The notes beneath the pieces are model-generated. The model saw only the letters and a program-made list of their open reading frames with translations, was not told the origin of the DNA and ran no database searches. Made by a program: the position numbers and the translations under genes. Shown here in pieces: positions 1-64,000 of a stretch of 64,000 nucleotides of DNA (position 1 is the stretch's first letter; the number at the start of each line of letters is the position of its first letter). The DNA lies in contig NZ_CANMJB010000005.1 in the NCBI RefSeq assembly GCF_947498175.1, positions 62,001-126,000 of the forward strand, given 5' to 3'. This DNA comes from an uncultured Algimonas sp. Lineage in GTDB: Bacteria; Pseudomonadota; Alphaproteobacteria; Caulobacterales; Maricaulaceae.

Positions 1-2
1 CG

Positions 3-1055
3 CCGGTCGCCGAACTGGCCCGCAAGCGCTTCACGCTCGACAATTTCGTCGTCGGCCCGTCCAACGAACTGGCTGTCGCCATTGCCCGCCAAGTGATCGG
101 CAACCGCGTGCCGCAATACAACCCGATCATGCTGCACGGCGCGAACGGCATGGGCAAGACGCATATCCTGCACGCCATCGAGGCCGAAGTCGCCGAACGC
201 GATCCGGACCGCCGCGTCAAGTTCGTGTCCGCCGAGGATTTCGTCGCCCAGTTCGTCGCCAGCGTGCGCGGCGCGGGCCGCGACGGCATGAGCGCCTTCA
301 AGGCGTCCTTGCGCGACGTGGACCTTCTGATCATCGACGACGCCCATTTCATCGCCGACAAGAGCGCCAGCCAGGAAGAGCTGCTGCACACCATCATCAG
401 CCTGGTCGGCGCGGGCCGTCAGATCCTGATCGCCGCGGATCGCCACCCCGACACGATCGAGAAGGCGTCCGACCGGCTCAAGAGCTACCTGTCGTCCGGC
501 CTGGTCTGCAAGATCGGCCCGGCTGATTACGAACTGCGCCTCAAGATCCTGGAGCGTCTGATCGCGCGCCGCCGCGAACAGGGCCATGCCGGGCTGAGCA
601 TTCCGCAGGCCGCCCGCGACCATCTGGCCGCGCGCATGAACGTCACCCCGCGCGACCTGGAAGGGGCGTTCAACCAGATCGTGGCGCAGTCGGAATTCCT
701 CGGCACGCCGATCACGCTGGAAACCGTGCAGGAGACGCTGTCGGACAGCCGTTATATGACCGGTCAACGCCTGACCGTGGACCGCATCCAGCGCGCCGTC
801 TGCGAGGCGTTTTCCATCAGCCTGACGGATATGAGCTCAAAGCGGCGCGCCCGCGCCGTCGCCCGCCCGCGCCAAGTCGCCATGTATCTGTCCAAGCGCC
901 TGACCAAACGGTCCCTGCCCGACATCGGCCGCCGCTTCGGCGGTCGCGACCACACCACCGTCATGCACGCCGTCAAGCGCATCACCTCCTTGCGCGCCGA
1001 AGACGTGACGTTCGACGCGCAGATCAAGGCGGTGGAAGAGGCGTTAAAGAGCTAG
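3..1055 (+). CDS. dnaA: Chromosomal replication initiator protein DnaA (3' part, open at the window edge)
   Basis: DnaA binds DnaA boxes at the origin and, in its ATP form, melts DNA to start replication. The reading frame is already open at the window start and encodes the N-terminal boundary of the AAA+ domain ([16 protein letters not shown]) before the first ATG at 93, so the gene continues upstream. Visible are a Walker A (GANGMGKTH), a Walker B (LLIIDDAHF), a sensor/arginine-finger region ([12 protein letters not shown]) and the C-terminal DnaA-box-binding helix-turn-helix ending in [12 protein letters not shown]. The ATPase and DNA-binding domains are intact. Walker A is slightly divergent from the usual GGVGLGKTH. 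No DnaA-box cluster that would mark an origin is apparent next to it. Confidence 0.95.
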
Positions 1056-1300
1056 GCGGGCCCGTTCCGGCCGGCGACCCGGGTCGCCAAGACCGATATG
1101 GTTGCTCCGGCGTCCGAGACAGATCGCCGATAGCGATCGTCCTTGAACTCCTGACATTCGGTCACGATCGTCCGGATGTCGTCGCAGGCGACACCGAAAC
1201 AATGCGCGCAGGCAGCCAATGCGGGAGCGAGCCCGTTCGAATGCGCCCGCATCCCATTCGGTTCGAACTTGAACTCGCCAGTCGCCAGAGCATCGAGCAT
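1052..1300 (-). CDS. Possible small hypothetical protein, convergent with dnaA
   Basis: This 82-residue frame starts at the ATG at 1300 and ends 4 bases inside the dnaA stop, tail to tail. It encodes a fairly protein-like sequence (FKFEPNGMRAHSNGLAPALA, then two Cys in AHCFGVACDD, then IVTECQEFKDD). The frame stays open well upstream of the ATG, but those codons overlap the thioesterase gene and look like shadow translation. No Shine-Dalgarno is evident and no family is recognised. It is the only candidate gene in the otherwise empty 1056-1419 interval, and it could equally be non-coding. Confidence 0.35.
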   Translation of the reverse strand: MLDALATGEFKFEPNGMRAHSNGLAPALAACAHCFGVACDDIRTIVTECQEFKDDRYRRSVSDAGATISVLATRVAGRNGPA

Positions 1301-1419
1301 GTCCGCGATGGGCGAAAACCGAGATTGGCGCCGATAGGCGGCGCTTTTCCGACTGTGACACGCTGACGATGTGGCGATGACGGAAAGCGGCCTGACGCAC
1401 CGAGACGGAGCTGCAAGGC

Positions 1420-1821
1420 TCAATCGTCCGTAGCCGTCAGGGCGGGGAGCACGAAACCCTCCGGGACGTCCTTGGCCACGAGGGTGAACCGGCCTTTCGT
1501 GCAAAGCTTCCTCTCGCCGGTCAGAAGCATCTCCACGAAAAGCTCGACATCGACATCGAGCGATCGGCGACCCACCCGCACGACACAGGCCACGGCATCG
1601 ACCAGGTCCCCTTCGTGAGCCGGGGCGATGAAATCGATCCGTTCGCTGGCCGCCGTCACGAAAGGAACGCGGCCATGGCGCGAGGCCGCGATGAACGCGA
1701 CCCGGTCCATGTGGGCCAGTGCGACTCCGCCGAACAGGGTTCCGTGATGATTGGTGTCGCCGGGAAACACCATGGTCATCGAACGGCTGGGACCGCCCTG
1801 CCAGCTATCCATGTCCGTCAT
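1420..1821 (-). CDS. Acyl-CoA thioesterase, hotdog fold (YciA/BFIT type)
   Basis: Hydrolyses acyl-CoA thioesters in the cytoplasm. The 133-residue protein is one hotdog domain: MTMVFPGDTNHHGTLFGG carries the family's N/D-x-x-x-x-G-GTLFGG helix, followed by ERIDFIAPAHEGD and the strand VRVGRRSLDVDVE. The start chosen is the ATG at 1821, which overlaps the metE stop as ATGA. A longer frame reaches 1908 but lies wholly inside metE. The overlap implies translational coupling to metE, so the gene is probably under the same cobalamin riboswitch, although a functional link to methionine synthesis is not obvious. Substrate is unknown. Confidence 0.88.
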   Translation of the reverse strand: MTDMDSWQGGPSRSMTMVFPGDTNHHGTLFGGVALAHMDRVAFIAASRHGRVPFVTAASERIDFIAPAHEGDLVDAVACVVRVGRRSLDVDVELFVEMLLTGERKLCTKGRFTLVAKDVPEGFVLPALTATDD

Positions 1822-4124
1822 GCCGGCACCCTCAGCCGGCGGGCGGCCTCGACCATCGCGCTCAAGGCGGGACCAACATCGTCCCAGCTGCGCGTCTTCA
1901 GCCCGCAATCCGGGTTCACCCAGAGCTGGTCCGGGGCGATGTGGGCGCCCGCCAGACGGAGCAACTCGACCATCTCTTCCACGTCGGGAACGCGCGGCGA
2001 ATGGATGTCATAGACCCCCGGCCCGATCCCACTGGGATACTGGTAGTCGGCGAAGGCCTGGAGGAGTTCCATCTGGGAACGCGCGGTTTCGATCGACAGA
2101 ACGTCGGCATCCATCGCGGCGATGGAAGGCAGGATGTCGTTGAATTCCGAATAGCACATATGGGTGTGGATCTGCGTCTGCGCCTGCACGCCTGCCGCGG
2201 CCAGCCGGAAGCCCGCGATCGCCCAGTCGAGATAGGACTCCCAGTCCGACATGCGCAATGGCAACCCTTCGCGCAGGGCCGCTTCGTCGATCTGGATCGC
2301 CCGCGCGCCCGCCGCTTCCAGGTCGGTGACTTCTTCCCGGATGGCGAGCGCGATCTGCTGGCAGGTCTGCGACCGGGGCTGGTCGTCGCGGACGAACGAC
2401 CAGTTCAGGATCGTCACCGGCCCCGTGAGCATTCCCTTGACTGGTCGTTCCGTCAGACTCTGGGCATAGGCCCACCAATCCACCGTCATCGGCGCGGGCC
2501 GGGAAACATCGCCGTAAAGGATGGGAGGACGCACGCAGCGGGATCCGTAGCTCTGCACCCATCCGTTTTGGGTGAAGGCAAAACCCGACAGGCGTTCGCC
2601 GAAATATTGCACCATGTCGTTGCGTTCGAATTCGCCGTGGACGAGCATGTCCAGACCGACCGCTTCCTGCCATAGGATCGTATCCTTGGTCTCCGCTTGC
2701 AGGAAGGCGGTATAGTCCGCATCCGACACGGTTCCGCGCCTATGGGCCGCGCGCGCCTGACGGACCGCCTTGGTCTGGGGAAAGGATCCGATTGTCGTGG
2801 TCGGGTAGGAGGGCAGGCCGAGACGTTCGGCCTGAAGCGGGCGCCGTGTCGCGAAATCAGGGCGTTCGGACATGTTCGGCGTCACACCGGCGGTGCGCCG
2901 AGCGACGGCAGGGTCGTGGATGCGCGTCGATCGCCGCCGGGACCGGGCCGCATCCGATGCCGCCGATATGTCGTCCGCCACACTGTCCCGGCCCGCATTG
3001 AGCGCGCGTTTCAGACTGTCGAGCTCGCCGAGCTTCTGTACGGCGAAGGCCAGCCATTGGGTGAGTTCGGGATCGATCGCGGGTTCCAGATCCAGATCGA
3101 TCGGGACATGCAGGAGCGAGCAGGACGGGGCCAGCACCAGGTCACGCTCCGCCGCGACCGGCGCGAGGCGGTCGAGCAGTGCGGCGAGGTCGGCGCGCCA
3201 GACATTGCGTCCGTCGATGACCCCCAGAGACAGCAGGAGGTCGGGCCGGACGGCGGCAAGAACGGGCTCCAGCTGTTCGGGCGCGCGGACCAGATCGATG
3301 TGCAGCCCCGCGACCGGCAGATCCGCCACGAGGTCCAGATTGTCGCCCAGCTTTCCGAAATAGCTGGTCAACATGATCTTCGGGCCCGCCTTGGCCAAAG
3401 CCGCATAGGCGGTTCGGTAGGCCGCCGTCTGGACAGGATTCAGATCCGTCACCAGACAGGGTTCGTCGATCTGCACCCAATCCGCCCCCGCAGCTGCGAG
3501 ATCGACGAGCAACTCCGCATAGACATCGAGCGCGTCGCCCAGAAGCCCGAGCGGATCGACGTCGTGGCCCTTGGCCAGGGACAGCCATGTTACGGGCCCG
3601 ACCAGGACCGGGCGCGTCTCGATGCCCAGCGCCTTGGCTTCCCTGTAATCCTGCACGATCTGGTCCGATGACCGGCGCAAGCGAGTCCCAGCCGTCACCT
3701 CGGGCACGATGTAATGGTAATTCGTATCGAACCACTTGGTCATCTCCATGGCGGCCTGACCGCCTCCCCGATGCGTGCATCCGCCTTCCGGATCGTCCCC
3801 GCGCGCCCCGCGCGCCATGGTAAAATACCGGTCCAGCGCGGTATCGCCGTCAGGGCCACCGTCGGGCTTGCCGTAGCGCGACGGTATGGCGCCCAGCATG
3901 ACCGTCATGTCCAGCACATGATCGTAGAGCGAAAAATCCCCGCTCGGCACGTGATCGATTCCGCTGTTCTTCTGCCTCTCCCAGGCCGAAGCGCGCAGGG
4001 TCTGCGCCGTCCGCAGGAGCGCATCGCGACCGGATTGACCGGACCAGTATCGTTCGAGGGCGAATTTCAGGCCCCTTTTGGGTCCGATGCGTGGAAAGCC
4101 TAGCGAGGCGGTGGTGACGGTCAT
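1818..4124 (-). CDS. metE: Cobalamin-independent methionine synthase MetE
   Basis: Transfers methyl from 5-methyltetrahydropteroyltri-glutamate to homocysteine without B12. The protein has 768 residues, a normal length. The N-terminal barrel begins TTASLGFPRIGPKRGLKFAL and the C-terminal barrel holds the zinc site: His655 and Cys657 (HMC), Glu679 (SIETA) and Cys740 (NPDCG), with the same spacing as E. coli His641/Cys643/Glu665/Cys726. The start is the ATG at 4124, preceded by GGGAAAGAG. The same frame runs up to 4391, but that part is riboswitch leader. A cobalamin riboswitch precedes the gene and a thioesterase overlaps its stop. Use of MetE only when B12 is scarce is the expected regulation. 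Confidence 0.97.
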   Translation of the reverse strand: MTVTTASLGFPRIGPKRGLKFALERYWSGQSGRDALLRTAQTLRASAWERQKNSGIDHVPSGDFSLYDHVLDMTVMLGAIPSRYGKPDGGPDGDTALDRYFTMARGARGDDPEGGCTHRGGGQAAMEMTKWFDTNYHYIVPEVTAGTRLRRSSDQIVQDYREAKALGIETRPVLVGPVTWLSLAKGHDVDPLGLLGDALDVYAELLVDLAAAGADWVQIDEPCLVTDLNPVQTAAYRTAYAALAKAGPKIMLTSYFGKLGDNLDLVADLPVAGLHIDLVRAPEQLEPVLAAVRPDLLLSLGVIDGRNVWRADLAALLDRLAPVAAERDLVLAPSCSLLHVPIDLDLEPAIDPELTQWLAFAVQKLGELDSLKRALNAGRDSVADDISAASDAARSRRRSTRIHDPAVARRTAGVTPNMSERPDFATRRPLQAERLGLPSYPTTTIGSFPQTKAVRQARAAHRRGTVSDADYTAFLQAETKDTILWQEAVGLDMLVHGEFERNDMVQYFGERLSGFAFTQNGWVQSYGSRCVRPPILYGDVSRPAPMTVDWWAYAQSLTERPVKGMLTGPVTILNWSFVRDDQPRSQTCQQIALAIREEVTDLEAAGARAIQIDEAALREGLPLRMSDWESYLDWAIAGFRLAAAGVQAQTQIHTHMCYSEFNDILPSIAAMDADVLSIETARSQMELLQAFADYQYPSGIGPGVYDIHSPRVPDVEEMVELLRLAGAHIAPDQLWVNPDCGLKTRSWDDVGPALSAMVEAARRLRVPA

Positions 4125-4249
4125 GGTGATCTCTTTCCCGATGAGGGCGGAGCGACCGGACATGCACGACCATCCACGCGCGACCGGCCACCCGGTCACG
4201 CCTGCAGATATCGGCCTGTCCGGACACCCCGCCGGATGACGTTGCTTCG

Positions 4250-4445
4250 GTCGGGGCAGGTCTCCTGGCTCACGGGTCGATGCGGACGGTCCAGCCTTCC
4301 CGGGACGCATGCCCCAGTGACGTGTTCGGACCGCCGCTCGCCGCTTACAGTTGCGGGGGCAGCACCGGCCTTGGCCCCTCACGGACCGCACCGGTTTCCC
4401 GTCTTAGCTTTGCGGACGCGACAGGCGACGCAAAGAACCTCGACA
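4250..4445 (-). promoter_or_regulatory. Cobalamin (B12) riboswitch in the metE leader
   Basis: Read on the minus strand, the leader carries the conserved cobalamin aptamer pieces in order: a TAAGACGGGAA-type segment near 4410, GGTGCTGCCCCCGCAACTGT at 4366-4347, CACTGGG near 4319-4313, GGGAAGGC near 4302-4295, and the terminal B12 box GAGCCAGGAGACCTGCC at about 4271-4254. About 130 nt separate the box from the metE ATG and should hold the expression platform. Expected behaviour is to switch metE (and probably the coupled thioesterase) off when adenosylcobalamin is present, which implies the cell also has B12-dependent MetH or imports B12. Confidence 0.93.
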
Positions 4446-4593
4446 GGCTCGCCTTGCCCTGCCCTGGAGGAGGCGTCAACAGGATATAAAGGAAACTTTA
4501 TATGGAATATCCATCCTATCGATCCGTTCCGCGCCCGCACGCCGCATTCCTTTCGGCTTGGACGGTTTCGCCAGCATCGCTACAGAGGCGGTC

Positions 4594-5181
4594 ATGATCC
4601 GTGCCCTGCTCCCAATCGCCGCCTTGTTCCTTTCCGCCTGCTCCATGGAGGCGGTGAGCGAGAAGCGGGTGCCGGCGGATGTTCGGGCCGATGTGAATGC
4701 GAAGATCGACCGGCTGGTCGCAGGCGACACGCAGTTCATCCTGGACGCCTTTCCAGACGATTCCGGCAATCCCGACCTGGCCGCCCAGATCGAGCAGATG
4801 CGTACTAACGTGCCGGATGCACCGGAACTGTCGCGCCATGTCGTCGGCGTGATGGGATCGACGCAGCAGGCCTATTCCGACACGCAAGGCTCGGTGCGGA
4901 CCGGCACTTACAATCTGGCGCACGAGTTGGAGTTCGAAGACGGCTACCTGCTGGTGCAGACCGCCACGACGCTGGACGCGGACGGGACGTGCTGCGTGCT
5001 GCGGGCGATCAATGCGACCCGCTTCGCCGCTTCGCCGCAATATGAGGACCAGCAACGGCGCGGGCGCCTGTTCCGCTGGCTCGCCCTGTTCCTGGTCGTC
5101 AGCACGCTGGCTACCCTCGTCGCGCTCGTCATCCGCATCGGCGGGCGCAAGGCGCGGGCGACGCGGATGGGCGGGCGCTAG
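4594..5181 (+). CDS. Membrane-anchored lipoprotein of unknown function
   Basis: The 195-residue product starts MIRALLPIAALFLSACS, a signal peptide with lipobox LSAC, so the mature protein should be lipidated at Cys15. A globular region follows with two adjacent Cys (GTCCVL), then a basic linker, a C-terminal transmembrane helix (LFRWLALFLVVSTLATLVALVI) and a basic tail (GGRKARATRMGGR). A lipid-anchored N-terminus combined with a C-terminal membrane helix is unusual. The start at 4594 is chosen because the 12 upstream codons do not fit a signal peptide. It lies head to head with metE. No family is recognised. Confidence 0.75.
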   Translation: MIRALLPIAALFLSACSMEAVSEKRVPADVRADVNAKIDRLVAGDTQFILDAFPDDSGNPDLAAQIEQMRTNVPDAPELSRHVVGVMGSTQQAYSDTQGSVRTGTYNLAHELEFEDGYLLVQTATTLDADGTCCVLRAINATRFAASPQYEDQQRRGRLFRWLALFLVVSTLATLVALVIRIGGRKARATRMGGR

Positions 5182-5199
5182 GCCCGCCGGGCGCGTCGT

Positions 5200-6663
5200 T
5201 CACGGACGCGGCGCGCCGACCGACCAGAGGGTGAGCGGATCGACGCGGGCGTCGTCGCGGTAGGTCTCGATATGGACGTGGGAGCCCGTGCTCTGGCCCG
5301 AATTGCCGACGGCCGCGATACGTTCGCCTTTCGCCACACGCTGTCCCGGCTCGACCCTGTAGCTTTCGAGATGCGCGAACAGGGTCAGCGTTCCGTCGTC
5401 CGTCTGCAGCACCACCACCTTTCCGTAGGCGGGCTTTCCCTGGTACAGATCGGTCGCGTGACGGACCGTGCCAGCGGCCGGCGCGTGGATCGGCGTGCCG
5501 ATCGGCGCGGCGATGTCGACGCCTTTGTGCGCGCGCATCTTGCCGGTCTTGAACGGGTCGTAGGAAACGCCGAACTTCGCCGTCATCCGCCCCGCCACCA
5601 TGGCGGGAACGATTTGGGCGTTTGCGGGTCCGGGCTTGGTCTCGGCCTGAGTTCGGGCTTGTGTCTGGGCTTGAGTCTGGGCTTGGGCAGACAGGCCGAG
5701 ACCCAACGTGCCCGCCCCGGACAGGCCAAGCGCAAGCGCCGCCAGGGCCGCCCTGTGGCGACGGGTCTTGAACGACCGGGTCGATCCGGTCATGATATGG
5801 CTGATTCTCATCTTTTCGTTCCTTAAGCGTTGGGTTGAGAATGTGGCGGCCGGGTATTGCCGTACCCGGCCCGCCATTATGTGAAGGGCCTGCAGAAGCG
5901 TTTCCGCATAGTCCCTTCGCATCCGGCGCGGGCGGCCCGCCGTGACGGCCCGGTCGCATTGCAGCTCCGCGCTCTGGCTCCATCCCGAAAACAAGGCGTG
6001 CGCGAAAGGCGAAATCCACGAGGCGCAGACCAGTGCGCGCAGGACCAGCCCCCACGCATCGTCATGCCGGTCGATATGTGCGGCTTCGTGGCGGATGATG
6101 TGATCCAGCTGCGCCGCGCTCAATCGGCGCAGATAGAGATCGGGAAGGAGGATGACGGCACGGTCGCGCGGCGTGAAGGGCGGCGCCCACGCAAACGCAT
6201 AGACCGTTCGGCTGGAGACGCGCACGCGAATGCCCTCGAACCGGCCGTGATCGGTCGCCCCGTCGACGATCGCGCGCACCGTCGCCCGGCCGCGCACCAG
6301 CCGGACCGCGAAGATGGCGGCGCCGATCCCGTAAAGCGCCAACAGGAGCGGCAGCGCCTGCGCCACGTCCCACGTCATCCACGCCCCGCCTTGGGTCGTC
6401 GGCAGAAAAGCCGGCAGGTCGAGCGCCTCCAGCGATTGCGGCCGCGGCAGGGTCGGGGCGGGCGGCAGGAAGCTCCGGTCCGGCAGATTGCGCAACACCG
6501 TTCCCAGCGCCGCCACCAGCAGGGACGAGATCAGGGCGACGGCCCAGAGCCCGGACCATGGCCGCGTGCGCGGCAGGATCCGGCAAGCCAGCGTCATCCC
6601 GGCCCAACCGAGCGCCCCGACGGCCAGAAGGGCGAGCACGAACTCCGCCGTCACCTCCATCAC
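5200..6663 (-). CDS. M56/M23 fusion metallopeptidase (BlaR1-like membrane protease with endopeptidase domain)
   Basis: A 487-residue protein built from two peptidases. The N-terminal half is BlaR1-like: several membrane helices, the zinc motif HEAAHIDRHDD and the downstream Glu/Asp segment ELQCDRAV of family M56. After a membrane/signal-like helix and a Gln-rich linker of AQTQ-type repeats comes a C-terminal M23 (LytM) domain with HKGVDIAAP and HVHIETYRDD, the usual metal ligands. The penicillin-sensing domain of true BlaR1 is absent and the M23 domain occupies its place. The start overlaps the stop of the BlaI repressor as ATGA, so the two are co-expressed. Likely role: sensing or remodelling of peptidoglycan linked to inactivation of the repressor (inference). 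Confidence 0.9.
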   Translation of the reverse strand: MMEVTAEFVLALLAVGALGWAGMTLACRILPRTRPWSGLWAVALISSLLVAALGTVLRNLPDRSFLPPAPTLPRPQSLEALDLPAFLPTTQGGAWMTWDVAQALPLLLALYGIGAAIFAVRLVRGRATVRAIVDGATDHGRFEGIRVRVSSRTVYAFAWAPPFTPRDRAVILLPDLYLRRLSAAQLDHIIRHEAAHIDRHDDAWGLVLRALVCASWISPFAHALFSGWSQSAELQCDRAVTAGRPRRMRRDYAETLLQALHIMAGRVRQYPAATFSTQRLRNEKMRISHIMTGSTRSFKTRRHRAALAALALGLSGAGTLGLGLSAQAQTQAQTQARTQAETKPGPANAQIVPAMVAGRMTAKFGVSYDPFKTGKMRAHKGVDIAAPIGTPIHAPAAGTVRHATDLYQGKPAYGKVVVLQTDDGTLTLFAHLESYRVEPGQRVAKGERIAAVGNSGQSTGSHVHIETYRDDARVDPLTLWSVGAPRP

Positions 6664-7034
6664 GACGCCTCTCCTTCCGCCGCATCGTTGAGAACCCGCT
6701 CCAGCTCTTCGAGCTCCTCACGGGTCAGCAGGTCGGACTCCACCAGGTTCGACACGGGCAACGGCCCGTCCAGGTCCAGCACATCGGTGGCGAAAGCCCG
6801 GATCAGCCCAGCCAGGGTCGGGATCTTGCGCGCTCTCGCCCGGTAGACATTGAGGCCGTGCACCTCGCGGCGGTCCAGCAGGCCCTTCTCGACCATGCGC
6901 TCGATCGTCTTGCGCGAGGACGAACGCGACCATCCCAGCCGCTCGCTGATCGCCGCGTGGATTTCCCCCGTGCTCTGCGCGCCGCTGCGCCAGAGATGTT
7001 TGAGGATCACGAGTTCGGTCGGCGATGCTTTCAT
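6660..7034 (-). CDS. BlaI/MecI/CopY family transcriptional repressor
   Basis: A winged-helix repressor of 124 residues (MKASPTELVILKHLWRSG; STGEIHAAISERLGWSRSS; TIERMVEKGLLDRREVHGLN), followed by the usual dimerisation helices. Family members dimerise on short palindromes and are cleaved when the partner M56 protease is activated. The start chosen is the ATG at 7034, which matches the family N-terminus. An ATG at 7052 would add six residues (MSPYGD), but those codons form one half of a palindrome that is probably the operator. No Shine-Dalgarno precedes 7034, so a leaderless transcript is possible. The stop overlaps the start of the M56/M23 protease. Confidence 0.9.
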   Translation of the reverse strand: MKASPTELVILKHLWRSGAQSTGEIHAAISERLGWSRSSSRKTIERMVEKGLLDRREVHGLNVYRARARKIPTLAGLIRAFATDVLDLDGPLPVSNLVESDLLTREELEELERVLNDAAEGEAS

Positions 7035-7052
7035 GTCGCCATATGGTGACAT
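7033..7052. promoter_or_regulatory. Candidate BlaI-type operator palindrome
   Basis: ATGTCGCCATATGGTGACAT is a 20-bp inverted repeat with a single mismatched pair, centred on ATAT. It abuts the blaI-like ATG and lies between that gene and lepA. A further GTCAC half-site follows at about 7055-7059. The position suits autorepression. Binding is inferred, not shown. Confidence 0.5.
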
Positions 7053-7157
7053 CCGTCACCTCATGTCAAGCGCGTATCCGAGCGGGGCCGCCAGCGCGCT
7101 CATCCGCCGCCGCCCTAACCGCTTGCGCGAAACCCCCGCTCGCCCTACCTCGCGCCC

Positions 7158-8981
7158 ATGTCCACTGCGCAAACCCCCACCGACCAGAGCAAGATCCGCA
7201 ACTTCTCCATCGTCGCCCACATCGACCACGGCAAGTCGACGCTCGCCGACCGGATGATCGCCCATTGCGGCGGGCTGACGGACCGGGAGATGAGCGAGCA
7301 GGTGCTCGACAATATGGATATCGAGCAGGAGCGCGGCATCACCATCAAGGCGCAGACGGTGCGGCTCGACTACACGGCCCGCGACGGCGAGACCTACATC
7401 CTCAACCTGATGGACACGCCGGGCCATGTCGATTTCGCCTACGAGGTCAGCCGCAGCCTGTCCGCCTGCGAGGGCTCGATCCTGGTCGTGGATGCCAGCC
7501 AGGGCGTCGAAGCCCAGACCCTCGCCAATGTCTACCAAGCCATCGAACACGACCACGAGATCGTGCCGGTCCTGAACAAGATCGACCTGCCCGCCGCCGA
7601 GCCCGACCGCGTGAAGCAACAGATCGAGGACGTCATCGGCCTCGACACGTCGAACGCCGTCGAAGCCTCGGCCAAGACCGGGCTCGGCATCGAGGACGTG
7701 CTCGAAGCCATCGCCACCCGCCTGCCCGCGCCGGATCACGGCGACCCGGATGCGCCGCTCAAGGCTTTGCTCGTCGATGCGTGGTACGACCAGTATATGG
7801 GCGTGGTCGTGCTGTTTCGCATCATCGAAGGCACGGTCAAGAAGGGCGACCGTATCCGCACCATGAACACCGGCGCGTCCTACACGGTCGACAAGGTCGG
7901 CGTGTTCAAGCCCAAACCCACCGACATGGCCTCCATCGGCCCTGGCGAAGTCGGCTTCCTGACCGCCAGCATCAAGGAGGTGGCCGACGCCGCCGTCGGC
8001 GACACCATCACCGAGGACAAGCGCCCGACAGAGACCGCGCTGGACGGCTTCAAACCGGCCCAGCCCGTCGTCTTCTGCGGCATCTTCCCGGTCGATGCGG
8101 CGGATTTCGAAGATCTGCGCGCCGCCGTTGGCCGCTTGCGCCTGAACGATGCGTCCTTCAGCTACGAGATGGAAACTTCCGCCGCGCTCGGCTTCGGCTT
8201 CCGCTGCGGCTTTCTCGGCCTGCTGCATCTGGAGATCGTGCAGGAACGGCTGGAACGCGAATTCGACCTCGACCTGATCACCACCGCGCCGTCCGTCGTC
8301 TACACGCTGAAAATGCGCGACGGCACGGACATGCAGCTGCACAATCCCGCCGACATGCCGGACGTGATGAAGATCGAACATATCGAGGAGCCGTGGATCA
8401 AGGCGACGATCATGACGCCGGACGAGCATCTCGGCTCCATCCTGAAACTCTGCCAGGATCGCCGCGGCATCCAGACCAACCTGTCCTACATCAACGGCCG
8501 CGCCATGGTGGAATACGAACTGCCCCTCAACGAGGTGGTGTTCGACTTCTACGACCGGCTGAAAAGCGTTTCCAAGGGCTACGCGTCCTTCGACTACCAG
8601 GCCATCGGCCTGCGCGAGGGCGACCTCGTCAAGATGTCCATCCTCGTCAATGGCGACCCGGTCGACGCCCTGTCCATGCTGGTCCACCGCAACAACGCCG
8701 AAGGCCGAGGCCGCCAGATGTGCGAGAGGCTAAAGGACCTCATCCCCCGCCACCTCTTCAAGATCCCCGTCCAAGCCGCCATCGGCGGCAAGGTCATCGC
8801 GCGCGAGACGATCGCGGCGATGCGCAAGGACGTGACGGCGAAATGCTATGGCGGCGATGCGAGCCGGAAGCGCAAGCTGCTCGACAAGCAGAAGAAGGGC
8901 AAGAAGCGGATGCGCCAGTTCGGGCGGGTGGAGATCCCGCAGGAGGCGTTCATTGCGGCGCTGAAGATGGACGATGCGTGA
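7158..8981 (+). CDS. lepA: Elongation factor 4 (LepA), back-translocating ribosomal GTPase
   Basis: EF-4 binds ribosomes and catalyses reverse translocation or assists initiation under stress. The 607-residue protein has the standard length and order: G1 [10 protein letters not shown]2/switch region [11 protein letters not shown]3 DTPGHVDF, G4 NKID, domain II, and the LepA-specific C-terminal domain rich in Lys/Arg ([20 protein letters not shown] and onwards). The start at 7158 sits where the homologous alignment begins ([18 protein letters not shown]). It is divergent from the blaI-like gene. A string of hairpins begins directly at its stop codon and may terminate transcription. Confidence 0.97.
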
Positions 8982-9121
8982 TTTCAGGCTCCGCCTGAAA
9001 ATATTTGATCCAGCGGATCAAATATAACGCATCGCCGTGAGGCGTAAGCCGAACGGATCACCGCACAGCGGTGACGGCCTGATCCCGCTAAAGCGGGATG
9101 ATCGGTCCGGGGGACCGATCA
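8982..9121. repeat. Tandem array of distinct short hairpins
   Basis: Five clear inverted repeats follow one another, each with a different sequence and a very short loop: 8982-9000 (8-bp stem, 3-nt loop), 9001-9025 (11-bp stem, loop AGC), 9058-9074 (7-bp stem, loop ACA), 9082-9099 (8-bp stem, AA loop) and 9099-9121 (10-bp stem, loop GGG). A weaker GCC-GTGA-GGC hairpin lies between. The first could act as a lepA terminator, but one terminator does not explain the series. It forms the left border of the AT-rich islet. Confidence 0.8.
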
Positions 9122-9223
9122 AAGGCGTCGCCGCGAGCTACCGCGAGCGGATGGGCCCGGAGGGGTGAACGGAGCGTTGTGTAACTCTCAATCCGCGAAA
9201 GGGTGTATTGTCCAGTAATTGAT

Positions 9224-9970
9224 CTAACACGTTGGACCATCATAATCTGAAGGTGGGTCGATCTGATCCCACCATAAGACAACGCTCTCACAGGCTGCGT
9301 GCATGTTTCCAAGGCGAGTTTTATATCCGTTAGGGGCTTGAACCAACTTACCCTGGAAAACATCGTATGAGAGATTCATCTTCGGAACCGCTGCACCATA
9401 ATCTGAGAGATGCTGTTTTGCATACAAAAGCGATACTACAGCGGCACTCCTACAATGCTCCATGCGCTTGGCACCCGAAGTCTCGGATTTATTAATGTAA
9501 AGTGAAAGACAGCCCACAGCCGGTTGTTTCCGAAAGACGCCATGAACACTGCAGACTGCAGAAGAACTTATCCGAACTCCTTCAATATTCACCTTGGGCT
9601 TGGACTGTGGTAGAGCTCTAAGGTCAAGTGATCCTAGCCCTGTCTTGTTATAAGAAGCCATCACGGCAGAAAGGGCTTCCGCTGAACGTGATGCATCATT
9701 TCTTTTCCATTCTGAGAGTGATGGGTCTTCGAATTTGGCCTGAAGTCCCTCTATCTTAGCATGAAAGTTAGGCAACGTCCTTGCATCGTTTGTCAAAAAA
9801 TTCACGATTCCATCGCTAGCGTCTCGATACTGAGCAACAATCGCAGTCTTAGGAAACTTTGCTTGCTGAATTATCGTTTTACGACGAGAAGGACTTGCGT
9901 TAACTATTTCCGCCAACTGATTTGCTGAAAGCCGAGGGTTTTCGTGAAGTTTATATTTGGTCTTTGCCAT
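9224..9970 (-). CDS. AT-rich orphan protein of 248 residues
   Basis: No family recognised. The protein starts MAKTKYKLHENPRLSANQLA and has a basic Arg/Lys patch (ASPSRRKTIIQQAKFP) followed by IVAQYRDA. This looks like a conserved nucleic-acid-binding-like N-terminus, but that is only impression. The second half is mixed alpha/beta with four Cys, ending WWDQIDPPSDYDGPTC. There are no membrane helices or signal peptide. Base composition is clearly lower in GC than neighbouring genes and codon use differs, indicating recent acquisition. Its start codon overlaps that of the divergent gene at 9969 inside a CATG, so each promoter must lie in the other gene. Confidence 0.6.
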   Translation of the reverse strand: MAKTKYKLHENPRLSANQLAEIVNASPSRRKTIIQQAKFPKTAIVAQYRDASDGIVNFLTNDARTLPNFHAKIEGLQAKFEDPSLSEWKRNDASRSAEALSAVMASYNKTGLGSLDLRALPQSKPKVNIEGVRISSSAVCSVHGVFRKQPAVGCLSLYINKSETSGAKRMEHCRSAAVVSLLYAKQHLSDYGAAVPKMNLSYDVFQGKLVQAPNGYKTRLGNMHAACESVVLWWDQIDPPSDYDGPTC

Positions 9971-10208
9971 GGATGATCTCTATTTAAGTGCCGAAGTAGG
10001 AGGGCGAACGGTTTGTGTCTCTCCTCTTTCCAAAACAGCCTACAATCAGTGTGGCGGTAAAGGGCTTGGCGGAGACTATGGCTACTTTGTGTATGAGTAT
10101 GACTCTCAAAATAGCGCTGCTGGAATAGAAGTCTTAGCCAAAGCTCGTTCGACCGAGGCAGCACTAAGAATTTTTGATCTCCTCACTCGCAAACCTATTC
10201 TTAACTAA
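9969..10208 (+). CDS. Small AT-rich orphan protein, head-to-head with the 248-residue gene
   Basis: A 79-residue product beginning MDDLYLSAEVGGRTVCVSP, with a Gly/Tyr-rich middle (GGDYGYFVYEYD) and an amphipathic C-terminal helix (STEAALRIFDLLTRK). No family recognised. An ATG four codons upstream (9957) is also in frame. Composition matches the opposite-strand gene, and both stand out as AT-rich. The start codons of the two genes overlap within CATG, an arrangement with no room for separate upstream promoters. It is therefore possible that only one of the two is translated as drawn. Confidence 0.45.
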   Translation: MDDLYLSAEVGGRTVCVSPLSKTAYNQCGGKGLGGDYGYFVYEYDSQNSAAGIEVLAKARSTEAALRIFDLLTRKPILN

Positions 10209-10303
10209 CGTTAGCATCTGTTCCCCCTATGTTCCAGTAGCAATATTGCGATAGAGCTCAAAATCTGCTGCTTCATGCCGGCCCTAGCGCCGAGACGCTG
10301 TTT

Positions 10304-10398
10304 GGGGTGATGGACAGGCCGATCAAGTCGGCCTGAGCGGACTAGGATAGGAGTCGCGCCTTCCCCCTCCCCCCGCTCTCGCCGACTTGATCGGCGAG
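10304..10398. repeat. REPIN-like inverted-repeat element, copy 1 (left of the GIY-YIG gene)
   Basis: Contains two oppositely oriented copies of a 13-bp core, CCGATCAAGTCGG at 10319-10331 and its complement CCGACTTGATCGG at 10382-10394. Each core lies in its own 8-bp stem with a 5-nt loop (10315-10335 and 10378-10398). The outer arms (10327-10340 and 10373-10386) also pair with two mismatches, so the whole can fold as one long hairpin, as REPINs do. About 80 bp are shared, in the same orientation, with the element at 10754-10834. Confidence 0.8.
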
Positions 10399-10421
10399 CC
10401 CATCTCCCATAGCTCTCCCTT

Positions 10422-10721
10422 ATGCCCGGCGGGTGGTTCTATATCATGGTCAACCGGAAGAACGGGACGATCTACGTGGGATCGACGCGAGATCTGGCGG
10501 CGCGGAACTGGGAGCATAAGTCCAAAGCCAATCCGAACGGTTTCACGGCAAAGCATGGGTGCGACCGGTTGGTCTATTACGAGGCGTACGACCTACTCAT
10601 GGATGCCGTGGCGCGGGAGAACGCGGTGAAGCGGTGGAAGCGGTCGTGCAAGATTGCGTTGATCGAACGGGACAATCCGGACTGGTTCGATTTGAAGCTG
10701 GATCCGTTGGATTTCGGTTAG
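10422..10721 (+). CDS. Single-domain GIY-YIG nuclease
   Basis: A 99-residue stand-alone GIY-YIG domain. The GIY strand is represented by GWFYIMVN, YIG by TIYVGSTRDLAARNWEHK with the catalytic Arg, and the metal-binding Glu lies in ARENAVKRWKR, as in the UPF0213/YhbQ group. Catalytic residues appear intact. There is no extra DNA-binding domain. The gene sits between two direct copies of an inverted-repeat element, which suggests either a domesticated mobile nuclease or a nuclease that acts on those repeats (inference). GC content is lower than the genome core but higher than the adjacent orphan pair. Confidence 0.88.
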   Translation: MPGGWFYIMVNRKNGTIYVGSTRDLAARNWEHKSKANPNGFTAKHGCDRLVYYEAYDLLMDAVARENAVKRWKRSCKIALIERDNPDWFDLKLDPLDFG

Positions 10722-10753
10722 CGCGTGGGACAGTCTTGGCCAGACGATGGGGT

Positions 10754-10834
10754 GGGGTGATGGGCAGGCCGATCAAGTCGGCCTGAGCGGGCCAGGTTTA
10801 TGGTCGCGCCTCTTTCTCTCCCGCTCAGGCCGAC
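10754..10834. repeat. REPIN-like inverted-repeat element, copy 2 (right of the GIY-YIG gene)
   Basis: Direct repeat of the element at 10304, offset by 450 bp. It has the same 13-bp core CCGATCAAGTCGG inside an 8-bp stem (10765-10785). Its outer arms GTCGGCCTGAGCGG (10777-10790) and CCGCTCAGGCCGAC (10821-10834) form a perfect 14-bp stem around a 30-nt loop. The second core of copy 1 is not preserved in the right arm. Confidence 0.8.
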
Positions 10835-11660
10835 CCTCCGCGTCGATCAGTCCTCCGGACCTTTCAATCCTTCTCATACGTCGCATAGGTCCGTTCGCTG
10901 AGGCTCACGGCGCTTCGCTATTTTCGCCGTTAGCGAAAATTTGCCTGTGGCAACCGCTGTTGCGTGCATGTCGCTCGGCGCGCTGGAGCCGCGCGCGGCG
11001 ACGAAAGAATATCCGCCCGCCCCATTTTCCTCCCCCTGTCCGGGGGAGGAAAAGGCGCTCGCGGTGCCTTCCGGAGCGGGCCTTTCCGCCGTGGGCAGGA
11101 TCGATCCTCGATTTAGAGGCGCCCATCCCGCTGTTTTCGCAGGCGAACCGACAATCGTATCCGCGCAAACGCGATCATGGGCCATATTGCTATCACCCAC
11201 CCCAGGCACGAGGGGTCCGTTACCTCGGTCGGTGGGCCCGGAGTCTGTGCCATCGTGCATGGACGGTTCGCGAGCTTACGGAGCGCGGACCGTCCCGCGG
11301 GGTGAGCGCCGTCGTCAGCCGGGAAGGCGAGATACGAGTCCGCCGCCGCCCGTCAGGGGTCGCGGCGGATGCGCCCCTTCCCGCGCCGGACGCCATGCCG
11401 GACGCGCCGCAAGCGCGACCGGCCTCTGGCGGCCTCGGCGGGTGCGCCCATTGCGGGCCCCGCCGGACGACGGCGCGAGCCGCCGCGTGGCTCCGGGGCG
11501 CGGGCTTCGGTTCGTGTGAAAAGGTTGTTCTCTCTCGTTCCTTCGCGGAACGGGGCCCGCGCTCGTGCCGCTTCGCCGAAGCCGCACCGCACACGCGCCA
11601 GCCCCCTTGAAAAAAGGGACGGCCGGCCAGCGTCGGCGGCTGCGCGACACTCAAACCCCA
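10835..11660. other. Long GC-rich structured stretch without a convincing gene
   Basis: About 830 bp in which several frames are open but none has a start, codon pattern or sequence that looks like a protein. It holds an 8-bp hairpin at 10920-10940, a 5-bp hairpin with loop TGT at 10941-10953, and a perfect 12-bp hairpin with 5-nt loop at 11025-11053 (arms TTTTCCTCCCCC and GGGGGAGGAAAA). It also has a GGACGG/CCGTCC pairing around 11260-11300 and GCGCGGGC/GCCCGCGC arms around 11498 and 11562. It could be a repeat mosaic, a decayed region or a structured RNA. Confidence 0.6.
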
Positions 11661-11683
11661 TGGAAATTCTAGGAGACCCGCCC

Positions 11684-12022
11684 ATGACCCGACGCCACGC
11701 CCGCCATTCCCGCCAGCCGCTCGTGACCGAAAACGAGATCGCGCTGGAATGGGAGCTCAAGCGCACGCGCAAGGAGCTCGCCCAATTGCGCCGCCAGCAC
11801 GAAGATGCGAACCCGTACGCCAATAAGGGGCTGTCCGCGCCCTCCCGGCTCGATCTGGTCGAGAAAATCGCCAAGATGTGGGAGAATTGCGCCCTCCACC
11901 GCGTGCCGAGCGACGCGCTGTGCCCGCATTGCGGCGGCATGACTCGCGAGCAGGTCCGGGAGGGCTGGATGCGCTGGGTCGCGGAGGAAGAAAGCATTGC
12001 GGAAAGCTCGAAGACGGACTGA
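11684..12022 (+). CDS. Small coiled-coil/zinc-ribbon-like hypothetical protein
   Basis: A 112-residue cytoplasmic protein: a basic N-terminus (MTRRHARHSRQPLV), a charged helix likely to coil (ENEIALEWELKRTRKELAQLRRQ) and a C-terminal part with Cys residues NCALHRVPSDALCPHCGGM. The CPHCGG knuckle with the earlier Cys and His suggests a one-sided or degenerate zinc ribbon. The start at 11684 is supported by AGGAGA seven bases upstream. A longer open frame upstream lies in the structured non-coding stretch and is not used. Function unknown. Confidence 0.7.
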   Translation: MTRRHARHSRQPLVTENEIALEWELKRTRKELAQLRRQHEDANPYANKGLSAPSRLDLVEKIAKMWENCALHRVPSDALCPHCGGMTREQVREGWMRWVAEEESIAESSKTD

Positions 12023-12046
12023 ATGCCCGACCGACACGCCGCGCGC

Positions 12047-12667
12047 TTAGTCCTCCCCGAGGTCGGGCTCCCGGTCCTCCATCGGTTCGCGCCCGTACAG
12101 CACCTCGAAATCGTCCGTCTCGAACACGTCGCCGACCTTGAAATCGAAATCGTCCGTATGGGCCGGATCGTGCGGCAGGCAGCGGGCATCGCAGAGCAGT
12201 TCGGCCGTCACGGCCTGTCCGTCCATGTACCAGAGCCGCCCACCCGGCGTCACGACATAGCCGTCCTGTCCCGCCAGATGCGTGCCGTACATGTCGACGA
12301 AAGACGGCGTTTCGGTTTCGTGTTCGACCGACGGCGAGCCATGCGTGTGATAGTTGGCGAGCACGTTGAAACTGCGGTCGAGATAGTTGAAGACGGGTTC
12401 GCAGAAATTCGCCTCGCCGCGTGTCGGCACCCAGGTGACGAATTCGCCCTCGTCGTTCAGGCCGATGAAGCCGCAGAACTCGAGGCCTTCGGCCAGGGAG
12501 CGGGTCTGAACCCGGGACAGCACCGTCTTGACATAGTCGATCTCCGCCGCGCTGCGCGGGGCGGCGCGTTCGTAATCCAGGGCGACGAGCTCGGGCGAAC
12601 AGGCCCACAGCAGGGCCGGGGCGAACGCGGCGAGGCCCAAGGTCTTCACAAGGCGTCTGTCTATCAT
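12047..12667 (-). CDS. Lipoprotein with a JAMM-like DUF4329 domain
   Basis: The 206-residue product starts MIDRRLVKTLGLAAFAPALLWACS, a lipoprotein signal (WAC). The mature part contains DYVKTVLSRVQTRSLAEGLEFCGFI, then YHTHGSPSVEHETETPSFVD, which fits the JAMM metalloprotease pattern HxH...SxxD, with an acidic segment upstream (NDEGEF). This is the layout of DUF4329 proteins, related to JAB/MPN peptidases. It probably acts in the periplasm or at the outer membrane on an unknown isopeptide or peptide substrate. The ATG at 12667 overlaps the stop of the upstream DoxX-like gene as ATGA. Domain assignment is by motif only. Confidence 0.7.
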   Translation of the reverse strand: MIDRRLVKTLGLAAFAPALLWACSPELVALDYERAAPRSAAEIDYVKTVLSRVQTRSLAEGLEFCGFIGLNDEGEFVTWVPTRGEANFCEPVFNYLDRSFNVLANYHTHGSPSVEHETETPSFVDMYGTHLAGQDGYVVTPGGRLWYMDGQAVTAELLCDARCLPHDPAHTDDFDFKVGDVFETDDFEVLYGREPMEDREPDLGED

Positions 12668-13074
12668 GATCGGCTCCGATGTCTGCGACCGAAGCCGTAT
12701 GCGCGCGTGGCCCACAGGACCAGCGCGATCAGGGGGAATTGCAAGGCCACCCGGCCCCACAGGGCCGCCGGCGTGTCGAGCGAGCCCAGCGGCAGGCCTT
12801 CGATCGCCATGTGGATGTTGGCGGGCAGGACGGCGAGGAGGTACGCGGCGAGCGCCCAGCCGGTGACGCGGCGCCATTTCGGCACGACCAAGCCCACGGC
12901 GAAGACGAGTTCCATCAGCCCGGTCAGCTGCACGATTTGCCGCTTGAACGGCAGAGGCGGCGGGACGATGGCGGCGAAATCGTCGGTCAGGGCGAAATGG
13001 GCGAACCCCGCGGCCAGGAAGAACAGGGCGAGCGCCCAGCAGACGAAGGATCGAACGGTCACCCCTCCGGCCAT
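12664..13074 (-). CDS. DoxX-like integral membrane protein
   Basis: A 136-residue protein with four predicted membrane helices (VRSFVCWALALFFLAAGFAHF; LTGLMELVFAVGLVV; WALAAYLLAVLPANIHMAI; VALQFPLIALVLWATRAYGF). The motif VLPANIHMAIEG after helix 3 is typical of the DoxX/DoxD-like family, which is often linked to quinone or thiol redox reactions at the membrane. The start at 13074 (MAGGVTVRSF) is chosen because the upstream 37 codons are basic and unlike the family. It is coupled to the DUF4329 lipoprotein by an ATGA overlap. Confidence 0.75.
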   Translation of the reverse strand: MAGGVTVRSFVCWALALFFLAAGFAHFALTDDFAAIVPPPLPFKRQIVQLTGLMELVFAVGLVVPKWRRVTGWALAAYLLAVLPANIHMAIEGLPLGSLDTPAALWGRVALQFPLIALVLWATRAYGFGRRHRSRS

Positions 13075-13215
13075 AGCGCATCGCTTGGAGCGGCAAAGCG
13101 CAAATGAACGTTTCCAGCGGGTTTGTCCCATCTGGGACATTCGCATGGCGCGCGCGGGCGCGCACAAGGCGCGCAGCCGATCCACGGCCCATCATTCAAA
13201 AGGGGTAAACCACCA

Positions 13216-14058
13216 ATGACGACACCGACCCGCCAGACCTGTCTGCGCGCGGCGCTCGCCGCAATCCTGCTGCTCGGCGCCACCGCGCCAGCGCACGCCC
13301 AATTCAAGAACCTGGAACGCATCGCCAAGAAGGAAGTCGAAAAGAAGGCGGCCAAGGAAATCCGCAAGGTTATCAACGGCTCGGACGACGCGCCCGCGCC
13401 CGCACCCGCACGCACCACGACGACCACGACGACGACATCCGTGACCACGACCGCCGCTGCCGCCCCGTCGGGCGGCGCCGCCAAGCCGACCGAGCTGACT
13501 CAATGCGACGGGCTGAAGCCGACCAAGGTCGTCTATGGCCGTCTGGGCGAATACACCTTCCAGAAGGGCATGAGCACGGAAACGCGCACCGGTTTCATCG
13601 ACCGCCGCAACGTGTCGTTCGAGAGCGGCTGCATCCTGCCCAACCTGCGCACCGGCGAGGTCATGTATCTGGAATACGACACCGATGCGCTGAAGGCGAA
13701 GGGCGAGTTCGAGACCCAGTGCGTGAAGATCGACGACCGGGCCTACGGCGCGCTCAACGAGACCGAGACACGCGGCGAATATCCGACCAATGACAGCTAT
13801 CTGGGCGAAGCGCATATGCGGCTGGCCTGCGGCAATTCGGAGGGTGTCGCCGAGTGCACCAGCGGCTCGAACGGCGACCGCGCCACGGCGGCCGACCAGG
13901 ACCTGAAGGCGCGCGGCCAGACGGCGCTGTCCTTCCTGATGTCGCCCACGCGCCGCGGCACCACGCCGAAATCGGGCGAGCGGCTCTACTGCCAATACTA
14001 CAATCCGGCGTCCGGCAAGAGCCTGTTCGGCTACGAATATTTCCGCGAATACGGATAG
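13216..14058 (+). CDS. Secreted hypothetical protein with a Thr/Ala-rich linker
   Basis: A 280-residue protein with an N-terminal signal peptide (LRAALAAILLLGATAPAHAQ, cleavage after AHA). A Lys/Glu-rich helix follows (RIAKKEVEKKAAKEI), then a low-complexity linker with eight consecutive Thr and an Ala run, then a C-terminal domain with six Cys (TQCDG, SGCIL, TQCVK, LACGN, AECTS, YCQYY) that could form three disulfides in the periplasm. Start 13216 is the first ATG giving a normal signal peptide. No family recognised. It is convergent with the DUF1330 gene. Confidence 0.75.
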   Translation: MTTPTRQTCLRAALAAILLLGATAPAHAQFKNLERIAKKEVEKKAAKEIRKVINGSDDAPAPAPARTTTTTTTTSVTTTAAAAPSGGAAKPTELTQCDGLKPTKVVYGRLGEYTFQKGMSTETRTGFIDRRNVSFESGCILPNLRTGEVMYLEYDTDALKAKGEFETQCVKIDDRAYGALNETETRGEYPTNDSYLGEAHMRLACGNSEGVAECTSGSNGDRATAADQDLKARGQTALSFLMSPTRRGTTPKSGERLYCQYYNPASGKSLFGYEYFREYG

Positions 14059-14072
14059 AAGGGTGAAGGGGA

Positions 14073-14113
14073 GGGTCGCTCCCGCCGTTATCTTCCGGCG
14101 GCGGGGGCGGCCC
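14073..14113. terminator. Hairpin between convergent genes, likely bidirectional terminator
   Basis: Arms GGGTCGCTCCCGCCG and its near complement around a TTATCTTC loop lie in the 63-bp gap between two convergent genes. The right side is followed by GTTTCCTT. The stem contains a few G-T or mismatched pairs. Confidence 0.5.
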
Positions 14114-14121
14114 GTTTCCTT

Positions 14122-14544
14122 CTAGAACACGCCCGATCCGTCGCAGGCGATCAGAAGCTGGCCCTCCAGGCCGGCTTTTCTGTGGAAATGGAAGGATCGG
14201 TAGGTCTCGCTCGACACGGCGTCGAACATGGACCGCTTGTCCGGGTAGCGCACGATGGCGACGGCGTCCCATTCGCCCTCGCCCCCGCCGATGAGAAAGC
14301 GGTCGACCTGGCCACCGAAGACAGTCTCGACGCCGTCGATATCCAGGTCGCGCAGCATGTCGCCGAAGGCTTGCGCATAGCGCTCATAGGCCTGCGCGCC
14401 GCTGACCTGCTGGCCATCGCGGTAGGTGGAGATGCGTTTGAATTTCAGCAGGTTCAGCATGTAGACTGGCACGCCGTCCTCGTGGCTGTCGAGGAAGGAC
14501 CGGATCTGCTCGGGCGTCGGTTCGACGGCGTTTGCGGTGGCCAC
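14122..14544 (-). CDS. DUF1330 family protein
   Basis: A 140-residue ferredoxin-like alpha/beta domain of the dimeric alpha-beta barrel type. PVYMLNLLKFK, GAQAYERYAQAF, GGQVDRFLIGG and WDAVAIVRYPDKRSMFDAVSSETYRS match the DUF1330 pattern. No catalytic chemistry is established for the family. It lies three bases downstream of an SDR dehydrogenase on the same strand, so the two are almost certainly co-transcribed and may act on the same substrate. Confidence 0.88.
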   Translation of the reverse strand: MATANAVEPTPEQIRSFLDSHEDGVPVYMLNLLKFKRISTYRDGQQVSGAQAYERYAQAFGDMLRDLDIDGVETVFGGQVDRFLIGGGEGEWDAVAIVRYPDKRSMFDAVSSETYRSFHFHRKAGLEGQLLIACDGSGVF

Positions 14545-14547
14545 GGA

Positions 14548-15429
14548 TCAGTCCTTGTAGCCGGGATGTTCCAACACCTCGCTGGCGGAATTCTCCACCA
14601 TCTCGGTCGAGACGAAGAAATCCGCGGCGAGCGGACCGGAATGGCCGGGCTGGTTGTACTGGTCGAAATCCGTCGTGCCGCTTTCCGCCAGCACGAATTC
14701 GTCGATGTGGAAATTGCCGGTCGCCTCGGCGCTGGGCCTCGACAGCACTTCGTAGGCGGCGTCGGCCATGATGGCGGGCGTGCGGCTCATCTGGGCCATG
14801 CCGTCCCCGCCCAGTACGTTGCGCACGGCGGCCGTGTCGATCGAGGTCATCGGCCACAGCGAGTTAACCGCGATGCCGTCGGCCCGGAACTCCTCCGCCA
14901 TGCCCAGCGTGCAGAGGCTCATGCCGTATTTCGCCATCGTGTAAGCGACGTGGTTGCGGAACCAGCGCGGCTCCATCAGCAGGGGCGGCGCGATGTTCAG
15001 GATGTGCGCGTTGGTGCCGGCCTTCAGGTGCGGATGGCAGGCCTGGCTCATCAGGAAGGTGCCGCGCGCATTGACGCCGTGCATCAGGTCGAACCGCTTC
15101 ATCGGCGTGGCCGTCGTCGGGGTCAGGGCGATGGCCGAGGCATTGTTGACGAGGATGTCGATCCCGCCGAACCGCTCGACCGTCTTGGCCACCGCGTCCG
15201 CGACCATGGCGTCGTCGCGGATGTCGCAGACGATGGGCAGGCACTGCCCGCCGACGGCTTCGATCTCCTCGGCCGCCGTGTAGATCGTGCCTTCGAGCTT
15301 AGGATGCGGTTCGGCCGTTTTGGCGCAGATCGCGATGTTGGCGCCGTCCGCCGCGACGCGCTTGGCGATGGCCAGGCCGATCCCGCGCGACCCGCCGGAC
15401 ATGATGAGCGTGCGTCCCTTGAATGGCAT
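14548..15429 (-). CDS. Short-chain dehydrogenase/reductase (HSDL2-like)
   Basis: A 293-residue NAD(P)-dependent oxidoreductase of the classical SDR superfamily: cofactor motif SGGSRGIG, NNAS (LVNNASAI), and catalytic YTMAK. The extended C-terminus (FHIDEFVLAESGTTDFDQYN) and the overall sequence resemble hydroxysteroid-dehydrogenase-like protein 2 family members, thought to act on fatty-acyl or steroid substrates. The Ser of the usual Ser-Tyr-Lys triad is not obvious: ILNIAPPLL stands where NISS usually lies, as in other HSDL2 relatives. First gene of a pair with the DUF1330 protein. Confidence 0.88.
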   Translation of the reverse strand: MPFKGRTLIMSGGSRGIGLAIAKRVAADGANIAICAKTAEPHPKLEGTIYTAAEEIEAVGGQCLPIVCDIRDDAMVADAVAKTVERFGGIDILVNNASAIALTPTTATPMKRFDLMHGVNARGTFLMSQACHPHLKAGTNAHILNIAPPLLMEPRWFRNHVAYTMAKYGMSLCTLGMAEEFRADGIAVNSLWPMTSIDTAAVRNVLGGDGMAQMSRTPAIMADAAYEVLSRPSAEATGNFHIDEFVLAESGTTDFDQYNQPGHSGPLAADFFVSTEMVENSASEVLEHPGYKD

Positions 15430-15585
15430 GGCGGCGGTCCTTCATCCGTTTGCAAAGCATCGGGTTAGGCCAGCCCGGCGGCCCGTGCAAGCGCGGCACC
15501 TTAATGCGGCTTAACCATGCCTCTGAACGGCGCCTTAAGCGTCGCCTGTCATCAAACGATCAGATTATCGCAAAGGGGGTGGGCC

Positions 15586-16410
15586 ATGCGTCTTCTCGCA
15601 TACGGAATATCCGTCTTGGCCCTGGGGGGCTGTTCTTATGGCGGGGTCGGTTTCGGCCAATCCCAGTCCGGCTGGCAGGGACCGGCCGCGCCGCTCGGCG
15701 CAGTCTGCGGCTACGATCCGTGCGCAGCGCCTGCGCCATTACCGGTCGTCTACGCACCGCCACCGCCGCCTGTCGCGCCCGTGCCCGCTTCGCCGTGTCA
15801 CGTGGATCCATGCGCGGCGACCTATGCCGTGGCGCCTTACGGCGGTCCGCAGCCGTTAAAACACCACACGCACATCCGCCCGGCCTACCCCGGCGGCTAC
15901 GGTCTGCGCGGCGGCTTCGCGCCGCAACCCGCCTATGCCTACGGGACATTGGGCGCGGTCTACTACGATCCGGACCAGCCCTATGCGGGTCTGCAAGGCC
16001 GCATCGGCTACCAGAGCGCCTCGTTCTTCGGGGCCGAAGTGGAAGGCTCCGTCGGCGTGATCGGCGACAGCGACCGTTTCGCAACCATCAACGGCTCCGC
16101 CGTACCGGGCGAAATCGAGGACGCGGTGGACCACTCCATCGCCGCTTTCGCCACGGGCCGCGTCCCGCTCGGCCAGGGCGTGTCCGCCCACGCCCGCCTA
16201 GGCTACCACAACACCAAGACGTCGCGCGATTTCGAATTCGACAATGGCGACCGCTTCGAGACGTCCGATACGCGGGTCGGCGTCGCCTACGGCGCGGGCC
16301 TGCAATACGATCTCACGCCGCTCGACGGCGTGCGCTTCGACTATACGCGCTATGAAGGCGGCGATAACGGCCTCGACTCCCTGTCGCTCGCCTATCTGCG
16401 CCGCTTCTAG
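15586..16410 (+). CDS. Outer-membrane lipoprotein with beta-barrel-type C-terminal domain
   Basis: The 274-residue protein starts MRLLAYGISVLALGGCSYGG, a lipoprotein signal (LGGC). A Pro-rich, Cys-containing low-complexity region follows, with two CDPCA/YDPCA-like units, then a beta-strand-rich domain (GTLGAVYYDPDQPYAGLQGRIGYQ and onwards) with alternating hydrophobic residues ending in AYLRRF. The terminal Phe is typical for outer-membrane barrels of the Omp/OprF N-terminal type (8 strands). The start at 15586 follows AAAGGGGG. The upstream in-frame ATG at 15517 does not give a signal peptide. Function unknown, perhaps structural. Confidence 0.78.
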   Translation: MRLLAYGISVLALGGCSYGGVGFGQSQSGWQGPAAPLGAVCGYDPCAAPAPLPVVYAPPPPPVAPVPASPCHVDPCAATYAVAPYGGPQPLKHHTHIRPAYPGGYGLRGGFAPQPAYAYGTLGAVYYDPDQPYAGLQGRIGYQSASFFGAEVEGSVGVIGDSDRFATINGSAVPGEIEDAVDHSIAAFATGRVPLGQGVSAHARLGYHNTKTSRDFEFDNGDRFETSDTRVGVAYGAGLQYDLTPLDGVRFDYTRYEGGDNGLDSLSLAYLRRF

Positions 16411-16418
16411 GCCGCGTA

Positions 16419-18251
16419 TCAAGCATCCACGGCTGCGTCCTGCCGGGACCAGAGTTCCGCGTAGAGGCCGCCACGCGCAAGTAGCTGCGCATGCGTGCCG
16501 CGTTCCACGATACGGCCCTGGTCCATGACGAGAATCTGGTCGGCATTCTGGATCGTGGACAGACGATGGGCCACGACCAGAGTCGTGCGGCCTTCGCTCG
16601 CCACGCCGAGCGCGGCCTGGATATCGGTCTCCGTCGCACTGTCGAGCGCCGACGTTGCCTCGTCGAGGATCAGGATCGCCGGATCCTTCAGCAACGTGCG
16701 CGCAATGGCGACGCGTTGCTTCTCCCCGCCCGAAAGCTTCAGCCCGCGCTCTCCGACCAGCGTGTCGTAGCCCTGCGGCAAGGCGGCGATGAAATCGTGT
16801 ATCTGCGCGTCACGGGCGGCTTGCTCGATCTCGGTCCGGTCGGCATCGGGCCGGGCATAGGCGATGTTGTAGCCGATCGTGTCGTTGAACAGCACCGTGT
16901 CCTGCGGGACCATGCCAATAGAGGCGCGCAAGGACGCCTGCGTGATGTCGCGAATGTCGCGCCCATCGATCCGCACCGCGCCGCCGGCGATGTCGTAGAA
17001 ACGGTAGAGGATGCGCGACAGGGTCGATTTGCCCGCCCCGGTCGGCCCGACGACGGCGACGGTCTGGCCCGGCTCCACCGTGAAGCTGATCCCCCGTAGA
17101 ATTTCGCGGTCGGATTCGTAATGGAAATCGACATGATCGAATTCGATCCGGCCGCGCATATCGTCCACTGGCACGGCATGGGCCGCGTCGGTCACTTCCG
17201 GCGGCTCCTCCAGAAGCTGGAACATGCGCTCCAGATCGGTCAGCGCCTGCTTGATCTCGCGGTAGGCGAAGCCGAGGATGTTGAGCGGCCGGTAGAGCTG
17301 GTTCAGCACCAGCGTGATGGTCAGCATGTCGCCCGTGCTCATCTCGCCGCCAAGGATGAAATTGGCGGCCAGCACCATGCTGGCCACGATACCCGCATTC
17401 ATCAGCAAGCTCTGCCCGATGTTCACGGTCGCGAGCGAGGTGCGCGAGCGGATCGCCGCGCGGGCATAGGCTTCCATCGCCGTGTCGTAGCGCTCGACCT
17501 CGCGCCGTTCCGCGTCGAAATATTTGACCGTCTCGTAGTTGAGCAGGCTGTCCACCGCCCGCGCCCAGCTTTCCGTGTCGCGCCGGTTCATCTCGCGCCG
17601 GAACTTCAGCCGCCATTCCGTCGTCATGACGGTGAAGGCGACATAGGCCACGACGACGACGATGGCGATCAGCGCGAACCAGCCATTGTAGGCCACCGCG
17701 AACGCTGCGCCCGCGATGACGAGCTGCAACAGCGTCGGGCCGATGTTGAACAGCAGGAAACGGAACAGGAAATCGATCGCGCGCACGCCGCGCTCGATGA
17801 TGCGCGACAGCCCGCCCGTGCGTTTGGCCAGATGATAGCGCAGGGACAGCCGGTGCAAATGGGCGAAAGTCTCTGTCGCGATCTTGCGCTGCGCCTGCTG
17901 CGCCACGGGCGCGAAGACATATTCGCGGGCTTCGGAAAACAGCGTCGAGAGGACGCGAAGCCCTCCATAGCCGAGGATGAAGAAGGCGATGAACAGACCG
18001 ACCTGGACGAACGCGTCGCCGCGTCCGACGGAATCGGCCACGGCGTCCTGCGCATTGCCGAGAAAGAACGGCGCGCCGACCAGGATGAACTGGCTGATCA
18101 CGACAAGGGTGATCGCAATGACGGTGCGGACCTTGGCGTTCAGATCGCCTGGCGGCAGAACATAGGGGACGAGCCCGCGCAAGGCGGAAAGCTGTTCGAG
18201 CAGGCCGCGTTCTTCGACCTCGGTCGCGTCGGGATGGGATGGGGGTGGCAT
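16419..18251 (-). CDS. Atm1/HMT-type ABC transporter, fused permease and ATPase
   Basis: A 610-residue half-transporter: six membrane helices in the first ~330 residues, then an ABC domain with Walker A (VGPTGAGKSTL), signature LSGGEKQRVAIARTLLKDP and Walker B (ILILDEATSALD). The length and the conserved membrane-domain signature RYHLAKRTGGLSRIIERG match the ABCB7/Atm1 branch, which exports glutathione- or sulfur-linked compounds and gives heavy-metal tolerance in alphaproteobacteria. It functions as a homodimer in the inner membrane. No neighbouring gene adds substrate information. Confidence 0.92.
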   Translation of the reverse strand: MPPPSHPDATEVEERGLLEQLSALRGLVPYVLPPGDLNAKVRTVIAITLVVISQFILVGAPFFLGNAQDAVADSVGRGDAFVQVGLFIAFFILGYGGLRVLSTLFSEAREYVFAPVAQQAQRKIATETFAHLHRLSLRYHLAKRTGGLSRIIERGVRAIDFLFRFLLFNIGPTLLQLVIAGAAFAVAYNGWFALIAIVVVVAYVAFTVMTTEWRLKFRREMNRRDTESWARAVDSLLNYETVKYFDAERREVERYDTAMEAYARAAIRSRTSLATVNIGQSLLMNAGIVASMVLAANFILGGEMSTGDMLTITLVLNQLYRPLNILGFAYREIKQALTDLERMFQLLEEPPEVTDAAHAVPVDDMRGRIEFDHVDFHYESDREILRGISFTVEPGQTVAVVGPTGAGKSTLSRILYRFYDIAGGAVRIDGRDIRDITQASLRASIGMVPQDTVLFNDTIGYNIAYARPDADRTEIEQAARDAQIHDFIAALPQGYDTLVGERGLKLSGGEKQRVAIARTLLKDPAILILDEATSALDSATETDIQAALGVASEGRTTLVVAHRLSTIQNADQILVMDQGRIVERGTHAQLLARGGLYAELWSRQDAAVDA

Positions 18252-18313
18252 TGAAAGATTACTTGGTATGCGCGGAGGCTTTCAACAAGGCCAATGCAGT
18301 CGCCGACCCCGTT

Positions 18314-18871
18314 CTATTGCCAGAACTTCCACCAAGGTTTGATGGGTTCAGGTTCGAGAACGTAGAATTCCGTTCCGGACGATATGTCATATTTAAAGCT
18401 CGTTGCTTTCTGAAATGACATGGACAAAATCTCGAACGTGTGATCGGCGGACATGCCGCCTTTCCCATCTTCGGCGGCCTGCTTCGAGAGGAGGTCTTCG
18501 TAAAGGTCCAGGACCTCGCGGGGTACATTGCCAGACGGCATGAAGACCGGCGTGCCCTCAATGCCCTCATAGGCAATCCTCCAGACCTCCGCGCCGTCTC
18601 TCAATTGTATCAACTCACCGCACATGATCCCTTCATAGACGTTGAGGATGAGAGCCTCTGTCAGCTTTTTGAGGGCGCCGAGTTCCGAAGGCGACACATC
18701 GCCGTGTCTGCCATTCTTCCAAATTATGTAATGTCCCTTGGGTCCAACCGCGCCTGAGCAGGGGCTTTGGCAGTCTTCATCGGCCTGATCGGCTTCGACC
18801 ACACCGATGGCAGCGAGCGCCGCCTCTTTCTCGGCAATCGGCACGGCAATGTTCCAGATATTGAATCCCAT
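18314..18871 (-). CDS. Hypothetical protein downstream of pccA
   Basis: A 185-residue protein of unrecognised family. It begins MGFNIWNIAVPIAEKEAALAAIG, carries a CQSPCSG pair, a central alpha/beta region and a Trp-rich end (IKPWWKFWQ). There is no signal peptide or membrane helix. Its ATG lies one base after the pccA stop, so it is transcribed with pccA. GC content is lower than pccA, which suggests later insertion into the operon. One of three orphan ORFs threaded through this carboxylase operon. Confidence 0.65.
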   Translation of the reverse strand: MGFNIWNIAVPIAEKEAALAAIGVVEADQADEDCQSPCSGAVGPKGHYIIWKNGRHGDVSPSELGALKKLTEALILNVYEGIMCGELIQLRDGAEVWRIAYEGIEGTPVFMPSGNVPREVLDLYEDLLSKQAAEDGKGGMSADHTFEILSMSFQKATSFKYDISSGTEFYVLEPEPIKPWWKFWQ

Positions 18872-18872
18872 A

Positions 18873-20900
18873 TCACACCGTCTCGAATTCCATGATCACT
18901 GCGTCCACGGCCAGATTATCCCCCGCTCCGGCTTTCACCGCGCTCACCTTGGCCCGCTTCTCCGCCCGCAGCGTGTTCTCCATCTTCATCGCTTCGACCA
19001 CGGCGAGCGCTTGCCCGTCCTCGACCGTGTCGCCTTCCTCGACCATGACGCGCACGATCACGCCCGGCATGGGGCAGAGCAGCAGGTTGGACGTGTCGGG
19101 CGCTTCCTTGACCGGCATGTGGCGCGCGAGCGCGGCGGCTTCCGGCGTGCGGACCTTGACGCAGAATTCACAGCCGCGATGGCGGATCGTATAGCCCTCC
19201 GGACGCTTCGCCGCATGGAAGTTGAGGGGTTGATTGTCCACCAAGGCCCGGACCAGCCTGTCGCCCGGCTGCCAGTTGATCAGCACCTCCATCTCGATGG
19301 CGGCCTTGTCCTCCTTCGGATCGTCCATGACGATCGTGCGCAGACCCTTCTTGCCGCGAATGTCGGCCGTGTAGGTCGTTCCGCCAATGTCCACATGCCA
19401 GAGGTCGGGCACGTGGCGCGTGTGGTTCGGCAAGCCGCCGGAGATCTGCGCGGCGCGATGTTCCGAGACGTCGTGCATCAATGCAGCGACGGCCGCGAGC
19501 TTGCGCATCGTCCCCGCATTGCGTTCCGCGCCGTCGAACCCGTCCGGATATTCCTCGGCGATGAAACCGGTCGTGATATCGCCACGGATGAAGCGGTCGT
19601 GGTCCATCACGGCCTGAAGGAAGGGAATGTTGTGGCCAATCCCCTCCAGCTCGAACACGTCGAGCGCATTCCGCATGGCGTCTAGCGCCACGCCCCGATC
19701 CGGCCCCCAGGTGCAGAGCTTGGCGATCATCGGATCGTAGAACATGGAAATCTCGCCGCCCTCGAACACGCCGGTGTCGTTGCGCACGATGGCGCCGCTC
19801 TCGCGCGGGCCTTCGGCGGGCGGGCGGTAGCGGGTCAGGCGGCCAATGGAGGGCAGGAAGTTGCGGAACGGGTCTTCCGCATAGATGCGGCTCTCGATGG
19901 CCCAGCCGTTCAGTTCGACGTCTTTCTGCCTGATCGCGAGTTTTTCGCCCTGCGCGGAGCGGATCATCTGTTCGACCAGATCGACGCCCGTGATCAGTTC
20001 CGTCACCGGATGTTCCACCTGCAGCCGCGTATTCATTTCCAGGAAATAGAAATTCCTGTCGCCATCGACGATGAATTCGACCGTCCCGGCGCTGTCGTAA
20101 TCGACGGCCTTGGCCAGCGCGACGGATTCTGCCCCCATGGCGGCACGGGTGGCCTCGTCCAGGAAGGGCGACGGCGCTTCCTCGATGACCTTCTGGTTGC
20201 GACGCTGGATCGAACATTCGCGCTCGCCCAGATAGATGACATTGCCATGCTTGTCGCCTAGCACCTGGATTTCGATATGGCGCGGCTGGGTGACGAATTT
20301 CTCGATGAAGATGCGGTCGTCGCCGAAACTGCTCGCGGCTTCGGATTTGGACGCCGCGAACCCCTCGCGCGCTTCGTCATCGGTCCAGGCGATCCGCATC
20401 CCCTTCCCGCCGCCGCCGGCCGAGGCCTTGATCATCACCGGATAACCGATCTGCTGCGAAATCTTCACCGCTTCTTCGGCGTCCTCGATCAGCCCCATAT
20501 GGCCCGGCACGGTCGACACGCCCGCTTCCGCCGCAAGCTTCTTCGACGTGATCTTGTCACCCATCGATACCACAGCATGCGGGTTCGGCCCGATAAAGAC
20601 GATGCCCTCGCTCTTCAGCCGCTCCGCGAACTCCGCATTCTCCGATAGAAATCCATAGCCCGGATGCACCGCATCCGCCCCCGTCTGACGGCAAGCGTCG
20701 ATGATCTTGTCTTGCACGAGATAGGAGTCGGCGGCGGCCGGCGGGCCGATGTGCACGGCCTCGTCCGCCATGGAGATGTGCAGCGCGTTCTTGTCAGCGT
20801 CGGAATAGACGGCAACGGTCGCGATGCCCATGCGCCGCGCTGTCTTGATGACCCGGCAAGCGATCTCGCCGCGATTGGCGATGAGGATTTTGGAAATCAT
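18873..20900 (-). CDS. pccA: Propionyl-CoA carboxylase alpha subunit (biotin carboxylase + biotin carrier)
   Basis: Carboxylates its own biotin with ATP and bicarbonate, then passes CO2 to propionyl-CoA on the beta subunit, giving methylmalonyl-CoA for the TCA cycle. The protein is 675 residues. N-terminal biotin carboxylase starts KILIANRGEIACRVIKTARR; ATP-grasp has GGGGKGMR and EMNTRLQVEHPVTE. A BT linker domain follows, and the C-terminal biotinyl domain has VEAMKMENTL with biotin-accepting Lys639. The start overlaps the stop of a small membrane-protein ORF as TGATG. An older partial copy of its 5' end lies at 21141-21296. Confidence 0.96.
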   Translation of the reverse strand: MISKILIANRGEIACRVIKTARRMGIATVAVYSDADKNALHISMADEAVHIGPPAAADSYLVQDKIIDACRQTGADAVHPGYGFLSENAEFAERLKSEGIVFIGPNPHAVVSMGDKITSKKLAAEAGVSTVPGHMGLIEDAEEAVKISQQIGYPVMIKASAGGGGKGMRIAWTDDEAREGFAASKSEAASSFGDDRIFIEKFVTQPRHIEIQVLGDKHGNVIYLGERECSIQRRNQKVIEEAPSPFLDEATRAAMGAESVALAKAVDYDSAGTVEFIVDGDRNFYFLEMNTRLQVEHPVTELITGVDLVEQMIRSAQGEKLAIRQKDVELNGWAIESRIYAEDPFRNFLPSIGRLTRYRPPAEGPRESGAIVRNDTGVFEGGEISMFYDPMIAKLCTWGPDRGVALDAMRNALDVFELEGIGHNIPFLQAVMDHDRFIRGDITTGFIAEEYPDGFDGAERNAGTMRKLAAVAALMHDVSEHRAAQISGGLPNHTRHVPDLWHVDIGGTTYTADIRGKKGLRTIVMDDPKEDKAAIEMEVLINWQPGDRLVRALVDNQPLNFHAAKRPEGYTIRHRGCEFCVKVRTPEAAALARHMPVKEAPDTSNLLLCPMPGVIVRVMVEEGDTVEDGQALAVVEAMKMENTLRAEKRAKVSAVKAGAGDNLAVDAVIMEFETV

Positions 20901-21136
20901 CAGACGACTCCGAACAAAGCGAGAATGACGAAGGTAACGGCCAGCATGATAGCAAGCATGCCACCAACGATAATGAGGGCTGCACCTGAACCTGGGTTTG
21001 AATAGAATAGCTGATTGATGGCCGGAGCCGGTGTTCCGTCATCATTGACGGACTCTCCCGGCACATCATCCGCCCAGAAAGAGCCATATTTAGTCTGAAC
21101 CGGCCTCCGACGGTTCTGGGGCATCTCCGAAATCAT
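20900..21136 (-). CDS. Small single-span membrane protein upstream of pccA
   Basis: A 78-residue product with a polar N-terminus (MISEMPQNRRRPVQTKYGSF) and one C-terminal membrane helix (GAALIIVGGMLAIMLAVTFVILALFGVV). No family recognised. Its stop overlaps the pccA ATG (TGATG) and its own ATG overlaps the end of the frame of the truncated pccA copy (ATGA), so it sits exactly between the relic and the intact gene. Both it and pccA begin ATGATTTC, a microhomology that may mark a recombination joint. Confidence 0.55.
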   Translation of the reverse strand: MISEMPQNRRRPVQTKYGSFWADDVPGESVNDDGTPAPAINQLFYSNPGSGAALIIVGGMLAIMLAVTFVILALFGVV

Positions 21137-21140
21137 GCCT

Positions 21141-21296
21141 TGAAGATCCGAACTGTTTCGTCTGCCATAGAGCCGTGGAGAGCGTTCCGGTTTGCATCGG
21201 AATAAACCACAACGGTCGCAATACCTATGCGCCGCGCCGTTTTAATGACTCGGCAAGCGATCTCGCCGTGATTAGCGATGAGGGTTTTATTTACAT
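21141..21296 (-). pseudogene. Truncated copy of the pccA 5' end
   Basis: The minus strand reads KTLIANHGEIACRVIKTARR, then IGIATVVVYSDANRNALHGS, then MADETVRIFKA and a stop. This matches the first ~50 codons of the intact pccA next door (KILIANRGEIACRVIKTARR; MGIATVAVYSDADKNALHIS; MADEAVHIG). Most differences are third-position changes towards A/T, so the copy diverged as coding sequence before truncation. The first codons are altered (ATGTAAATAAAACC), with an apparent 1-bp deletion. The original start lies exactly where the 277-residue ORF ends. No ATG precedes the frame. Confidence 0.85.
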
Positions 21297-22124
21297 CGCC
21301 CAAAGCCAAGCCCCGACGGCTAAAAACAAAAACGACGCCATAAATGGCACCCAGAACGGGAGGATCCGCGACTGGATCTTACTCAAAACACTTCGATTTC
21401 GAAGTTGATCTAATACTTCATCATTAAGACCAATCATAAACCGATATGTACGCGGAAGAGAATTCATAAATAATCGTATATGCTCGATACTCTCACGCTT
21501 ATAGCCGTCGCCTAGAGCACTACTCGATATTTCAGTGTCGAAATTTAATGACTCAACCATTTCTCGCTGATGCTCCAAAGACCCTTTTAACATTTCAATT
21601 TGCGCTGGCTCATTCGGGAATAGGTCATCAATCGAACTTAATGTTTTTGAAATCGAGTCCATATGCATTCTGAAGACTTTAATTGCGCCTTTCGCGCTGT
21701 CAGTCTGAATTTGTAAGTCATTACCCTTTATCCATATTGCTTTCTCCTCCTTAGCGAAGTTATGACTATCGATTTTCGATAAGTACTCCCCTAATTTTTC
21801 CGCGACATATTTATCAACTCTCACCTTATCGATATAAAAATTGTTATTACTTTGAAGAAGCGTTATGCAGGACTTTATTGTGTCATGTCGCGTGTTATAT
21901 TCCAATCTATCTTGCATCCAAAAACTTACCATAGAGAACAGGGCAAAAAGAAGCGTGCCAATTCTCAAGATCGTCTCATCTGGACTTTCCTTAAACACAA
22001 AAAACCCCGGGATACCTGCTTTTTTAACACCCATATCGACTATCGAGGCAAAAATAAGGGCGGACAACACTGATTGGTAACGCAGGCGGGTGTGTCCAGA
22101 ACTCCAGTTAATAGTACCTTTCAC
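21291..22124 (-). CDS. AT-rich membrane protein of 277 residues inside the pcc operon
   Basis: No family recognised. Two N-terminal membrane helices ([16 protein letters not shown] and [18 protein letters not shown]), a long charged central region of about 150 residues likely in the cytoplasm ([20 protein letters not shown], later [20 protein letters not shown]), and a C-terminal membrane helix ([22 protein letters not shown]). The start is taken as the GTG at 22124, overlapping the pccB stop as GTGA. An ATG at 22151 would overlap pccB by 31 bases. It is markedly AT-rich compared with pccB and pccA. The layout (membrane anchors around a soluble domain) recalls small effector-like membrane proteins, but nothing more can be said. 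Confidence 0.7.
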
Positions 22125-23653
22125 AGCGGCAAGTTCCCATGCTTCTTCCACGGGTTCTGGAGCTGCTTGTCCTTGGCTAGTGCGAAGGCCCGCGCCACAC
22201 GTTTCCGCGTACTCCTCGGCTGGATGACTTCGTCAATGTAGCCGCGCTCCGCCGCGCGGAACGGGCTTAGAAACTTCTCTTCGTAATCCGCGACGTGTTC
22301 CGCCGTCTTCTCCGCATCATCTAAATCCTTGCGGTGCAGGATCTCCACCGCGCCCTTTGCGCCCATCACGGCGATTTGCGCCGTGGGCCAGGCGTAGTTG
22401 ATGTCGCCGCGCAGATGTTTGGGGGCCATGACGCAGTAGGCGCCGCCGTAAGCCTTGCGCGTGATGACGGTGACCTTGGGCACGGTGGCTTCGCCGAAGG
22501 CATAGAGGAGTTTGGCACCGTGCTTGATGACGCCGCCATATTCCTGGTCCGTGCCGGGCAGGAAGCCAGGGACATCGACCAGGGTCAGTATCGGGATGTC
22601 GAAACAGTCGCAGAAACGGACAAAGCGCGCGGCCTTGCGCGAGGCGTCGCTATCGAGGCAACCGGCCAGCACCATGGGCTGGTTGGCGACGACGCCAACC
22701 GTCTGGCCTTCGATGCGGATAAACCCGCACAAAATGTTCTTGGCGAAGTCCTTCTGGATTTCGAAGAAGTCGCCCTCGTCGGCGACTTTGCGCACCAGTT
22801 CGCGCATGTCGTAGGGCAGGTTCGGATTGTTAGGGACGAGCGTATCGAGGGACTCGTCGATGCGGTCGTGGGCGTCGAAGAAGGGCCGGACCGGCACCTC
22901 GGCGCGGTTGTTCAGCGGCAGGAAGTCGAACAGGCGGCGGATTTCCGCGAGCGCTTCCATGTCGTTGTCATAGGCGCCGTCCGCGACGCTGGACTTGGTC
23001 GTGTGCGTCTTGGCCCCGCCCAACTCCTCGGCCGTGACGACTTCGTTGGTCACGGTCTTCAGCACATCCGGTCCGGTCAGAAACATGTAGGAGCTGTCGC
23101 GCACCATGAAGATGAAATCGGTCAGCGCCGGGGAATAGACCGCGCCGCCTGCGCTCGGACCCATGATGACGCTTATTTGGGGTATCACCCCTGACGCCAG
23201 AATATTGTTCTGGAAGACAGACGTATAGCCCGCTAGCGCCGCGACGCCTTCCTGGATGCGCGCGCCGCCGCTATCCTGCAGGCCGATGATGGGCGCGCCG
23301 TGGCGCATGGCCATTTCCTGCACCTTGGTGATCTTCTGCGCGTGGGTCTCGCTCAAGCTGCCGCCGAAGACGGTGAAATCCTGCGCAAACACGAAGGTCT
23401 TACGGCCGTTGATCGTGCCCCAGCCCGTGACCACCCCGTCGCCGGCCGGCTTGGACGCATCCATGCCGAAATCGGTGGAGCGGTGGGTGACGAACATGTC
23501 GAATTCTTCGAAACTGCCCGGGTCGAGCAGCAGGGAGAGCCGTTCGCGCGCGGTCAACTTGCCCTTGGCGTGCTGCGCGTCGATGCGCCGCTCTCCGCCG
23601 CCCTGGCGCGCGGTCTCGCGCCGTTCGTTCAACTGATCGAGAATGGTGCTCAT
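22121..23653 (-). CDS. pccB: Propionyl-CoA carboxylase beta subunit (carboxyltransferase)
   Basis: Transfers carboxyl from biotin to propionyl-CoA. The 510-residue protein shows the two crotonase-like halves: [51 protein letters not shown], then [10 protein letters not shown] and [18 protein letters not shown] with the acyl-CoA-binding oxyanion glycine pairs. The start is the ATG at 23653 ([13 protein letters not shown]), where the family alignment begins; the frame upstream is not conserved. First gene of an operon leading to pccA, but with two non-carboxylase ORFs and a pccA relic in between. Confidence 0.96.
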
Positions 23654-23929
23654 ACGGTTTTCCCAGCCACCCGCCTGTTCAAACCCGTCTTTCGTGCGGG
23701 CCTTTGCATCCCCGCAACCTGACGAGGCGGAACGGGTCGTGCAAGCCCGTTCTGGCTTGGAAAGAGCGCTGGGCGGGTAAAATTCGCGAAACGTCATGCG
23801 TTAATGAGGCGCAAGCTTGCATATTTCGACGTTGCCTCGCCGGTTCCATGCAATAGTGAAGAACGGCAAGAGGCTATGTTGCTGCGAATTTAGCGCCCCG
23901 TTCGGATTTCGGCGCGTAAGAAGGCCGCC

Positions 23930-25057
23930 ATGAAACTCAAACCCTCCTATCTGGTGGCTGCCGCGGTCGTGATCGCGTTCGGTTTGTGGTTCGCATTGGG
24001 ATCGGCCAGTGACGACCGCGACATCTATTCCGATCTGGAACAGCGAGACACTGCGGCGACGGCGGCGCTGCCGACCGTCATCGTGCGCCCGGTCACCGCC
24101 GAACGCCACCCGATCCGCTTGACGCAATATGGACGAACCGAACCCAACCGCCGCGTCGAGGTCAAGGCCAAGACGCCCGGATCGCTGGTTGCGACCCCAG
24201 TACGCGAAGGCGCGCGTGTCAACCGCGGCGATGTGATCTGCCGCCAGGACACGGATGCCCGCCAGGCCATGGTCGAGCAGGCCCGCGCCCAGCTGGACAA
24301 GGCCGAAGCCGACCTGACCGCCACGCAGGCGTTGGTCGAACGGGGCTTCCGCGCCCCGACTTCGCTGAATGGCGATCGGGCGGCCGTCGATGCGGCTCGC
24401 GCCTCCCTGAAACAGGCGCAGATCGAACTGGGCAACATCGTGCTGCGCGCGCCGTTTTCCGGCATCTATGAAGAGCGCCTGGCCGAGATCGGCGACTATC
24501 TGTCGCCGGGCCAGCCTTGCGCCGCCATCGTCGAGCTCGACCCGCTGGTACTGGAAGCCGAACTGACCGAGACACAGGTCGGCCAGGTGGAAATGGGGCA
24601 GGAGGTGCAAGTCCGGCTCGCGACCGGTCAGACCGTGGCCGGCACGGTCTCCTTCATCGAATCCGTCGCCAATCCGGCCACGCGCACCTTTCAGATGGAG
24701 ACATCCCTGCCCAACGAGGATTACGCGTTGAAAGCGGGCGTGTCGGCGACCCTGTCACTGAAAATCGGCGAGGCGATGGCCAGCCTTGTGCCATCCGGCA
24801 TCATGGCGCTGGACGATGACGGCAATGTCGGCGTGCGCTATCTGGACGCTTCTGACCGTGTGCGCTTCGCCAACATCCGGCAGATCGACGAAACGCGCGA
24901 AGGCCTGTGGGTGTCCGGCCTGCCGGAGCGCACCCGCATCATCATCGAGGGCCAGGATTACGTCTCCGTCGGAACCGAAGTCGATGCGCGGCTTGAAAGC
25001 GATGTGCGCGACGGGGCAGCGGTTGCCGGGCTGAGCACGCCGCCGCGGCTGGACTGA
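23930..25057 (+). CDS. RND efflux periplasmic adaptor (membrane fusion protein)
   Basis: A 375-residue HlyD/AcrA-type adaptor. It has an N-terminal membrane anchor (SYLVAAAVVIAFGLWFALG), a lipoyl-like segment (EVKAKTPGSLVATPVREGAR), a helical hairpin (VEQARAQLDKAEADLTATQALVERG), a second lipoyl half (ELGNIVLRAPFSGIYEERLA) and a beta-barrel domain. It joins the inner-membrane pump encoded 5 bp downstream to an outer-membrane channel. No TolC-like gene is present nearby, so the pump must use a channel encoded elsewhere. Confidence 0.93.
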   Translation: MKLKPSYLVAAAVVIAFGLWFALGSASDDRDIYSDLEQRDTAATAALPTVIVRPVTAERHPIRLTQYGRTEPNRRVEVKAKTPGSLVATPVREGARVNRGDVICRQDTDARQAMVEQARAQLDKAEADLTATQALVERGFRAPTSLNGDRAAVDAARASLKQAQIELGNIVLRAPFSGIYEERLAEIGDYLSPGQPCAAIVELDPLVLEAELTETQVGQVEMGQEVQVRLATGQTVAGTVSFIESVANPATRTFQMETSLPNEDYALKAGVSATLSLKIGEAMASLVPSGIMALDDDGNVGVRYLDASDRVRFANIRQIDETREGLWVSGLPERTRIIIEGQDYVSVGTEVDARLESDVRDGAAVAGLSTPPRLD

Positions 25058-25062
25058 CTCCC

Positions 25063-28000
25063 ATGGAAAAGATCGTCGGATATGCCATCGATGCCTGGCG
25101 GGTGACGCTTGGCGTGATGCTCTTCATCGTCGTGGGCGGCCTGGTCGCGGTCAACCAGCTGCCGCTGGACGCCGAACCGGACATTCCCGTGCCCTTCGTC
25201 AATGTGCGCGTCGTGCTGCCCGGCGTGTCGCCCGACGACGCCGAACGCCTGCTAGTGCGCCCGCTGGAGACGGAGCTGAAGTCCATCGACGGGCTGAAGC
25301 AGATGGACGCGGTCGCGACCAACAATGCCGCCTATGTCATCCTGGAATTTACGCCGTCCTTCGATCAGGACCAGGCTGTGCTGGACGTGCAGGAAGCCGT
25401 GGACCGTGCCCGCGCCGAATTCCCCGAAGAGGCCAAGGAACCGGTCGTCGAGGAAATCGACACGTCGAGCACGCCGATCTTCGTCGTCAACCTGTTCGGC
25501 GACGTACCGGAACGCACCTTGCAGGACACGGCCAAGGAGCTGCAGCAGCGCATCGAGGGGATTCCGTCCATTCTGGGCGCGGACATATCCGGGGAACGCA
25601 CCGACGTGCTGGAAGCCGTTGTCGACCCGACCTTGCTGGAATCGGCGGGCATCACATTCGACGAACTCGCTGCTGCCGTATCCCGCAACAATCAACTCAT
25701 CACCGCCGGGTCGCTGGAAACGTCCAACGGACAGTTTAACGTCAAGCTGCCCGGCCTGATCGAGGATGCGGGCGATCTGGCCGAATTGGTCGTGCGTTCG
25801 GATGCGAGCGGTGCCGTGGTGCGCATGGACGACATTGCCGTCGTGCGCCGGACCTACAAGGACCCGCAAAGCTTCGCACGCTACAACAACAACAAGTCCG
25901 TCAGTTTGGAGATCAAGAAACGCACCGGCGAAAACATCCTGGAGACCATCACAGCCGTGCGCGGAGTCGTGGACGAATACAAAGCCAGCGAAGACTGGCC
26001 GGGGACGATCCAGGTCGAATACAGCCAGGACAAGTCGCGTTATATACTGGAAATGGTCCGCTCCCTGTCGAGCTCGATCATCAACGCCATCCTGCTGGTC
26101 TTCGTGGTCTGCCTGATCGCGCTGGGCCTGCGGTCCGCGCTGTTCGTCGGTTTCGCCATTCCAGGCAGTTTCCTGATCTCGCTCTTCATCATGTGGGTGC
26201 AGGGCGAGACGATCAACATGATGATCCTGTTCGGCCTGATCCTGTCGGTCGGCGTGCTGGTCGACAGCGCCATCGTCATCATCGAATATGCGGACCGCAA
26301 ACTGGCCGAAGGGCTCGGCGCGAAGGAGGCCTACAAGATGGCCGGCCAACGCATGTTCTGGCCGATCATCAGTTCGACCGCGACAACCTTGGCCGCCTTC
26401 GCGCCGCTGCTGTTCTGGGAAACGATCACCGGCAAGTTCATGGCCTATTTCCCGCTGACCATGATCTACGTGCTATCAGCTTCGGTCCTGATGGCGCTGA
26501 TCTTCCTGCCCACGATCGGGGCAGTGTTGGGCAATCTGCGAGAACGCCTGTTCAAAGGGCCGCCCAAGGACGTTTCAGACCAGGCTTTGGCATTGGCGGG
26601 CGAAGGCGGCGATCCTGCCAAGTTGACCGGCCTGACAGGCATCTATGTCCGTCTGGTGAAGTCGCTGATCCGGTTCCCGCTGCTCGTTCTCGGTGCGGTC
26701 ATCTTGCTTTGCGCCGTGATCACTTTCGCCTTCGGCCGGTCCATGGCCGGTCCGCCGCCCAAGCCGGTGGAATTCTTCACCCAGACCCCGTCCGACCAGG
26801 TCTATGCCTTCATCCGTGCGCGCGGCAATTCCACGCCCGAAGCCAAGCTGGACCTGGCGCTCGAAGTCGAACGCCGGATCACCGAGGCCCGGATCGAGGG
26901 CATTGAAGGCGTTTATGCCGTGGCCGGCGCGATTGGCGGCGGCGGGGCGCAGATGGACGGTCTGGCCGATGAACCGGGCGATGCCGTCGTGAAGGTCTTC
27001 TTCCAGCTGGAGGATTTCTCCGACCGCCGCGGCGTGATGGAAATCATCGAGGATATCCGCCTCGCCGTGGCCGACATGCCCGGCGTCATTCCCGAAGTGA
27101 CAGCCGCCGGCAATGGTCCGCCGATCGGCAAGGATATCGGGATCGAATTTTCCGGCCGCGACCGCCTGGCCGTCGCCGAGGCGACGCGTCTGGCGGAGAG
27201 CTATCTGCAGCAGATGAACGGCGTCATCGATATCGAGACCACCCTGCCCCTGCCCGGTGTCGAATGGCAGCTGGACGTGGACCGCGAAGAAACCGGCCGG
27301 CTTGGCCTGGACATCAACCGCATCGGCCAGACGGTCCAGTTCGTCACGGAAGGCGCGCTGGTCGGTTATTTTCGCCCGCTCGACAATGACGAGGAAGTCG
27401 ATATCCGCATCCGCCTGCCCGAAAGCGCGCGCGACATCCGCGCTCTCGACGAGCTTCGCATCCAGACACCCAGCGGCGCCATTCCGCTAGCGTCCGTCGT
27501 GGAGCGCACCGCCCGTCCGCGCGAGGACAGCATCACCCGCCGCAATCAGGCGGCCGTCTACGAGGTCAAAGCCAACACGGCCGACGGCTTCGCCCCGAAC
27601 GTGCAGGTCGAGGCGCTGCGCCAATGGCTGGACGACGAGGCCGTGTTGCCTGACGAAGTCGACTGGCGCTTCCTCGGGCAGCAGGAGGAGAACGCAGAGG
27701 CGGCCTCTTTCTTCATTGCTGCGTTGGCCGCGATCCTGTTCATGATGAGCGTGATCCTGCTGCTGCAGTTCAACAGCTTCTACCACGTATTCTTGACGCT
27801 TTCCGCAGTCATCCTATCTGTCTTCGGCGTGCTACTGGGCCTGACCTTCTATCCCTATGTTTCCATGGTGCTAACCCTGACCGGCGTGATCGCCCTGATG
27901 GGGATCGTCGTGAACAACAACATCGTTCTGATCGACACGTATCAGCGCTTGCTGGAACGTGGCTCCGACCCCGTGGATGCCGCCATTCGGACGGCGGCGC

Positions 28001-28293
28001 AGCGCTTGCGGCCTGTCGTGCTGACGACGGTCACGACCGTGGTCGGGCTGATGCCGCTGGTGATCGGTTTCGACGCCGACGTCACGACCGGCCGGTTCGA
28101 CCCCAGAGGGTCCGGCACGTCGGACATCTGGAAACCGCTCTCTTACGCGCTGGTCTGCGGTCTGTCCTTTGCGACCGTTCTGACCCTGTTCCTGACGCCG
28201 GTCCTGCTCTCCGCCCCCTATGTCTGGAGCGGAAGGATCAAACGCTGGAGACAGGGCAAGCGGAGTGACGCCGCCATGGTCCCGGCCGAATAG
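25063..28293 (+). CDS. RND efflux pump inner-membrane permease (HAE-1 like)
   Basis: A 1076-residue proton-driven pump with the twelve-helix AcrB layout and two large periplasmic loops. Helix 4 reads ILSVGVLVDSAIVIIEYADR: the usual Asp-Asp pair of proton relay residues is Asp-Ser here, a common variant in HAE-type pumps of alphaproteobacteria. Helix 10 region is GIVVNNNIVLIDTYQRL. A RPLETELKSIDGL-type porter start is present near the N-terminus. It is co-transcribed with the adaptor (5-bp gap). Likely drug, metal-chelate or lipid export; substrate not predictable. Confidence 0.93.
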   Translation: MEKIVGYAIDAWRVTLGVMLFIVVGGLVAVNQLPLDAEPDIPVPFVNVRVVLPGVSPDDAERLLVRPLETELKSIDGLKQMDAVATNNAAYVILEFTPSFDQDQAVLDVQEAVDRARAEFPEEAKEPVVEEIDTSSTPIFVVNLFGDVPERTLQDTAKELQQRIEGIPSILGADISGERTDVLEAVVDPTLLESAGITFDELAAAVSRNNQLITAGSLETSNGQFNVKLPGLIEDAGDLAELVVRSDASGAVVRMDDIAVVRRTYKDPQSFARYNNNKSVSLEIKKRTGENILETITAVRGVVDEYKASEDWPGTIQVEYSQDKSRYILEMVRSLSSSIINAILLVFVVCLIALGLRSALFVGFAIPGSFLISLFIMWVQGETINMMILFGLILSVGVLVDSAIVIIEYADRKLAEGLGAKEAYKMAGQRMFWPIISSTATTLAAFAPLLFWETITGKFMAYFPLTMIYVLSASVLMALIFLPTIGAVLGNLRERLFKGPPKDVSDQALALAGEGGDPAKLTGLTGIYVRLVKSLIRFPLLVLGAVILLCAVITFAFGRSMAGPPPKPVEFFTQTPSDQVYAFIRARGNSTPEAKLDLALEVERRITEARIEGIEGVYAVAGAIGGGGAQMDGLADEPGDAVVKVFFQLEDFSDRRGVMEIIEDIRLAVADMPGVIPEVTAAGNGPPIGKDIGIEFSGRDRLAVAEATRLAESYLQQMNGVIDIETTLPLPGVEWQLDVDREETGRLGLDINRIGQTVQFVTEGALVGYFRPLDNDEEVDIRIRLPESARDIRALDELRIQTPSGAIPLASVVERTARPREDSITRRNQAAVYEVKANTADGFAPNVQVEALRQWLDDEAVLPDEVDWRFLGQQEENAEAASFFIAALAAILFMMSVILLLQFNSFYHVFLTLSAVILSVFGVLLGLTFYPYVSMVLTLTGVIALMGIVVNNNIVLIDTYQRLLERGSDPVDAAIRTAAQRLRPVVLTTVTTVVGLMPLVIGFDADVTTGRFDPRGSGTSDIWKPLSYALVCGLSFATVLTLFLTPVLLSAPYVWSGRIKRWRQGKRSDAAMVPAE

Positions 28294-28302
28294 CACCCCG
28301 GC

Positions 28303-29244
28303 CTATTCAGACGTTCGTTCGGGCGAGAAGATCACCGTGCTCTGCGTGCCTCCGCCGACGAGTGACCGGCGGATCTGCCAGCGGTCATCCGAAAACGACA
28401 CCGATAACGCCCCATCGTCCGAATCCGTAGCCGGCAAGGGCGGCAACCGTTCGAACGAGACGGATAGAACCGGATTGTCCGCATCGCCCAGCAAAAGCTC
28501 CGCACGGACTTCATAGGTGCCCAGCGGCATGACGGAGCTGGCGATATAGGTCCACCGTCCGTCCGCACCGACGCGCGTTTCCCCGATCGCCGCATCGGAT
28601 GCGTAAAGCCTGACCCGCCCCGCCCGCTCCGACAGGCCGGAAAAGATCACCCCTCCCGCATCGTCATAGTCGACAGCGCCGATCGACAAGGGTCCAGCTG
28701 CGGGGAGTCCGCCAAAAGGACTGCTGACGATCATGGTTGGAGCACCGGGCGCGCCGACCATGATCAGCGCCCGCGCCGGTTCATTCTCGCCGACCATCGG
28801 GGCCGGGTTCTGGATGCGGAAAATGGTTTCGACGCCCCGGATGCGGGTAACGCCCGCAGCCTCCGGCTCCAACGGATCGGTTGGGCCCATATCGGACATG
28901 ACGGCTTCGACAGCCATGCCCGGTCCCGATATGTCGATCATGGCCGACCAGACACCTTGCGGGGTCGTCCGCACTTGCGATATCGGCTCGCCCCGGTCCT
29001 GCAGGGCGATGGTCGACCCGGGTTCGGCGACACCGGAGAGCCGCAACATCGCTTGGCCATTGGCCCGCGTTTCCGAAACCTGGGTGAAGGTCACTGGCGT
29101 CAGCGAGGCCGCGACGGACTCCCCGTCCGGATCGTCCTCCGCATCCGACGCCGACAGCCGTCCGCTCAGACTGGCGCCGGCGAACATGAGCAGGGCCAAA
29201 GCCAGACCCCCGCCGATCATTCCTGCGATGCGTGTTCGTTTCAT
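28303..29244 (-). CDS. Secreted or membrane-anchored Ig-like domain protein
   Basis: A 313-residue protein with an N-terminal signal anchor (RTRIAGMIGGGLALALLMFAGASL). The rest is beta-rich with repeat-like Ig strands: LRLSGVAEPGSTIALQDRG, then QGVWSAMIDI, later AGRVRLYASDAAIGETRVG and DGRWTYIASSVMPLGTYEVR. Such GxAEPGsxV...W units occur in bacterial Ig-like domains of LysM-associated envelope proteins, but no LysM is present here. Start at 29244, with GGG six bases upstream; ATG 29250 is an alternative. The gene is convergent with the RND permease and divergent from the LOG-family gene. Confidence 0.65.
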   Translation of the reverse strand: MKRTRIAGMIGGGLALALLMFAGASLSGRLSASDAEDDPDGESVAASLTPVTFTQVSETRANGQAMLRLSGVAEPGSTIALQDRGEPISQVRTTPQGVWSAMIDISGPGMAVEAVMSDMGPTDPLEPEAAGVTRIRGVETIFRIQNPAPMVGENEPARALIMVGAPGAPTMIVSSPFGGLPAAGPLSIGAVDYDDAGGVIFSGLSERAGRVRLYASDAAIGETRVGADGRWTYIASSVMPLGTYEVRAELLLGDADNPVLSVSFERLPPLPATDSDDGALSVSFSDDRWQIRRSLVGGGTQSTVIFSPERTSE

Positions 29245-29365
29245 CTGCATCCCTGCGCAATTGGCTCTTGGCTCCGCGCCAACATCCTTTAGGGACGCTG
29301 ACGGTCTGCGTCGCATGCACGAGCAATGCCTGCGAGCGGCCACAAAGATAAGCGGAGATGACAGA

Positions 29366-30010
29366 ATGGCCAAGGCTTCCCTGACGCTTGCCCCGACGCT
29401 CGCCCCGACGCTCGATTGCGTGGCCGTATTCTGCGGATCGTCGCCAGGCCGCGATCCGCGCCACCTGGCGCTCGCCAAGGCTCTCGGCAATGCGATCGCA
29501 GAGCGTGGATTGCGGCTCGTTTACGGCGGCGGCGGGCTCGGCCTGATGGGCGCAGTGGCCCGGGCCGCCCACGCGAACGGCGCCCCCGTACTGGGTATCA
29601 TTCCGGACGTGTTGCGCGAGGCGGAAGCGTTGCTGCCAAACATCGAACACGACATCGTGCCCGATATGCACACACGCAAGATCAGGATGTATGCCAAAGC
29701 GGACGCCTTCATCATTCTGCCGGGCGGCATCGGCACTCTTGAAGAGGCCGTGGAAGTCCTGTCTTGGCAGCGGCTCAACCTGCACGAAAAGCCGATCCTC
29801 TTCCTGTCGGACGCCGGCTATTGGGACGGCTTGGTCCGCGAGTTCCGCAACATCATCGATGAAGGCTTCGCCGCACCGCAAATGGCCGACGACATCCTGC
29901 AGGCGACCAAGGTCGATCAGGCCTTCGAACTCATCGCCGAGCGGATCGCCAACCCTCTGGCCCGCCAACCTCTGACGCTGCGCGATGTAAGTGTCGAAGA
30001 CCTCGCCTAA
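29366..30010 (+). CDS. LOG family protein (TIGR00730 Rossmann-fold nucleotide hydrolase)
   Basis: A 214-residue Rossmann-fold enzyme with the family signature PGGIGTLEE and the nucleotide-binding segment GSSPGRDPRHLALAKALG. Family members cleave the N-glycosidic bond of cytokinin ribotides or AMP. GGG at GGGGLGLMG and Arg/Lys in HTRKIRMYAKADAF complete the active site. The start at 29366 has GGAG eight bases upstream. The N-terminus contains a perfect 12-bp tandem duplication (29390-29413) encoding LAPTLAPTL, so the first residues may not be conserved. Confidence 0.9.
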   Translation: MAKASLTLAPTLAPTLDCVAVFCGSSPGRDPRHLALAKALGNAIAERGLRLVYGGGGLGLMGAVARAAHANGAPVLGIIPDVLREAEALLPNIEHDIVPDMHTRKIRMYAKADAFIILPGGIGTLEEAVEVLSWQRLNLHEKPILFLSDAGYWDGLVREFRNIIDEGFAAPQMADDILQATKVDQAFELIAERIANPLARQPLTLRDVSVEDLA

Positions 30011-30172
30011 CGCCTTGTTTACCGGATTGACCGATCACGGCTTCGTTGACCGGTGGTGCCTGGACCCGTTAGGCCGGGACCGATACGCATCGCGCGACGG
30101 AAGATCGGATGCTTTCGCTTGGGACGCTCCGCGATATTCGAAGATACGGCCCGCAGGCAGCGGGTTCGGAAT

Positions 30173-32269
30173 GTGGGGACGCGCTTGACCGACCGGATCG
30201 CAATCATGGCCGTGGCCGCGCTTTGCCTGCACGGCCCTCACGCATTCGCTCAGCAGGAAGTCGCCGCCGCTTCCGCCGACAGCCCGGATCGTCAGACCAA
30301 GCTGGAAAGCTACACTTCCGACTTTTTCACGCAATTTCAGCCACAAACCGCGCTGGACATGGTGGACCGGATTCCGGGTTTCACTTTGCGGAGCGGTGCT
30401 TCGGAACGCGGCTTCGGCGATGCCGACACGAATTTCCTGATCAATGGCCGCCGCCCGTCCACCAAGAGCCAGAGCGCGCAGGACATCCTGTCGCGCATAC
30501 CGTTCGATACGGTCAAACGCATCGAGATGCTGGACGGCGACGCGCTCGACATTCCAGGCTTGTCGGGACAGGTCGTCAACATCGTCGCTCGCGCCGTTGA
30601 TCTGTCTGGACAATGGCGCTATGCCGCCCGTTTCGAGCACGGCACGGAGCCGCAATTGCTGGAAGGCGAAGTGACGCTGGCGAGCACACGCGGCGATGTT
30701 GGCTTTTCCCTAGCGCTGGAGTCCGGACAGTTCCTGCGCACCGAGGACAGCGAGGAGCAGTTCTTCGACGGGGCGGGTGGCGTGCTCGAGGATCGCATCG
30801 AAGATATCTATATCCGCAACGGCGGACCCAGTGCCGCCGCAACTCTGACCTGGACGCCGGAGGACGGATGGTTCGCCGGTCATGTCGCCAACATCAATCT
30901 CTCCGGCGAAATCGAAAATGACAATAGCGGGGTCCGCGAGATCTTCGTCGCGCGCGGTCCGGGCCGGATTTCAGGCGATAGTTTCGCCGATAACGGATCG
31001 GATGAATTCGAGGTCGAGGTCGGGGCCGACTACGCCTTCCCGCTAAACGTCTTCGGGCTGGATGGGCAGCTGAAATTGATCGGTCTGAACCGGATCGAAG
31101 ACGAAAATGCGGAGACGGTCTTCGTCAACGCCTTGTCGGGTCAAGGCGCGGTCCGTACGGCTTTCGCCGAAGATGTGAAAGAGGGCGAGACCATCGCTCG
31201 CACGGAATACGGTTTCGCCGTCGGACAATCCCATGATGTTCAGTTGGCTCTGGAATATGCCTTCAACTTCCTGGAGTCGGACACGCGTTTCGAGAACAAT
31301 TTCGTCGCGCCTTTGCTGGATGAGGTCCGCGTCGAGGAGGATCGTGTCAATGCCCGCATCACCGATAGCTGGCAAGTCGGGCCGGACCTGTCCGTTCAAG
31401 CCTCCGTCGGCGCGGAATATTCCAGCCTGCAAGTCGTCGATCCGCGTAGCCAGGCCCGTACCTTCTTCAGGCCCAAAGGCTTGGCCGCGGTCAGCTACAA
31501 GCTCTCGAACCGCTATGCCGTGCGTGCCCGCGCCGAACGCAGCGTCGGACAACTCAATTTCGGAACGTTCGTGTCGGACCGCAGCCTGGCCGACGATGTC
31601 GTCACGGGCGGAAATGCGCAGATAAAACCGTCGCAAAGCTGGGACTTGTCGGTGGAATTCGAACGCACCGATGACAGGCTTCTCTCGGGACGGCTCCGCC
31701 CCTATCTGGAACTGATCGAGGATCCGATCGACCGTGTGTTGCTCGGCACTGGCGTCGAAGGGCCGGGCAATCTGGACAGCGCCAAGCGATACGGCATCGA
31801 AGCGAATGCAACACTCCTGTTCGATACGATCGGCGCACCGGGTCTTCGGTTCGAACTGTCGGGAGGCGTCGGTGACTCCGAGATCGAGGACCCTTTGACC
31901 GGCGAGGTCCGTCAGCTGAACAATAACGAGGAGTACAGCTACAATCTGTTCGCCCGCTACGACCGGCCCGGGTGGGACATCGCTCTGTTCGGGCGGGTCC
32001 GGAACGATGAGTCCAGCCCCTTCTTCCGCCTGGACGAAATCCGCATCATCGATGTCGAACGGCCTTTCCTGACGCTGGGCCTGCTCCACAAGGACTTTTT
32101 CGGCATGCAGCTGGAAGTGACCGGCACCAACCTGCTGGATAGTTCGGTCATCCGCGAACGGCAGCGTTTCCAGACCGGCGACCGCCGTCTCGGTCCGCTG
32201 ACCTTCGTGGAGCGGTTCGACCGGCAACGCGGACCCCGTCTTTCGCTAGTCCTGACGGATACGTTCTAG
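30173..32269 (+). CDS. TonB-dependent receptor-like outer-membrane protein
   Basis: About 698 residues with a signal peptide (IAIMAVAALCLHGPHAFAQQ), a short plug domain (LDMVDRIPGFTLRSGASERG, FLINGRRPSTKSQSAQDILS, IPFDTVKRIEMLDG) and a beta-barrel ending in LSLVLTDTF, whose terminal Phe is the barrel-assembly signal. No clear TonB box or DEIIVTA-type leader precedes the plug. The start is uncertain: the GTG at 30173 gives a basic n-region to the signal, while the ATG at 30206 would remove it, and the frame remains open back to 30053. No transport partner is encoded beside it. Confidence 0.8.
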   Translation: MGTRLTDRIAIMAVAALCLHGPHAFAQQEVAAASADSPDRQTKLESYTSDFFTQFQPQTALDMVDRIPGFTLRSGASERGFGDADTNFLINGRRPSTKSQSAQDILSRIPFDTVKRIEMLDGDALDIPGLSGQVVNIVARAVDLSGQWRYAARFEHGTEPQLLEGEVTLASTRGDVGFSLALESGQFLRTEDSEEQFFDGAGGVLEDRIEDIYIRNGGPSAAATLTWTPEDGWFAGHVANINLSGEIENDNSGVREIFVARGPGRISGDSFADNGSDEFEVEVGADYAFPLNVFGLDGQLKLIGLNRIEDENAETVFVNALSGQGAVRTAFAEDVKEGETIARTEYGFAVGQSHDVQLALEYAFNFLESDTRFENNFVAPLLDEVRVEEDRVNARITDSWQVGPDLSVQASVGAEYSSLQVVDPRSQARTFFRPKGLAAVSYKLSNRYAVRARAERSVGQLNFGTFVSDRSLADDVVTGGNAQIKPSQSWDLSVEFERTDDRLLSGRLRPYLELIEDPIDRVLLGTGVEGPGNLDSAKRYGIEANATLLFDTIGAPGLRFELSGGVGDSEIEDPLTGEVRQLNNNEEYSYNLFARYDRPGWDIALFGRVRNDESSPFFRLDEIRIIDVERPFLTLGLLHKDFFGMQLEVTGTNLLDSSVIRERQRFQTGDRRLGPLTFVERFDRQRGPRLSLVLTDTF

Positions 32270-32277
32270 ATCGGTCT

Positions 32278-32868
32278 TCAGTCGCTGCGAAGGCGCGAGT
32301 AGACCACGTGGTCGGCCCATTGCCCGTTGATGCGCAACAAGCCTCGGGCTGTGCCTTCATGAGCGAAACCGTTGGCTTCCAGCACCCGGATGGAGGCCGC
32401 ATTGTCCGGCTGGACGGCGGCTTCGATGCGGTGAAGCGCCAGCGTGTCGAAGGCGAACGCGCTCAGGGCTTTCACCGCCGCCCGCGCATAGCCGCGATTG
32501 ATGTGCGCGCGCGACACCCAATAGCCGAGCTTGGCGGATTGCGCCGCTGCGCGTTCGACGTGTGTCAGGTTCGCCGCGCCGATCAGCGCCTGCGTGTCGG
32601 ACCGCACGATGTGGAACGGATAGGCCCGGTCTGACGCGACCAGCTTCTTGAACCGCGACAGGCGCAGGCGGTAGCTCGCCCGAGACAGATGGCCATCCAG
32701 CCATTCCGGCTCCCACGGACGCAGATAATCCGCATCGCGGCGCCTGATTTCGGCCCAGGTTTCAAAATCCGACCAGCGCGGATGGCGCAGAAGCAACATC
32801 GCCCCTGCGCCAGGCACGGCGATCTCGGTGGCGGTCGTGACGCGGCGCGACGGCTGGATCAGCGCCAC
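32278..32868 (-). CDS. GNAT N-acetyltransferase of the RimJ type
   Basis: A 196-residue acetyltransferase: LLLRHPRWSDFETWAEIRRR, DYLRPWEPEWLDG, LGYWVSRAHINRGYARAAVK with the acetyl-CoA-binding R-G-x-x-G/A loop, and LHRIEAAVQPDNAASIRVLE with the terminal GFAHEG of RimJ/RimL. Family members acetylate ribosomal-protein N-termini or small amines. The GTG at 32868 is chosen as start; it overlaps the SURF1 gene by ten bases. Last gene of the cytochrome oxidase operon. Confidence 0.9.
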   Translation of the reverse strand: MALIQPSRRVTTATEIAVPGAGAMLLLRHPRWSDFETWAEIRRRDADYLRPWEPEWLDGHLSRASYRLRLSRFKKLVASDRAYPFHIVRSDTQALIGAANLTHVERAAAQSAKLGYWVSRAHINRGYARAAVKALSAFAFDTLALHRIEAAVQPDNAASIRVLEANGFAHEGTARGLLRINGQWADHVVYSRLRSD

Positions 32869-33551
32869 GACAGGCGTCCGGCCCGGTGGTGCAACATGGC
32901 GTAGATCACCAGCAGGATGATCGCGAACGACCACCAGGTCAGCATGTAGCTGACATGATTGTTCGCGATCTCGGGGCGGCGGACCGGCAAGGCGGCCGCG
33001 TCGGTCACGACGGGATCGAGTTCGACATAAAGGTCCGTTCCAGCCATCCAAGCGCCATCCGGATTGACGGCGAACCAGCGATTGAGCGCCGGGCTATGGT
33101 CCGGCCCGATCCATTCGGCGATCCCCCCCATCGGATGGATGCGGCGGACATATCCCGCGCGCGAGCCTGTCATGGCCGGCAATCCGACCGTGTCCTTTTC
33201 GTGGTCGTCAAAGGTGCGAAAGCCCACCAGCGCCTCTGTTCCGTCCGCGACTACTCGACGGAATGGCCGCCACTGGATCGAACCTAGCGGTTCATAGACA
33301 TGCCAGGCCGGGCCGACGGCTTCGCCTTCGATCCGGATGCGGCGGAAATCGACCGGGGCTTCCAGCGGCAGAGCGTCGAGCGACGCGATCCCGTCCAGCG
33401 GCGGGGCGGTCACGGCGGCTTCGATCTCCGCCAGTACGCCGGTCTTCCATTGCCAGCGATGATATTGCCAGATGCCCAGCCCGATCAGAATCGGCAGGCA
33501 GAACAGCACTGCACTTGTCAGTCCGGGCATGGGGCGGAAACGCAACGCCAT
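32859..33551 (-). CDS. SURF1 family cytochrome oxidase assembly protein
   Basis: A 230-residue inner-membrane protein with two membrane helices near the ends (LTSAVLFCLPILIGLGIWQYHRW and SYMLTWWSFAIILLVIYAML). Typical SURF1 features are LGIWQYHRWQWK near the N-terminus and NNHVSYMLTWWSFA near the C-terminus. SURF1 delivers heme a to subunit I of aa3 oxidase. The start at 33551 follows the DUF983 stop by one base. The gene sits in the conserved oxidase assembly order. Confidence 0.92.
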   Translation of the reverse strand: MALRFRPMPGLTSAVLFCLPILIGLGIWQYHRWQWKTGVLAEIEAAVTAPPLDGIASLDALPLEAPVDFRRIRIEGEAVGPAWHVYEPLGSIQWRPFRRVVADGTEALVGFRTFDDHEKDTVGLPAMTGSRAGYVRRIHPMGGIAEWIGPDHSPALNRWFAVNPDGAWMAGTDLYVELDPVVTDAAALPVRRPEIANNHVSYMLTWWSFAIILLVIYAMLHHRAGRLSWR

Positions 33552-33552
33552 A

Positions 33553-33888
33553 TCAGCTCTTGCCTTGGAAACGCTGTTCCCGCGCCGCCCGCCGCCATTG
33601 CTGGGTGAACATCGCGCCGCGCAGCCACCGCAACAGCAGCACGGACACGACCACGATGACCGGAATGAAAATGCCGAGCGACAGCCAACTCGGCCATCCT
33701 GCAACGACGCTCAGCAGGACCGGCAACGGCACAATGAAAATGCCGACGATGAAGATGACAAAAATGGCCGGGCCGTCGCCCGTATCTTCAAGACGGCTGA
33801 AATCGGCGCCGCAAGCTTCGCAGCGGTCTCGGAACTTCAATACTCCAGCGAAAAGGCGCCCGCGGCCGCAGACTGGACAGCGGGCCAC
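33553..33888 (-). CDS. DUF983 family membrane protein
   Basis: A 111-residue protein with an N-terminal zinc-ribbon-like motif (CPVCGRGRLF ... RCEACGADF) and two membrane helices (FVIFIVGIFIVPLPVLLSVVAG; LGIFIPVIVVVSVLLLRWLR). DUF983 genes regularly lie between the oxidase subunit III gene and SURF1 in alphaproteobacteria, as here, so a role in oxidase biogenesis is inferred. Spacing to both neighbours is a few bases. Confidence 0.9.
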   Translation of the reverse strand: MARCPVCGRGRLFAGVLKFRDRCEACGADFSRLEDTGDGPAIFVIFIVGIFIVPLPVLLSVVAGWPSWLSLGIFIPVIVVVSVLLLRWLRGAMFTQQWRRAAREQRFQGKS

Positions 33889-33894
33889 CGTCCG

Positions 33895-34836
33895 TTAGAC
33901 GAAGGCGACGTAGATGAAGGCGAAGAGGAATAGCCAGACCACGTCCACGAAGTGCCAATACCAAGCGGCGGCTTCGAGGCCGAAATGCTTCTCAGGACTC
34001 ATGCCGCCATTCATCAGGCGCGCCCACATGGCGAACAGGAAGATTGCGCCGATCAGGACGTGCAAACCGTGAAAGCCCGTCGCCATGAAGAAAGCGGAGC
34101 CGTACACGTTGGTCGAGAGCCAGAAGGTCCCGTTCATGCCGTCTTCCAGACGGTAATGGAACAAGTGCGTGTATTCGTAGGCCATGACGGCCAGGAACAG
34201 CACGCCGAGCGCCACGGTCAGGCCGATGCCCCACTTGGCGCCTTTGCGGTCGCCATGGACGAGCGCGTGGTGGCCCCAGGTCACGGTCGTCCCGGACAGA
34301 AGCAGGATCAGCGTGTTCATCAGCGGCAGATGCCACGGATCGACTGTCTCGATGGAGGGCGGCGGCCAGGAGGCATAGCTTTCGGGGTTTTCGAGAATGT
34401 CGGGGTTCCAGCCGGCACGGAACTTATGGAACAGGCCGAGCTCGAAGAACATCCAGAACCAGCCGACGAAGAACATGGCTTCCTGCATGATGAACATGAT
34501 CATGCCGTAGCGCAGGCCCAGATCGATGACGGGCGTGTGTTCGCCGCGCGCGCTCTCGGCGGCGACGTCGCGCCACCAGCCATACATGACATAGGCCGCC
34601 ATCAGCGTGCCGATCAGCAGGATGATCCAGCCGCCGCCGGAGCCGTCGCGGCCCTGGATCGTGTCCAGACCGCGCGCGAAGAAGAATTCCATCATCGCGC
34701 CGTCGCCGCTGCGCGGCACAAGTCCGGTGAAGAACACCACCATGCCCAGGCCCCAGACCAGGGCGGCGATCCCGGCGAAGAAGGGCCAGGGGCTGGGCGG
34801 AAGGATGTGATAGTCGTGTTCGACGGCACCGGCCAT
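33895..34836 (-). CDS. ctaE: Cytochrome c oxidase subunit III
   Basis: A 313-residue subunit with seven membrane helices. Conserved stretches include HILPPSPWPFFAGI, EAMFFVGWFWMFFE with the lipid/proton-entry Glu, ATGFHGLHVLIGAIFL and AAWYWHFVDVVWLFLFAFIY at the C-terminus. The start at 34836 (MAGAVEHDYH) is the family position; the ten upstream codons are not. Part of the ctaC-D-B-x-G-E operon on the minus strand. Confidence 0.96.
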   Translation of the reverse strand: MAGAVEHDYHILPPSPWPFFAGIAALVWGLGMVVFFTGLVPRSGDGAMMEFFFARGLDTIQGRDGSGGGWIILLIGTLMAAYVMYGWWRDVAAESARGEHTPVIDLGLRYGMIMFIMQEAMFFVGWFWMFFELGLFHKFRAGWNPDILENPESYASWPPPSIETVDPWHLPLMNTLILLLSGTTVTWGHHALVHGDRKGAKWGIGLTVALGVLFLAVMAYEYTHLFHYRLEDGMNGTFWLSTNVYGSAFFMATGFHGLHVLIGAIFLFAMWARLMNGGMSPEKHFGLEAAAWYWHFVDVVWLFLFAFIYVAFV

Positions 34837-34951
34837 GAGCGGTATTTCCTCAGGGGGTCCGCGCACGGAGCGGCGGACGGATTCTTATCTCAGCCGCCTA
34901 TACCGTCGGCCTTGCCGCTTCGCAACAGCGCGGGCGGCGGCGGGTCGCGTT

Positions 34952-35527
34952 CTAGGGCAACGCCTGGACGGTCGCGGCGGCGGCTTCCGCCTCCTCCGGC
35001 TGGTCCTCGGCGACGAAGAAGGTATAGCTCAGCACTACGTCGCGCACATCGTCATGGCGCTCGCTTCCATCCATTTCCGGATCAACGAAAAACAGCACCG
35101 GCATGGTCATTTCCTCACCCGGCTGCAGTGTCTGATCGGTAAAGCAGAAGCACTCCGTCTTGACGAACCAAGGCGCGGCCTTGACCGGCGTGACATTGAA
35201 AGTGGCCACGCCCGTCACGGGACGGTCGGACATGTTCTTGGCCGTGTAGAAGGCCAGGCCCGTCTGGCCCAGCTTGACCTCCATGGAGCGCTGCACGGGC
35301 TCGAACTTCCACGGCAGGTCGGGACTGACATTGGTGTCGAAATTCACCGTCACCGAGCGGTCCAGCACCACGGACAGATTGTCTTCGTTCATGGCCAGCA
35401 CGGGCGTGCCGCCGAAACCGGTAATACGGCAGAATGTGTCGTAGAGCGTCTTGGAGAAGAAGCCGAGCGACAGCATGCCGATGGCGATCGTCGCGAGCAG
35501 AATCTTGGTCTTGATGTTCCGTGTCAT
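34952..35527 (-). CDS. ctaG: Cytochrome oxidase copper-assembly protein CtaG (Cox11)
   Basis: Inserts copper into the CuB site of oxidase subunit I. The 191-residue protein has one N-terminal membrane helix (IKTKILLATIAIGMLSLGFF), then the periplasmic domain with LYDTFCRITGFGGTP and the copper-binding ECFCFT motif, ending FFVDPEMDGSERHDDVRDVVLSYTFF in shorter conserved pieces. Start at 35527 (MTRNIK) after a GAAAC-rich leader. Position between the small membrane gene and ctaE is standard. Confidence 0.95.
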   Translation of the reverse strand: MTRNIKTKILLATIAIGMLSLGFFSKTLYDTFCRITGFGGTPVLAMNEDNLSVVLDRSVTVNFDTNVSPDLPWKFEPVQRSMEVKLGQTGLAFYTAKNMSDRPVTGVATFNVTPVKAAPWFVKTECFCFTDQTLQPGEEMTMPVLFFVDPEMDGSERHDDVRDVVLSYTFFVAEDQPEEAEAAAATVQALP

Positions 35528-35547
35528 CTCTTGGGTCGTTTCCTTTT

Positions 35548-35700
35548 TCAAACGGGGCTTCGCATGACGACGGAGGCTGCGACCAGCACCATGAAGCCGA
35601 CCAATCCCACGGCGATGGCGATGTTGCGTAACGTGCGGGCGCGGATCTCCTCGCGTGACGGTTCGGCGAAATCCTTCGGGCTGTTCCTGTATTCGGGCAT
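35548..35700 (-). CDS. Small single-span protein of the oxidase operon (CoxF-like position)
   Basis: A 50-residue protein, shorter than usual gene-calling limits: MPEYRNSPKDFAEPSREEIR, a basic stretch, and one membrane helix (NIAIAVGLVGFMVLVAASVV) with a short tail. It lies between ctaB and ctaG with 5 and 20 bases of spacing, the position in which many alphaproteobacteria encode a small membrane protein called CoxF. Identification rests on position and topology. Confidence 0.75.
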   Translation of the reverse strand: MPEYRNSPKDFAEPSREEIRARTLRNIAIAVGLVGFMVLVAASVVMRSPV

Positions 35701-35705
35701 GGTCC

Positions 35706-36749
35706 TCAGGCTCCCATGACAAGCAGGTGATCGACCGTCAGCATGCCGAATATGGCGAACAGATACAGGATCGAATAGGCGAAAAGGTTGCGCGCCGCTT
35801 GGTTGCCGCTTCGCACCGCATATAACGCACCCGCATCCGCATCGGAAGGCTTGTCCCCTGCTTGTGACCGGAAGACCCGCCAAGCCAAGCCGACGAAAAC
35901 GGCGCCCAGGCCGACGGCCGCGACGCCGTAGAGCGTCCCGCCCAATCCCGTCCACCACGGCAGCAGCGTCAGGCCGAACAATAGCAGGCTGTAGACCAGG
36001 ATTTCCGTGCGCGTACGCGCCGCCCCCTTGACGTTGGGCATCATCGGAATGCCGACCCGGCCGTAATCTGTCTGCTTGTAGAGAGCGAGCGCCCAGAAAT
36101 GCGGCGGTGTCCAGAAGAAGATGATGAGGAACAGGAGGGCGCTGTCCAGCGTCACCGTCCCCGTGACGGCCGCATAGGCGACCATGGGCGGGAACGCCCC
36201 GGCCGCCCCGCCGATGACGATATTCTGCGGCGTGCTGCGTTTCAGCCACATGGTATAGATGACCAGATAGAAGAAGATGGTGAAGGCCAGCAGCGCCGCC
36301 GCGACCCCGTTGGTCGCCACGAGCAGCAGCCAGACGGCCGCGCCTGACATGACCATGCCGAAACCCAGCGCCGCACGCGGTGGCAGTACGCCCTTGGGAA
36401 TGGGCCGCTGCGACGTGCGGGCCATCGCCCCATCGATATCGGCGTCGTACCACATGTTGAGCGCACCGGACGCCCCCGCGCCGAGCGCGATGCAGAAAAT
36501 GGCGATCAGGGCGGAGCCCCAACCGATCGAAACGGACAGCGAACCAGGCGCGAGCAGCAGACCGCAAATGGCGGTGAACACGACCAGGCTCATCACGCGC
36601 GGTTTCATCAAGGCGAAATAGTCGCCCGGCCCGGCCGTCGAGAGGCCCGCGCCTGCCGGCTTTGCGCTGCCCGGAAGGGCAGATGTTGAAAAGGCCGCGG
36701 TCGTATCCGACGCGGCCCCTTCGGTGTTATGAGCGGATGTAGAGCTCAC
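35706..36749 (-). CDS. ctaB: Heme o synthase (protoheme IX farnesyltransferase)
   Basis: A UbiA-type prenyltransferase adding farnesyl to heme b. The core begins [20 protein letters not shown] and carries the first Asp-rich motif [20 protein letters not shown] and the second region [20 protein letters not shown]. Nine membrane helices are expected. The start is uncertain: the GTG at 36749 is taken because it does not overlap ctaD; the ATG at 36785 would overlap it by 29 bases. The first ~40 residues are low-complexity Ser/Ala/Thr. Confidence 0.94.
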
Positions 36750-36756
36750 CGGACCG

Positions 36757-38475
<1,719 letters not shown>

Positions 38476-39351
38476 CTAATCGTTGGCCGACACGACGGCG
38501 CCGCCGCCATCGTTCAACTGCGCGAATTTGTCTTCCGGCTCGCCGCCCGCGGCGATGAAGCGGGCGAACTCCGCCTTGCTCACCGCCTTGACCTCGATCG
38601 GCATGTAATAGTGGCGGACACCGCAGATCTCCGAGCACTGGCCGTAATAGGTGCCTTCCTCGAAGACTTCGAACCAGGTCTCGTTGATGATGCCCGGCAC
38701 GGCATCCATCTTGACGCCGAAGCTCGGCACGGCCCAGCTGTGCATGTTGTTCACGCTCGTCACCAGGACTTTGACCTTTGTACCGACGGGAACGACCAGC
38801 GGCGCGTCGGTCGCCAGCAGGTAGGGCTGACCGACTTCGCGCGCCTGCGTCTCGTCGAGCGGATTGGACACCCATTCCTCGACGTTTTCGTACTCCGGAT
38901 AGGAATAAAGCCAGTTCCACGTATTGCCGACGACCTTCACCGTCATTTCCGTTTCGGGCAGCCGGTCCTGCTTGTAGAGCAGGTTCATGGACGGAATGGC
39001 GATGATGACCAGCAGGATCACCGGCACGACCGTCCAGACGATCTCGATCAGCGTGTTGTGCGAGGTCTTGGACGGCACAGGGTTCTTGCTCTCGCGGAAG
39101 CGGATCAGGATGTAGGCCATCAGCAAGAACACGAACAGCACGATCGCCGTGATGATGATCTGGACGAGGTTGTGCACCACGATCAGCTCTTCCATCACCG
39201 GCGTGGCGGCGTCCTGCAGGAACCAGCCCTTGGGCTCGGGTCCGAATTCGTTCAGGCCGCTCGGCGCGTCCTGGGCAAAAGCGGCAACGCCGGACAACGC
39301 GGCGACGAGGCCGGCTCCGATCGTGCTCGACATGGCGTTCAGCGCGCGCAT
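38476..39351 (-). CDS. ctaC: Cytochrome c oxidase subunit II
   Basis: A 291-residue CuA subunit. It has a signal peptide (IGAGLVAALSGVAAFAQDAP), two membrane helices (LVQIIITAIVLFVFLLMAYI; EIVWTVVPVILLVIIAIPSM) and the periplasmic cupredoxin domain. CuA ligands are visible as HSWAVPSFGVKMD and GQCSEICGVRHYYMPI. An aromatic electron-entry patch, WNWLYSYPE, is present. First gene of the oxidase operon and divergent from tldD, a conserved alphaproteobacterial arrangement. Confidence 0.96.
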   Translation of the reverse strand: MRALNAMSSTIGAGLVAALSGVAAFAQDAPSGLNEFGPEPKGWFLQDAATPVMEELIVVHNLVQIIITAIVLFVFLLMAYILIRFRESKNPVPSKTSHNTLIEIVWTVVPVILLVIIAIPSMNLLYKQDRLPETEMTVKVVGNTWNWLYSYPEYENVEEWVSNPLDETQAREVGQPYLLATDAPLVVPVGTKVKVLVTSVNNMHSWAVPSFGVKMDAVPGIINETWFEVFEEGTYYGQCSEICGVRHYYMPIEVKAVSKAEFARFIAAGGEPEDKFAQLNDGGGAVVSAND

Positions 39352-39602
39352 GAAAATCCTCTTAAACTGCTGGGGGACGGTCGTTCCGATCGCCCGAGTG
39401 CCTATATAGCCATGACATGCGGCCGATCCGATGGTCCGTTTGGACGCGGATTGTCGCAGAGGGTCCTGGCCCTTTGGGCGGCTCTTATCGCGGCTTGTTG
39501 CCGGATGGAACCCCTGATACCGCCCATGGCCCGACCGGTCCGCATGCAGCGGGCCGAAAAGCCCGGCCGTCTCATGCGGTCAGACGCGCGAGAAGGACTT
39601 GA

Positions 39603-41015
39603 ATGGCCGATTTCATCTTCGACGACAGCGATCTGGACGCGTCCGCCGCCCACCGTCTGCTGGACGCGACGCTGCGCGGCGCCGATGACGGCGAGCTGTT
39701 CGTGGAGCGTTCGGCCTCCGAGGCCCTGTCCTTCGACGACGGACGGCTGAAGACGGCCAGCTTCGATACGTCGCGGGGATTCGGCCTGCGCTGCGTGGCG
39801 GGCGAAGCGAGCGGTTTTGCGCAATCGACCGAACTGTCGCCTGCCTCGCTGCGGCGCGCGTCGGATGCCGTGCAGCTGGTCAAGCTCGGCCATGACGGCG
39901 TGATGAGCGAGCTGCCGCGGCGCACCAACAGGGCGCTTTATCCCGACATCGATCCCACCGAAGATCCCGGTTTCGCCGACAAGGTCGGGCTGCTGCAGCA
40001 GATCGACGGTTTCGTGCGCGCGCTCGATCCCGAAGTGGTGCAGGTCACGGTCACGCTGGCGGGATCGCGCCGGGCCATTGCCATTCTGAAACAGGACGGC
40101 GCGCGCATCAACGATGTCCGCCCGCTGGTGCGCCTGAACATCATGGTCGTGGCCGAGCGCAAGGGCCGACGCGAATCGGGCTATGTCGGCCTGGGCGGCC
40201 GACGCCCCTATGACGAAATCATCCAGCCCGAAACCTGGCAGCCCATGGCGCGTGAGGCGCTGCGCCAGGCCCAGGTGAATCTGGAGAGCGTGGACGCGCC
40301 CGCCGGCGTGTTCGACGTGGTGCTCGGTCCCGGCTGGCCGGGCGTGCTGCTGCACGAGGCGATGGGCCACGGGCTGGAAGGCGATTTCATCCGCAAGGGT
40401 ACGAGCGCGTTCGCCGGACGGATGGGCGACCAGGTCGCGAGCCCTGGCGTGACCATCGTCGACGACGGCACCCTGCCCGGGATGCGCGGATCGCTGACGG
40501 TCGACGATGAAGGCACGCCGACGGACCGCACTGTCCTCATCGAGGACGGCAAGCTGGTCGGGTTCATGCAGGACCGCCTCAATGCCCGGCTGATGGGCGT
40601 CACGACGACCGGAAACGGCCGGCGCGAGTCCTTCGCCCACGCCCCCATGCCGCGCATGACCAACACCTTCATGCTGGGCGGCGACGTGCCGCAAGGACAG
40701 ATGCTCGCCGAGCTGGAGGACGGCATCTACGCCTCGAATTTCGGCGGCGGGCAGGTCGACATTACGTCGGGCAAATTCGTCTTCCAATGCACGGAAGCCT
40801 ACCGCGTGCGGAACGGGCGCATCGATGAACCCCTCAAAGGCGTCACCCTGATCGGCGACGGGCCGAAGGTGCTAGGCCAGATCCGCCATGTCGGCGACGA
40901 TCTGGAACTCGATCCCGGCATCGGCGTGTGCGGCAAGGCCGGACAGGGCGTCCCCGTCGGCGTGGGGCAGCCGAGCCTCTATGTCGAGCAGCTCACGGTG
41001 GGCGGGACGGCGTAG
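39603..41015 (+). CDS. tldD: Metalloprotease TldD
   Basis: A 470-residue cytoplasmic Zn protease that with TldE (PmbA) trims unfolded peptides and natural-product or toxin precursors. The N-terminal domain has RSASEALSFDDGRLKTASFD and GFGLRCVAGEASGFA; the zinc site is HEAMGHGLEGDF; the C-terminal metal region contains SGKFVFQCTEAYRVRNG and LIGDGPKVLGQIRHVG. Length and order are normal. No tldE partner is in the window. Confidence 0.96.
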   Translation: MADFIFDDSDLDASAAHRLLDATLRGADDGELFVERSASEALSFDDGRLKTASFDTSRGFGLRCVAGEASGFAQSTELSPASLRRASDAVQLVKLGHDGVMSELPRRTNRALYPDIDPTEDPGFADKVGLLQQIDGFVRALDPEVVQVTVTLAGSRRAIAILKQDGARINDVRPLVRLNIMVVAERKGRRESGYVGLGGRRPYDEIIQPETWQPMAREALRQAQVNLESVDAPAGVFDVVLGPGWPGVLLHEAMGHGLEGDFIRKGTSAFAGRMGDQVASPGVTIVDDGTLPGMRGSLTVDDEGTPTDRTVLIEDGKLVGFMQDRLNARLMGVTTTGNGRRESFAHAPMPRMTNTFMLGGDVPQGQMLAELEDGIYASNFGGGQVDITSGKFVFQCTEAYRVRNGRIDEPLKGVTLIGDGPKVLGQIRHVGDDLELDPGIGVCGKAGQGVPVGVGQPSLYVEQLTVGGTA

Positions 41016-41214
41016 GACCGATACTGGCCGCACAGGTTTGCGTCCCGCGTGCGGGTCTAAGATTGCCGGCGGCAATCGTCGCAAACCTCGTCGGTACGAC
41101 GTTCGTCCCCAAGGATGAAAGGGTTGCCCTCGGCACCTCTCCAGCCCCTCGTCCTTTACCCGATATAACCATCCCTGGCGATAAGTGCCGGGAACGAACT
41201 TGTTCCAGGGCCGA

Positions 41215-41876
41215 TTAGTCGCTCAGACCGAATTCGGCCCGGAAATCTCGCTCCGGTCCCAATTCCGTCGCTGGCCGCGCAAGCGCGTAGGTCAGCCTGT
41301 CGCCGTCCAGCGTGAACGTCCACACATTGGTGTTGGACACCGGGATGGCGTTTTCGGTGAAATTGGCCTTGGTCTGGGCATCGGCCGGAAAGGACTGCCG
41401 CATCTCCGTTCCGCCGGGCTGCGCCAGTCCGCCATATTGCGTCACCGCCGAGGGCGAACCGTCCGGCTCGACATGTTCGTGCCGGAAGAGAAGCCCGTCA
41501 CCCGTCAGGCTCAACACCCAGGTTCGGGACTCGTCGTCGCCGACTGCAAGCGGCATGCGGATGACGTCGTCGGTGCAGGCGACGGGGCCGACGACCAGCC
41601 TCTGCCCAATCCAGTCCGCATCCACGGCCTGGTCGCTGATAACGCGGCCTTCGACCGTGCGGTCGCAGAGGGACTGCATGTTGGTGAAGAAAGCGACGTC
41701 ATCGGCGTCGGTCGTCGGCGTGTCGCTACAGGCGGACAAGAATAGCAGGGGCACCAAAGCACTCGCTGCCGCTCGGGCGCTTCGCGCCGCGACAAAAGAA
41801 CATCGTGCTCGCTGCGCTGCGCGCGTTGCCCTTTTGCCGGTGGGAGAGCGCAATGGCGAGAGTAAAGCTGTGACCA

Positions 41877-41877
<1 letters not shown>
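41215..41877 (-). CDS. Putative lipoprotein coupled to gyrB
   Basis: About 220 residues with a lipobox-like LFLSAC at residues ~45-50 and a globular C-terminal domain (FFTNMQSLCDRTVEGRVIS, later VWTFTLDGDRLTYALARPA). The ATG at 41877 overlaps the gyrB stop (TGATG); a GTG one codon earlier is possible. The segment before the hydrophobic core is unusually long and Arg/Ala-rich (RATRAAQRARCSFVAARSAR). Its DNA contains a small palindrome (41776-41788) and resembles a repeat near 10971-11011, so a repeat may have inserted in the signal region. No family recognised. Confidence 0.65.
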
Positions 41878-45347
<3,470 letters not shown>

Positions 45348-45482
45348 GTCCCCCTCCGACCGCGCTGATGCGCGCCCACCTCCCCCTCGCGGGGGAGAAA
45401 CGGAAGCGAGAAGCCAGCCCGACCCTGAGTTCCTTCCCCGCAAGGGGGAGGTGCCGAACGTAGTGAGGCGGAGGGGGGGGAC
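45348..45482. repeat. 135-bp nested palindromic intergenic repeat
   Basis: The ends pair as GTCCCCCTCCG (45348-45358) with CGGAG...GGGAC (45469-45482). Inside, CACCTCCCCCT (45377-45387) pairs with AGGGGGAGGTG (45443-45453), and each arm has its own C-rich/G-rich hairpin. CACCTCCCCC-type palindromic elements of this kind are scattered between genes in many alphaproteobacteria (general knowledge). It carries no gene. Confidence 0.75.
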
Positions 45483-45490
45483 ATAAACCA

Positions 45491-45514
45491 AGAAGCCCGC
45501 CTCAGGCGGACGCT
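45491..45514 (-). terminator. Likely rho-independent terminator of the MFS gene
   Basis: A CCGCCT-C-AGGCGG palindrome with flanking AAGC/GCTT pairing, seven bases beyond the stop of the MFS gene on the minus strand, followed by a T-rich tail (TTCTTGGTTT). Confidence 0.5.
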
Positions 45515-45520
45515 TTTCCC

Positions 45521-46768
45521 TTACCGGTCCGGCGCTTCGTCCAGCCGGCGGATCGCGGCGAGGCGCGGGAAGGTGCGCCGGACCAGGGCGGCGACGCCGA
45601 CGGCCGCGATGCCGCCCGCCGTCACGGTGAACACGGCGCCCCAGACGGCCGCCATCATCCCGGCGCGGAATTCGCCCAGTTCGTTGGAGGCGCCGATGAA
45701 AATGCCGTTGACGGCGTTGACGCGGCCCCTCACCTCGTCGGGGGTCCAGAGCTGCAGGATGATCTCGCGGATGTAGACGCTGACCATGTCGAACGCGCCG
45801 ACCGCCATCAGGGCGGCGATGGACAGCCAAGGCAGGGTCGAGATGCCGAACACGGCCGTGGCCGCGCCGAACAGCGCGACCGTGACGATCAGGATCGTTC
45901 CGGCGTGGTTGCGGACCGGAAATCGCGTCAGGATCAGCAGCATGACGATCGCGCCGATGCCCGGGGCGGCGCGCAGCAGGCCCAGACCCTGCGGACCCAG
46001 CTCCAATATGTCGCGGGCGTAGATCGGCATCAGGGCGACCGCTCCGCCGAGCAGCACGGCGAACAGGTCGAGGCTGATCGCGCCGAGCACGACCTTTTCG
46101 CGCCAGACGTAGGAAAAACCGCCTAGCAGGACCGACAGCGAGGTCGGCTCCGTCTCGATGCGTTGGGGCGGCCGGGCGATGGAAAAGATGAGCAGCCCCG
46201 CAATGAGCAGCAGCGCCACCGCCGTGCCGTAGGCCGTCCCGGCCGAGATGCCGTAGATCAGCCCGCCAGCGGCCGGTCCGGCGATATGGGCGAGCTGCCA
46301 GCTGGCCGTGTTCCAGCCGACGGCGTTGGGAAAATCCTCTCTGGGCACAAGATTGACGGCGAGGCTGCTGGCCGCAGGCGTGTAGAAGGCGCGAGCGATG
46401 CCGAAGACCGTCAGCGTGCTCAGCACGAGCACGGGATCGAAATTGCGCGTCAGCGCCAAGCTCAGGATGACGATCGCGCAGAGCATTTCCAGCCAGATCG
46501 CGCTGCCCATGATGAAACGCCGCCCGATCCGGTCGGACGCCAGCCCCGCCGGGATGACCAGCACGATTGCGGGCAGGAACTGCACGAGCCCGATCAGGCC
46601 CAGCAGGAAGGCGCTGCCCGTCTCGTCATAGATCTGCCAGCCGATGGCGGTCGCCAGGATCTGCACCGCCGTGGCGGACAGAAAGCGCGCGGTGAAATAG
46701 CGCGCATACGAACTATGCCGGAAGGCGGCGAACTGATCGTCCGGAGAGTCGGGAGGCGCGGCGGGCAT
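45521..46768 (-). CDS. MFS transporter (EntS/DHA3-like)
   Basis: A 415-residue twelve-helix transporter. The N-terminus has FRHSSYARYFTARFLSATAV, the loop 2-3 motif GLASDRIGRRFIMG and a long central region; the C-terminal half contains MVSVYIREIILQLWTPDEVR and GRVNAVNGIFIGASNELGEF. These are features of the EntS-like (DHA3) drug/siderophore exporter branch. No siderophore genes are nearby, so the substrate is open. It ends in a charged tail. Confidence 0.88.
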   Translation of the reverse strand: MPAAPPDSPDDQFAAFRHSSYARYFTARFLSATAVQILATAIGWQIYDETGSAFLLGLIGLVQFLPAIVLVIPAGLASDRIGRRFIMGSAIWLEMLCAIVILSLALTRNFDPVLVLSTLTVFGIARAFYTPAASSLAVNLVPREDFPNAVGWNTASWQLAHIAGPAAGGLIYGISAGTAYGTAVALLLIAGLLIFSIARPPQRIETEPTSLSVLLGGFSYVWREKVVLGAISLDLFAVLLGGAVALMPIYARDILELGPQGLGLLRAAPGIGAIVMLLILTRFPVRNHAGTILIVTVALFGAATAVFGISTLPWLSIAALMAVGAFDMVSVYIREIILQLWTPDEVRGRVNAVNGIFIGASNELGEFRAGMMAAVWGAVFTVTAGGIAAVGVAALVRRTFPRLAAIRRLDEAPDR

Positions 46769-46814
46769 GGCGCGGTTTAGGCGCAGCCGGGCCGGGATGC
46801 GAGGGGAGAAAACA

Positions 46815-46838
46815 AAAAGCGCCCCGGACGGGGCGCTT
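46815..46838 (-). terminator. Rho-independent terminator after the methyltransferase gene
   Basis: Perfect 10-bp stem AAAGCGCCCC / GGGGCGCTTT with a 4-nt loop. On the minus strand it is followed by TTTGTTTTC. It lies about 100 bp beyond the stop of the lipoprotein methyltransferase. Confidence 0.75.
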
Positions 46839-46937
46839 TCAACGACGAGGGAAAAACCCCGTTTTTCCTATATCCTCATCCCGGACTCGACCCGGCACGA
46901 GGGGTGGCGGGATCCGAAAGGCCCGGATCCGGCCGTC

Positions 46938-47933
46938 CTATCCGGCTTTCCGGAAAAGCAAAGTCATCCGGTTGCTCTCGCCGATCTCTTCCATCTCGGC
47001 GCGCAGCTCGGCATTGTCGTCGGATGTGCCGAGGCGCGGCGGCAGGCGCCAGACCGCGTCGTCCGTGGTCGGCATGTCGCGCGGGTTGGCGTTGATGTCG
47101 GACTCGCCGACCAGTTCGAACCCGGCTGCCTCGAACGCGGCCACCACGTCGGCCTGGCGCAGATAGCCGGCGCTGCCGTCGGCCCAGGCCGCGTCCGCAT
47201 CGTCGGGCGCGCCGTGCTGGACGACACCGACCATGCCGCCGGGTTTCAGGCTGCCGTGCACGGTGGCCAGCGCGTCGGCCATGTAATTGCCGGAGGCATC
47301 GAACCGGGCCAGATTGTGCAGGGCGCGGATGAACAGGAAGGCGTCGAGGGAGCCGTCCTGCGGCAGGGTCGCGAAGGTGTAGGCGTCGATGTCGGCGTCA
47401 TTGTCGGTCCAGCCGCGCGCATCCGCGACCCAGGTTTCGGGCCAGCTCTCCTTGGAGGCGACGAAGTCATCGTCGCCGAAGTCGAACTCGCTCCACATCG
47501 GAATGGCGTAATCCACGCCCACAAGACGGCCGTCATCGCCCAGATAGTCCAGCAGGATCCTGGAATACCAGCCGCCGCCCGGCAGAGCCTCGCCGACCGC
47601 CATGCCCGGCGCGATGCCGAAGAATTCCAGCGTCTCGCCCGGATTGCGCGCGTCGTACCGGGCTTTCGCACTATCGTCCTGCGCGGCCAGCACGGCGTCC
47701 AACGCATCCGCATCGAACGTCATGTCGGCGTCCCCGGCCAAGTCGCCGCGCATGTTGGCGTCTGCGTCCGCTTCCACGACGTCGGCGCGGTCCGTGTCGA
47801 TGTCCACGCTGGCTTCGGCACCGATCACGTCCTGTTCCGTGTCGGGGTTGGGCACACTTTCGTCATCGACGGAACAGGCCGAAAGGGCGAGCGCCGCGGC
47901 GGAGGCGGTGAGGATCAGAGAACGAAGGGTCAT
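46938..47933 (-). CDS. Lipoprotein with a class I methyltransferase fold (COG4798-like)
   Basis: A 331-residue product beginning MTLRSLILTASAAALALSACS, a lipoprotein signal (LSAC). An Asp-rich linker of about 70 residues (VDIDTDRADVVEADADANM and following) precedes a Rossmann methyltransferase-like domain: GETLEFFGIAPGMAVGEALP, GGGWYSRILLDYLGDDGRLV, GVDYA, and ALATVHGSLKPGGMVGVVQH. This matches COG4798 predicted methyltransferases, which typically carry a secretion signal. SAM is not available outside the cytoplasm, so the reaction, if any, is unclear. Start at 47933, after GAGTG-rich leader. Confidence 0.8.
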   Translation of the reverse strand: MTLRSLILTASAAALALSACSVDDESVPNPDTEQDVIGAEASVDIDTDRADVVEADADANMRGDLAGDADMTFDADALDAVLAAQDDSAKARYDARNPGETLEFFGIAPGMAVGEALPGGGWYSRILLDYLGDDGRLVGVDYAIPMWSEFDFGDDDFVASKESWPETWVADARGWTDNDADIDAYTFATLPQDGSLDAFLFIRALHNLARFDASGNYMADALATVHGSLKPGGMVGVVQHGAPDDADAAWADGSAGYLRQADVVAAFEAAGFELVGESDINANPRDMPTTDDAVWRLPPRLGTSDDNAELRAEMEEIGESNRMTLLFRKAG

Positions 47934-47977
47934 GGGAAATTCCTTGAGTGAAAGGCGGGTGGGTGAAGGGGTCGGGG

Positions 47978-48952
47978 TTATCGATAGGCTTCGGGGGAAC
48001 GGACCTCGTGGAACTGGCCGTATTTGCGGAACCGCTCCATATAGTCGGGAACGATGGCCTCGATCGTGTCGGGCGTGATGTCCAGCGCTTCGAACCCGGG
48101 GTGATCGCCCGACGCGACATTGTCGACTTTCAGATTCTCGACCTGGTCGCGCGTCAGGAACGGCTCGACAAAAGGCAGTGCACCGGAGAGTTCGCCCGCA
48201 AACCCCATCGGCCCGGTGGCGAACCAAGGCACGGGCAGCAGCAGGCGGCGGCGGTCGATCGTGTCGAGCGTGAACCGCATCAACTCGGCGAAGCTGTAAG
48301 TGCGCGGTCCCGCCAGCTCATAGGTCGCGCCGGTCGTGCCGCGGCGGATCACGGTCGCCACGGCCTGGGCCACGTCGCCGACGAAGGCGGGCTGGAATTT
48401 CGTCGCCCCGCCGCCGATCAGCGGCAGGACCGGCGACCGAAGCGCCAGCGCCGCAAACCGCGTGAAAAAGCCGTCGCCTTCGCCGAAGATGATGGAGGGA
48501 CGCAGGATATCGGCGCTCGGCACGTGGGCGCGGATGCGGCCCTCGCCCTCGCCCTTGGTGCGGGCATAGTCGGACCGGGCGTCCACATCGGCTCCGATGG
48601 CCGAGACATGCGCCAGATTGGCGATGCCGCGCACCGCGCAGGTGCGGGCGATCGTATCGGCCCCATCCACATGCAGCGCTTCGAAGGTCTGCCGTCCGGA
48701 TTCGAACAGGAGCGCGACCAGGTTCACGCAGGCATCCGCCCCGTCCAGCGCCGCGTCGACGGAATCCGGGAAGCGCAGATTGGCCTGCATCAGCTGCACC
48801 TGGCCGACATCGCCCGGCACACGCAATTCGTGGCCCAGATGCGGGCGGCGCATGGCGACGCGCACGCGCCAGCCGTCGCGCACCAGCGCGCGGACGACCT
48901 GCTTTCCGACGAAACCGGAGCCACCGAAGACGGTAACGAGACCATGATGCAT
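47978..48952 (-). CDS. NAD(P)-binding protein, NDUFA9-like (complex I accessory type)
   Basis: A 324-residue atypical SDR: VTVFGGSGFVGKQVVRALVR cofactor loop, NLRFPDSVDAALDGADACVN, HVSAIGADVDARSDYARTKG, with YARTK as catalytic Tyr/Lys, and FGEGDGFFTRFAALA. This is the bacterial counterpart of the complex I NDUFA9 subunit and is common as a single gene in alphaproteobacteria. It may bind NADPH and ubiquinone-related intermediates. It lies 44 bp upstream of the lipoprotein methyltransferase and may share its transcript. Confidence 0.9.
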   Translation of the reverse strand: MHHGLVTVFGGSGFVGKQVVRALVRDGWRVRVAMRRPHLGHELRVPGDVGQVQLMQANLRFPDSVDAALDGADACVNLVALLFESGRQTFEALHVDGADTIARTCAVRGIANLAHVSAIGADVDARSDYARTKGEGEGRIRAHVPSADILRPSIIFGEGDGFFTRFAALALRSPVLPLIGGGATKFQPAFVGDVAQAVATVIRRGTTGATYELAGPRTYSFAELMRFTLDTIDRRRLLLPVPWFATGPMGFAGELSGALPFVEPFLTRDQVENLKVDNVASGDHPGFEALDITPDTIEAIVPDYMERFRKYGQFHEVRSPEAYR

Positions 48953-49150
48953 GGCAATGAAAGTCCTTATGCAATGTCGCGCGCGTGTAGCCCGGCGAAC
49001 CGCCCCTGTCCATCGGGCGGCGTGTCACGGTCATGGGACACCCGACATCACGAAAAGCAGATCACCAGACAAGATATCGTTGCTGGATTCAACTCCGGTC
49101 TTCGTGTATGTTTCAGTTGCGTAAAAGACTGGATGACCCGGGTTTAATGG

Positions 49151-50275
49151 ATGAGTTCGCTGACTCCGACAACGCTGAAACACGCCGCCGACCCCGGCAT
49201 CGTCCGGGACATGGCCGGCAATTCGGACACGTTCGTCCTGTCTCTGTTCGACAGTTCGCCGGACTGCATCCAGCTGGTCGAGCTCGACGGCAGTCTGGCC
49301 TATATGAGCTCCAACGGCCAGCACGCCATGGAGATCGAGGATTTCGGACTGGTCGAAGGCCGCCCCTGGGTCGCGCTCTGGCCGGACGAAAGCCAGGTCA
49401 AGATCTCGCTCGCCATCGCCGCGGCCAAGACCGGCGAAGCCAGTCGGATCGAAGTCTTCCGCCCCGAAAAGAGCGGTCATTCGAAATGGTGGGACGTATC
49501 GGTCTCGCCGGTCACGGACGCGGCCGGCAAGGTGGTGCGCATCCTCTCCATTTCCCGCGACATCACCGATGTCGTCGAACGCGACACGCGCCTGCGCGAC
49601 TATGAAACCCGGCTGACCGAACTCAACACCTCGCTGAGCGGGCAGTTGCAGCTGCGCGACGTGCTGATGCGCGAGATCGATCACCGGGTGAAGAATTCCT
49701 TGTCCATGATCGCGTCCATCCTGCGCCTGCAATCGCGCGACACCACCAGCGACGAAGCGAAAAGCAAGCTCGTGTCCGCGGCGGCGCGCGTCAACACGGT
49801 CGCCCGCGTGCATGAAAGCCTGCAGAGCGCGGCCGACATCACGACCGTGTCGCTGGACAAATATCTGCCCACCATCGCCGAAGATGTGACGGACGCGCTG
49901 ACCCGCAACGATGTCGCCCTGACGGTCGATGTCGAAGCTGTCAGCATGGACAGCGAAATGGCCGTTTCGCTCGGCATGATCGCCGCTGAACTGGTCACGA
50001 ACGCCTTCAAGCACGCCTTTACCGACCGGGGCGGCATGGTCGAACTGGTCTTGCACCAGACGGCGCCAGACAATCTGCGCATGAGCGTGCGCGACAATGG
50101 CCGCGGCGGTTGCGTGATCGGCGCCTCGCAGGAGGCGTCGCAGATCCAAGCCCAGATGGAAACCGGACTCGGCACGCGCATTGTCCAGCTGCATGTCAGC
50201 CAGCTCGGCGCGACGATGTCGTGCGACAGCCCGCCCGATGGCGGCACGATCTTCACACTCGACATCCCGGCCTGA
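49151..50275 (+). CDS. Sensor histidine kinase, PAS + HisKA_2/HWE type
   Basis: A cytoplasmic kinase of 374 residues without membrane helices. It has an N-terminal PAS domain (LSLFDSSPDCIQLVELDGSL to the PAC segment VVRILSISRDITDVVERDTR), a coiled linker, and the HisKA_2 box REIDHRVKNSLSMIASILRL with the phospho-accepting His. The ATPase domain follows: ELVTNAFKHAF and VRDNGRGG. Such kinases often feed the general stress response (PhyR-EcfG) or light signalling, but no response regulator is adjacent. The Sir2 gene starts three bases after the stop. Confidence 0.92.
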   Translation: MSSLTPTTLKHAADPGIVRDMAGNSDTFVLSLFDSSPDCIQLVELDGSLAYMSSNGQHAMEIEDFGLVEGRPWVALWPDESQVKISLAIAAAKTGEASRIEVFRPEKSGHSKWWDVSVSPVTDAAGKVVRILSISRDITDVVERDTRLRDYETRLTELNTSLSGQLQLRDVLMREIDHRVKNSLSMIASILRLQSRDTTSDEAKSKLVSAAARVNTVARVHESLQSAADITTVSLDKYLPTIAEDVTDALTRNDVALTVDVEAVSMDSEMAVSLGMIAAELVTNAFKHAFTDRGGMVELVLHQTAPDNLRMSVRDNGRGGCVIGASQEASQIQAQMETGLGTRIVQLHVSQLGATMSCDSPPDGGTIFTLDIPA

Positions 50276-50278
50276 GCC

Positions 50279-50986
50279 TTGCGGATATTCGTGCTGACCG
50301 GCGCCGGAATCAGCGCCGAATCCGGCTTGAAGACATTCCGCGACAATGACGGCCTGTGGGAAACGCACCGTGTCGAGGATGTCGCCACGCCCGAAGCGTT
50401 CGCGCGCGATCCGGCCCTCGTCCAGCGCTTCTACAATGAACGCCGCGCGGCCCTGTCTGACGCCGCGCCGAATGCGGCGCACAAAGCGCTGGGACGGTTG
50501 CAGGGCGCCTTGCGCGACCGCGGCGGCGCGCTCGTGCTCGTCACGCAGAATGTCGACGATCTGCACGAACGCGGCGGGGCGCGCGACGTGATCCACATGC
50601 ACGGCGAACTGACGGGCGGGCTTTGCGCGGCCTGCGGACATCGCTGGACCGTTGACGGCGCGCTGACACCGGATAGCTCCTGTCCGGCCTGCGGCACGAT
50701 CGGCGGACCGCGCCCGGACATCGTCTGGTTCGGCGAAATGCCCTACCGGATGGAGCGGATCGAAACGGAGTTGGCGTGCGCCGACCGCTTCGTCTCCATC
50801 GGCACGTCGGGCGCCGTCTATCCGGCCGCCGGTTTCGTCCACGCCGCCCGCGCGCACGGGCTGCAGACGCTCGAACTCAATCTGGAGCCCTCGCTCGGCA
50901 CGCCCCATTTCGCCGATGCCCGACACGGCCCCGCCGGAACGCTGGTGCCGGAATGGGCGGGCGAAGTGCTGGCAGGTTTGAGCTAA
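50279..50986 (+). CDS. cobB: Sir2 NAD-dependent protein deacylase (CobB type)
   Basis: A 235-residue class III sirtuin: GAGISAESGLKTFRD, TQNVDDLHERGG, catalytic His in VIHMHGEL, four zinc Cys (CAACGH and CPACGT) and FGEMPYRM with GTSGAVYPAAGF. The class III residues Tyr/Arg (FYNERRA) suggest desuccinylase or deacetylase activity. The start is TTG at 50279, immediately after the kinase stop; no other start fits the cofactor loop, which begins at residue 8. It is convergent with the racemase gene and their stops overlap by four bases. Confidence 0.92.
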   Translation: MRIFVLTGAGISAESGLKTFRDNDGLWETHRVEDVATPEAFARDPALVQRFYNERRAALSDAAPNAAHKALGRLQGALRDRGGALVLVTQNVDDLHERGGARDVIHMHGELTGGLCAACGHRWTVDGALTPDSSCPACGTIGGPRPDIVWFGEMPYRMERIETELACADRFVSIGTSGAVYPAAGFVHAARAHGLQTLELNLEPSLGTPHFADARHGPAGTLVPEWAGEVLAGLS

Positions 50987-51705
50987 CCGGCCAGCGCGGC
51001 GTCCAGCGCCGCCTCGCAATGGATCCGCGTCGTGTCGAAGACGGGAAGCGGGCTGTTATCCGCATCCAGCAACAGCCCGACTTCCGTGCAGCCGAGGATC
51101 AGGCAGTCCGCGCCCATGCGCTTCAGGCGTCCGGCGATCGCGACGAAGGCCGCCCGGCTCTCCTCGGTGACTTCGTGGCGGCAAAGTTCTTCGTAGATGA
51201 TGTCGTGGACCGCTGTCCGGTCGTCCGCGCCCGGCACGACGGGTTGCAACCCCTCGCCGCGCAGCCGGTCGAGATAGAAGCGGTCTTCCATCGTGAAGCG
51301 CGTGCCGATCAGTCCGGGATGCGAGAACCCGCCCGCCAGAATGCGCGCCGCCGTGGCGTCGGCGATATGGATCAGCGACACAGACACGTCGCGCATCATG
51401 CGCGGCACGACCTTGTGCATCGTGTTGGTCGCCAGCACGATCATGTCCGCGCCGCCGCGCTCCAGCTTTTCCGCTCGTTCCGCCAGCATGTCGCCCAGCG
51501 CATCCCATGCGCCCTGCGCCTGCAGGTGCGCGACAAGCCCGAAATCGACCGACCGGATCAAAAGACGCGGACTGTGCAGTCCTCCGAGGCGCTCCGTCGT
51601 CAACCGGCAGAGCAGCTCGTAATATTGCAGGGTCGAGGCCGTGCTCATTCCTCCCAGCACCCCGATCGTCTTCATGGCGGGTATCGACGGCATCGGCGTG
51701 TTCAT
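50983..51705 (-). CDS. Aspartate/glutamate racemase family protein (YgeA-like)
   Basis: A 240-residue racemase: IGVLGGMSTASTLQYYELLC at the N-terminus, LATNTMHKVVP as the first active-site segment and LGCTEVGLLL as the second. A Thr replaces the first of the two usual catalytic Cys (TNTMH), while the second Cys is kept. The same Thr/Cys pair occurs in the L-Asp/Glu-specific racemase YgeA of E. coli. The start at 51705 is chosen for the AAGG seven bases upstream; ATG 51675 is the alternative. Amino acid specificity is unknown. Confidence 0.88.
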   Translation of the reverse strand: MNTPMPSIPAMKTIGVLGGMSTASTLQYYELLCRLTTERLGGLHSPRLLIRSVDFGLVAHLQAQGAWDALGDMLAERAEKLERGGADMIVLATNTMHKVVPRMMRDVSVSLIHIADATAARILAGGFSHPGLIGTRFTMEDRFYLDRLRGEGLQPVVPGADDRTAVHDIIYEELCRHEVTEESRAAFVAIAGRLKRMGADCLILGCTEVGLLLDADNSPLPVFDTTRIHCEAALDAALAG

Positions 51706-51819
51706 GGCGGCCTTGTTACCACCGTCCGACCTTCCTGCCCAGCCAACTGCAACCGCGCCACACAAACTCGTTGACGCTGCCCCCGCCCTTCCCTATTCGG
51801 CGCGCCTTGCCGATGACGT

Positions 51820-51906
51820 GCCCAGATGGCGGAATTGGTAGACGCGCCAGCTTCAGGTGCTGGTGTCCGTATGGACGTGGAGGTTCGAGTCCTCTTCTGG
51901 GCACCA
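51820..51906 (+). tRNA. tRNA-Leu (anticodon CAG)
   Basis: An 87-nt cloverleaf including an encoded CCA. The acceptor is GCCCAGA/TCTGGGC with discriminator A, the anticodon stem CCAGC/GCTGG with loop TTCAGGT (anticodon CAG), a long variable arm (TGTCCGTATGGACGT, class II) and T arm GAGGTTCGAGTCCTC. Its 3' end is followed 120 bp later by a decayed integrase gene, so it has probably served as an integration site. Confidence 0.96.
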
Positions 51907-52026
51907 TTTTCCGGCATCACGACCCGGTCAAGTTATTGGTTTCAATGGGTTTTTATACCGTCGCGTCCCGCGAACCTGCCGTTTCTTGCAAGATTGTGCC
52001 ACAAACCGTGATACATAACACATGTC

Positions 52027-52572
52027 ATGAAGAGGCCCAAATAATACCTCATTAGCTGCGGTGGCCGATAGTCCTATCATCGCCGCGTGCCAATCAAGTA
52101 CCATTCAGTCGACCCGCGCGGCATTGTCCGCATAGCCTTGGAGACGTGTTCTCTAGAGATCGCACGCACTCGTCGCGATTCCCTCGTGCAAGCTAACGAC
52201 GCGTTGTGACGATCCATGAGCGCGGGCTCCATTGCCAAAGCCGTGGACCGTTACGAGGCTGCTCGCCAACGGGCCATGTCGCGAGGGTTCATCTGTGTTC
52301 CGGTCGAAGAACTCATCGGAGAGGCAACTCTTGATGAGATACTCGAACGCCTCAAGCACATCGACAATAAGTCTCCGCTTGCCGTGGCAGATGGCGAAGC
52401 CATGTCTGGTTCAGTGCAGCCCGTCTCCGTTAAAATCACAGAAGCGTTTGCCGCCTATTGCAACAAATCTGAGCCGCAGGTCTCTAAAAAAGTCCATCGC
52501 ACAGCCACTCACGATCCAGCTATGTTGCGCTCAGACCAAAGGCCTTTATCGAGCGAGATCCGTGTCTCCTGA
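52027..52572 (+). pseudogene. Decayed tyrosine integrase (N-terminal part) next to tRNA-Leu
   Basis: From the ATG at 52027 one frame reads MKRPK, stop, YLISCGGR, stop, then SYHRRVPIKYHSVDPRGIVR, IALETCSLEIARTRRDSLVQ, ANDAL, stop, RSMSAGSIAKAVDRYEAARQ and onwards to 52572. Apart from TAA (52042), TAG (52069) and TGA (52207) it is a continuous core-binding/N-terminal integrase-like sequence; at least two stops are single changes from Trp codons. The catalytic domain with Arg-His-Arg-Tyr is missing: similarity fades near 52480, and the frame ends inside the 3' end of the opposite-strand hydroxylase. Family identity is by recognition of the N-terminal pattern. Confidence 0.75.
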
Positions 52573-53424
52573 GCAAGACGGAGACCACTCCGGCGGACGC
52601 CACAAGCACTCGAACTTCTGCCCTAGCGTGTCGCACGCGGCTAATTTTCGCCTCATCCACACGAAACCACCACCATAGATGCGGAGCGGGTTGTTCGTAT
52701 CTATTGGTTCCGTCACGCCAAATCTCGGCTTAAGCGTTTCCGGTTCGAACGTACCAAGCAGACGGTCCCACAGCATTAAGACATGCCCGTAATTCCGGTC
52801 GATATATTCCGGATTGCTAGCATGGTGGACCCGGTGGTTGGCAGGCGTGGCCAGCCAGCGGTCCAGCCAGCCCAGCTTCCGGATCGCTTCGCTGTGCGAA
52901 AAGATGCCGAAGATGTCCGACAGGATGATGATGGGAATGATCTGAGCCGGGGAGAAGCCGGCCAGCGCAACGAGGCCAATGAGCTCCGCCCGCAACACAC
53001 CGTCGAGGATGAAGGCGCGCGAGGCCGCCGCCATGTGCAAACGTTCCGCGGAATGGTGGACGTGGTGCATCGCCCATAACAGACCGACACGATGCTGCAG
53101 GCGGTGGTCCACGTACCAGCAGAGTTCCACGAGCAGAAAGGCGGCGAGCCAGGACCACCAGGCGACCGGAATGTCGAGAGGTGCAGCCTCGGACGCCAGT
53201 AGCACCACGCCGATCGGCAGGAGCAGTGTGAAAGCGATGCGCATGACTAGCGAGATCAGGAACACGCCGAGCGACCCCATGGCACTGGCGTCATCATAGT
53301 CGGTGCGCCCGGCGAGCCTGTAGTAAAGCCGCTCTGCGACGACGGCGCAGATGAATGCCCCCAAGGCGACGAGTCCGCCCATTAGCGAAACGAGAAGGTC
53401 TAAAAATTGAGAAAGACGGTCCAT
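52546..53424 (-). CDS. Sterol desaturase/fatty acid hydroxylase family protein
   Basis: A 292-residue membrane di-iron enzyme with the eight-His signature: DHRLQH, HHVHHSAE and NHRVHHASN, embedded among about five membrane helices. Members hydroxylate or desaturate sterols, carotenoids, fatty acids or alkylglycerols with O2. Its ATG overlaps the stop of the alpha-hydroxy-acid oxidase (TGATG), so the two are one transcription unit, driven from the promoter region at 54609-54719. The last ~9 codons overlap the relic integrase frame. Confidence 0.9.
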   Translation of the reverse strand: MDRLSQFLDLLVSLMGGLVALGAFICAVVAERLYYRLAGRTDYDDASAMGSLGVFLISLVMRIAFTLLLPIGVVLLASEAAPLDIPVAWWSWLAAFLLVELCWYVDHRLQHRVGLLWAMHHVHHSAERLHMAAASRAFILDGVLRAELIGLVALAGFSPAQIIPIIILSDIFGIFSHSEAIRKLGWLDRWLATPANHRVHHASNPEYIDRNYGHVLMLWDRLLGTFEPETLKPRFGVTEPIDTNNPLRIYGGGFVWMRRKLAACDTLGQKFECLWRPPEWSPSCSGDTDLAR

Positions 53425-54608
53425 CAGCGCTTATCCATGCCCACGAGGTAGCCTCCATCAATGCCGGAGACCGTCCGCGCCCCTGCAAGCGCCATCGTCC
53501 GAGCGAACTCCGACGTGAGAATATGCAGCGCCTTGGCGACGCCCCGCTCGCCGTCCGCCGCGAGACCGTAGAGATAGGGCCGTCCGACCGAACAGGCGTC
53601 GGCTCCGAGCGCGAGGGCTTTGAAAATGTCCGATCCGCGACGAATACCGCCATCGACGATCAGCTCCGCCTGGCCACCGATGGCATCCCGGATTTTGGGC
53701 AGCATCTCCACCGGGGCCGGAACATCGTCCAGTTGTCGCCCGCCATGGTTCGAGATCATGATCGCATCCGCTCCCATTTCCACCGCCCGGATGCAGTCGT
53801 CCGGGGCGAGCAGGCCCTTTATGATGAGCGTGCCGGTCCAATGTTCGCGTAGCCACGCAAAGTCGTCCCACGTCAGATCTGGATCGAACTGGCTGTTTAC
53901 GTATCCGATTAGCGACAGGGCCTCGTTCTTGAGCGCGTCGACGCGTCCTTCCACGTTCGGTAGGCGGAAGCCCCGGCCGCGCAACTGGTCCCACGCGGTC
54001 GGCAGCGACCAGCGAGGGCGTGCGGCGAATTGGAAGAAAGATCGCGCGCCAAACTTTGGCGGTATGGTCATGCCGGTGCGGTGATCACGCTCCCGGTTAC
54101 CGGCTATGGCGGTGTCCACCGTCAGGCAAATCGCATCGAACCCGGAGGCCTTGGCGCGCGTCAGAAGGTCTTCCGTCAGCCCTCGGTCCCGGAAGATGTA
54201 AAGTTGAAAGATCTTTGGATTGTCGCCGATCGCCGCGATCGTTTCCATCGACGTCGTGCCCATGGTCGACAGGCTGTAGGGCAAACCCGCCGCCGCGGCG
54301 GCGCGCGCGACAGCGGGTTCGGCCGCGCGGTGGAACAGCCGCGTCAGTCCCGTGGGCGAGAGCATGAGAGGGGCGGCCACGGTCTTCCCGAAAAGGGTTG
54401 TCGCCGTATCGACGGATGCGATCGGACGAAGAATACGAGGCAGAAGCCGGACGTCCTCGAACGCCGCCATGTTGCGCGCCAGCGTTCGTTCGTCGTCGGC
54501 GCCGCCGTCCAGATAGTGATAGGCCGGAGCGGGCAGGCGACGATAGGCGCGGCGGCGCAGATCGCCGATATTGACGACAGACCTGCCTTTGGGCGCATCG
54601 ATCGGCAT
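53424..54608 (-). CDS. FMN-dependent alpha-hydroxy-acid oxidase/dehydrogenase
   Basis: A 394-residue TIM-barrel flavoenzyme of the LldD/glycolate oxidase family: LRRRAYRRLPAPAYHYLDGG, LSPTGLTRLFHRAAEPA, QLYIFRDR, LTVDTAIAGNRERD, LIIKGLLAPDDC with the FMN Lys, the catalytic His in MISNHGGRQLDDVPA, and IVDGGIRRGSDIFKALALGA. It oxidises an L-2-hydroxy acid to the 2-keto acid. No cytochrome domain or membrane helix is visible. It is coupled to the hydroxylase and divergent from an MFS gene across a shared palindromic operator. Confidence 0.92.
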   Translation of the reverse strand: MPIDAPKGRSVVNIGDLRRRAYRRLPAPAYHYLDGGADDERTLARNMAAFEDVRLLPRILRPIASVDTATTLFGKTVAAPLMLSPTGLTRLFHRAAEPAVARAAAAAGLPYSLSTMGTTSMETIAAIGDNPKIFQLYIFRDRGLTEDLLTRAKASGFDAICLTVDTAIAGNRERDHRTGMTIPPKFGARSFFQFAARPRWSLPTAWDQLRGRGFRLPNVEGRVDALKNEALSLIGYVNSQFDPDLTWDDFAWLREHWTGTLIIKGLLAPDDCIRAVEMGADAIMISNHGGRQLDDVPAPVEMLPKIRDAIGGQAELIVDGGIRRGSDIFKALALGADACSVGRPYLYGLAADGERGVAKALHILTSEFARTMALAGARTVSGIDGGYLVGMDKR

Positions 54609-54650
54609 GTCATCCCTCCCCCTTCAGGTCATCCGTGCCTCATAACGGAT

Positions 54651-54666
54651 GTTTCGTAAACGAAAA
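54651..54666. promoter_or_regulatory. Palindromic operator candidate, site 1
   Basis: GTTTCGTAAACGAAAA matches the consensus GTTTCGTnnACGAAAC at 13 of 14 defined positions. It lies 43 bp before the alpha-hydroxy-acid oxidase ATG and 54 bp before the divergent MFS ATG, so it can control both. Related sites stand at 60597 and 61316. Confidence 0.6.
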
Positions 54667-54719
54667 ATATGTTGACCGCCCTGTGCTGTGTGGACACAGC
54701 TTGCCCGGGGAGACACGGA

Positions 54720-56027
54720 ATGACATCGCAAACACCGCAGACATTGTCCGCCTACCCGTCCGACAGGTCGGCTTGGTTCGCGCTGATTCTGCTCATTCTG
54801 GCGGTACTTCTGGCCTTCATCGACCGTCAGGTCCTAGCCTTGCTCGTCGAACCGGTGAAGGCCGATCTGTCACTGACGGATACTCAGATCGGACTTTTAC
54901 AGGGCCCGGCCTTCGCACTGTTCTACGCGCTCGCCGCGTTGCCTCTCGGCTGGATGGTGGACAGCACCAACCGCCGCAACCTCATCATTGCGGGCATGGT
55001 CGTCTGGTCGGCGGCAACCATCGGCTGCGGGCTGGCGCCGTCCTTCGGATGGATGTTTCTCGCGCGGATCGGTGTCGGTGTCGGCGAAGCCTGTCTGATC
55101 CCGGCCGTGTTTTCGCTCATCCCCGACCTGTTTCGCCCCGATCGGCGCGCGACAGCCTTCGGGGCCTATGTCGCAAGCGCTTTGCTGGGCGCGAGCCTGG
55201 CCATGATATTCGGCGGCATCGCAATCGGCTGGCTGGACAGCCATGACAGCATCATGTTCGGGTTGCAGGAAAGCTGGCGGCAGACCTTTGTCGTGGTCGG
55301 CCTGCCTGGTTTCATCCTGGCAGCTGCCTACTTTCTGATGCGCGAGCCCGCGCGGCAGGAAGTTTCCGGCGCGGGAACGGGGTTCGCGGAAGCCTTCGCC
55401 CATGTAAAACGCCACGCCAAACCGTTCGCCTATGCAGCACTTGGGCTGTCGGCCATCGGGGCGCTGGCACAGAGCATCCTGGCCTGGTTGCCCGCCATCC
55501 TGCAGCGGGGCTACGGGCTGAGCCCGCAGGACGCGGCCTTCAGCCTGGGTTGGGTCGTCGCATTCGCCAGTATCGCCGGAGGGCTGCTCGTGTCTCGCCT
55601 GCCGCGATGGTTCGCGCGGTGGGATCCGGACCGACCGACCGTTACCGCCGCCGTGGCGGGAAGCGCAGCGGCCTTGGCCATCGGGATCGCCGGATGGTTC
55701 ACAGACACGTCCCTGTCGGTGGCATTGGTCTATGGCGCGATGTTGCTCCCGGCGTTCGCAGCCTACGGCCTGACGCCCGTGCTGATCCAGGCCATGGCCC
55801 CGAACGAGATGCGCGGCCGGATCGTCGCGGTCGCCAAATTGCTGGAATACAGCGCCGTGTCGGTTGTCGCCGTAGCGGTCGGTATGTTGTCCGACATGCG
55901 CCCCGGCGACCCGGATGGTCTGCAATGGGCGACGGCGCTCTGCCTACTGCTCACGGCCGTGGCTGCGGTGATCGGCTTTGGCTTGCTGCGCCGCTCGGTG
56001 CGGAACGAGGTGCTGGTTCAACGGTAA
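54720..56027 (+). CDS. MFS transporter (spinster-like)
   Basis: A 435-residue twelve-helix transporter: ILAVLLAFIDRQVLALLVEP, LTDTQIGLLQGPAFALFYAL and GWMVDSTNRRNLIIAGMVVW, then ARIGVGVGEACLIPAVFSLI, typical of the bacterial Spns/SpnS-like MFS branch. Such genes frequently lie in catabolic clusters with TonB receptors in sphingomonads and relatives and carry the compound across the inner membrane. Start at 54720 with GGGGAGA upstream. Expression is probably controlled by the palindrome at 54651. Confidence 0.9.
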   Translation: MTSQTPQTLSAYPSDRSAWFALILLILAVLLAFIDRQVLALLVEPVKADLSLTDTQIGLLQGPAFALFYALAALPLGWMVDSTNRRNLIIAGMVVWSAATIGCGLAPSFGWMFLARIGVGVGEACLIPAVFSLIPDLFRPDRRATAFGAYVASALLGASLAMIFGGIAIGWLDSHDSIMFGLQESWRQTFVVVGLPGFILAAAYFLMREPARQEVSGAGTGFAEAFAHVKRHAKPFAYAALGLSAIGALAQSILAWLPAILQRGYGLSPQDAAFSLGWVVAFASIAGGLLVSRLPRWFARWDPDRPTVTAAVAGSAAALAIGIAGWFTDTSLSVALVYGAMLLPAFAAYGLTPVLIQAMAPNEMRGRIVAVAKLLEYSAVSVVAVAVGMLSDMRPGDPDGLQWATALCLLLTAVAAVIGFGLLRRSVRNEVLVQR

Positions 56028-56038
56028 TAGGTCTGACA

Positions 56039-56386
56039 ATGCGCCTTCATATATTCATCATCAGCGCCGCCTTGCTTGTATCATGCGGCGAAGAGGGACC
56101 GGATACCGTCAACTCGTCGCTCAAAGGGACTGCGGCGCAACTCGTCGAGATCTGTCTGTCCGAAGACCCCGAAGGCGGTCGCGAGCATTGCGATTGCGTT
56201 GCCACCGAAATGCTGGACCTTGACCTTGTAGACACCGAGCAGGACGTCTTTGTCGAGCTCTACCGGATCGACAACGCGGATGAAGCCTTGGTCCAAGAAC
56301 AACTGGACCGCCTCGATCCGGCCCGTGTCGACTTTGTCGAAACCGGCGTCACGCGAAGCGTCTTTGCCTGTGCCGATGCGGGGTAG
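56039..56386 (+). CDS. Small lipoprotein, acidic
   Basis: A 115-residue product beginning MRLHIFIISAALLVSCGEEG, a lipoprotein signal (LVSC). The mature part is acidic and holds three further Cys (VEICLSED, REHCDCVAT), then a helical region (DEALVQEQLDRLDPARVDFV) and a terminal FACADAG. No family recognised. It follows the MFS gene by 11 bp and is probably co-transcribed. Confidence 0.72.
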   Translation: MRLHIFIISAALLVSCGEEGPDTVNSSLKGTAAQLVEICLSEDPEGGREHCDCVATEMLDLDLVDTEQDVFVELYRIDNADEALVQEQLDRLDPARVDFVETGVTRSVFACADAG

Positions 56387-56421
56387 TCCGAAAGTGCTTC
56401 TGGGCGACTAGACTCAAGCCG

Positions 56422-57921
56422 TTAGGTCTCGTCCGACGGCACGAAGTTCGGCGTGTGCCGGTCCACGGCGCTCGAGCCGTCGATTGATCGTTCAAGGGCT
56501 CCCGTCTCACCTCTCAGATGCTGATCGAAGAACCCGCGCACCAATGCGGCGAAGGTCCGCGACGACTCCTTTGCGGAGCGAGGTCCGAAAGCCGGGTTCT
56601 TGGGCAAATGCGCCTTCACGGGCTGGGCTAGCAGCGTGGCCAGTTCGGTCGCGTCGTGATGGCCCGTGTCGCGAACGATGACGGCGTCGAAAGCGGGGCG
56701 GCCGGGCACCGATCCATAGGCCACATCGTTGTAAAGCACGCCTGCGCTTGCATGGTCCGTGTAGATCATGAGGAAGGGCGGCCGAACCGTCTCGTCCATG
56801 AGACCGCCATATTGCTGCCCGTCGAGATTCAGAACGGCGTCGCAGCGCGGGTCCGACTGGCAGGTCAGGACCGAGGCCGATCCCCCGAAACTGTGGCCGA
56901 ACACGCCGATCCGGGACGTGTCCATGACGCCCGACAGATCGCCGAACCCTTCTTCTTCAAGCGTATCGATGACGAAGCGCTGATCCGCGCTCCACTGGTC
57001 CGCAAAGGGGGCCAGCATGGCGGTGCGCTCCAGGGACCGCTCCACATTTGCGCGGTACAGGTCGAAGTCGGTCTCTGCCTGCATTGTCTTCACGATCTGC
57101 ATCATCTCGTCGTCGAGTAAAGCCTCGCCGAGATTTAATTCGGCGAGCGTGCGCACCCGACCGTCGGGATATTCCAGCACCGCCGCCCCGCCCGGGTGAC
57201 CGATGGCGACGACGATGTAGCCGTGACTAACAAGATCCTGCAGGATCGCCGCGCTCTGGTTTAGGATGCCGGAAAACCCATGGCTGAAGAGGAGCACTGG
57301 AAACGACCCCTCAGCCGGGTCGGCATCTATGCGTGCCGACAGCTCGATGCGGCGCATATGCGACAGTACGAAGCCTTCGTCGGCATTCTGTAGACGCCCG
57401 CTCAGCGCGCGGGCTTCCGCCTTTGTCATGTAGTCGAGACGCTCGCCCCCGGTGTTCGGCTCGGCTGGGTACCACAGACGGACCAACACCTCGCGCGCCT
57501 GACCGCTCCCGCCGGCCGGTCCGTCCACGCGGGACAGGTCCGTCAGAAGCACGGTCCGCACGCCGATGGCATGCGGACCCGAGGGAGCCGCAATGGACGG
57601 GACCGGAAGCACGCTGGGCGGCAAAAGGGCCAGAACGCCAGCAAACCCGGCAAGCGCCACAGTCAGCGCGCGGGCCCATCCTCGGCGGACGACCGGGCCG
57701 CGCCGATGACGCCAAAACGCAAGACCCGTGGCGACGAGCGTGAACGCATAAGTGGGCACCATCTGCCAACGCGGCATGTCCACAACGACATGGAGGATCG
57801 TCACCACGGCCAGTCCCATGGCGGCCCATAGCCAAGCTTTGTCGCGCGTGAAGACGGAACGCGGCACTCCGGCGACGACAAGGGTCACCAGGACCACCAA
57901 GATGACTTCCAGAAACGTCAT
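56422..57921 (-). CDS. Membrane-anchored alpha/beta hydrolase (PAF-acetylhydrolase-like esterase)
   Basis: A 499-residue protein: about four N-terminal membrane helices (TFLEVILVVLVTLVVAGVPR; WLWAAMGLAVVTILHVVVDM; VPTYAFTLVATGLAFW; ALTVALAGFAGVLALLPPSV), then a periplasm-facing hydrolase of the platelet-activating-factor acetylhydrolase family. Its parts include VRLWYPAEP, FPVLLFSHGFSG (oxyanion), nucleophile GHSFGGSAS, LNLDGQQYGG and the His in DTGHHDATE. Its ATG overlaps the M81 stop (ATGA), so it is the third gene of the DadA-M81-esterase operon. Confidence 0.88.
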   Translation of the reverse strand: MTFLEVILVVLVTLVVAGVPRSVFTRDKAWLWAAMGLAVVTILHVVVDMPRWQMVPTYAFTLVATGLAFWRHRRGPVVRRGWARALTVALAGFAGVLALLPPSVLPVPSIAAPSGPHAIGVRTVLLTDLSRVDGPAGGSGQAREVLVRLWYPAEPNTGGERLDYMTKAEARALSGRLQNADEGFVLSHMRRIELSARIDADPAEGSFPVLLFSHGFSGILNQSAAILQDLVSHGYIVVAIGHPGGAAVLEYPDGRVRTLAELNLGEALLDDEMMQIVKTMQAETDFDLYRANVERSLERTAMLAPFADQWSADQRFVIDTLEEEGFGDLSGVMDTSRIGVFGHSFGGSASVLTCQSDPRCDAVLNLDGQQYGGLMDETVRPPFLMIYTDHASAGVLYNDVAYGSVPGRPAFDAVIVRDTGHHDATELATLLAQPVKAHLPKNPAFGPRSAKESSRTFAALVRGFFDQHLRGETGALERSIDGSSAVDRHTPNFVPSDET

Positions 57922-59384
57922 GGCATGTCCTTTACTGGTCCGGCGTCCACGCGCGGCCAGTAGTCGAGCGCCCTTTTCGTATAGGGCAGATTGGCGAAAT
58001 CGAGGTCGAGTGTTCCGGGCGTCGTGACGTGGATGATGCGCGTAGCGAGGGGGCGGAACCCCGCTTCGAAATGGTAGGACGACTTGACGACGATCAGGCG
58101 TGCCGTCTCCAACTCCATACCCATTCCGGTAAATGCATCGGGATGGAAGACCTGGCTCCGTATCGAGGTGAGCAGCAAGTCGATGCCGTCCACATGGATC
58201 CAGGCCGACGCACTTAAGGGCGTGCGCGATCCCGACAGTCCGGATTGGTCGTGGTCGCCGGACAACGCCATCACCCGCCCCGTCAGCCGAAGCGCGGGAC
58301 CGGAGACGGGCCAACGCCCGCCCAGCGTGAAATCGATCTTCGCTCCCAGGCCAGCTTCTCCGGCTTGCGCGACGATGAGCGGGGCATGGTAGGCTCCTGA
58401 AACCGCCTCCATCTTCCGGTCTCTTAAGGCTTCGAGAATGAAGGTGGAATCTGCAGGGGCTCCGCCTCCCGCATTGTCGGCGACATCTGCGATCACGACC
58501 GGGCCTCCTTCGCATGTTTGGACCTTATCAAGCGCATCCGCGAGCGAAGTCGGCCGGGTGCGCAGGGCTTCTCGCAAGCCCAGGAACTTCTGGCCGAACG
58601 TTTCCGCGGTCCGGGCGGCCAAGTCCCTGTCTCCGTCTGCCACGACCCAGACCTTCGTCCCGACATGGCGCACATCCGCCCAAGGAAATCCGTGACAGAG
58701 AGAAATGGACAAAATGCCCGGTTCCTGTTCGCCGGCGGACATGCTGTCGACGAAGCTGCGCATCGGCTCCGGGTCCGTCGGATAGAAGCCGACCATGTTG
58801 CAGTCGAACACAGACATGACGGGCTGGACGGCGCCGTCGAACCAGCCCTTTGCAATGCGGTAAAGGTCGGCTGCCCGGTCGACGATGTCGCTGTGAGGGT
58901 ATTCCTTGAAACCGACTAGAGCACCTGCGCCAGTCATCATAGCGGGCGTGAAATGGCAGTGCGGATCAAGGACCGCCCCGATGAAAACGTCCGGCCCGAC
59001 TTGAGCGCGCAGGCTTTGCAACAGCGCCCCCTCGCAATCGTCATGTGTCTGCGACGCCATTGCGCCGTGCAGGCACAGCAGGACCGCGTCTCCGGTTGTC
59101 GCTCCGGAACATTGCGCGAGAATCTCGTCCCGAAACGCCTCGAACACGGCGTCCGGCATCCGGCCTGCGGGCTGGGCGAAAGTGGCAAGACCCTCCACGA
59201 CCGTTGCGCCATCCCGCTCGCCAAGGGTTCTCCAGACGTTCAGAGCCGTGGCTTGATAGCTGTCGGGCGCCTCGACCGTGACCGTGCCGTGATAGAGGCC
59301 GGCTTCCTCGAAAGCCTCTTGCGTGGTGGCGATCGGCGAGAACGTGTTGGTCTCCGTGACGAGGTTGGCCGTGAAGATCCTCAC
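57918..59384 (-). CDS. M81 family metallopeptidase (MlrC-like)
   Basis: A 488-residue zinc peptidase of the MlrC family, named after the enzyme that completes degradation of linearised microcystin. The conserved start MRIFTANLVTETNTFSPIAT, metal-site segments LLCLHGAMAS, DPHCHFTPAMM and GFKEYPHSDIVDRAADL, and the C-terminal DUF1485-type domain are all present. The GTG start overlaps the stop of the FAD oxidoreductase (GTGA), and the esterase overlaps its own stop. The substrate is probably a peptide or amide produced by the cluster (inference). Confidence 0.92.
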   Translation of the reverse strand: MRIFTANLVTETNTFSPIATTQEAFEEAGLYHGTVTVEAPDSYQATALNVWRTLGERDGATVVEGLATFAQPAGRMPDAVFEAFRDEILAQCSGATTGDAVLLCLHGAMASQTHDDCEGALLQSLRAQVGPDVFIGAVLDPHCHFTPAMMTGAGALVGFKEYPHSDIVDRAADLYRIAKGWFDGAVQPVMSVFDCNMVGFYPTDPEPMRSFVDSMSAGEQEPGILSISLCHGFPWADVRHVGTKVWVVADGDRDLAARTAETFGQKFLGLREALRTRPTSLADALDKVQTCEGGPVVIADVADNAGGGAPADSTFILEALRDRKMEAVSGAYHAPLIVAQAGEAGLGAKIDFTLGGRWPVSGPALRLTGRVMALSGDHDQSGLSGSRTPLSASAWIHVDGIDLLLTSIRSQVFHPDAFTGMGMELETARLIVVKSSYHFEAGFRPLATRIIHVTTPGTLDLDFANLPYTKRALDYWPRVDAGPVKDMP

Positions 59385-60565
59385 CGGGCGACCGACACGT
59401 CTTGAGCGCCGGATCCCGAAAAACGCGATGCGGACAGTCTGAACCGGTCCGGGTCCAGAGCCGCTTCGCTAACGCCAAAATCGGCGATCTCGGCGGGGAT
59501 CGGCTTCCGAGCCGCCAAGGCTGCCGCGACGCGTCCCAGCGCCGCTGCCGTTTGAATGCCGTAGCCCCCTTGGCCGACCAGCCAGAAAAAGTCTGGAGCG
59601 TTCCGGTCAAAACCCACGACGGGTGACCTGTCTGGCGCGAAGGTCCGCAGCCCAGCCCATTGATGCTCGATGCGTCTCACGGGCAGGTCCGCCACCTGCT
59701 GGATGCGATCCACTCCGATTGCGACGTCTATCTCTTCGGGAAACGCATCGCAGGGAAAGCTGGGCGTTTCGTCCGCCGGTGAAAGAAGGAGTTTGCCCGC
59801 TTCGGGCTTGAAGTAGAACTGCTCGTCCACATCGAGGACCAGAGGCCACTTCGACACATCCGTACACTCCGGCGGGGCGACGATCATGGCCGTACGACGC
59901 AAAGGATTGAGATTCATCGGTCTGACTCCGGCCGCTTTTGCCAACACGTCGCCCCAAGCGCCCGACGCGTTGACGAGGATGTCCGCCTCGAAGACGTCAT
60001 CGCCAGCCGTCACGACCCATCCTGCTCCGCCGGATCGGCGGCGGAGATCTGTTACCCGCGCATTGCACAGCGTTGCCACACCTCGCGCCTTGGCCATTTT
60101 CAGAAACCCGCGATGAATGGCCTCGACATCCATGTCCATGGCGCCCGGCTCCCACAGAGCTTGCGAAATGCTTTGCGGTTTCAAGATAGAGACACGCTGA
60201 ACGGCCTCAGTCGCTGACAGGCGGGTCGTTTCAGCCCCGGCTGCCGCCGCTTCGACTTCGAGCTTGTCCAGACTGCCCCCCTGCGTCTCATCGGCTAAGA
60301 AGAGCGTGCCGCGGCGTGTCAGCAAAGGGTGATCGGAGAACCCAACAGGCGGAGACTGAAAGAAATCCTCGCTGGCGGCAGACAGGGCACGGATCAATGC
60401 ATTGCCATAGACCTTGGAGTAAATGGCCGCAGAGCGACCCGTCGTGTGATATCCTGGGGCCGCTTCGGCTTCGATCAGGACGGAACGTCCCGAATGGGGC
60501 AGGAACGCCGCCATAGACGCTCCGGCCATTCCGGCACCGATGATCGCAAATCGATATTGGTCCAT
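59381..60565 (-). CDS. FAD-dependent oxidoreductase, DadA/D-amino-acid-oxidase type
   Basis: A 394-residue flavoenzyme: FAIIGAGMAGASMAAFLPHS (FAD dinucleotide-binding), SAAIYSKVYGNALIRAL, VNASGAWGDVLAKAAGVRPM and WLVGQGGYGIQTAAALGRVA. This is the DAO/GlpO fold; members oxidise D-amino acids, N-methyl amino acids or 2-hydroxy acids. First gene of the DadA-M81-esterase operon, 33 bp downstream of an operator-like palindrome at 60597. Confidence 0.92.
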   Translation of the reverse strand: MDQYRFAIIGAGMAGASMAAFLPHSGRSVLIEAEAAPGYHTTGRSAAIYSKVYGNALIRALSAASEDFFQSPPVGFSDHPLLTRRGTLFLADETQGGSLDKLEVEAAAAGAETTRLSATEAVQRVSILKPQSISQALWEPGAMDMDVEAIHRGFLKMAKARGVATLCNARVTDLRRRSGGAGWVVTAGDDVFEADILVNASGAWGDVLAKAAGVRPMNLNPLRRTAMIVAPPECTDVSKWPLVLDVDEQFYFKPEAGKLLLSPADETPSFPCDAFPEEIDVAIGVDRIQQVADLPVRRIEHQWAGLRTFAPDRSPVVGFDRNAPDFFWLVGQGGYGIQTAAALGRVAAALAARKPIPAEIADFGVSEAALDPDRFRLSASRFSGSGAQDVSVAR

Positions 60566-60596
60566 AGCTCTCCCCTCGCATGGACCATATGAAACT

Positions 60597-60612
60597 ATTT
60601 TCGTTTAAGAAA
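60597..60612. promoter_or_regulatory. Palindromic operator candidate, site 2
   Basis: TTTTCGTTTAAGAAAC matches GTTTCGTnnACGAAAC at 12 of 14 positions. It is upstream of the DadA-M81-esterase operon and close to the 3' end of the XRE-cupin gene. Confidence 0.5.
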
Positions 60613-60623
60613 CAAGACGCCGT

Positions 60624-61226
60624 TCAATTTGGATGGTCATCGGCACTTTGGGTCGGATCGGACACGCAGACCGATAGAGTTTGGGCCGGCTCCTCGCTGA
60701 CGCAGAGATATGCGTGGCCCATATTGCTGTCGATGTAGACCGACTCGCCGGGCCCTAGGATTTTGGGAGCATAAAGTTCGGTGTGGACCTCTATCCGGCC
60801 CGACAGGACATGTACGAATTCCTCGCCCGTATGCTTCACGAGCGGACCGAAATCCTCGATCGTGCGGGTGGTGTGCTCCACAATGACCGGGATGAGCTGC
60901 TTGTTGGACAGATCTGTGTGGAGGTATCTGTACTGGTAATTCGGCGTGTCGATGATCTCTCCGCCGCCAATATCGTCCAAGCTCCTGCGCCCCAGGGGCG
61001 TGGGATCGGGATTGATGCCGGCTTTGTTGAAGAAGACAGAGACGTCCACATCCAGCCCCTCGCTCAATCCGATCAATTTGTCGTAAGTCAGCGACAGCAG
61101 GCCGTTTTCGACCTTGGATAGGGTGGAGATGGAAATGGAGGTCCTGCGGCTGACCTCTGCCAGGCTCCAGCCATTCGCGGCTCGAAGAGCCTTGAGCGAA
61201 CGCCCCAGTTGAACGGCTTTGGCCAT
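60624..61226 (-). CDS. XRE-cupin transcriptional regulator
   Basis: A 200-residue regulator: an N-terminal helix-turn-helix of the XRE type (LGRSLKALRAANGWSLAEVS, RRTSISISTLSKVENG, LSLTYDKLIGLSEGLDV) and a C-terminal cupin ligand-binding domain (EEFVHVLSGRIEVHTELYAP, LGPGESVYIDSNMGHAYL). PuuR/SutR-like family members bind an amino acid or amine in the cupin and repress a catabolic operon. It lies inside the cluster, divergent from the TonB receptor, with operator-like palindromes on both flanks and before the oxidase/MFS pair. Confidence 0.92.
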   Translation of the reverse strand: MAKAVQLGRSLKALRAANGWSLAEVSRRTSISISTLSKVENGLLSLTYDKLIGLSEGLDVDVSVFFNKAGINPDPTPLGRRSLDDIGGGEIIDTPNYQYRYLHTDLSNKQLIPVIVEHTTRTIEDFGPLVKHTGEEFVHVLSGRIEVHTELYAPKILGPGESVYIDSNMGHAYLCVSEEPAQTLSVCVSDPTQSADDHPN

Positions 61227-61315
61227 AAGTCAGAGCATCTCCCATATTTTCTGATGCGAACCCTGCCTAAGAGACAATGGAGGGGATGGCAAACATAGGC
61301 CATTAACGAAATTAT

Positions 61316-61331
61316 GTTTACTATACGAAAC
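61316..61331. promoter_or_regulatory. Palindromic operator candidate, site 3
   Basis: GTTTACTATACGAAAC matches GTTTCGTnnACGAAAC at 12 of 14 positions. A separate ACGAAA half-site stands at 61306-61311. Both are in the 155-bp space between the XRE-cupin gene and the TonB receptor, allowing control of each. Confidence 0.5.
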
Positions 61332-61381
61332 TTTTGTGTATCTCTTCCCGCATAAGCAACTGCGTTCTGGGGAGAGGAACC

Positions 61382-63736
61382 ATGCGTTACAAAACTCACA
61401 TATCAGCCATGCTCATGGGAGTGTCCTTCGCCGCCATAGGAGCAAGCGCATCTGCACAAGATGCGAACGAATCCGCCGAACCCGCCATAGTCGACGAGAT
61501 CATCGTCACGGCCCGCTTCCGGGAAGAGACCGTCCAGGACATCGGACTATCGGTCGGCGCCATTAGCGGGACGCAGATCCAGGAACGGGGTCTTGAGGAT
61601 TTCCAGGACTTGGCCCGCACTATCGCTGGGGTTCAAGTCATCAAGATTCAGCCCAACACGAACGACATCTCCATTCGCGGCGTGCAGAACGCTCAGTACA
61701 GTAACGGGGACACGTTCACGACCAGTCCGCTCGTCTCTATCTTCGTGGACGACATTGCAGTGGTTACGCCGGGCAGTTCGCAACGCGACTTCAACTTCTT
61801 CGATATGAGCCGCGTTGAGTTCCTGCGCGGCCCGCAGCCGACCTTGTTTGGCGAAGGCGCGGTCGGTGGCGCGGTGCGTTACTTCACGGCCGACCCGGAC
61901 CTCTCCGGGCCTAGGATCACGGGCATCGCTCACAGCCGCGTCTCGGACTACGAAGATGGCAGCCTCGCCTACCGTGTGGAGAACGCGACCTCCTTCATCG
62001 CCGTGCCTGACAAGCTCGGCTTCCGGGTCATGGGCTTTTACCGCGACGATGGCGGTTTCATCGACAACCCGACTCTGGGCGAAGACGACATCAACGATTA
62101 CGAGACCTTTGGCGGCCGGGCGACCATGCTGGCCCGCCCGACGGACAATCTCGAAGTGCGGCTGTCCGCCTTCGTGTCGCGCGACGAGATCGGCGAACAG
62201 ACCCAGATCGACATCGGTTCCGACCCGGACGACCTGACGTTCGCCTCCGCCCCGCTAAGCGGTCGCACGGAAGACGATTTCGACCTCTATTCGGGCCGGG
62301 TTACCTACGATTTGGGAAATATCGAGCTGTCCTCGATCACGGGCCTCTACACGCGCGATACGGTCCTCGCGGCCTTCAGCGCCGCCAACACGTTCGGCTT
62401 GCCGCCCTTCTTCCCGGGCTTCGACACAACGTCCTTCTCGTTCGCGGAAAGGTCCGAAGAAACGTTCAGCCAGGAATTCCGCGCGGTCACCAATTGGGAA
62501 GGGTCTCTGAACTTCACGGCAGGTCTATTCTACCAGCAAACGGATCTGGACCGCATCGCGCGGGTCAATTCGCCCGGTTTGCTGACGGCCGTGACGCCGC
62601 AATCTGAAAACATCGCTTTCCAGTCCAACACGATCGACGTCACGCAACTGTCCGGCTTTCTCGAAGGGACGCTTGAGGTCAATGACCGGCTGCGCCTGAC
62701 GGCCGGTGCGCGTTATGTGGACGAGAGTTTCGAGAATACGCTCAACGAACAGAACGTGGTCGACATCGGCTTCATCCTGCAAGGCAACCCCGGACCCGTT
62801 CCGTTCACGGACTCGGTCGCGGACCTGACTTCCGTCGGGCTCGACACGACTTTCGAGTTCAATCTCGGCAAGTTCCTGCCTCGCGGTGGGATCGAGTTCG
62901 ACGTCAGCGACGACACGCTTCTTTATGCCAACATCGCGACGGGCGTGCGCAACGGCAATCTGAATTCGCCCTCCTCTATCCGTCCTCTGGCGCTCAACCC
63001 GGACGGCAGCATCAACGAAGACCGCTTCTTCGACCTTCTGCGGATCGAAGAGGACGACATCCTATCCATCGACGCCGGATTAAAGAACACGCTCATGGAC
63101 GGCCGCTGGATCCTCAATGTCGGGGCGTTCTACTCCAAATATGACGACACGCAGATTACGGTTGCCCTGCCCGCCAATGCCGTGCTGAACGGCGCGGACC
63201 AGCGCATCTATGGACTTGAGTTGGAAACCAACTTCAAGCTGAGCGATGCCATCGACTTGTTCGGCAACCTCACCCTGCTCGATACGGAGTTCACGGACGA
63301 CTTCTCGAGCGTGTCCGGGCTGCCGATTTCCTTCGTGGATGTTCCGGAAGGCAGCGAAGCGGGCAACCAGCCGAATCTGAGCTTCTCCTTGGGTTATCAG
63401 TCCAACGTGCCGATCGGGTCGTCTGGGTGGGCAGCGAAGACGCAGGCTGCCTTCTCCTATATCGGCGAACGCTTCTCCCAGCCGCAGAACGTGCCCAGCA
63501 CGAAGCTGGATTCGTTGGAGTTGCTGAACATCGGCGTCGGCATCGAGAACGACACTTTTGCCATCACCCTTTTCATGGACAATGTCTTCAACGATATCGA
63601 ACAGACCGCCGCGACATCGAGCGTCATCGCGCCGACCGGCTTCGACGCCAACGGCGCGCCGATCGACTTCAACCCAATCTTCGCGTCCGTGAACGCACCG
63701 CGGTCGATCGGCGTCGATCTCACGGTCCGCTACTGA
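61382..63736 (+). CDS. TonB-dependent receptor
   Basis: A 784-residue outer-membrane transporter. It has a signal peptide (LMGVSFAAIGASASAQ), a TonB-box-like EIIVTARFREETVQDIGLSV, and a plug with ERGLEDFQDLARTIAGVQVI, ISIRGVQNAQ and SRVEFLRGPQPTLFGEGAVG. The 22-stranded barrel ends NAPRSIGVDLTVRY. The sphingomonad-type leader and plug are typical of receptors for aromatic, peptide or terpenoid substrates rather than only iron. Start at 61382 with GGGGAGAGGAA upstream. It is divergent from the XRE-cupin regulator and followed 32 bp later by the serine hydrolase. Confidence 0.95.
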   Translation: MRYKTHISAMLMGVSFAAIGASASAQDANESAEPAIVDEIIVTARFREETVQDIGLSVGAISGTQIQERGLEDFQDLARTIAGVQVIKIQPNTNDISIRGVQNAQYSNGDTFTTSPLVSIFVDDIAVVTPGSSQRDFNFFDMSRVEFLRGPQPTLFGEGAVGGAVRYFTADPDLSGPRITGIAHSRVSDYEDGSLAYRVENATSFIAVPDKLGFRVMGFYRDDGGFIDNPTLGEDDINDYETFGGRATMLARPTDNLEVRLSAFVSRDEIGEQTQIDIGSDPDDLTFASAPLSGRTEDDFDLYSGRVTYDLGNIELSSITGLYTRDTVLAAFSAANTFGLPPFFPGFDTTSFSFAERSEETFSQEFRAVTNWEGSLNFTAGLFYQQTDLDRIARVNSPGLLTAVTPQSENIAFQSNTIDVTQLSGFLEGTLEVNDRLRLTAGARYVDESFENTLNEQNVVDIGFILQGNPGPVPFTDSVADLTSVGLDTTFEFNLGKFLPRGGIEFDVSDDTLLYANIATGVRNGNLNSPSSIRPLALNPDGSINEDRFFDLLRIEEDDILSIDAGLKNTLMDGRWILNVGAFYSKYDDTQITVALPANAVLNGADQRIYGLELETNFKLSDAIDLFGNLTLLDTEFTDDFSSVSGLPISFVDVPEGSEAGNQPNLSFSLGYQSNVPIGSSGWAAKTQAAFSYIGERFSQPQNVPSTKLDSLELLNIGVGIENDTFAITLFMDNVFNDIEQTAATSSVIAPTGFDANGAPIDFNPIFASVNAPRSIGVDLTVRY

Positions 63737-63768
63737 CGCGGCGACCCATAATCTGTCACAGTTCCGGC

Positions 63769-64000
63769 ATGTCCTCCCTTCGATATGCTTACCTTGTGCC
63801 TGCGGTCTTCATCTGGATCGCAGGCTTTTTTTCGTCCGCTGCGGCCCAAAATGCAGATCCGACCGCAATCATGGCGACTCTGGACCCAATCGTGACCGAA
63901 CGCATGGACGCGGACGGTATTCCAGGGGCTGTAATAGCGCTGGTTGGGCCCGAAGACGCGGTGACCCTTAGAGGTTTCGGCCTAGCCGTCATGGACCCCT
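63769..64000 (+). CDS. Secreted serine hydrolase, beta-lactamase fold (5' part, cut by the window edge)
   Basis: The first 77 codons are visible: a signal peptide (YAYLVPAVFIWIAGFFSSAA, cleavage near AAAQN) and the start of a class C beta-lactamase/D-aminopeptidase-like domain (IVTERMDADGIPGAVIALVG, AVTLRGFGLAVMDP). The SxxK nucleophile lies beyond the window. In the mlr pathway the second peptidase MlrB belongs to this superfamily, which fits the nearby M81 gene. Probably co-transcribed with the TonB receptor. Confidence 0.8.
   Translation, partial: MSSLRYAYLVPAVFIWIAGFFSSAAAQNADPTAIMATLDPIVTERMDADGIPGAVIALVGPEDAVTLRGFGLAVMDP

Follow-up and report, generated by a model that had tools for sequence, protein, structure and literature searches.

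The locus lies 3' of lepA in the window, by which we mean the whole stretch of 64,000 nucleotides analysed here, and consists of an intact gene for a small GIY-YIG nuclease set among palindromic repeats (Table 1). Read from left to right, a hairpin and a spacer of about 40 bp are followed by an inverted hairpin, the gene, a further hairpin, another spacer and a damaged inverted half. Each core forms the centre of a hairpin, which when complete has an 8-bp stem, the loop TCAAG, and the tails GGNGATGG and GAGCGG; the CCCATCTCCC tail of hairpin 2 is directed at the gene start. The first-pass annotation had described three copies of the core and two direct copies, of about 80 bp each, of a REPIN-like element bracketing a gene of 99 residues. 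The three cores (CCGATCAAGTCGG) are exact, at 10319-10331 (+), 10382-10394 (-) and 10769-10781 (+), and the two copies do bracket the gene but extend to about 94 bp. The stems proposed for them are likewise present: the perfect outer stem of copy 2 measures 15 bp rather than 14 (10777-10791 paired with 10820-10834), and copy 1 combines the inverted second core with a stem of 23 bp containing two mismatches (10318-10340 paired with 10373-10395). Folded as single-stranded DNA, copy 1 reached a z of -5.7 that none of 200 shuffles equalled, and copy 2 a less marked -3.6 that 1 of 200 equalled; because shuffles rarely or never match them, these folds are not a product of chance.

Table 1. Features of the GIY-YIG locus (positions within the window)
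Feature	Position	Strand	Detail or basis
REPIN-like composite copy 1	10293..10386	+	alignment
REP hairpin 1	10315..10335	+	stem CAGGCCGA, loop TCAAG
REP hairpin 1 tails	10315..10335	+	left GGGGTGATGGA, right GAGCGG
REP hairpin 2, inverted partner	10378..10398	-	stem on plus strand CTCGCCGA
GIY-YIG nuclease gene, intact, 99 aa	10422..10721	+	ORF list, Pfam
REPIN-like composite copy 2, same orientation as copy 1	10742..10834	+	alignment, ~94 bp
REP hairpin 3, 3' of GIY-YIG gene	10765..10785	+	GGGTGATGG tail directed at gene
Degenerate inverted partner of hairpin 3	10820..10850	-	CCCGCTCAGGCCGAC then CCTCCGCGTCGATCAG

A half-hairpin variant, GCCGACCCTCCGC(G/A), recurs as the partner of some repeats (window 10828-10838; G046 L255:614 and L238:2234). 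The surrounding segment 3' of lepA (8982-11196) is hotspot-like in that its cargo varies among the related genomes examined, and short palindromes such as TTTTAATCCGGGGGATTAAAAT stand directly after lepA in several of them. Between lepA and the GIY-YIG gene lie two ORFs, 9224-9970 (-) and 9972-10208 (+), for which Pfam, PADLOC and PHROGs gave no family match.

The window protein matches Pfam PF01541 (E 2.8e-13) and its predicted structure is confident (pLDDT 92.7). Foldseek placed this model closest to the UPF0213 structure 1zg2 (E 2.4e-3) and then to the GIY-YIG domains of Slx1 and UvrC, with no match at E 1e-3 or below. Among 28 proteins compared, Y18, R28 and E66 are invariant and Y7 nearly so; these are candidate active-site residues, and presumably they fill the catalytic roles of the GIY-YIG site. 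PHROGs returned two weak matches to homing endonucleases and NCBIfam a sub-threshold match to a group I intron endonuclease, while Rfam and PADLOC searches returned nothing.

The core is not confined to this locus. The genome-wide search that the first-pass annotation had proposed found it dispersed, with 13 copies in the 2.85-Mb genome against none of the reversed pattern. One copy (C1:93180) appears accidental, being by eye part of a protein-coding stretch and having no repeat tails; the other 12 carry GGNGATGG on the left in 11 cases and AGCGG on the right in all 12. In a 400-kb sample, the loop TCRAG on a stem of 6 bp or more was found 17 times, compared with five control loops that gave 0 or 1 apiece. 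The 13-bp core was rejected as a family marker because it is present inside several different stems; two family genomes, G048 and G136, hold 50 and 39 copies of it, far above the others.

Matches to the window protein were found at five loci of its genome, the window gene included, and four of these paralogues are each bracketed by a different hairpin class. The class cores are CCGATCAAGTCGG at the window gene, CCGG(A/G)TC(A/G)AG(T/C)CCGG at C2:235657, GCAC(A/G)...GTGC at C4:64879 and CCGACTTTCGTCGG at C2:320740; at the fifth locus, C5:22549, a weak protein match, no such repeat was seen by eye. A lone hairpin of the class found near the C2:235657 paralogue, ATCCCGGA-TCAAG-TCCGGGAT, lies at window 44502-44522 (-). 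The Pfam GIY-YIG model has seven matches in this genome, some of them UvrC-like; the Pfam match at G000:C7:54185-54397 (L241), also in the window's genome, scores only weakly against the subfamily profile (i-E 1.7e-4).

Flanking repeats are also a property of related genes well beyond this genome. A profile match was obtained in 118 of the 137 genomes of the window's family, and a GTDB sample supplied the best 80 of at least 550 confirmed loci, from several phyla. Among these best 80, the two flanks shared an exact inverted stretch of 14 bp or more in 48 genes, compared with 0 of 432 shifted places. When the best 80 were combined with the genes of the family genomes and of the window's own genome (169 genes, 4 of 173 being omitted for short flanks), an inverted alignment score of at least 20 across the flanks was reached by 118 genes and by 8 of 1024 shifted control places, leaving 51 of the 169 without a strong flanking inverted repeat. 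The CCA tail of the nearest tagged hairpin is directed at the gene in 89 of 136 cases (p 4e-4), or 95 of 148 under a looser rule, which amounts to a tendency and not a rule, and one that misses the gene-near hairpins of the window owing to the CGCTC tag and the CCCAT tail that these carry. Copies of a flank stem outside its own gene numbered 6 in 28 loci and 35 in 756 cross pairs, both small numbers. Genes in G044 (C20), G019 and G023 were considered as broken copies and rejected, their stop codons being the natural ends of shorter genes.

The hairpins appear to be matched to the enzymes. In a 68-protein tree, the division between 5-nt CTTGA-like and 4-nt GNRR-like loops requires 5 changes compared with 23.0 for shuffled labels, with 0 of 500 shuffles as low, though the tree came from a quick search on few columns, has many weak forks, and contains near-copies that also favour clustering of labels. 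It draws on 68 of the 173 genes, 77 having no clean tagged hairpin and 28 having other loops. Both loop types coexist in the window's genome and in G014, so that the split cuts across species. The window's class was compared over 36 hairpins of four genomes (27 distinct rows). Compensatory changes occur at each of the four outer stem pairs, the inner four being constant through row selection, and double-change cells number 23 compared with 8.7 after shuffling, a value as high being reached in 0 of 500 shuffles; the number of further pair types in the stem did not exceed that of shuffles (193 of 500). One paralogue-specific stem, TCACCGA-N7-TCGGTGA, matches in 14 of the 137 genomes. The cognate gene was seen in two genomes, G044 and G046, whose six sites (three per genome, two at the gene) have the loop CTTGA or a one-base variant; five sites in G005 have other loops (CTTGT, CCAAG, ACAGG), CTTGA is present but out of register in G075, and the loops in the remaining genomes are unrelated. 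The paralogue-specific repeats, the enrichment in flanks, the fit of loop to tree and the covariation together support the earlier proposal that a GIY-YIG protein, in place of a RAYT, is partnered with REPIN-like DNA: the gene-repeat partnership is real, apparently enzyme-specific, and not RAYT-based.

Three known systems invite comparison. REPIN/RAYT systems (IS200/IS605-like) resemble the window in having a gene bracketed by palindromic repeats with dispersed, often paired copies elsewhere, but their gene codes for an HUH tyrosine transposase rather than a GIY-YIG protein, and their GTAG tag is absent from the window repeats, whose tails are GGNGATGG and GAGCGG. The CGTC REPs are closer. According to a survey by Di Nocera et al. 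(2013; PMC3733652), these have an 8-9 bp stem, a 4- or 5-nt loop, a CC(A) tail, a tag reading CGTC, TGTC or CCTC and a stem that begins with AT, form dimers of opposite orientation, predominate in alpha-Proteobacteria, include the Neisseria repeat dRS3 as CGTC-1, and 'apparently lack a dedicated transposase'. The window repeats are alike in stem length, loop size, CC(A) tail and opposite-orientation pairing, but their class reads CCGCTC (a CGCTC tag), and its stem begins with C-A or C-T instead of AT. Other repeats of the same genome come nearer to the description: a repeat beside the C4 paralogue, CGTCATGGCACGA-CTTGA-TCGTGCCATCC, has both the tag and the initial AT, and the class found at the C2:235657 paralogue shows this AT as well and, in several copies, a CCTC tag.

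The third comparison is with Neisseria. A tblastn search of plasmid records recovered an N. gonorrhoeae GIY-YIG homologue (37.5% identity, E 4e-13) that sits amid 11 dRS3 copies within 2,661 bp. The record concerned, L265 (NZ_CP119142.1), is filed as a plasmid but, judged by its 2.17 Mb, is a chromosome. We take this homologue to be the founding Neisseria Ssn protein. Ssn GIY-YIG enzymes, treated by Chenal, Veyrier and co-authors in Nature Communications in 2025, reportedly cut single-stranded DNA site-specifically at cognate repeats (NTS). The window has in common with them a small single-domain GIY-YIG protein, homologous to that of Neisseria, and cognate repeats both at the gene and dispersed; it differs in its 5-nt TCAAG loop (4-nt in Neisseria), and its genome in holding several paralogues, each with its own repeat. 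Among the titles listed in literature searches, whose coverage omits most subscription journals, none joins GIY-YIG to REPs.

Taken together, we consider it probable that the window carries an Ssn-type GIY-YIG endonuclease with cognate REP-like hairpins, these being a variant form of CGTC-tagged REPs. Judged by its sequence and architecture, the system is most likely a further case of the Ssn kind, and the window protein would act on its own hairpins. The different, analogous partnership suggested in the first-pass annotation is thus probably not a new kind, given the Ssn pairs and the resemblance of the repeats to the CGTC REPs already described. An enzyme of this type may recognise its hairpin while the DNA is single-stranded, during replication, DNA uptake or repair, and cut one strand in or beside it. 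The bracketing copies could allow the gene to be moved or copied as one with its repeats, and the dispersed copies may represent gene-less sites of the same system.

What such cutting would achieve can be read in more than one way. It is possible, although we hold the idea only tentatively, that the unit disseminates by homing: the enzyme would cut a REP and repair would copy gene and repeats into it, making the repeats recognition and landing sites and the whole a non-RAYT counterpart of the REP/RAYT pair. Sites with and without the unit are consistent with this. GrpE was detected in 17 of 18 genus genomes, and the grpE-mutM junction holds the unit in two: in G044 the GIY-YIG gene is intact and has ATCACCGAG-type hairpins on either side, and in G046 a gene between hairpins of the same type contains two in-frame stops. 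The other 15 of the 17 loci gave no GIY-YIG match; 13 of them, that of the window's genome included, have 2-67 bases between the grpE stop and the mutM PELPEVE codons, and the remaining two carry other sequence (290 in G051, 425 in G056). The closest relative of the window gene, identical at 87 of 99 residues, adjoins a different neighbour, aqpZ in G046; just two further genus genomes, G044 and G056, have aqpZ, and their loci gave no GIY-YIG match. The small mobile unit envisaged in the earlier annotation is therefore supported in part. Empty sites, which that annotation had also called for, are represented by the lepA site of G046, where within the same flanking blocks a single hairpin, identical in 37 of 37 bases to window 10372-10408, and no GIY-YIG match correspond to the gene and three hairpins of the window. 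This site is not clean to the base, and the comparison is suggestive only, because the cargo genes differ as well; among G000, G046 and G044, the flanks of dispersed repeats are too diverged to show insertion boundaries exact to the base. GIY-YIG enzymes are not known to form a covalent transposase intermediate, which we also count against homing.

A dose relation, with repeats rising with gene number, had to be rejected, which counts against both the Ssn-type reading and homing. Raw repeat counts do correlate with gene number (rho 0.37) and differ between genomes with and without the gene (p 0.0009; within-genus permutation p 0.0002), but both effects vanish on subtraction of at least one flanking copy for each gene, a step that over-corrects where a gene's flanking class escapes the two patterns. 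Among the 19 genomes without a detected gene, three hold 7 to 15 CGTC-type repeats (G120 15, G115 8, G001 7), and therefore repeats can occur without a detected gene; their assemblies are 73% (G120), 92% (G115) and 89% (G001) complete, and an undetected gene is possible in each. These repeats, like the 51 genes that have no strong flanking inverted repeat, weigh against the Ssn-type reading. The expectation that repeats would be limited to strains with this GIY-YIG subfamily accordingly fails, the core lying inside other stems and CGTC-type repeats occurring where no gene was detected, and the opposite outcome, repeats independent of the nuclease among relatives, holds in part, for those 3 of 19.

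Slightly less probable than homing, in our estimate, is a role in controlling DNA uptake or recombination, in which the enzyme would cut incoming single-stranded DNA at the repeats and modulate transformation while spreading nothing. The Neisseria Ssn/NTS pair is said to modulate transformation through cutting of single-stranded DNA at repeats, and the general architecture of the window matches the gonococcal locus, but 13 window-class cores in the genome are few for genome-wide control. That the repeats are ordinary transcript-end hairpins with the gene among them by chance is very improbable: REPs do lie mainly 3' of coding regions (PMC3733652), but the flank enrichment, the fit of loop to tree and the paralogue-specific classes contradict it.

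Returning to the Ssn-type reading, its link to GIY-YIG proteins gives the CGTC REPs, for which the survey reports no dedicated enzyme (PMC3733652), a testable enzyme partner. The arrangement of gene and repeats is widespread, and it points to the partner enzyme that had long been missing for a large class of bacterial repeats. A more sweeping proposal, which we regard as speculative and rather unlikely, is that the CGTC REP super-family as a whole has its missing dedicated enzymes in the Ssn-like GIY-YIG proteins, which would spread through homing into the repeats that belong to them. Gene, paired repeats and dispersed repeats would then constitute one selfish system, evolved independently of REP/RAYT and with many paralogue-specific hairpin codes side by side in a genome. 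The natural series of enzyme-hairpin pairs, with varied stems and loops and several per genome, could show how GIY-YIG proteins recognise hairpins. A phage collection searched for relatives of the gene gave no match, and viral contigs gave 18 loci. On plasmid p1 of Planktothrix agardhii (L266, 1201-1485), a relative of the GIY-YIG gene has a type IIL restriction enzyme on one side and the DISARM gene drmA on the other.
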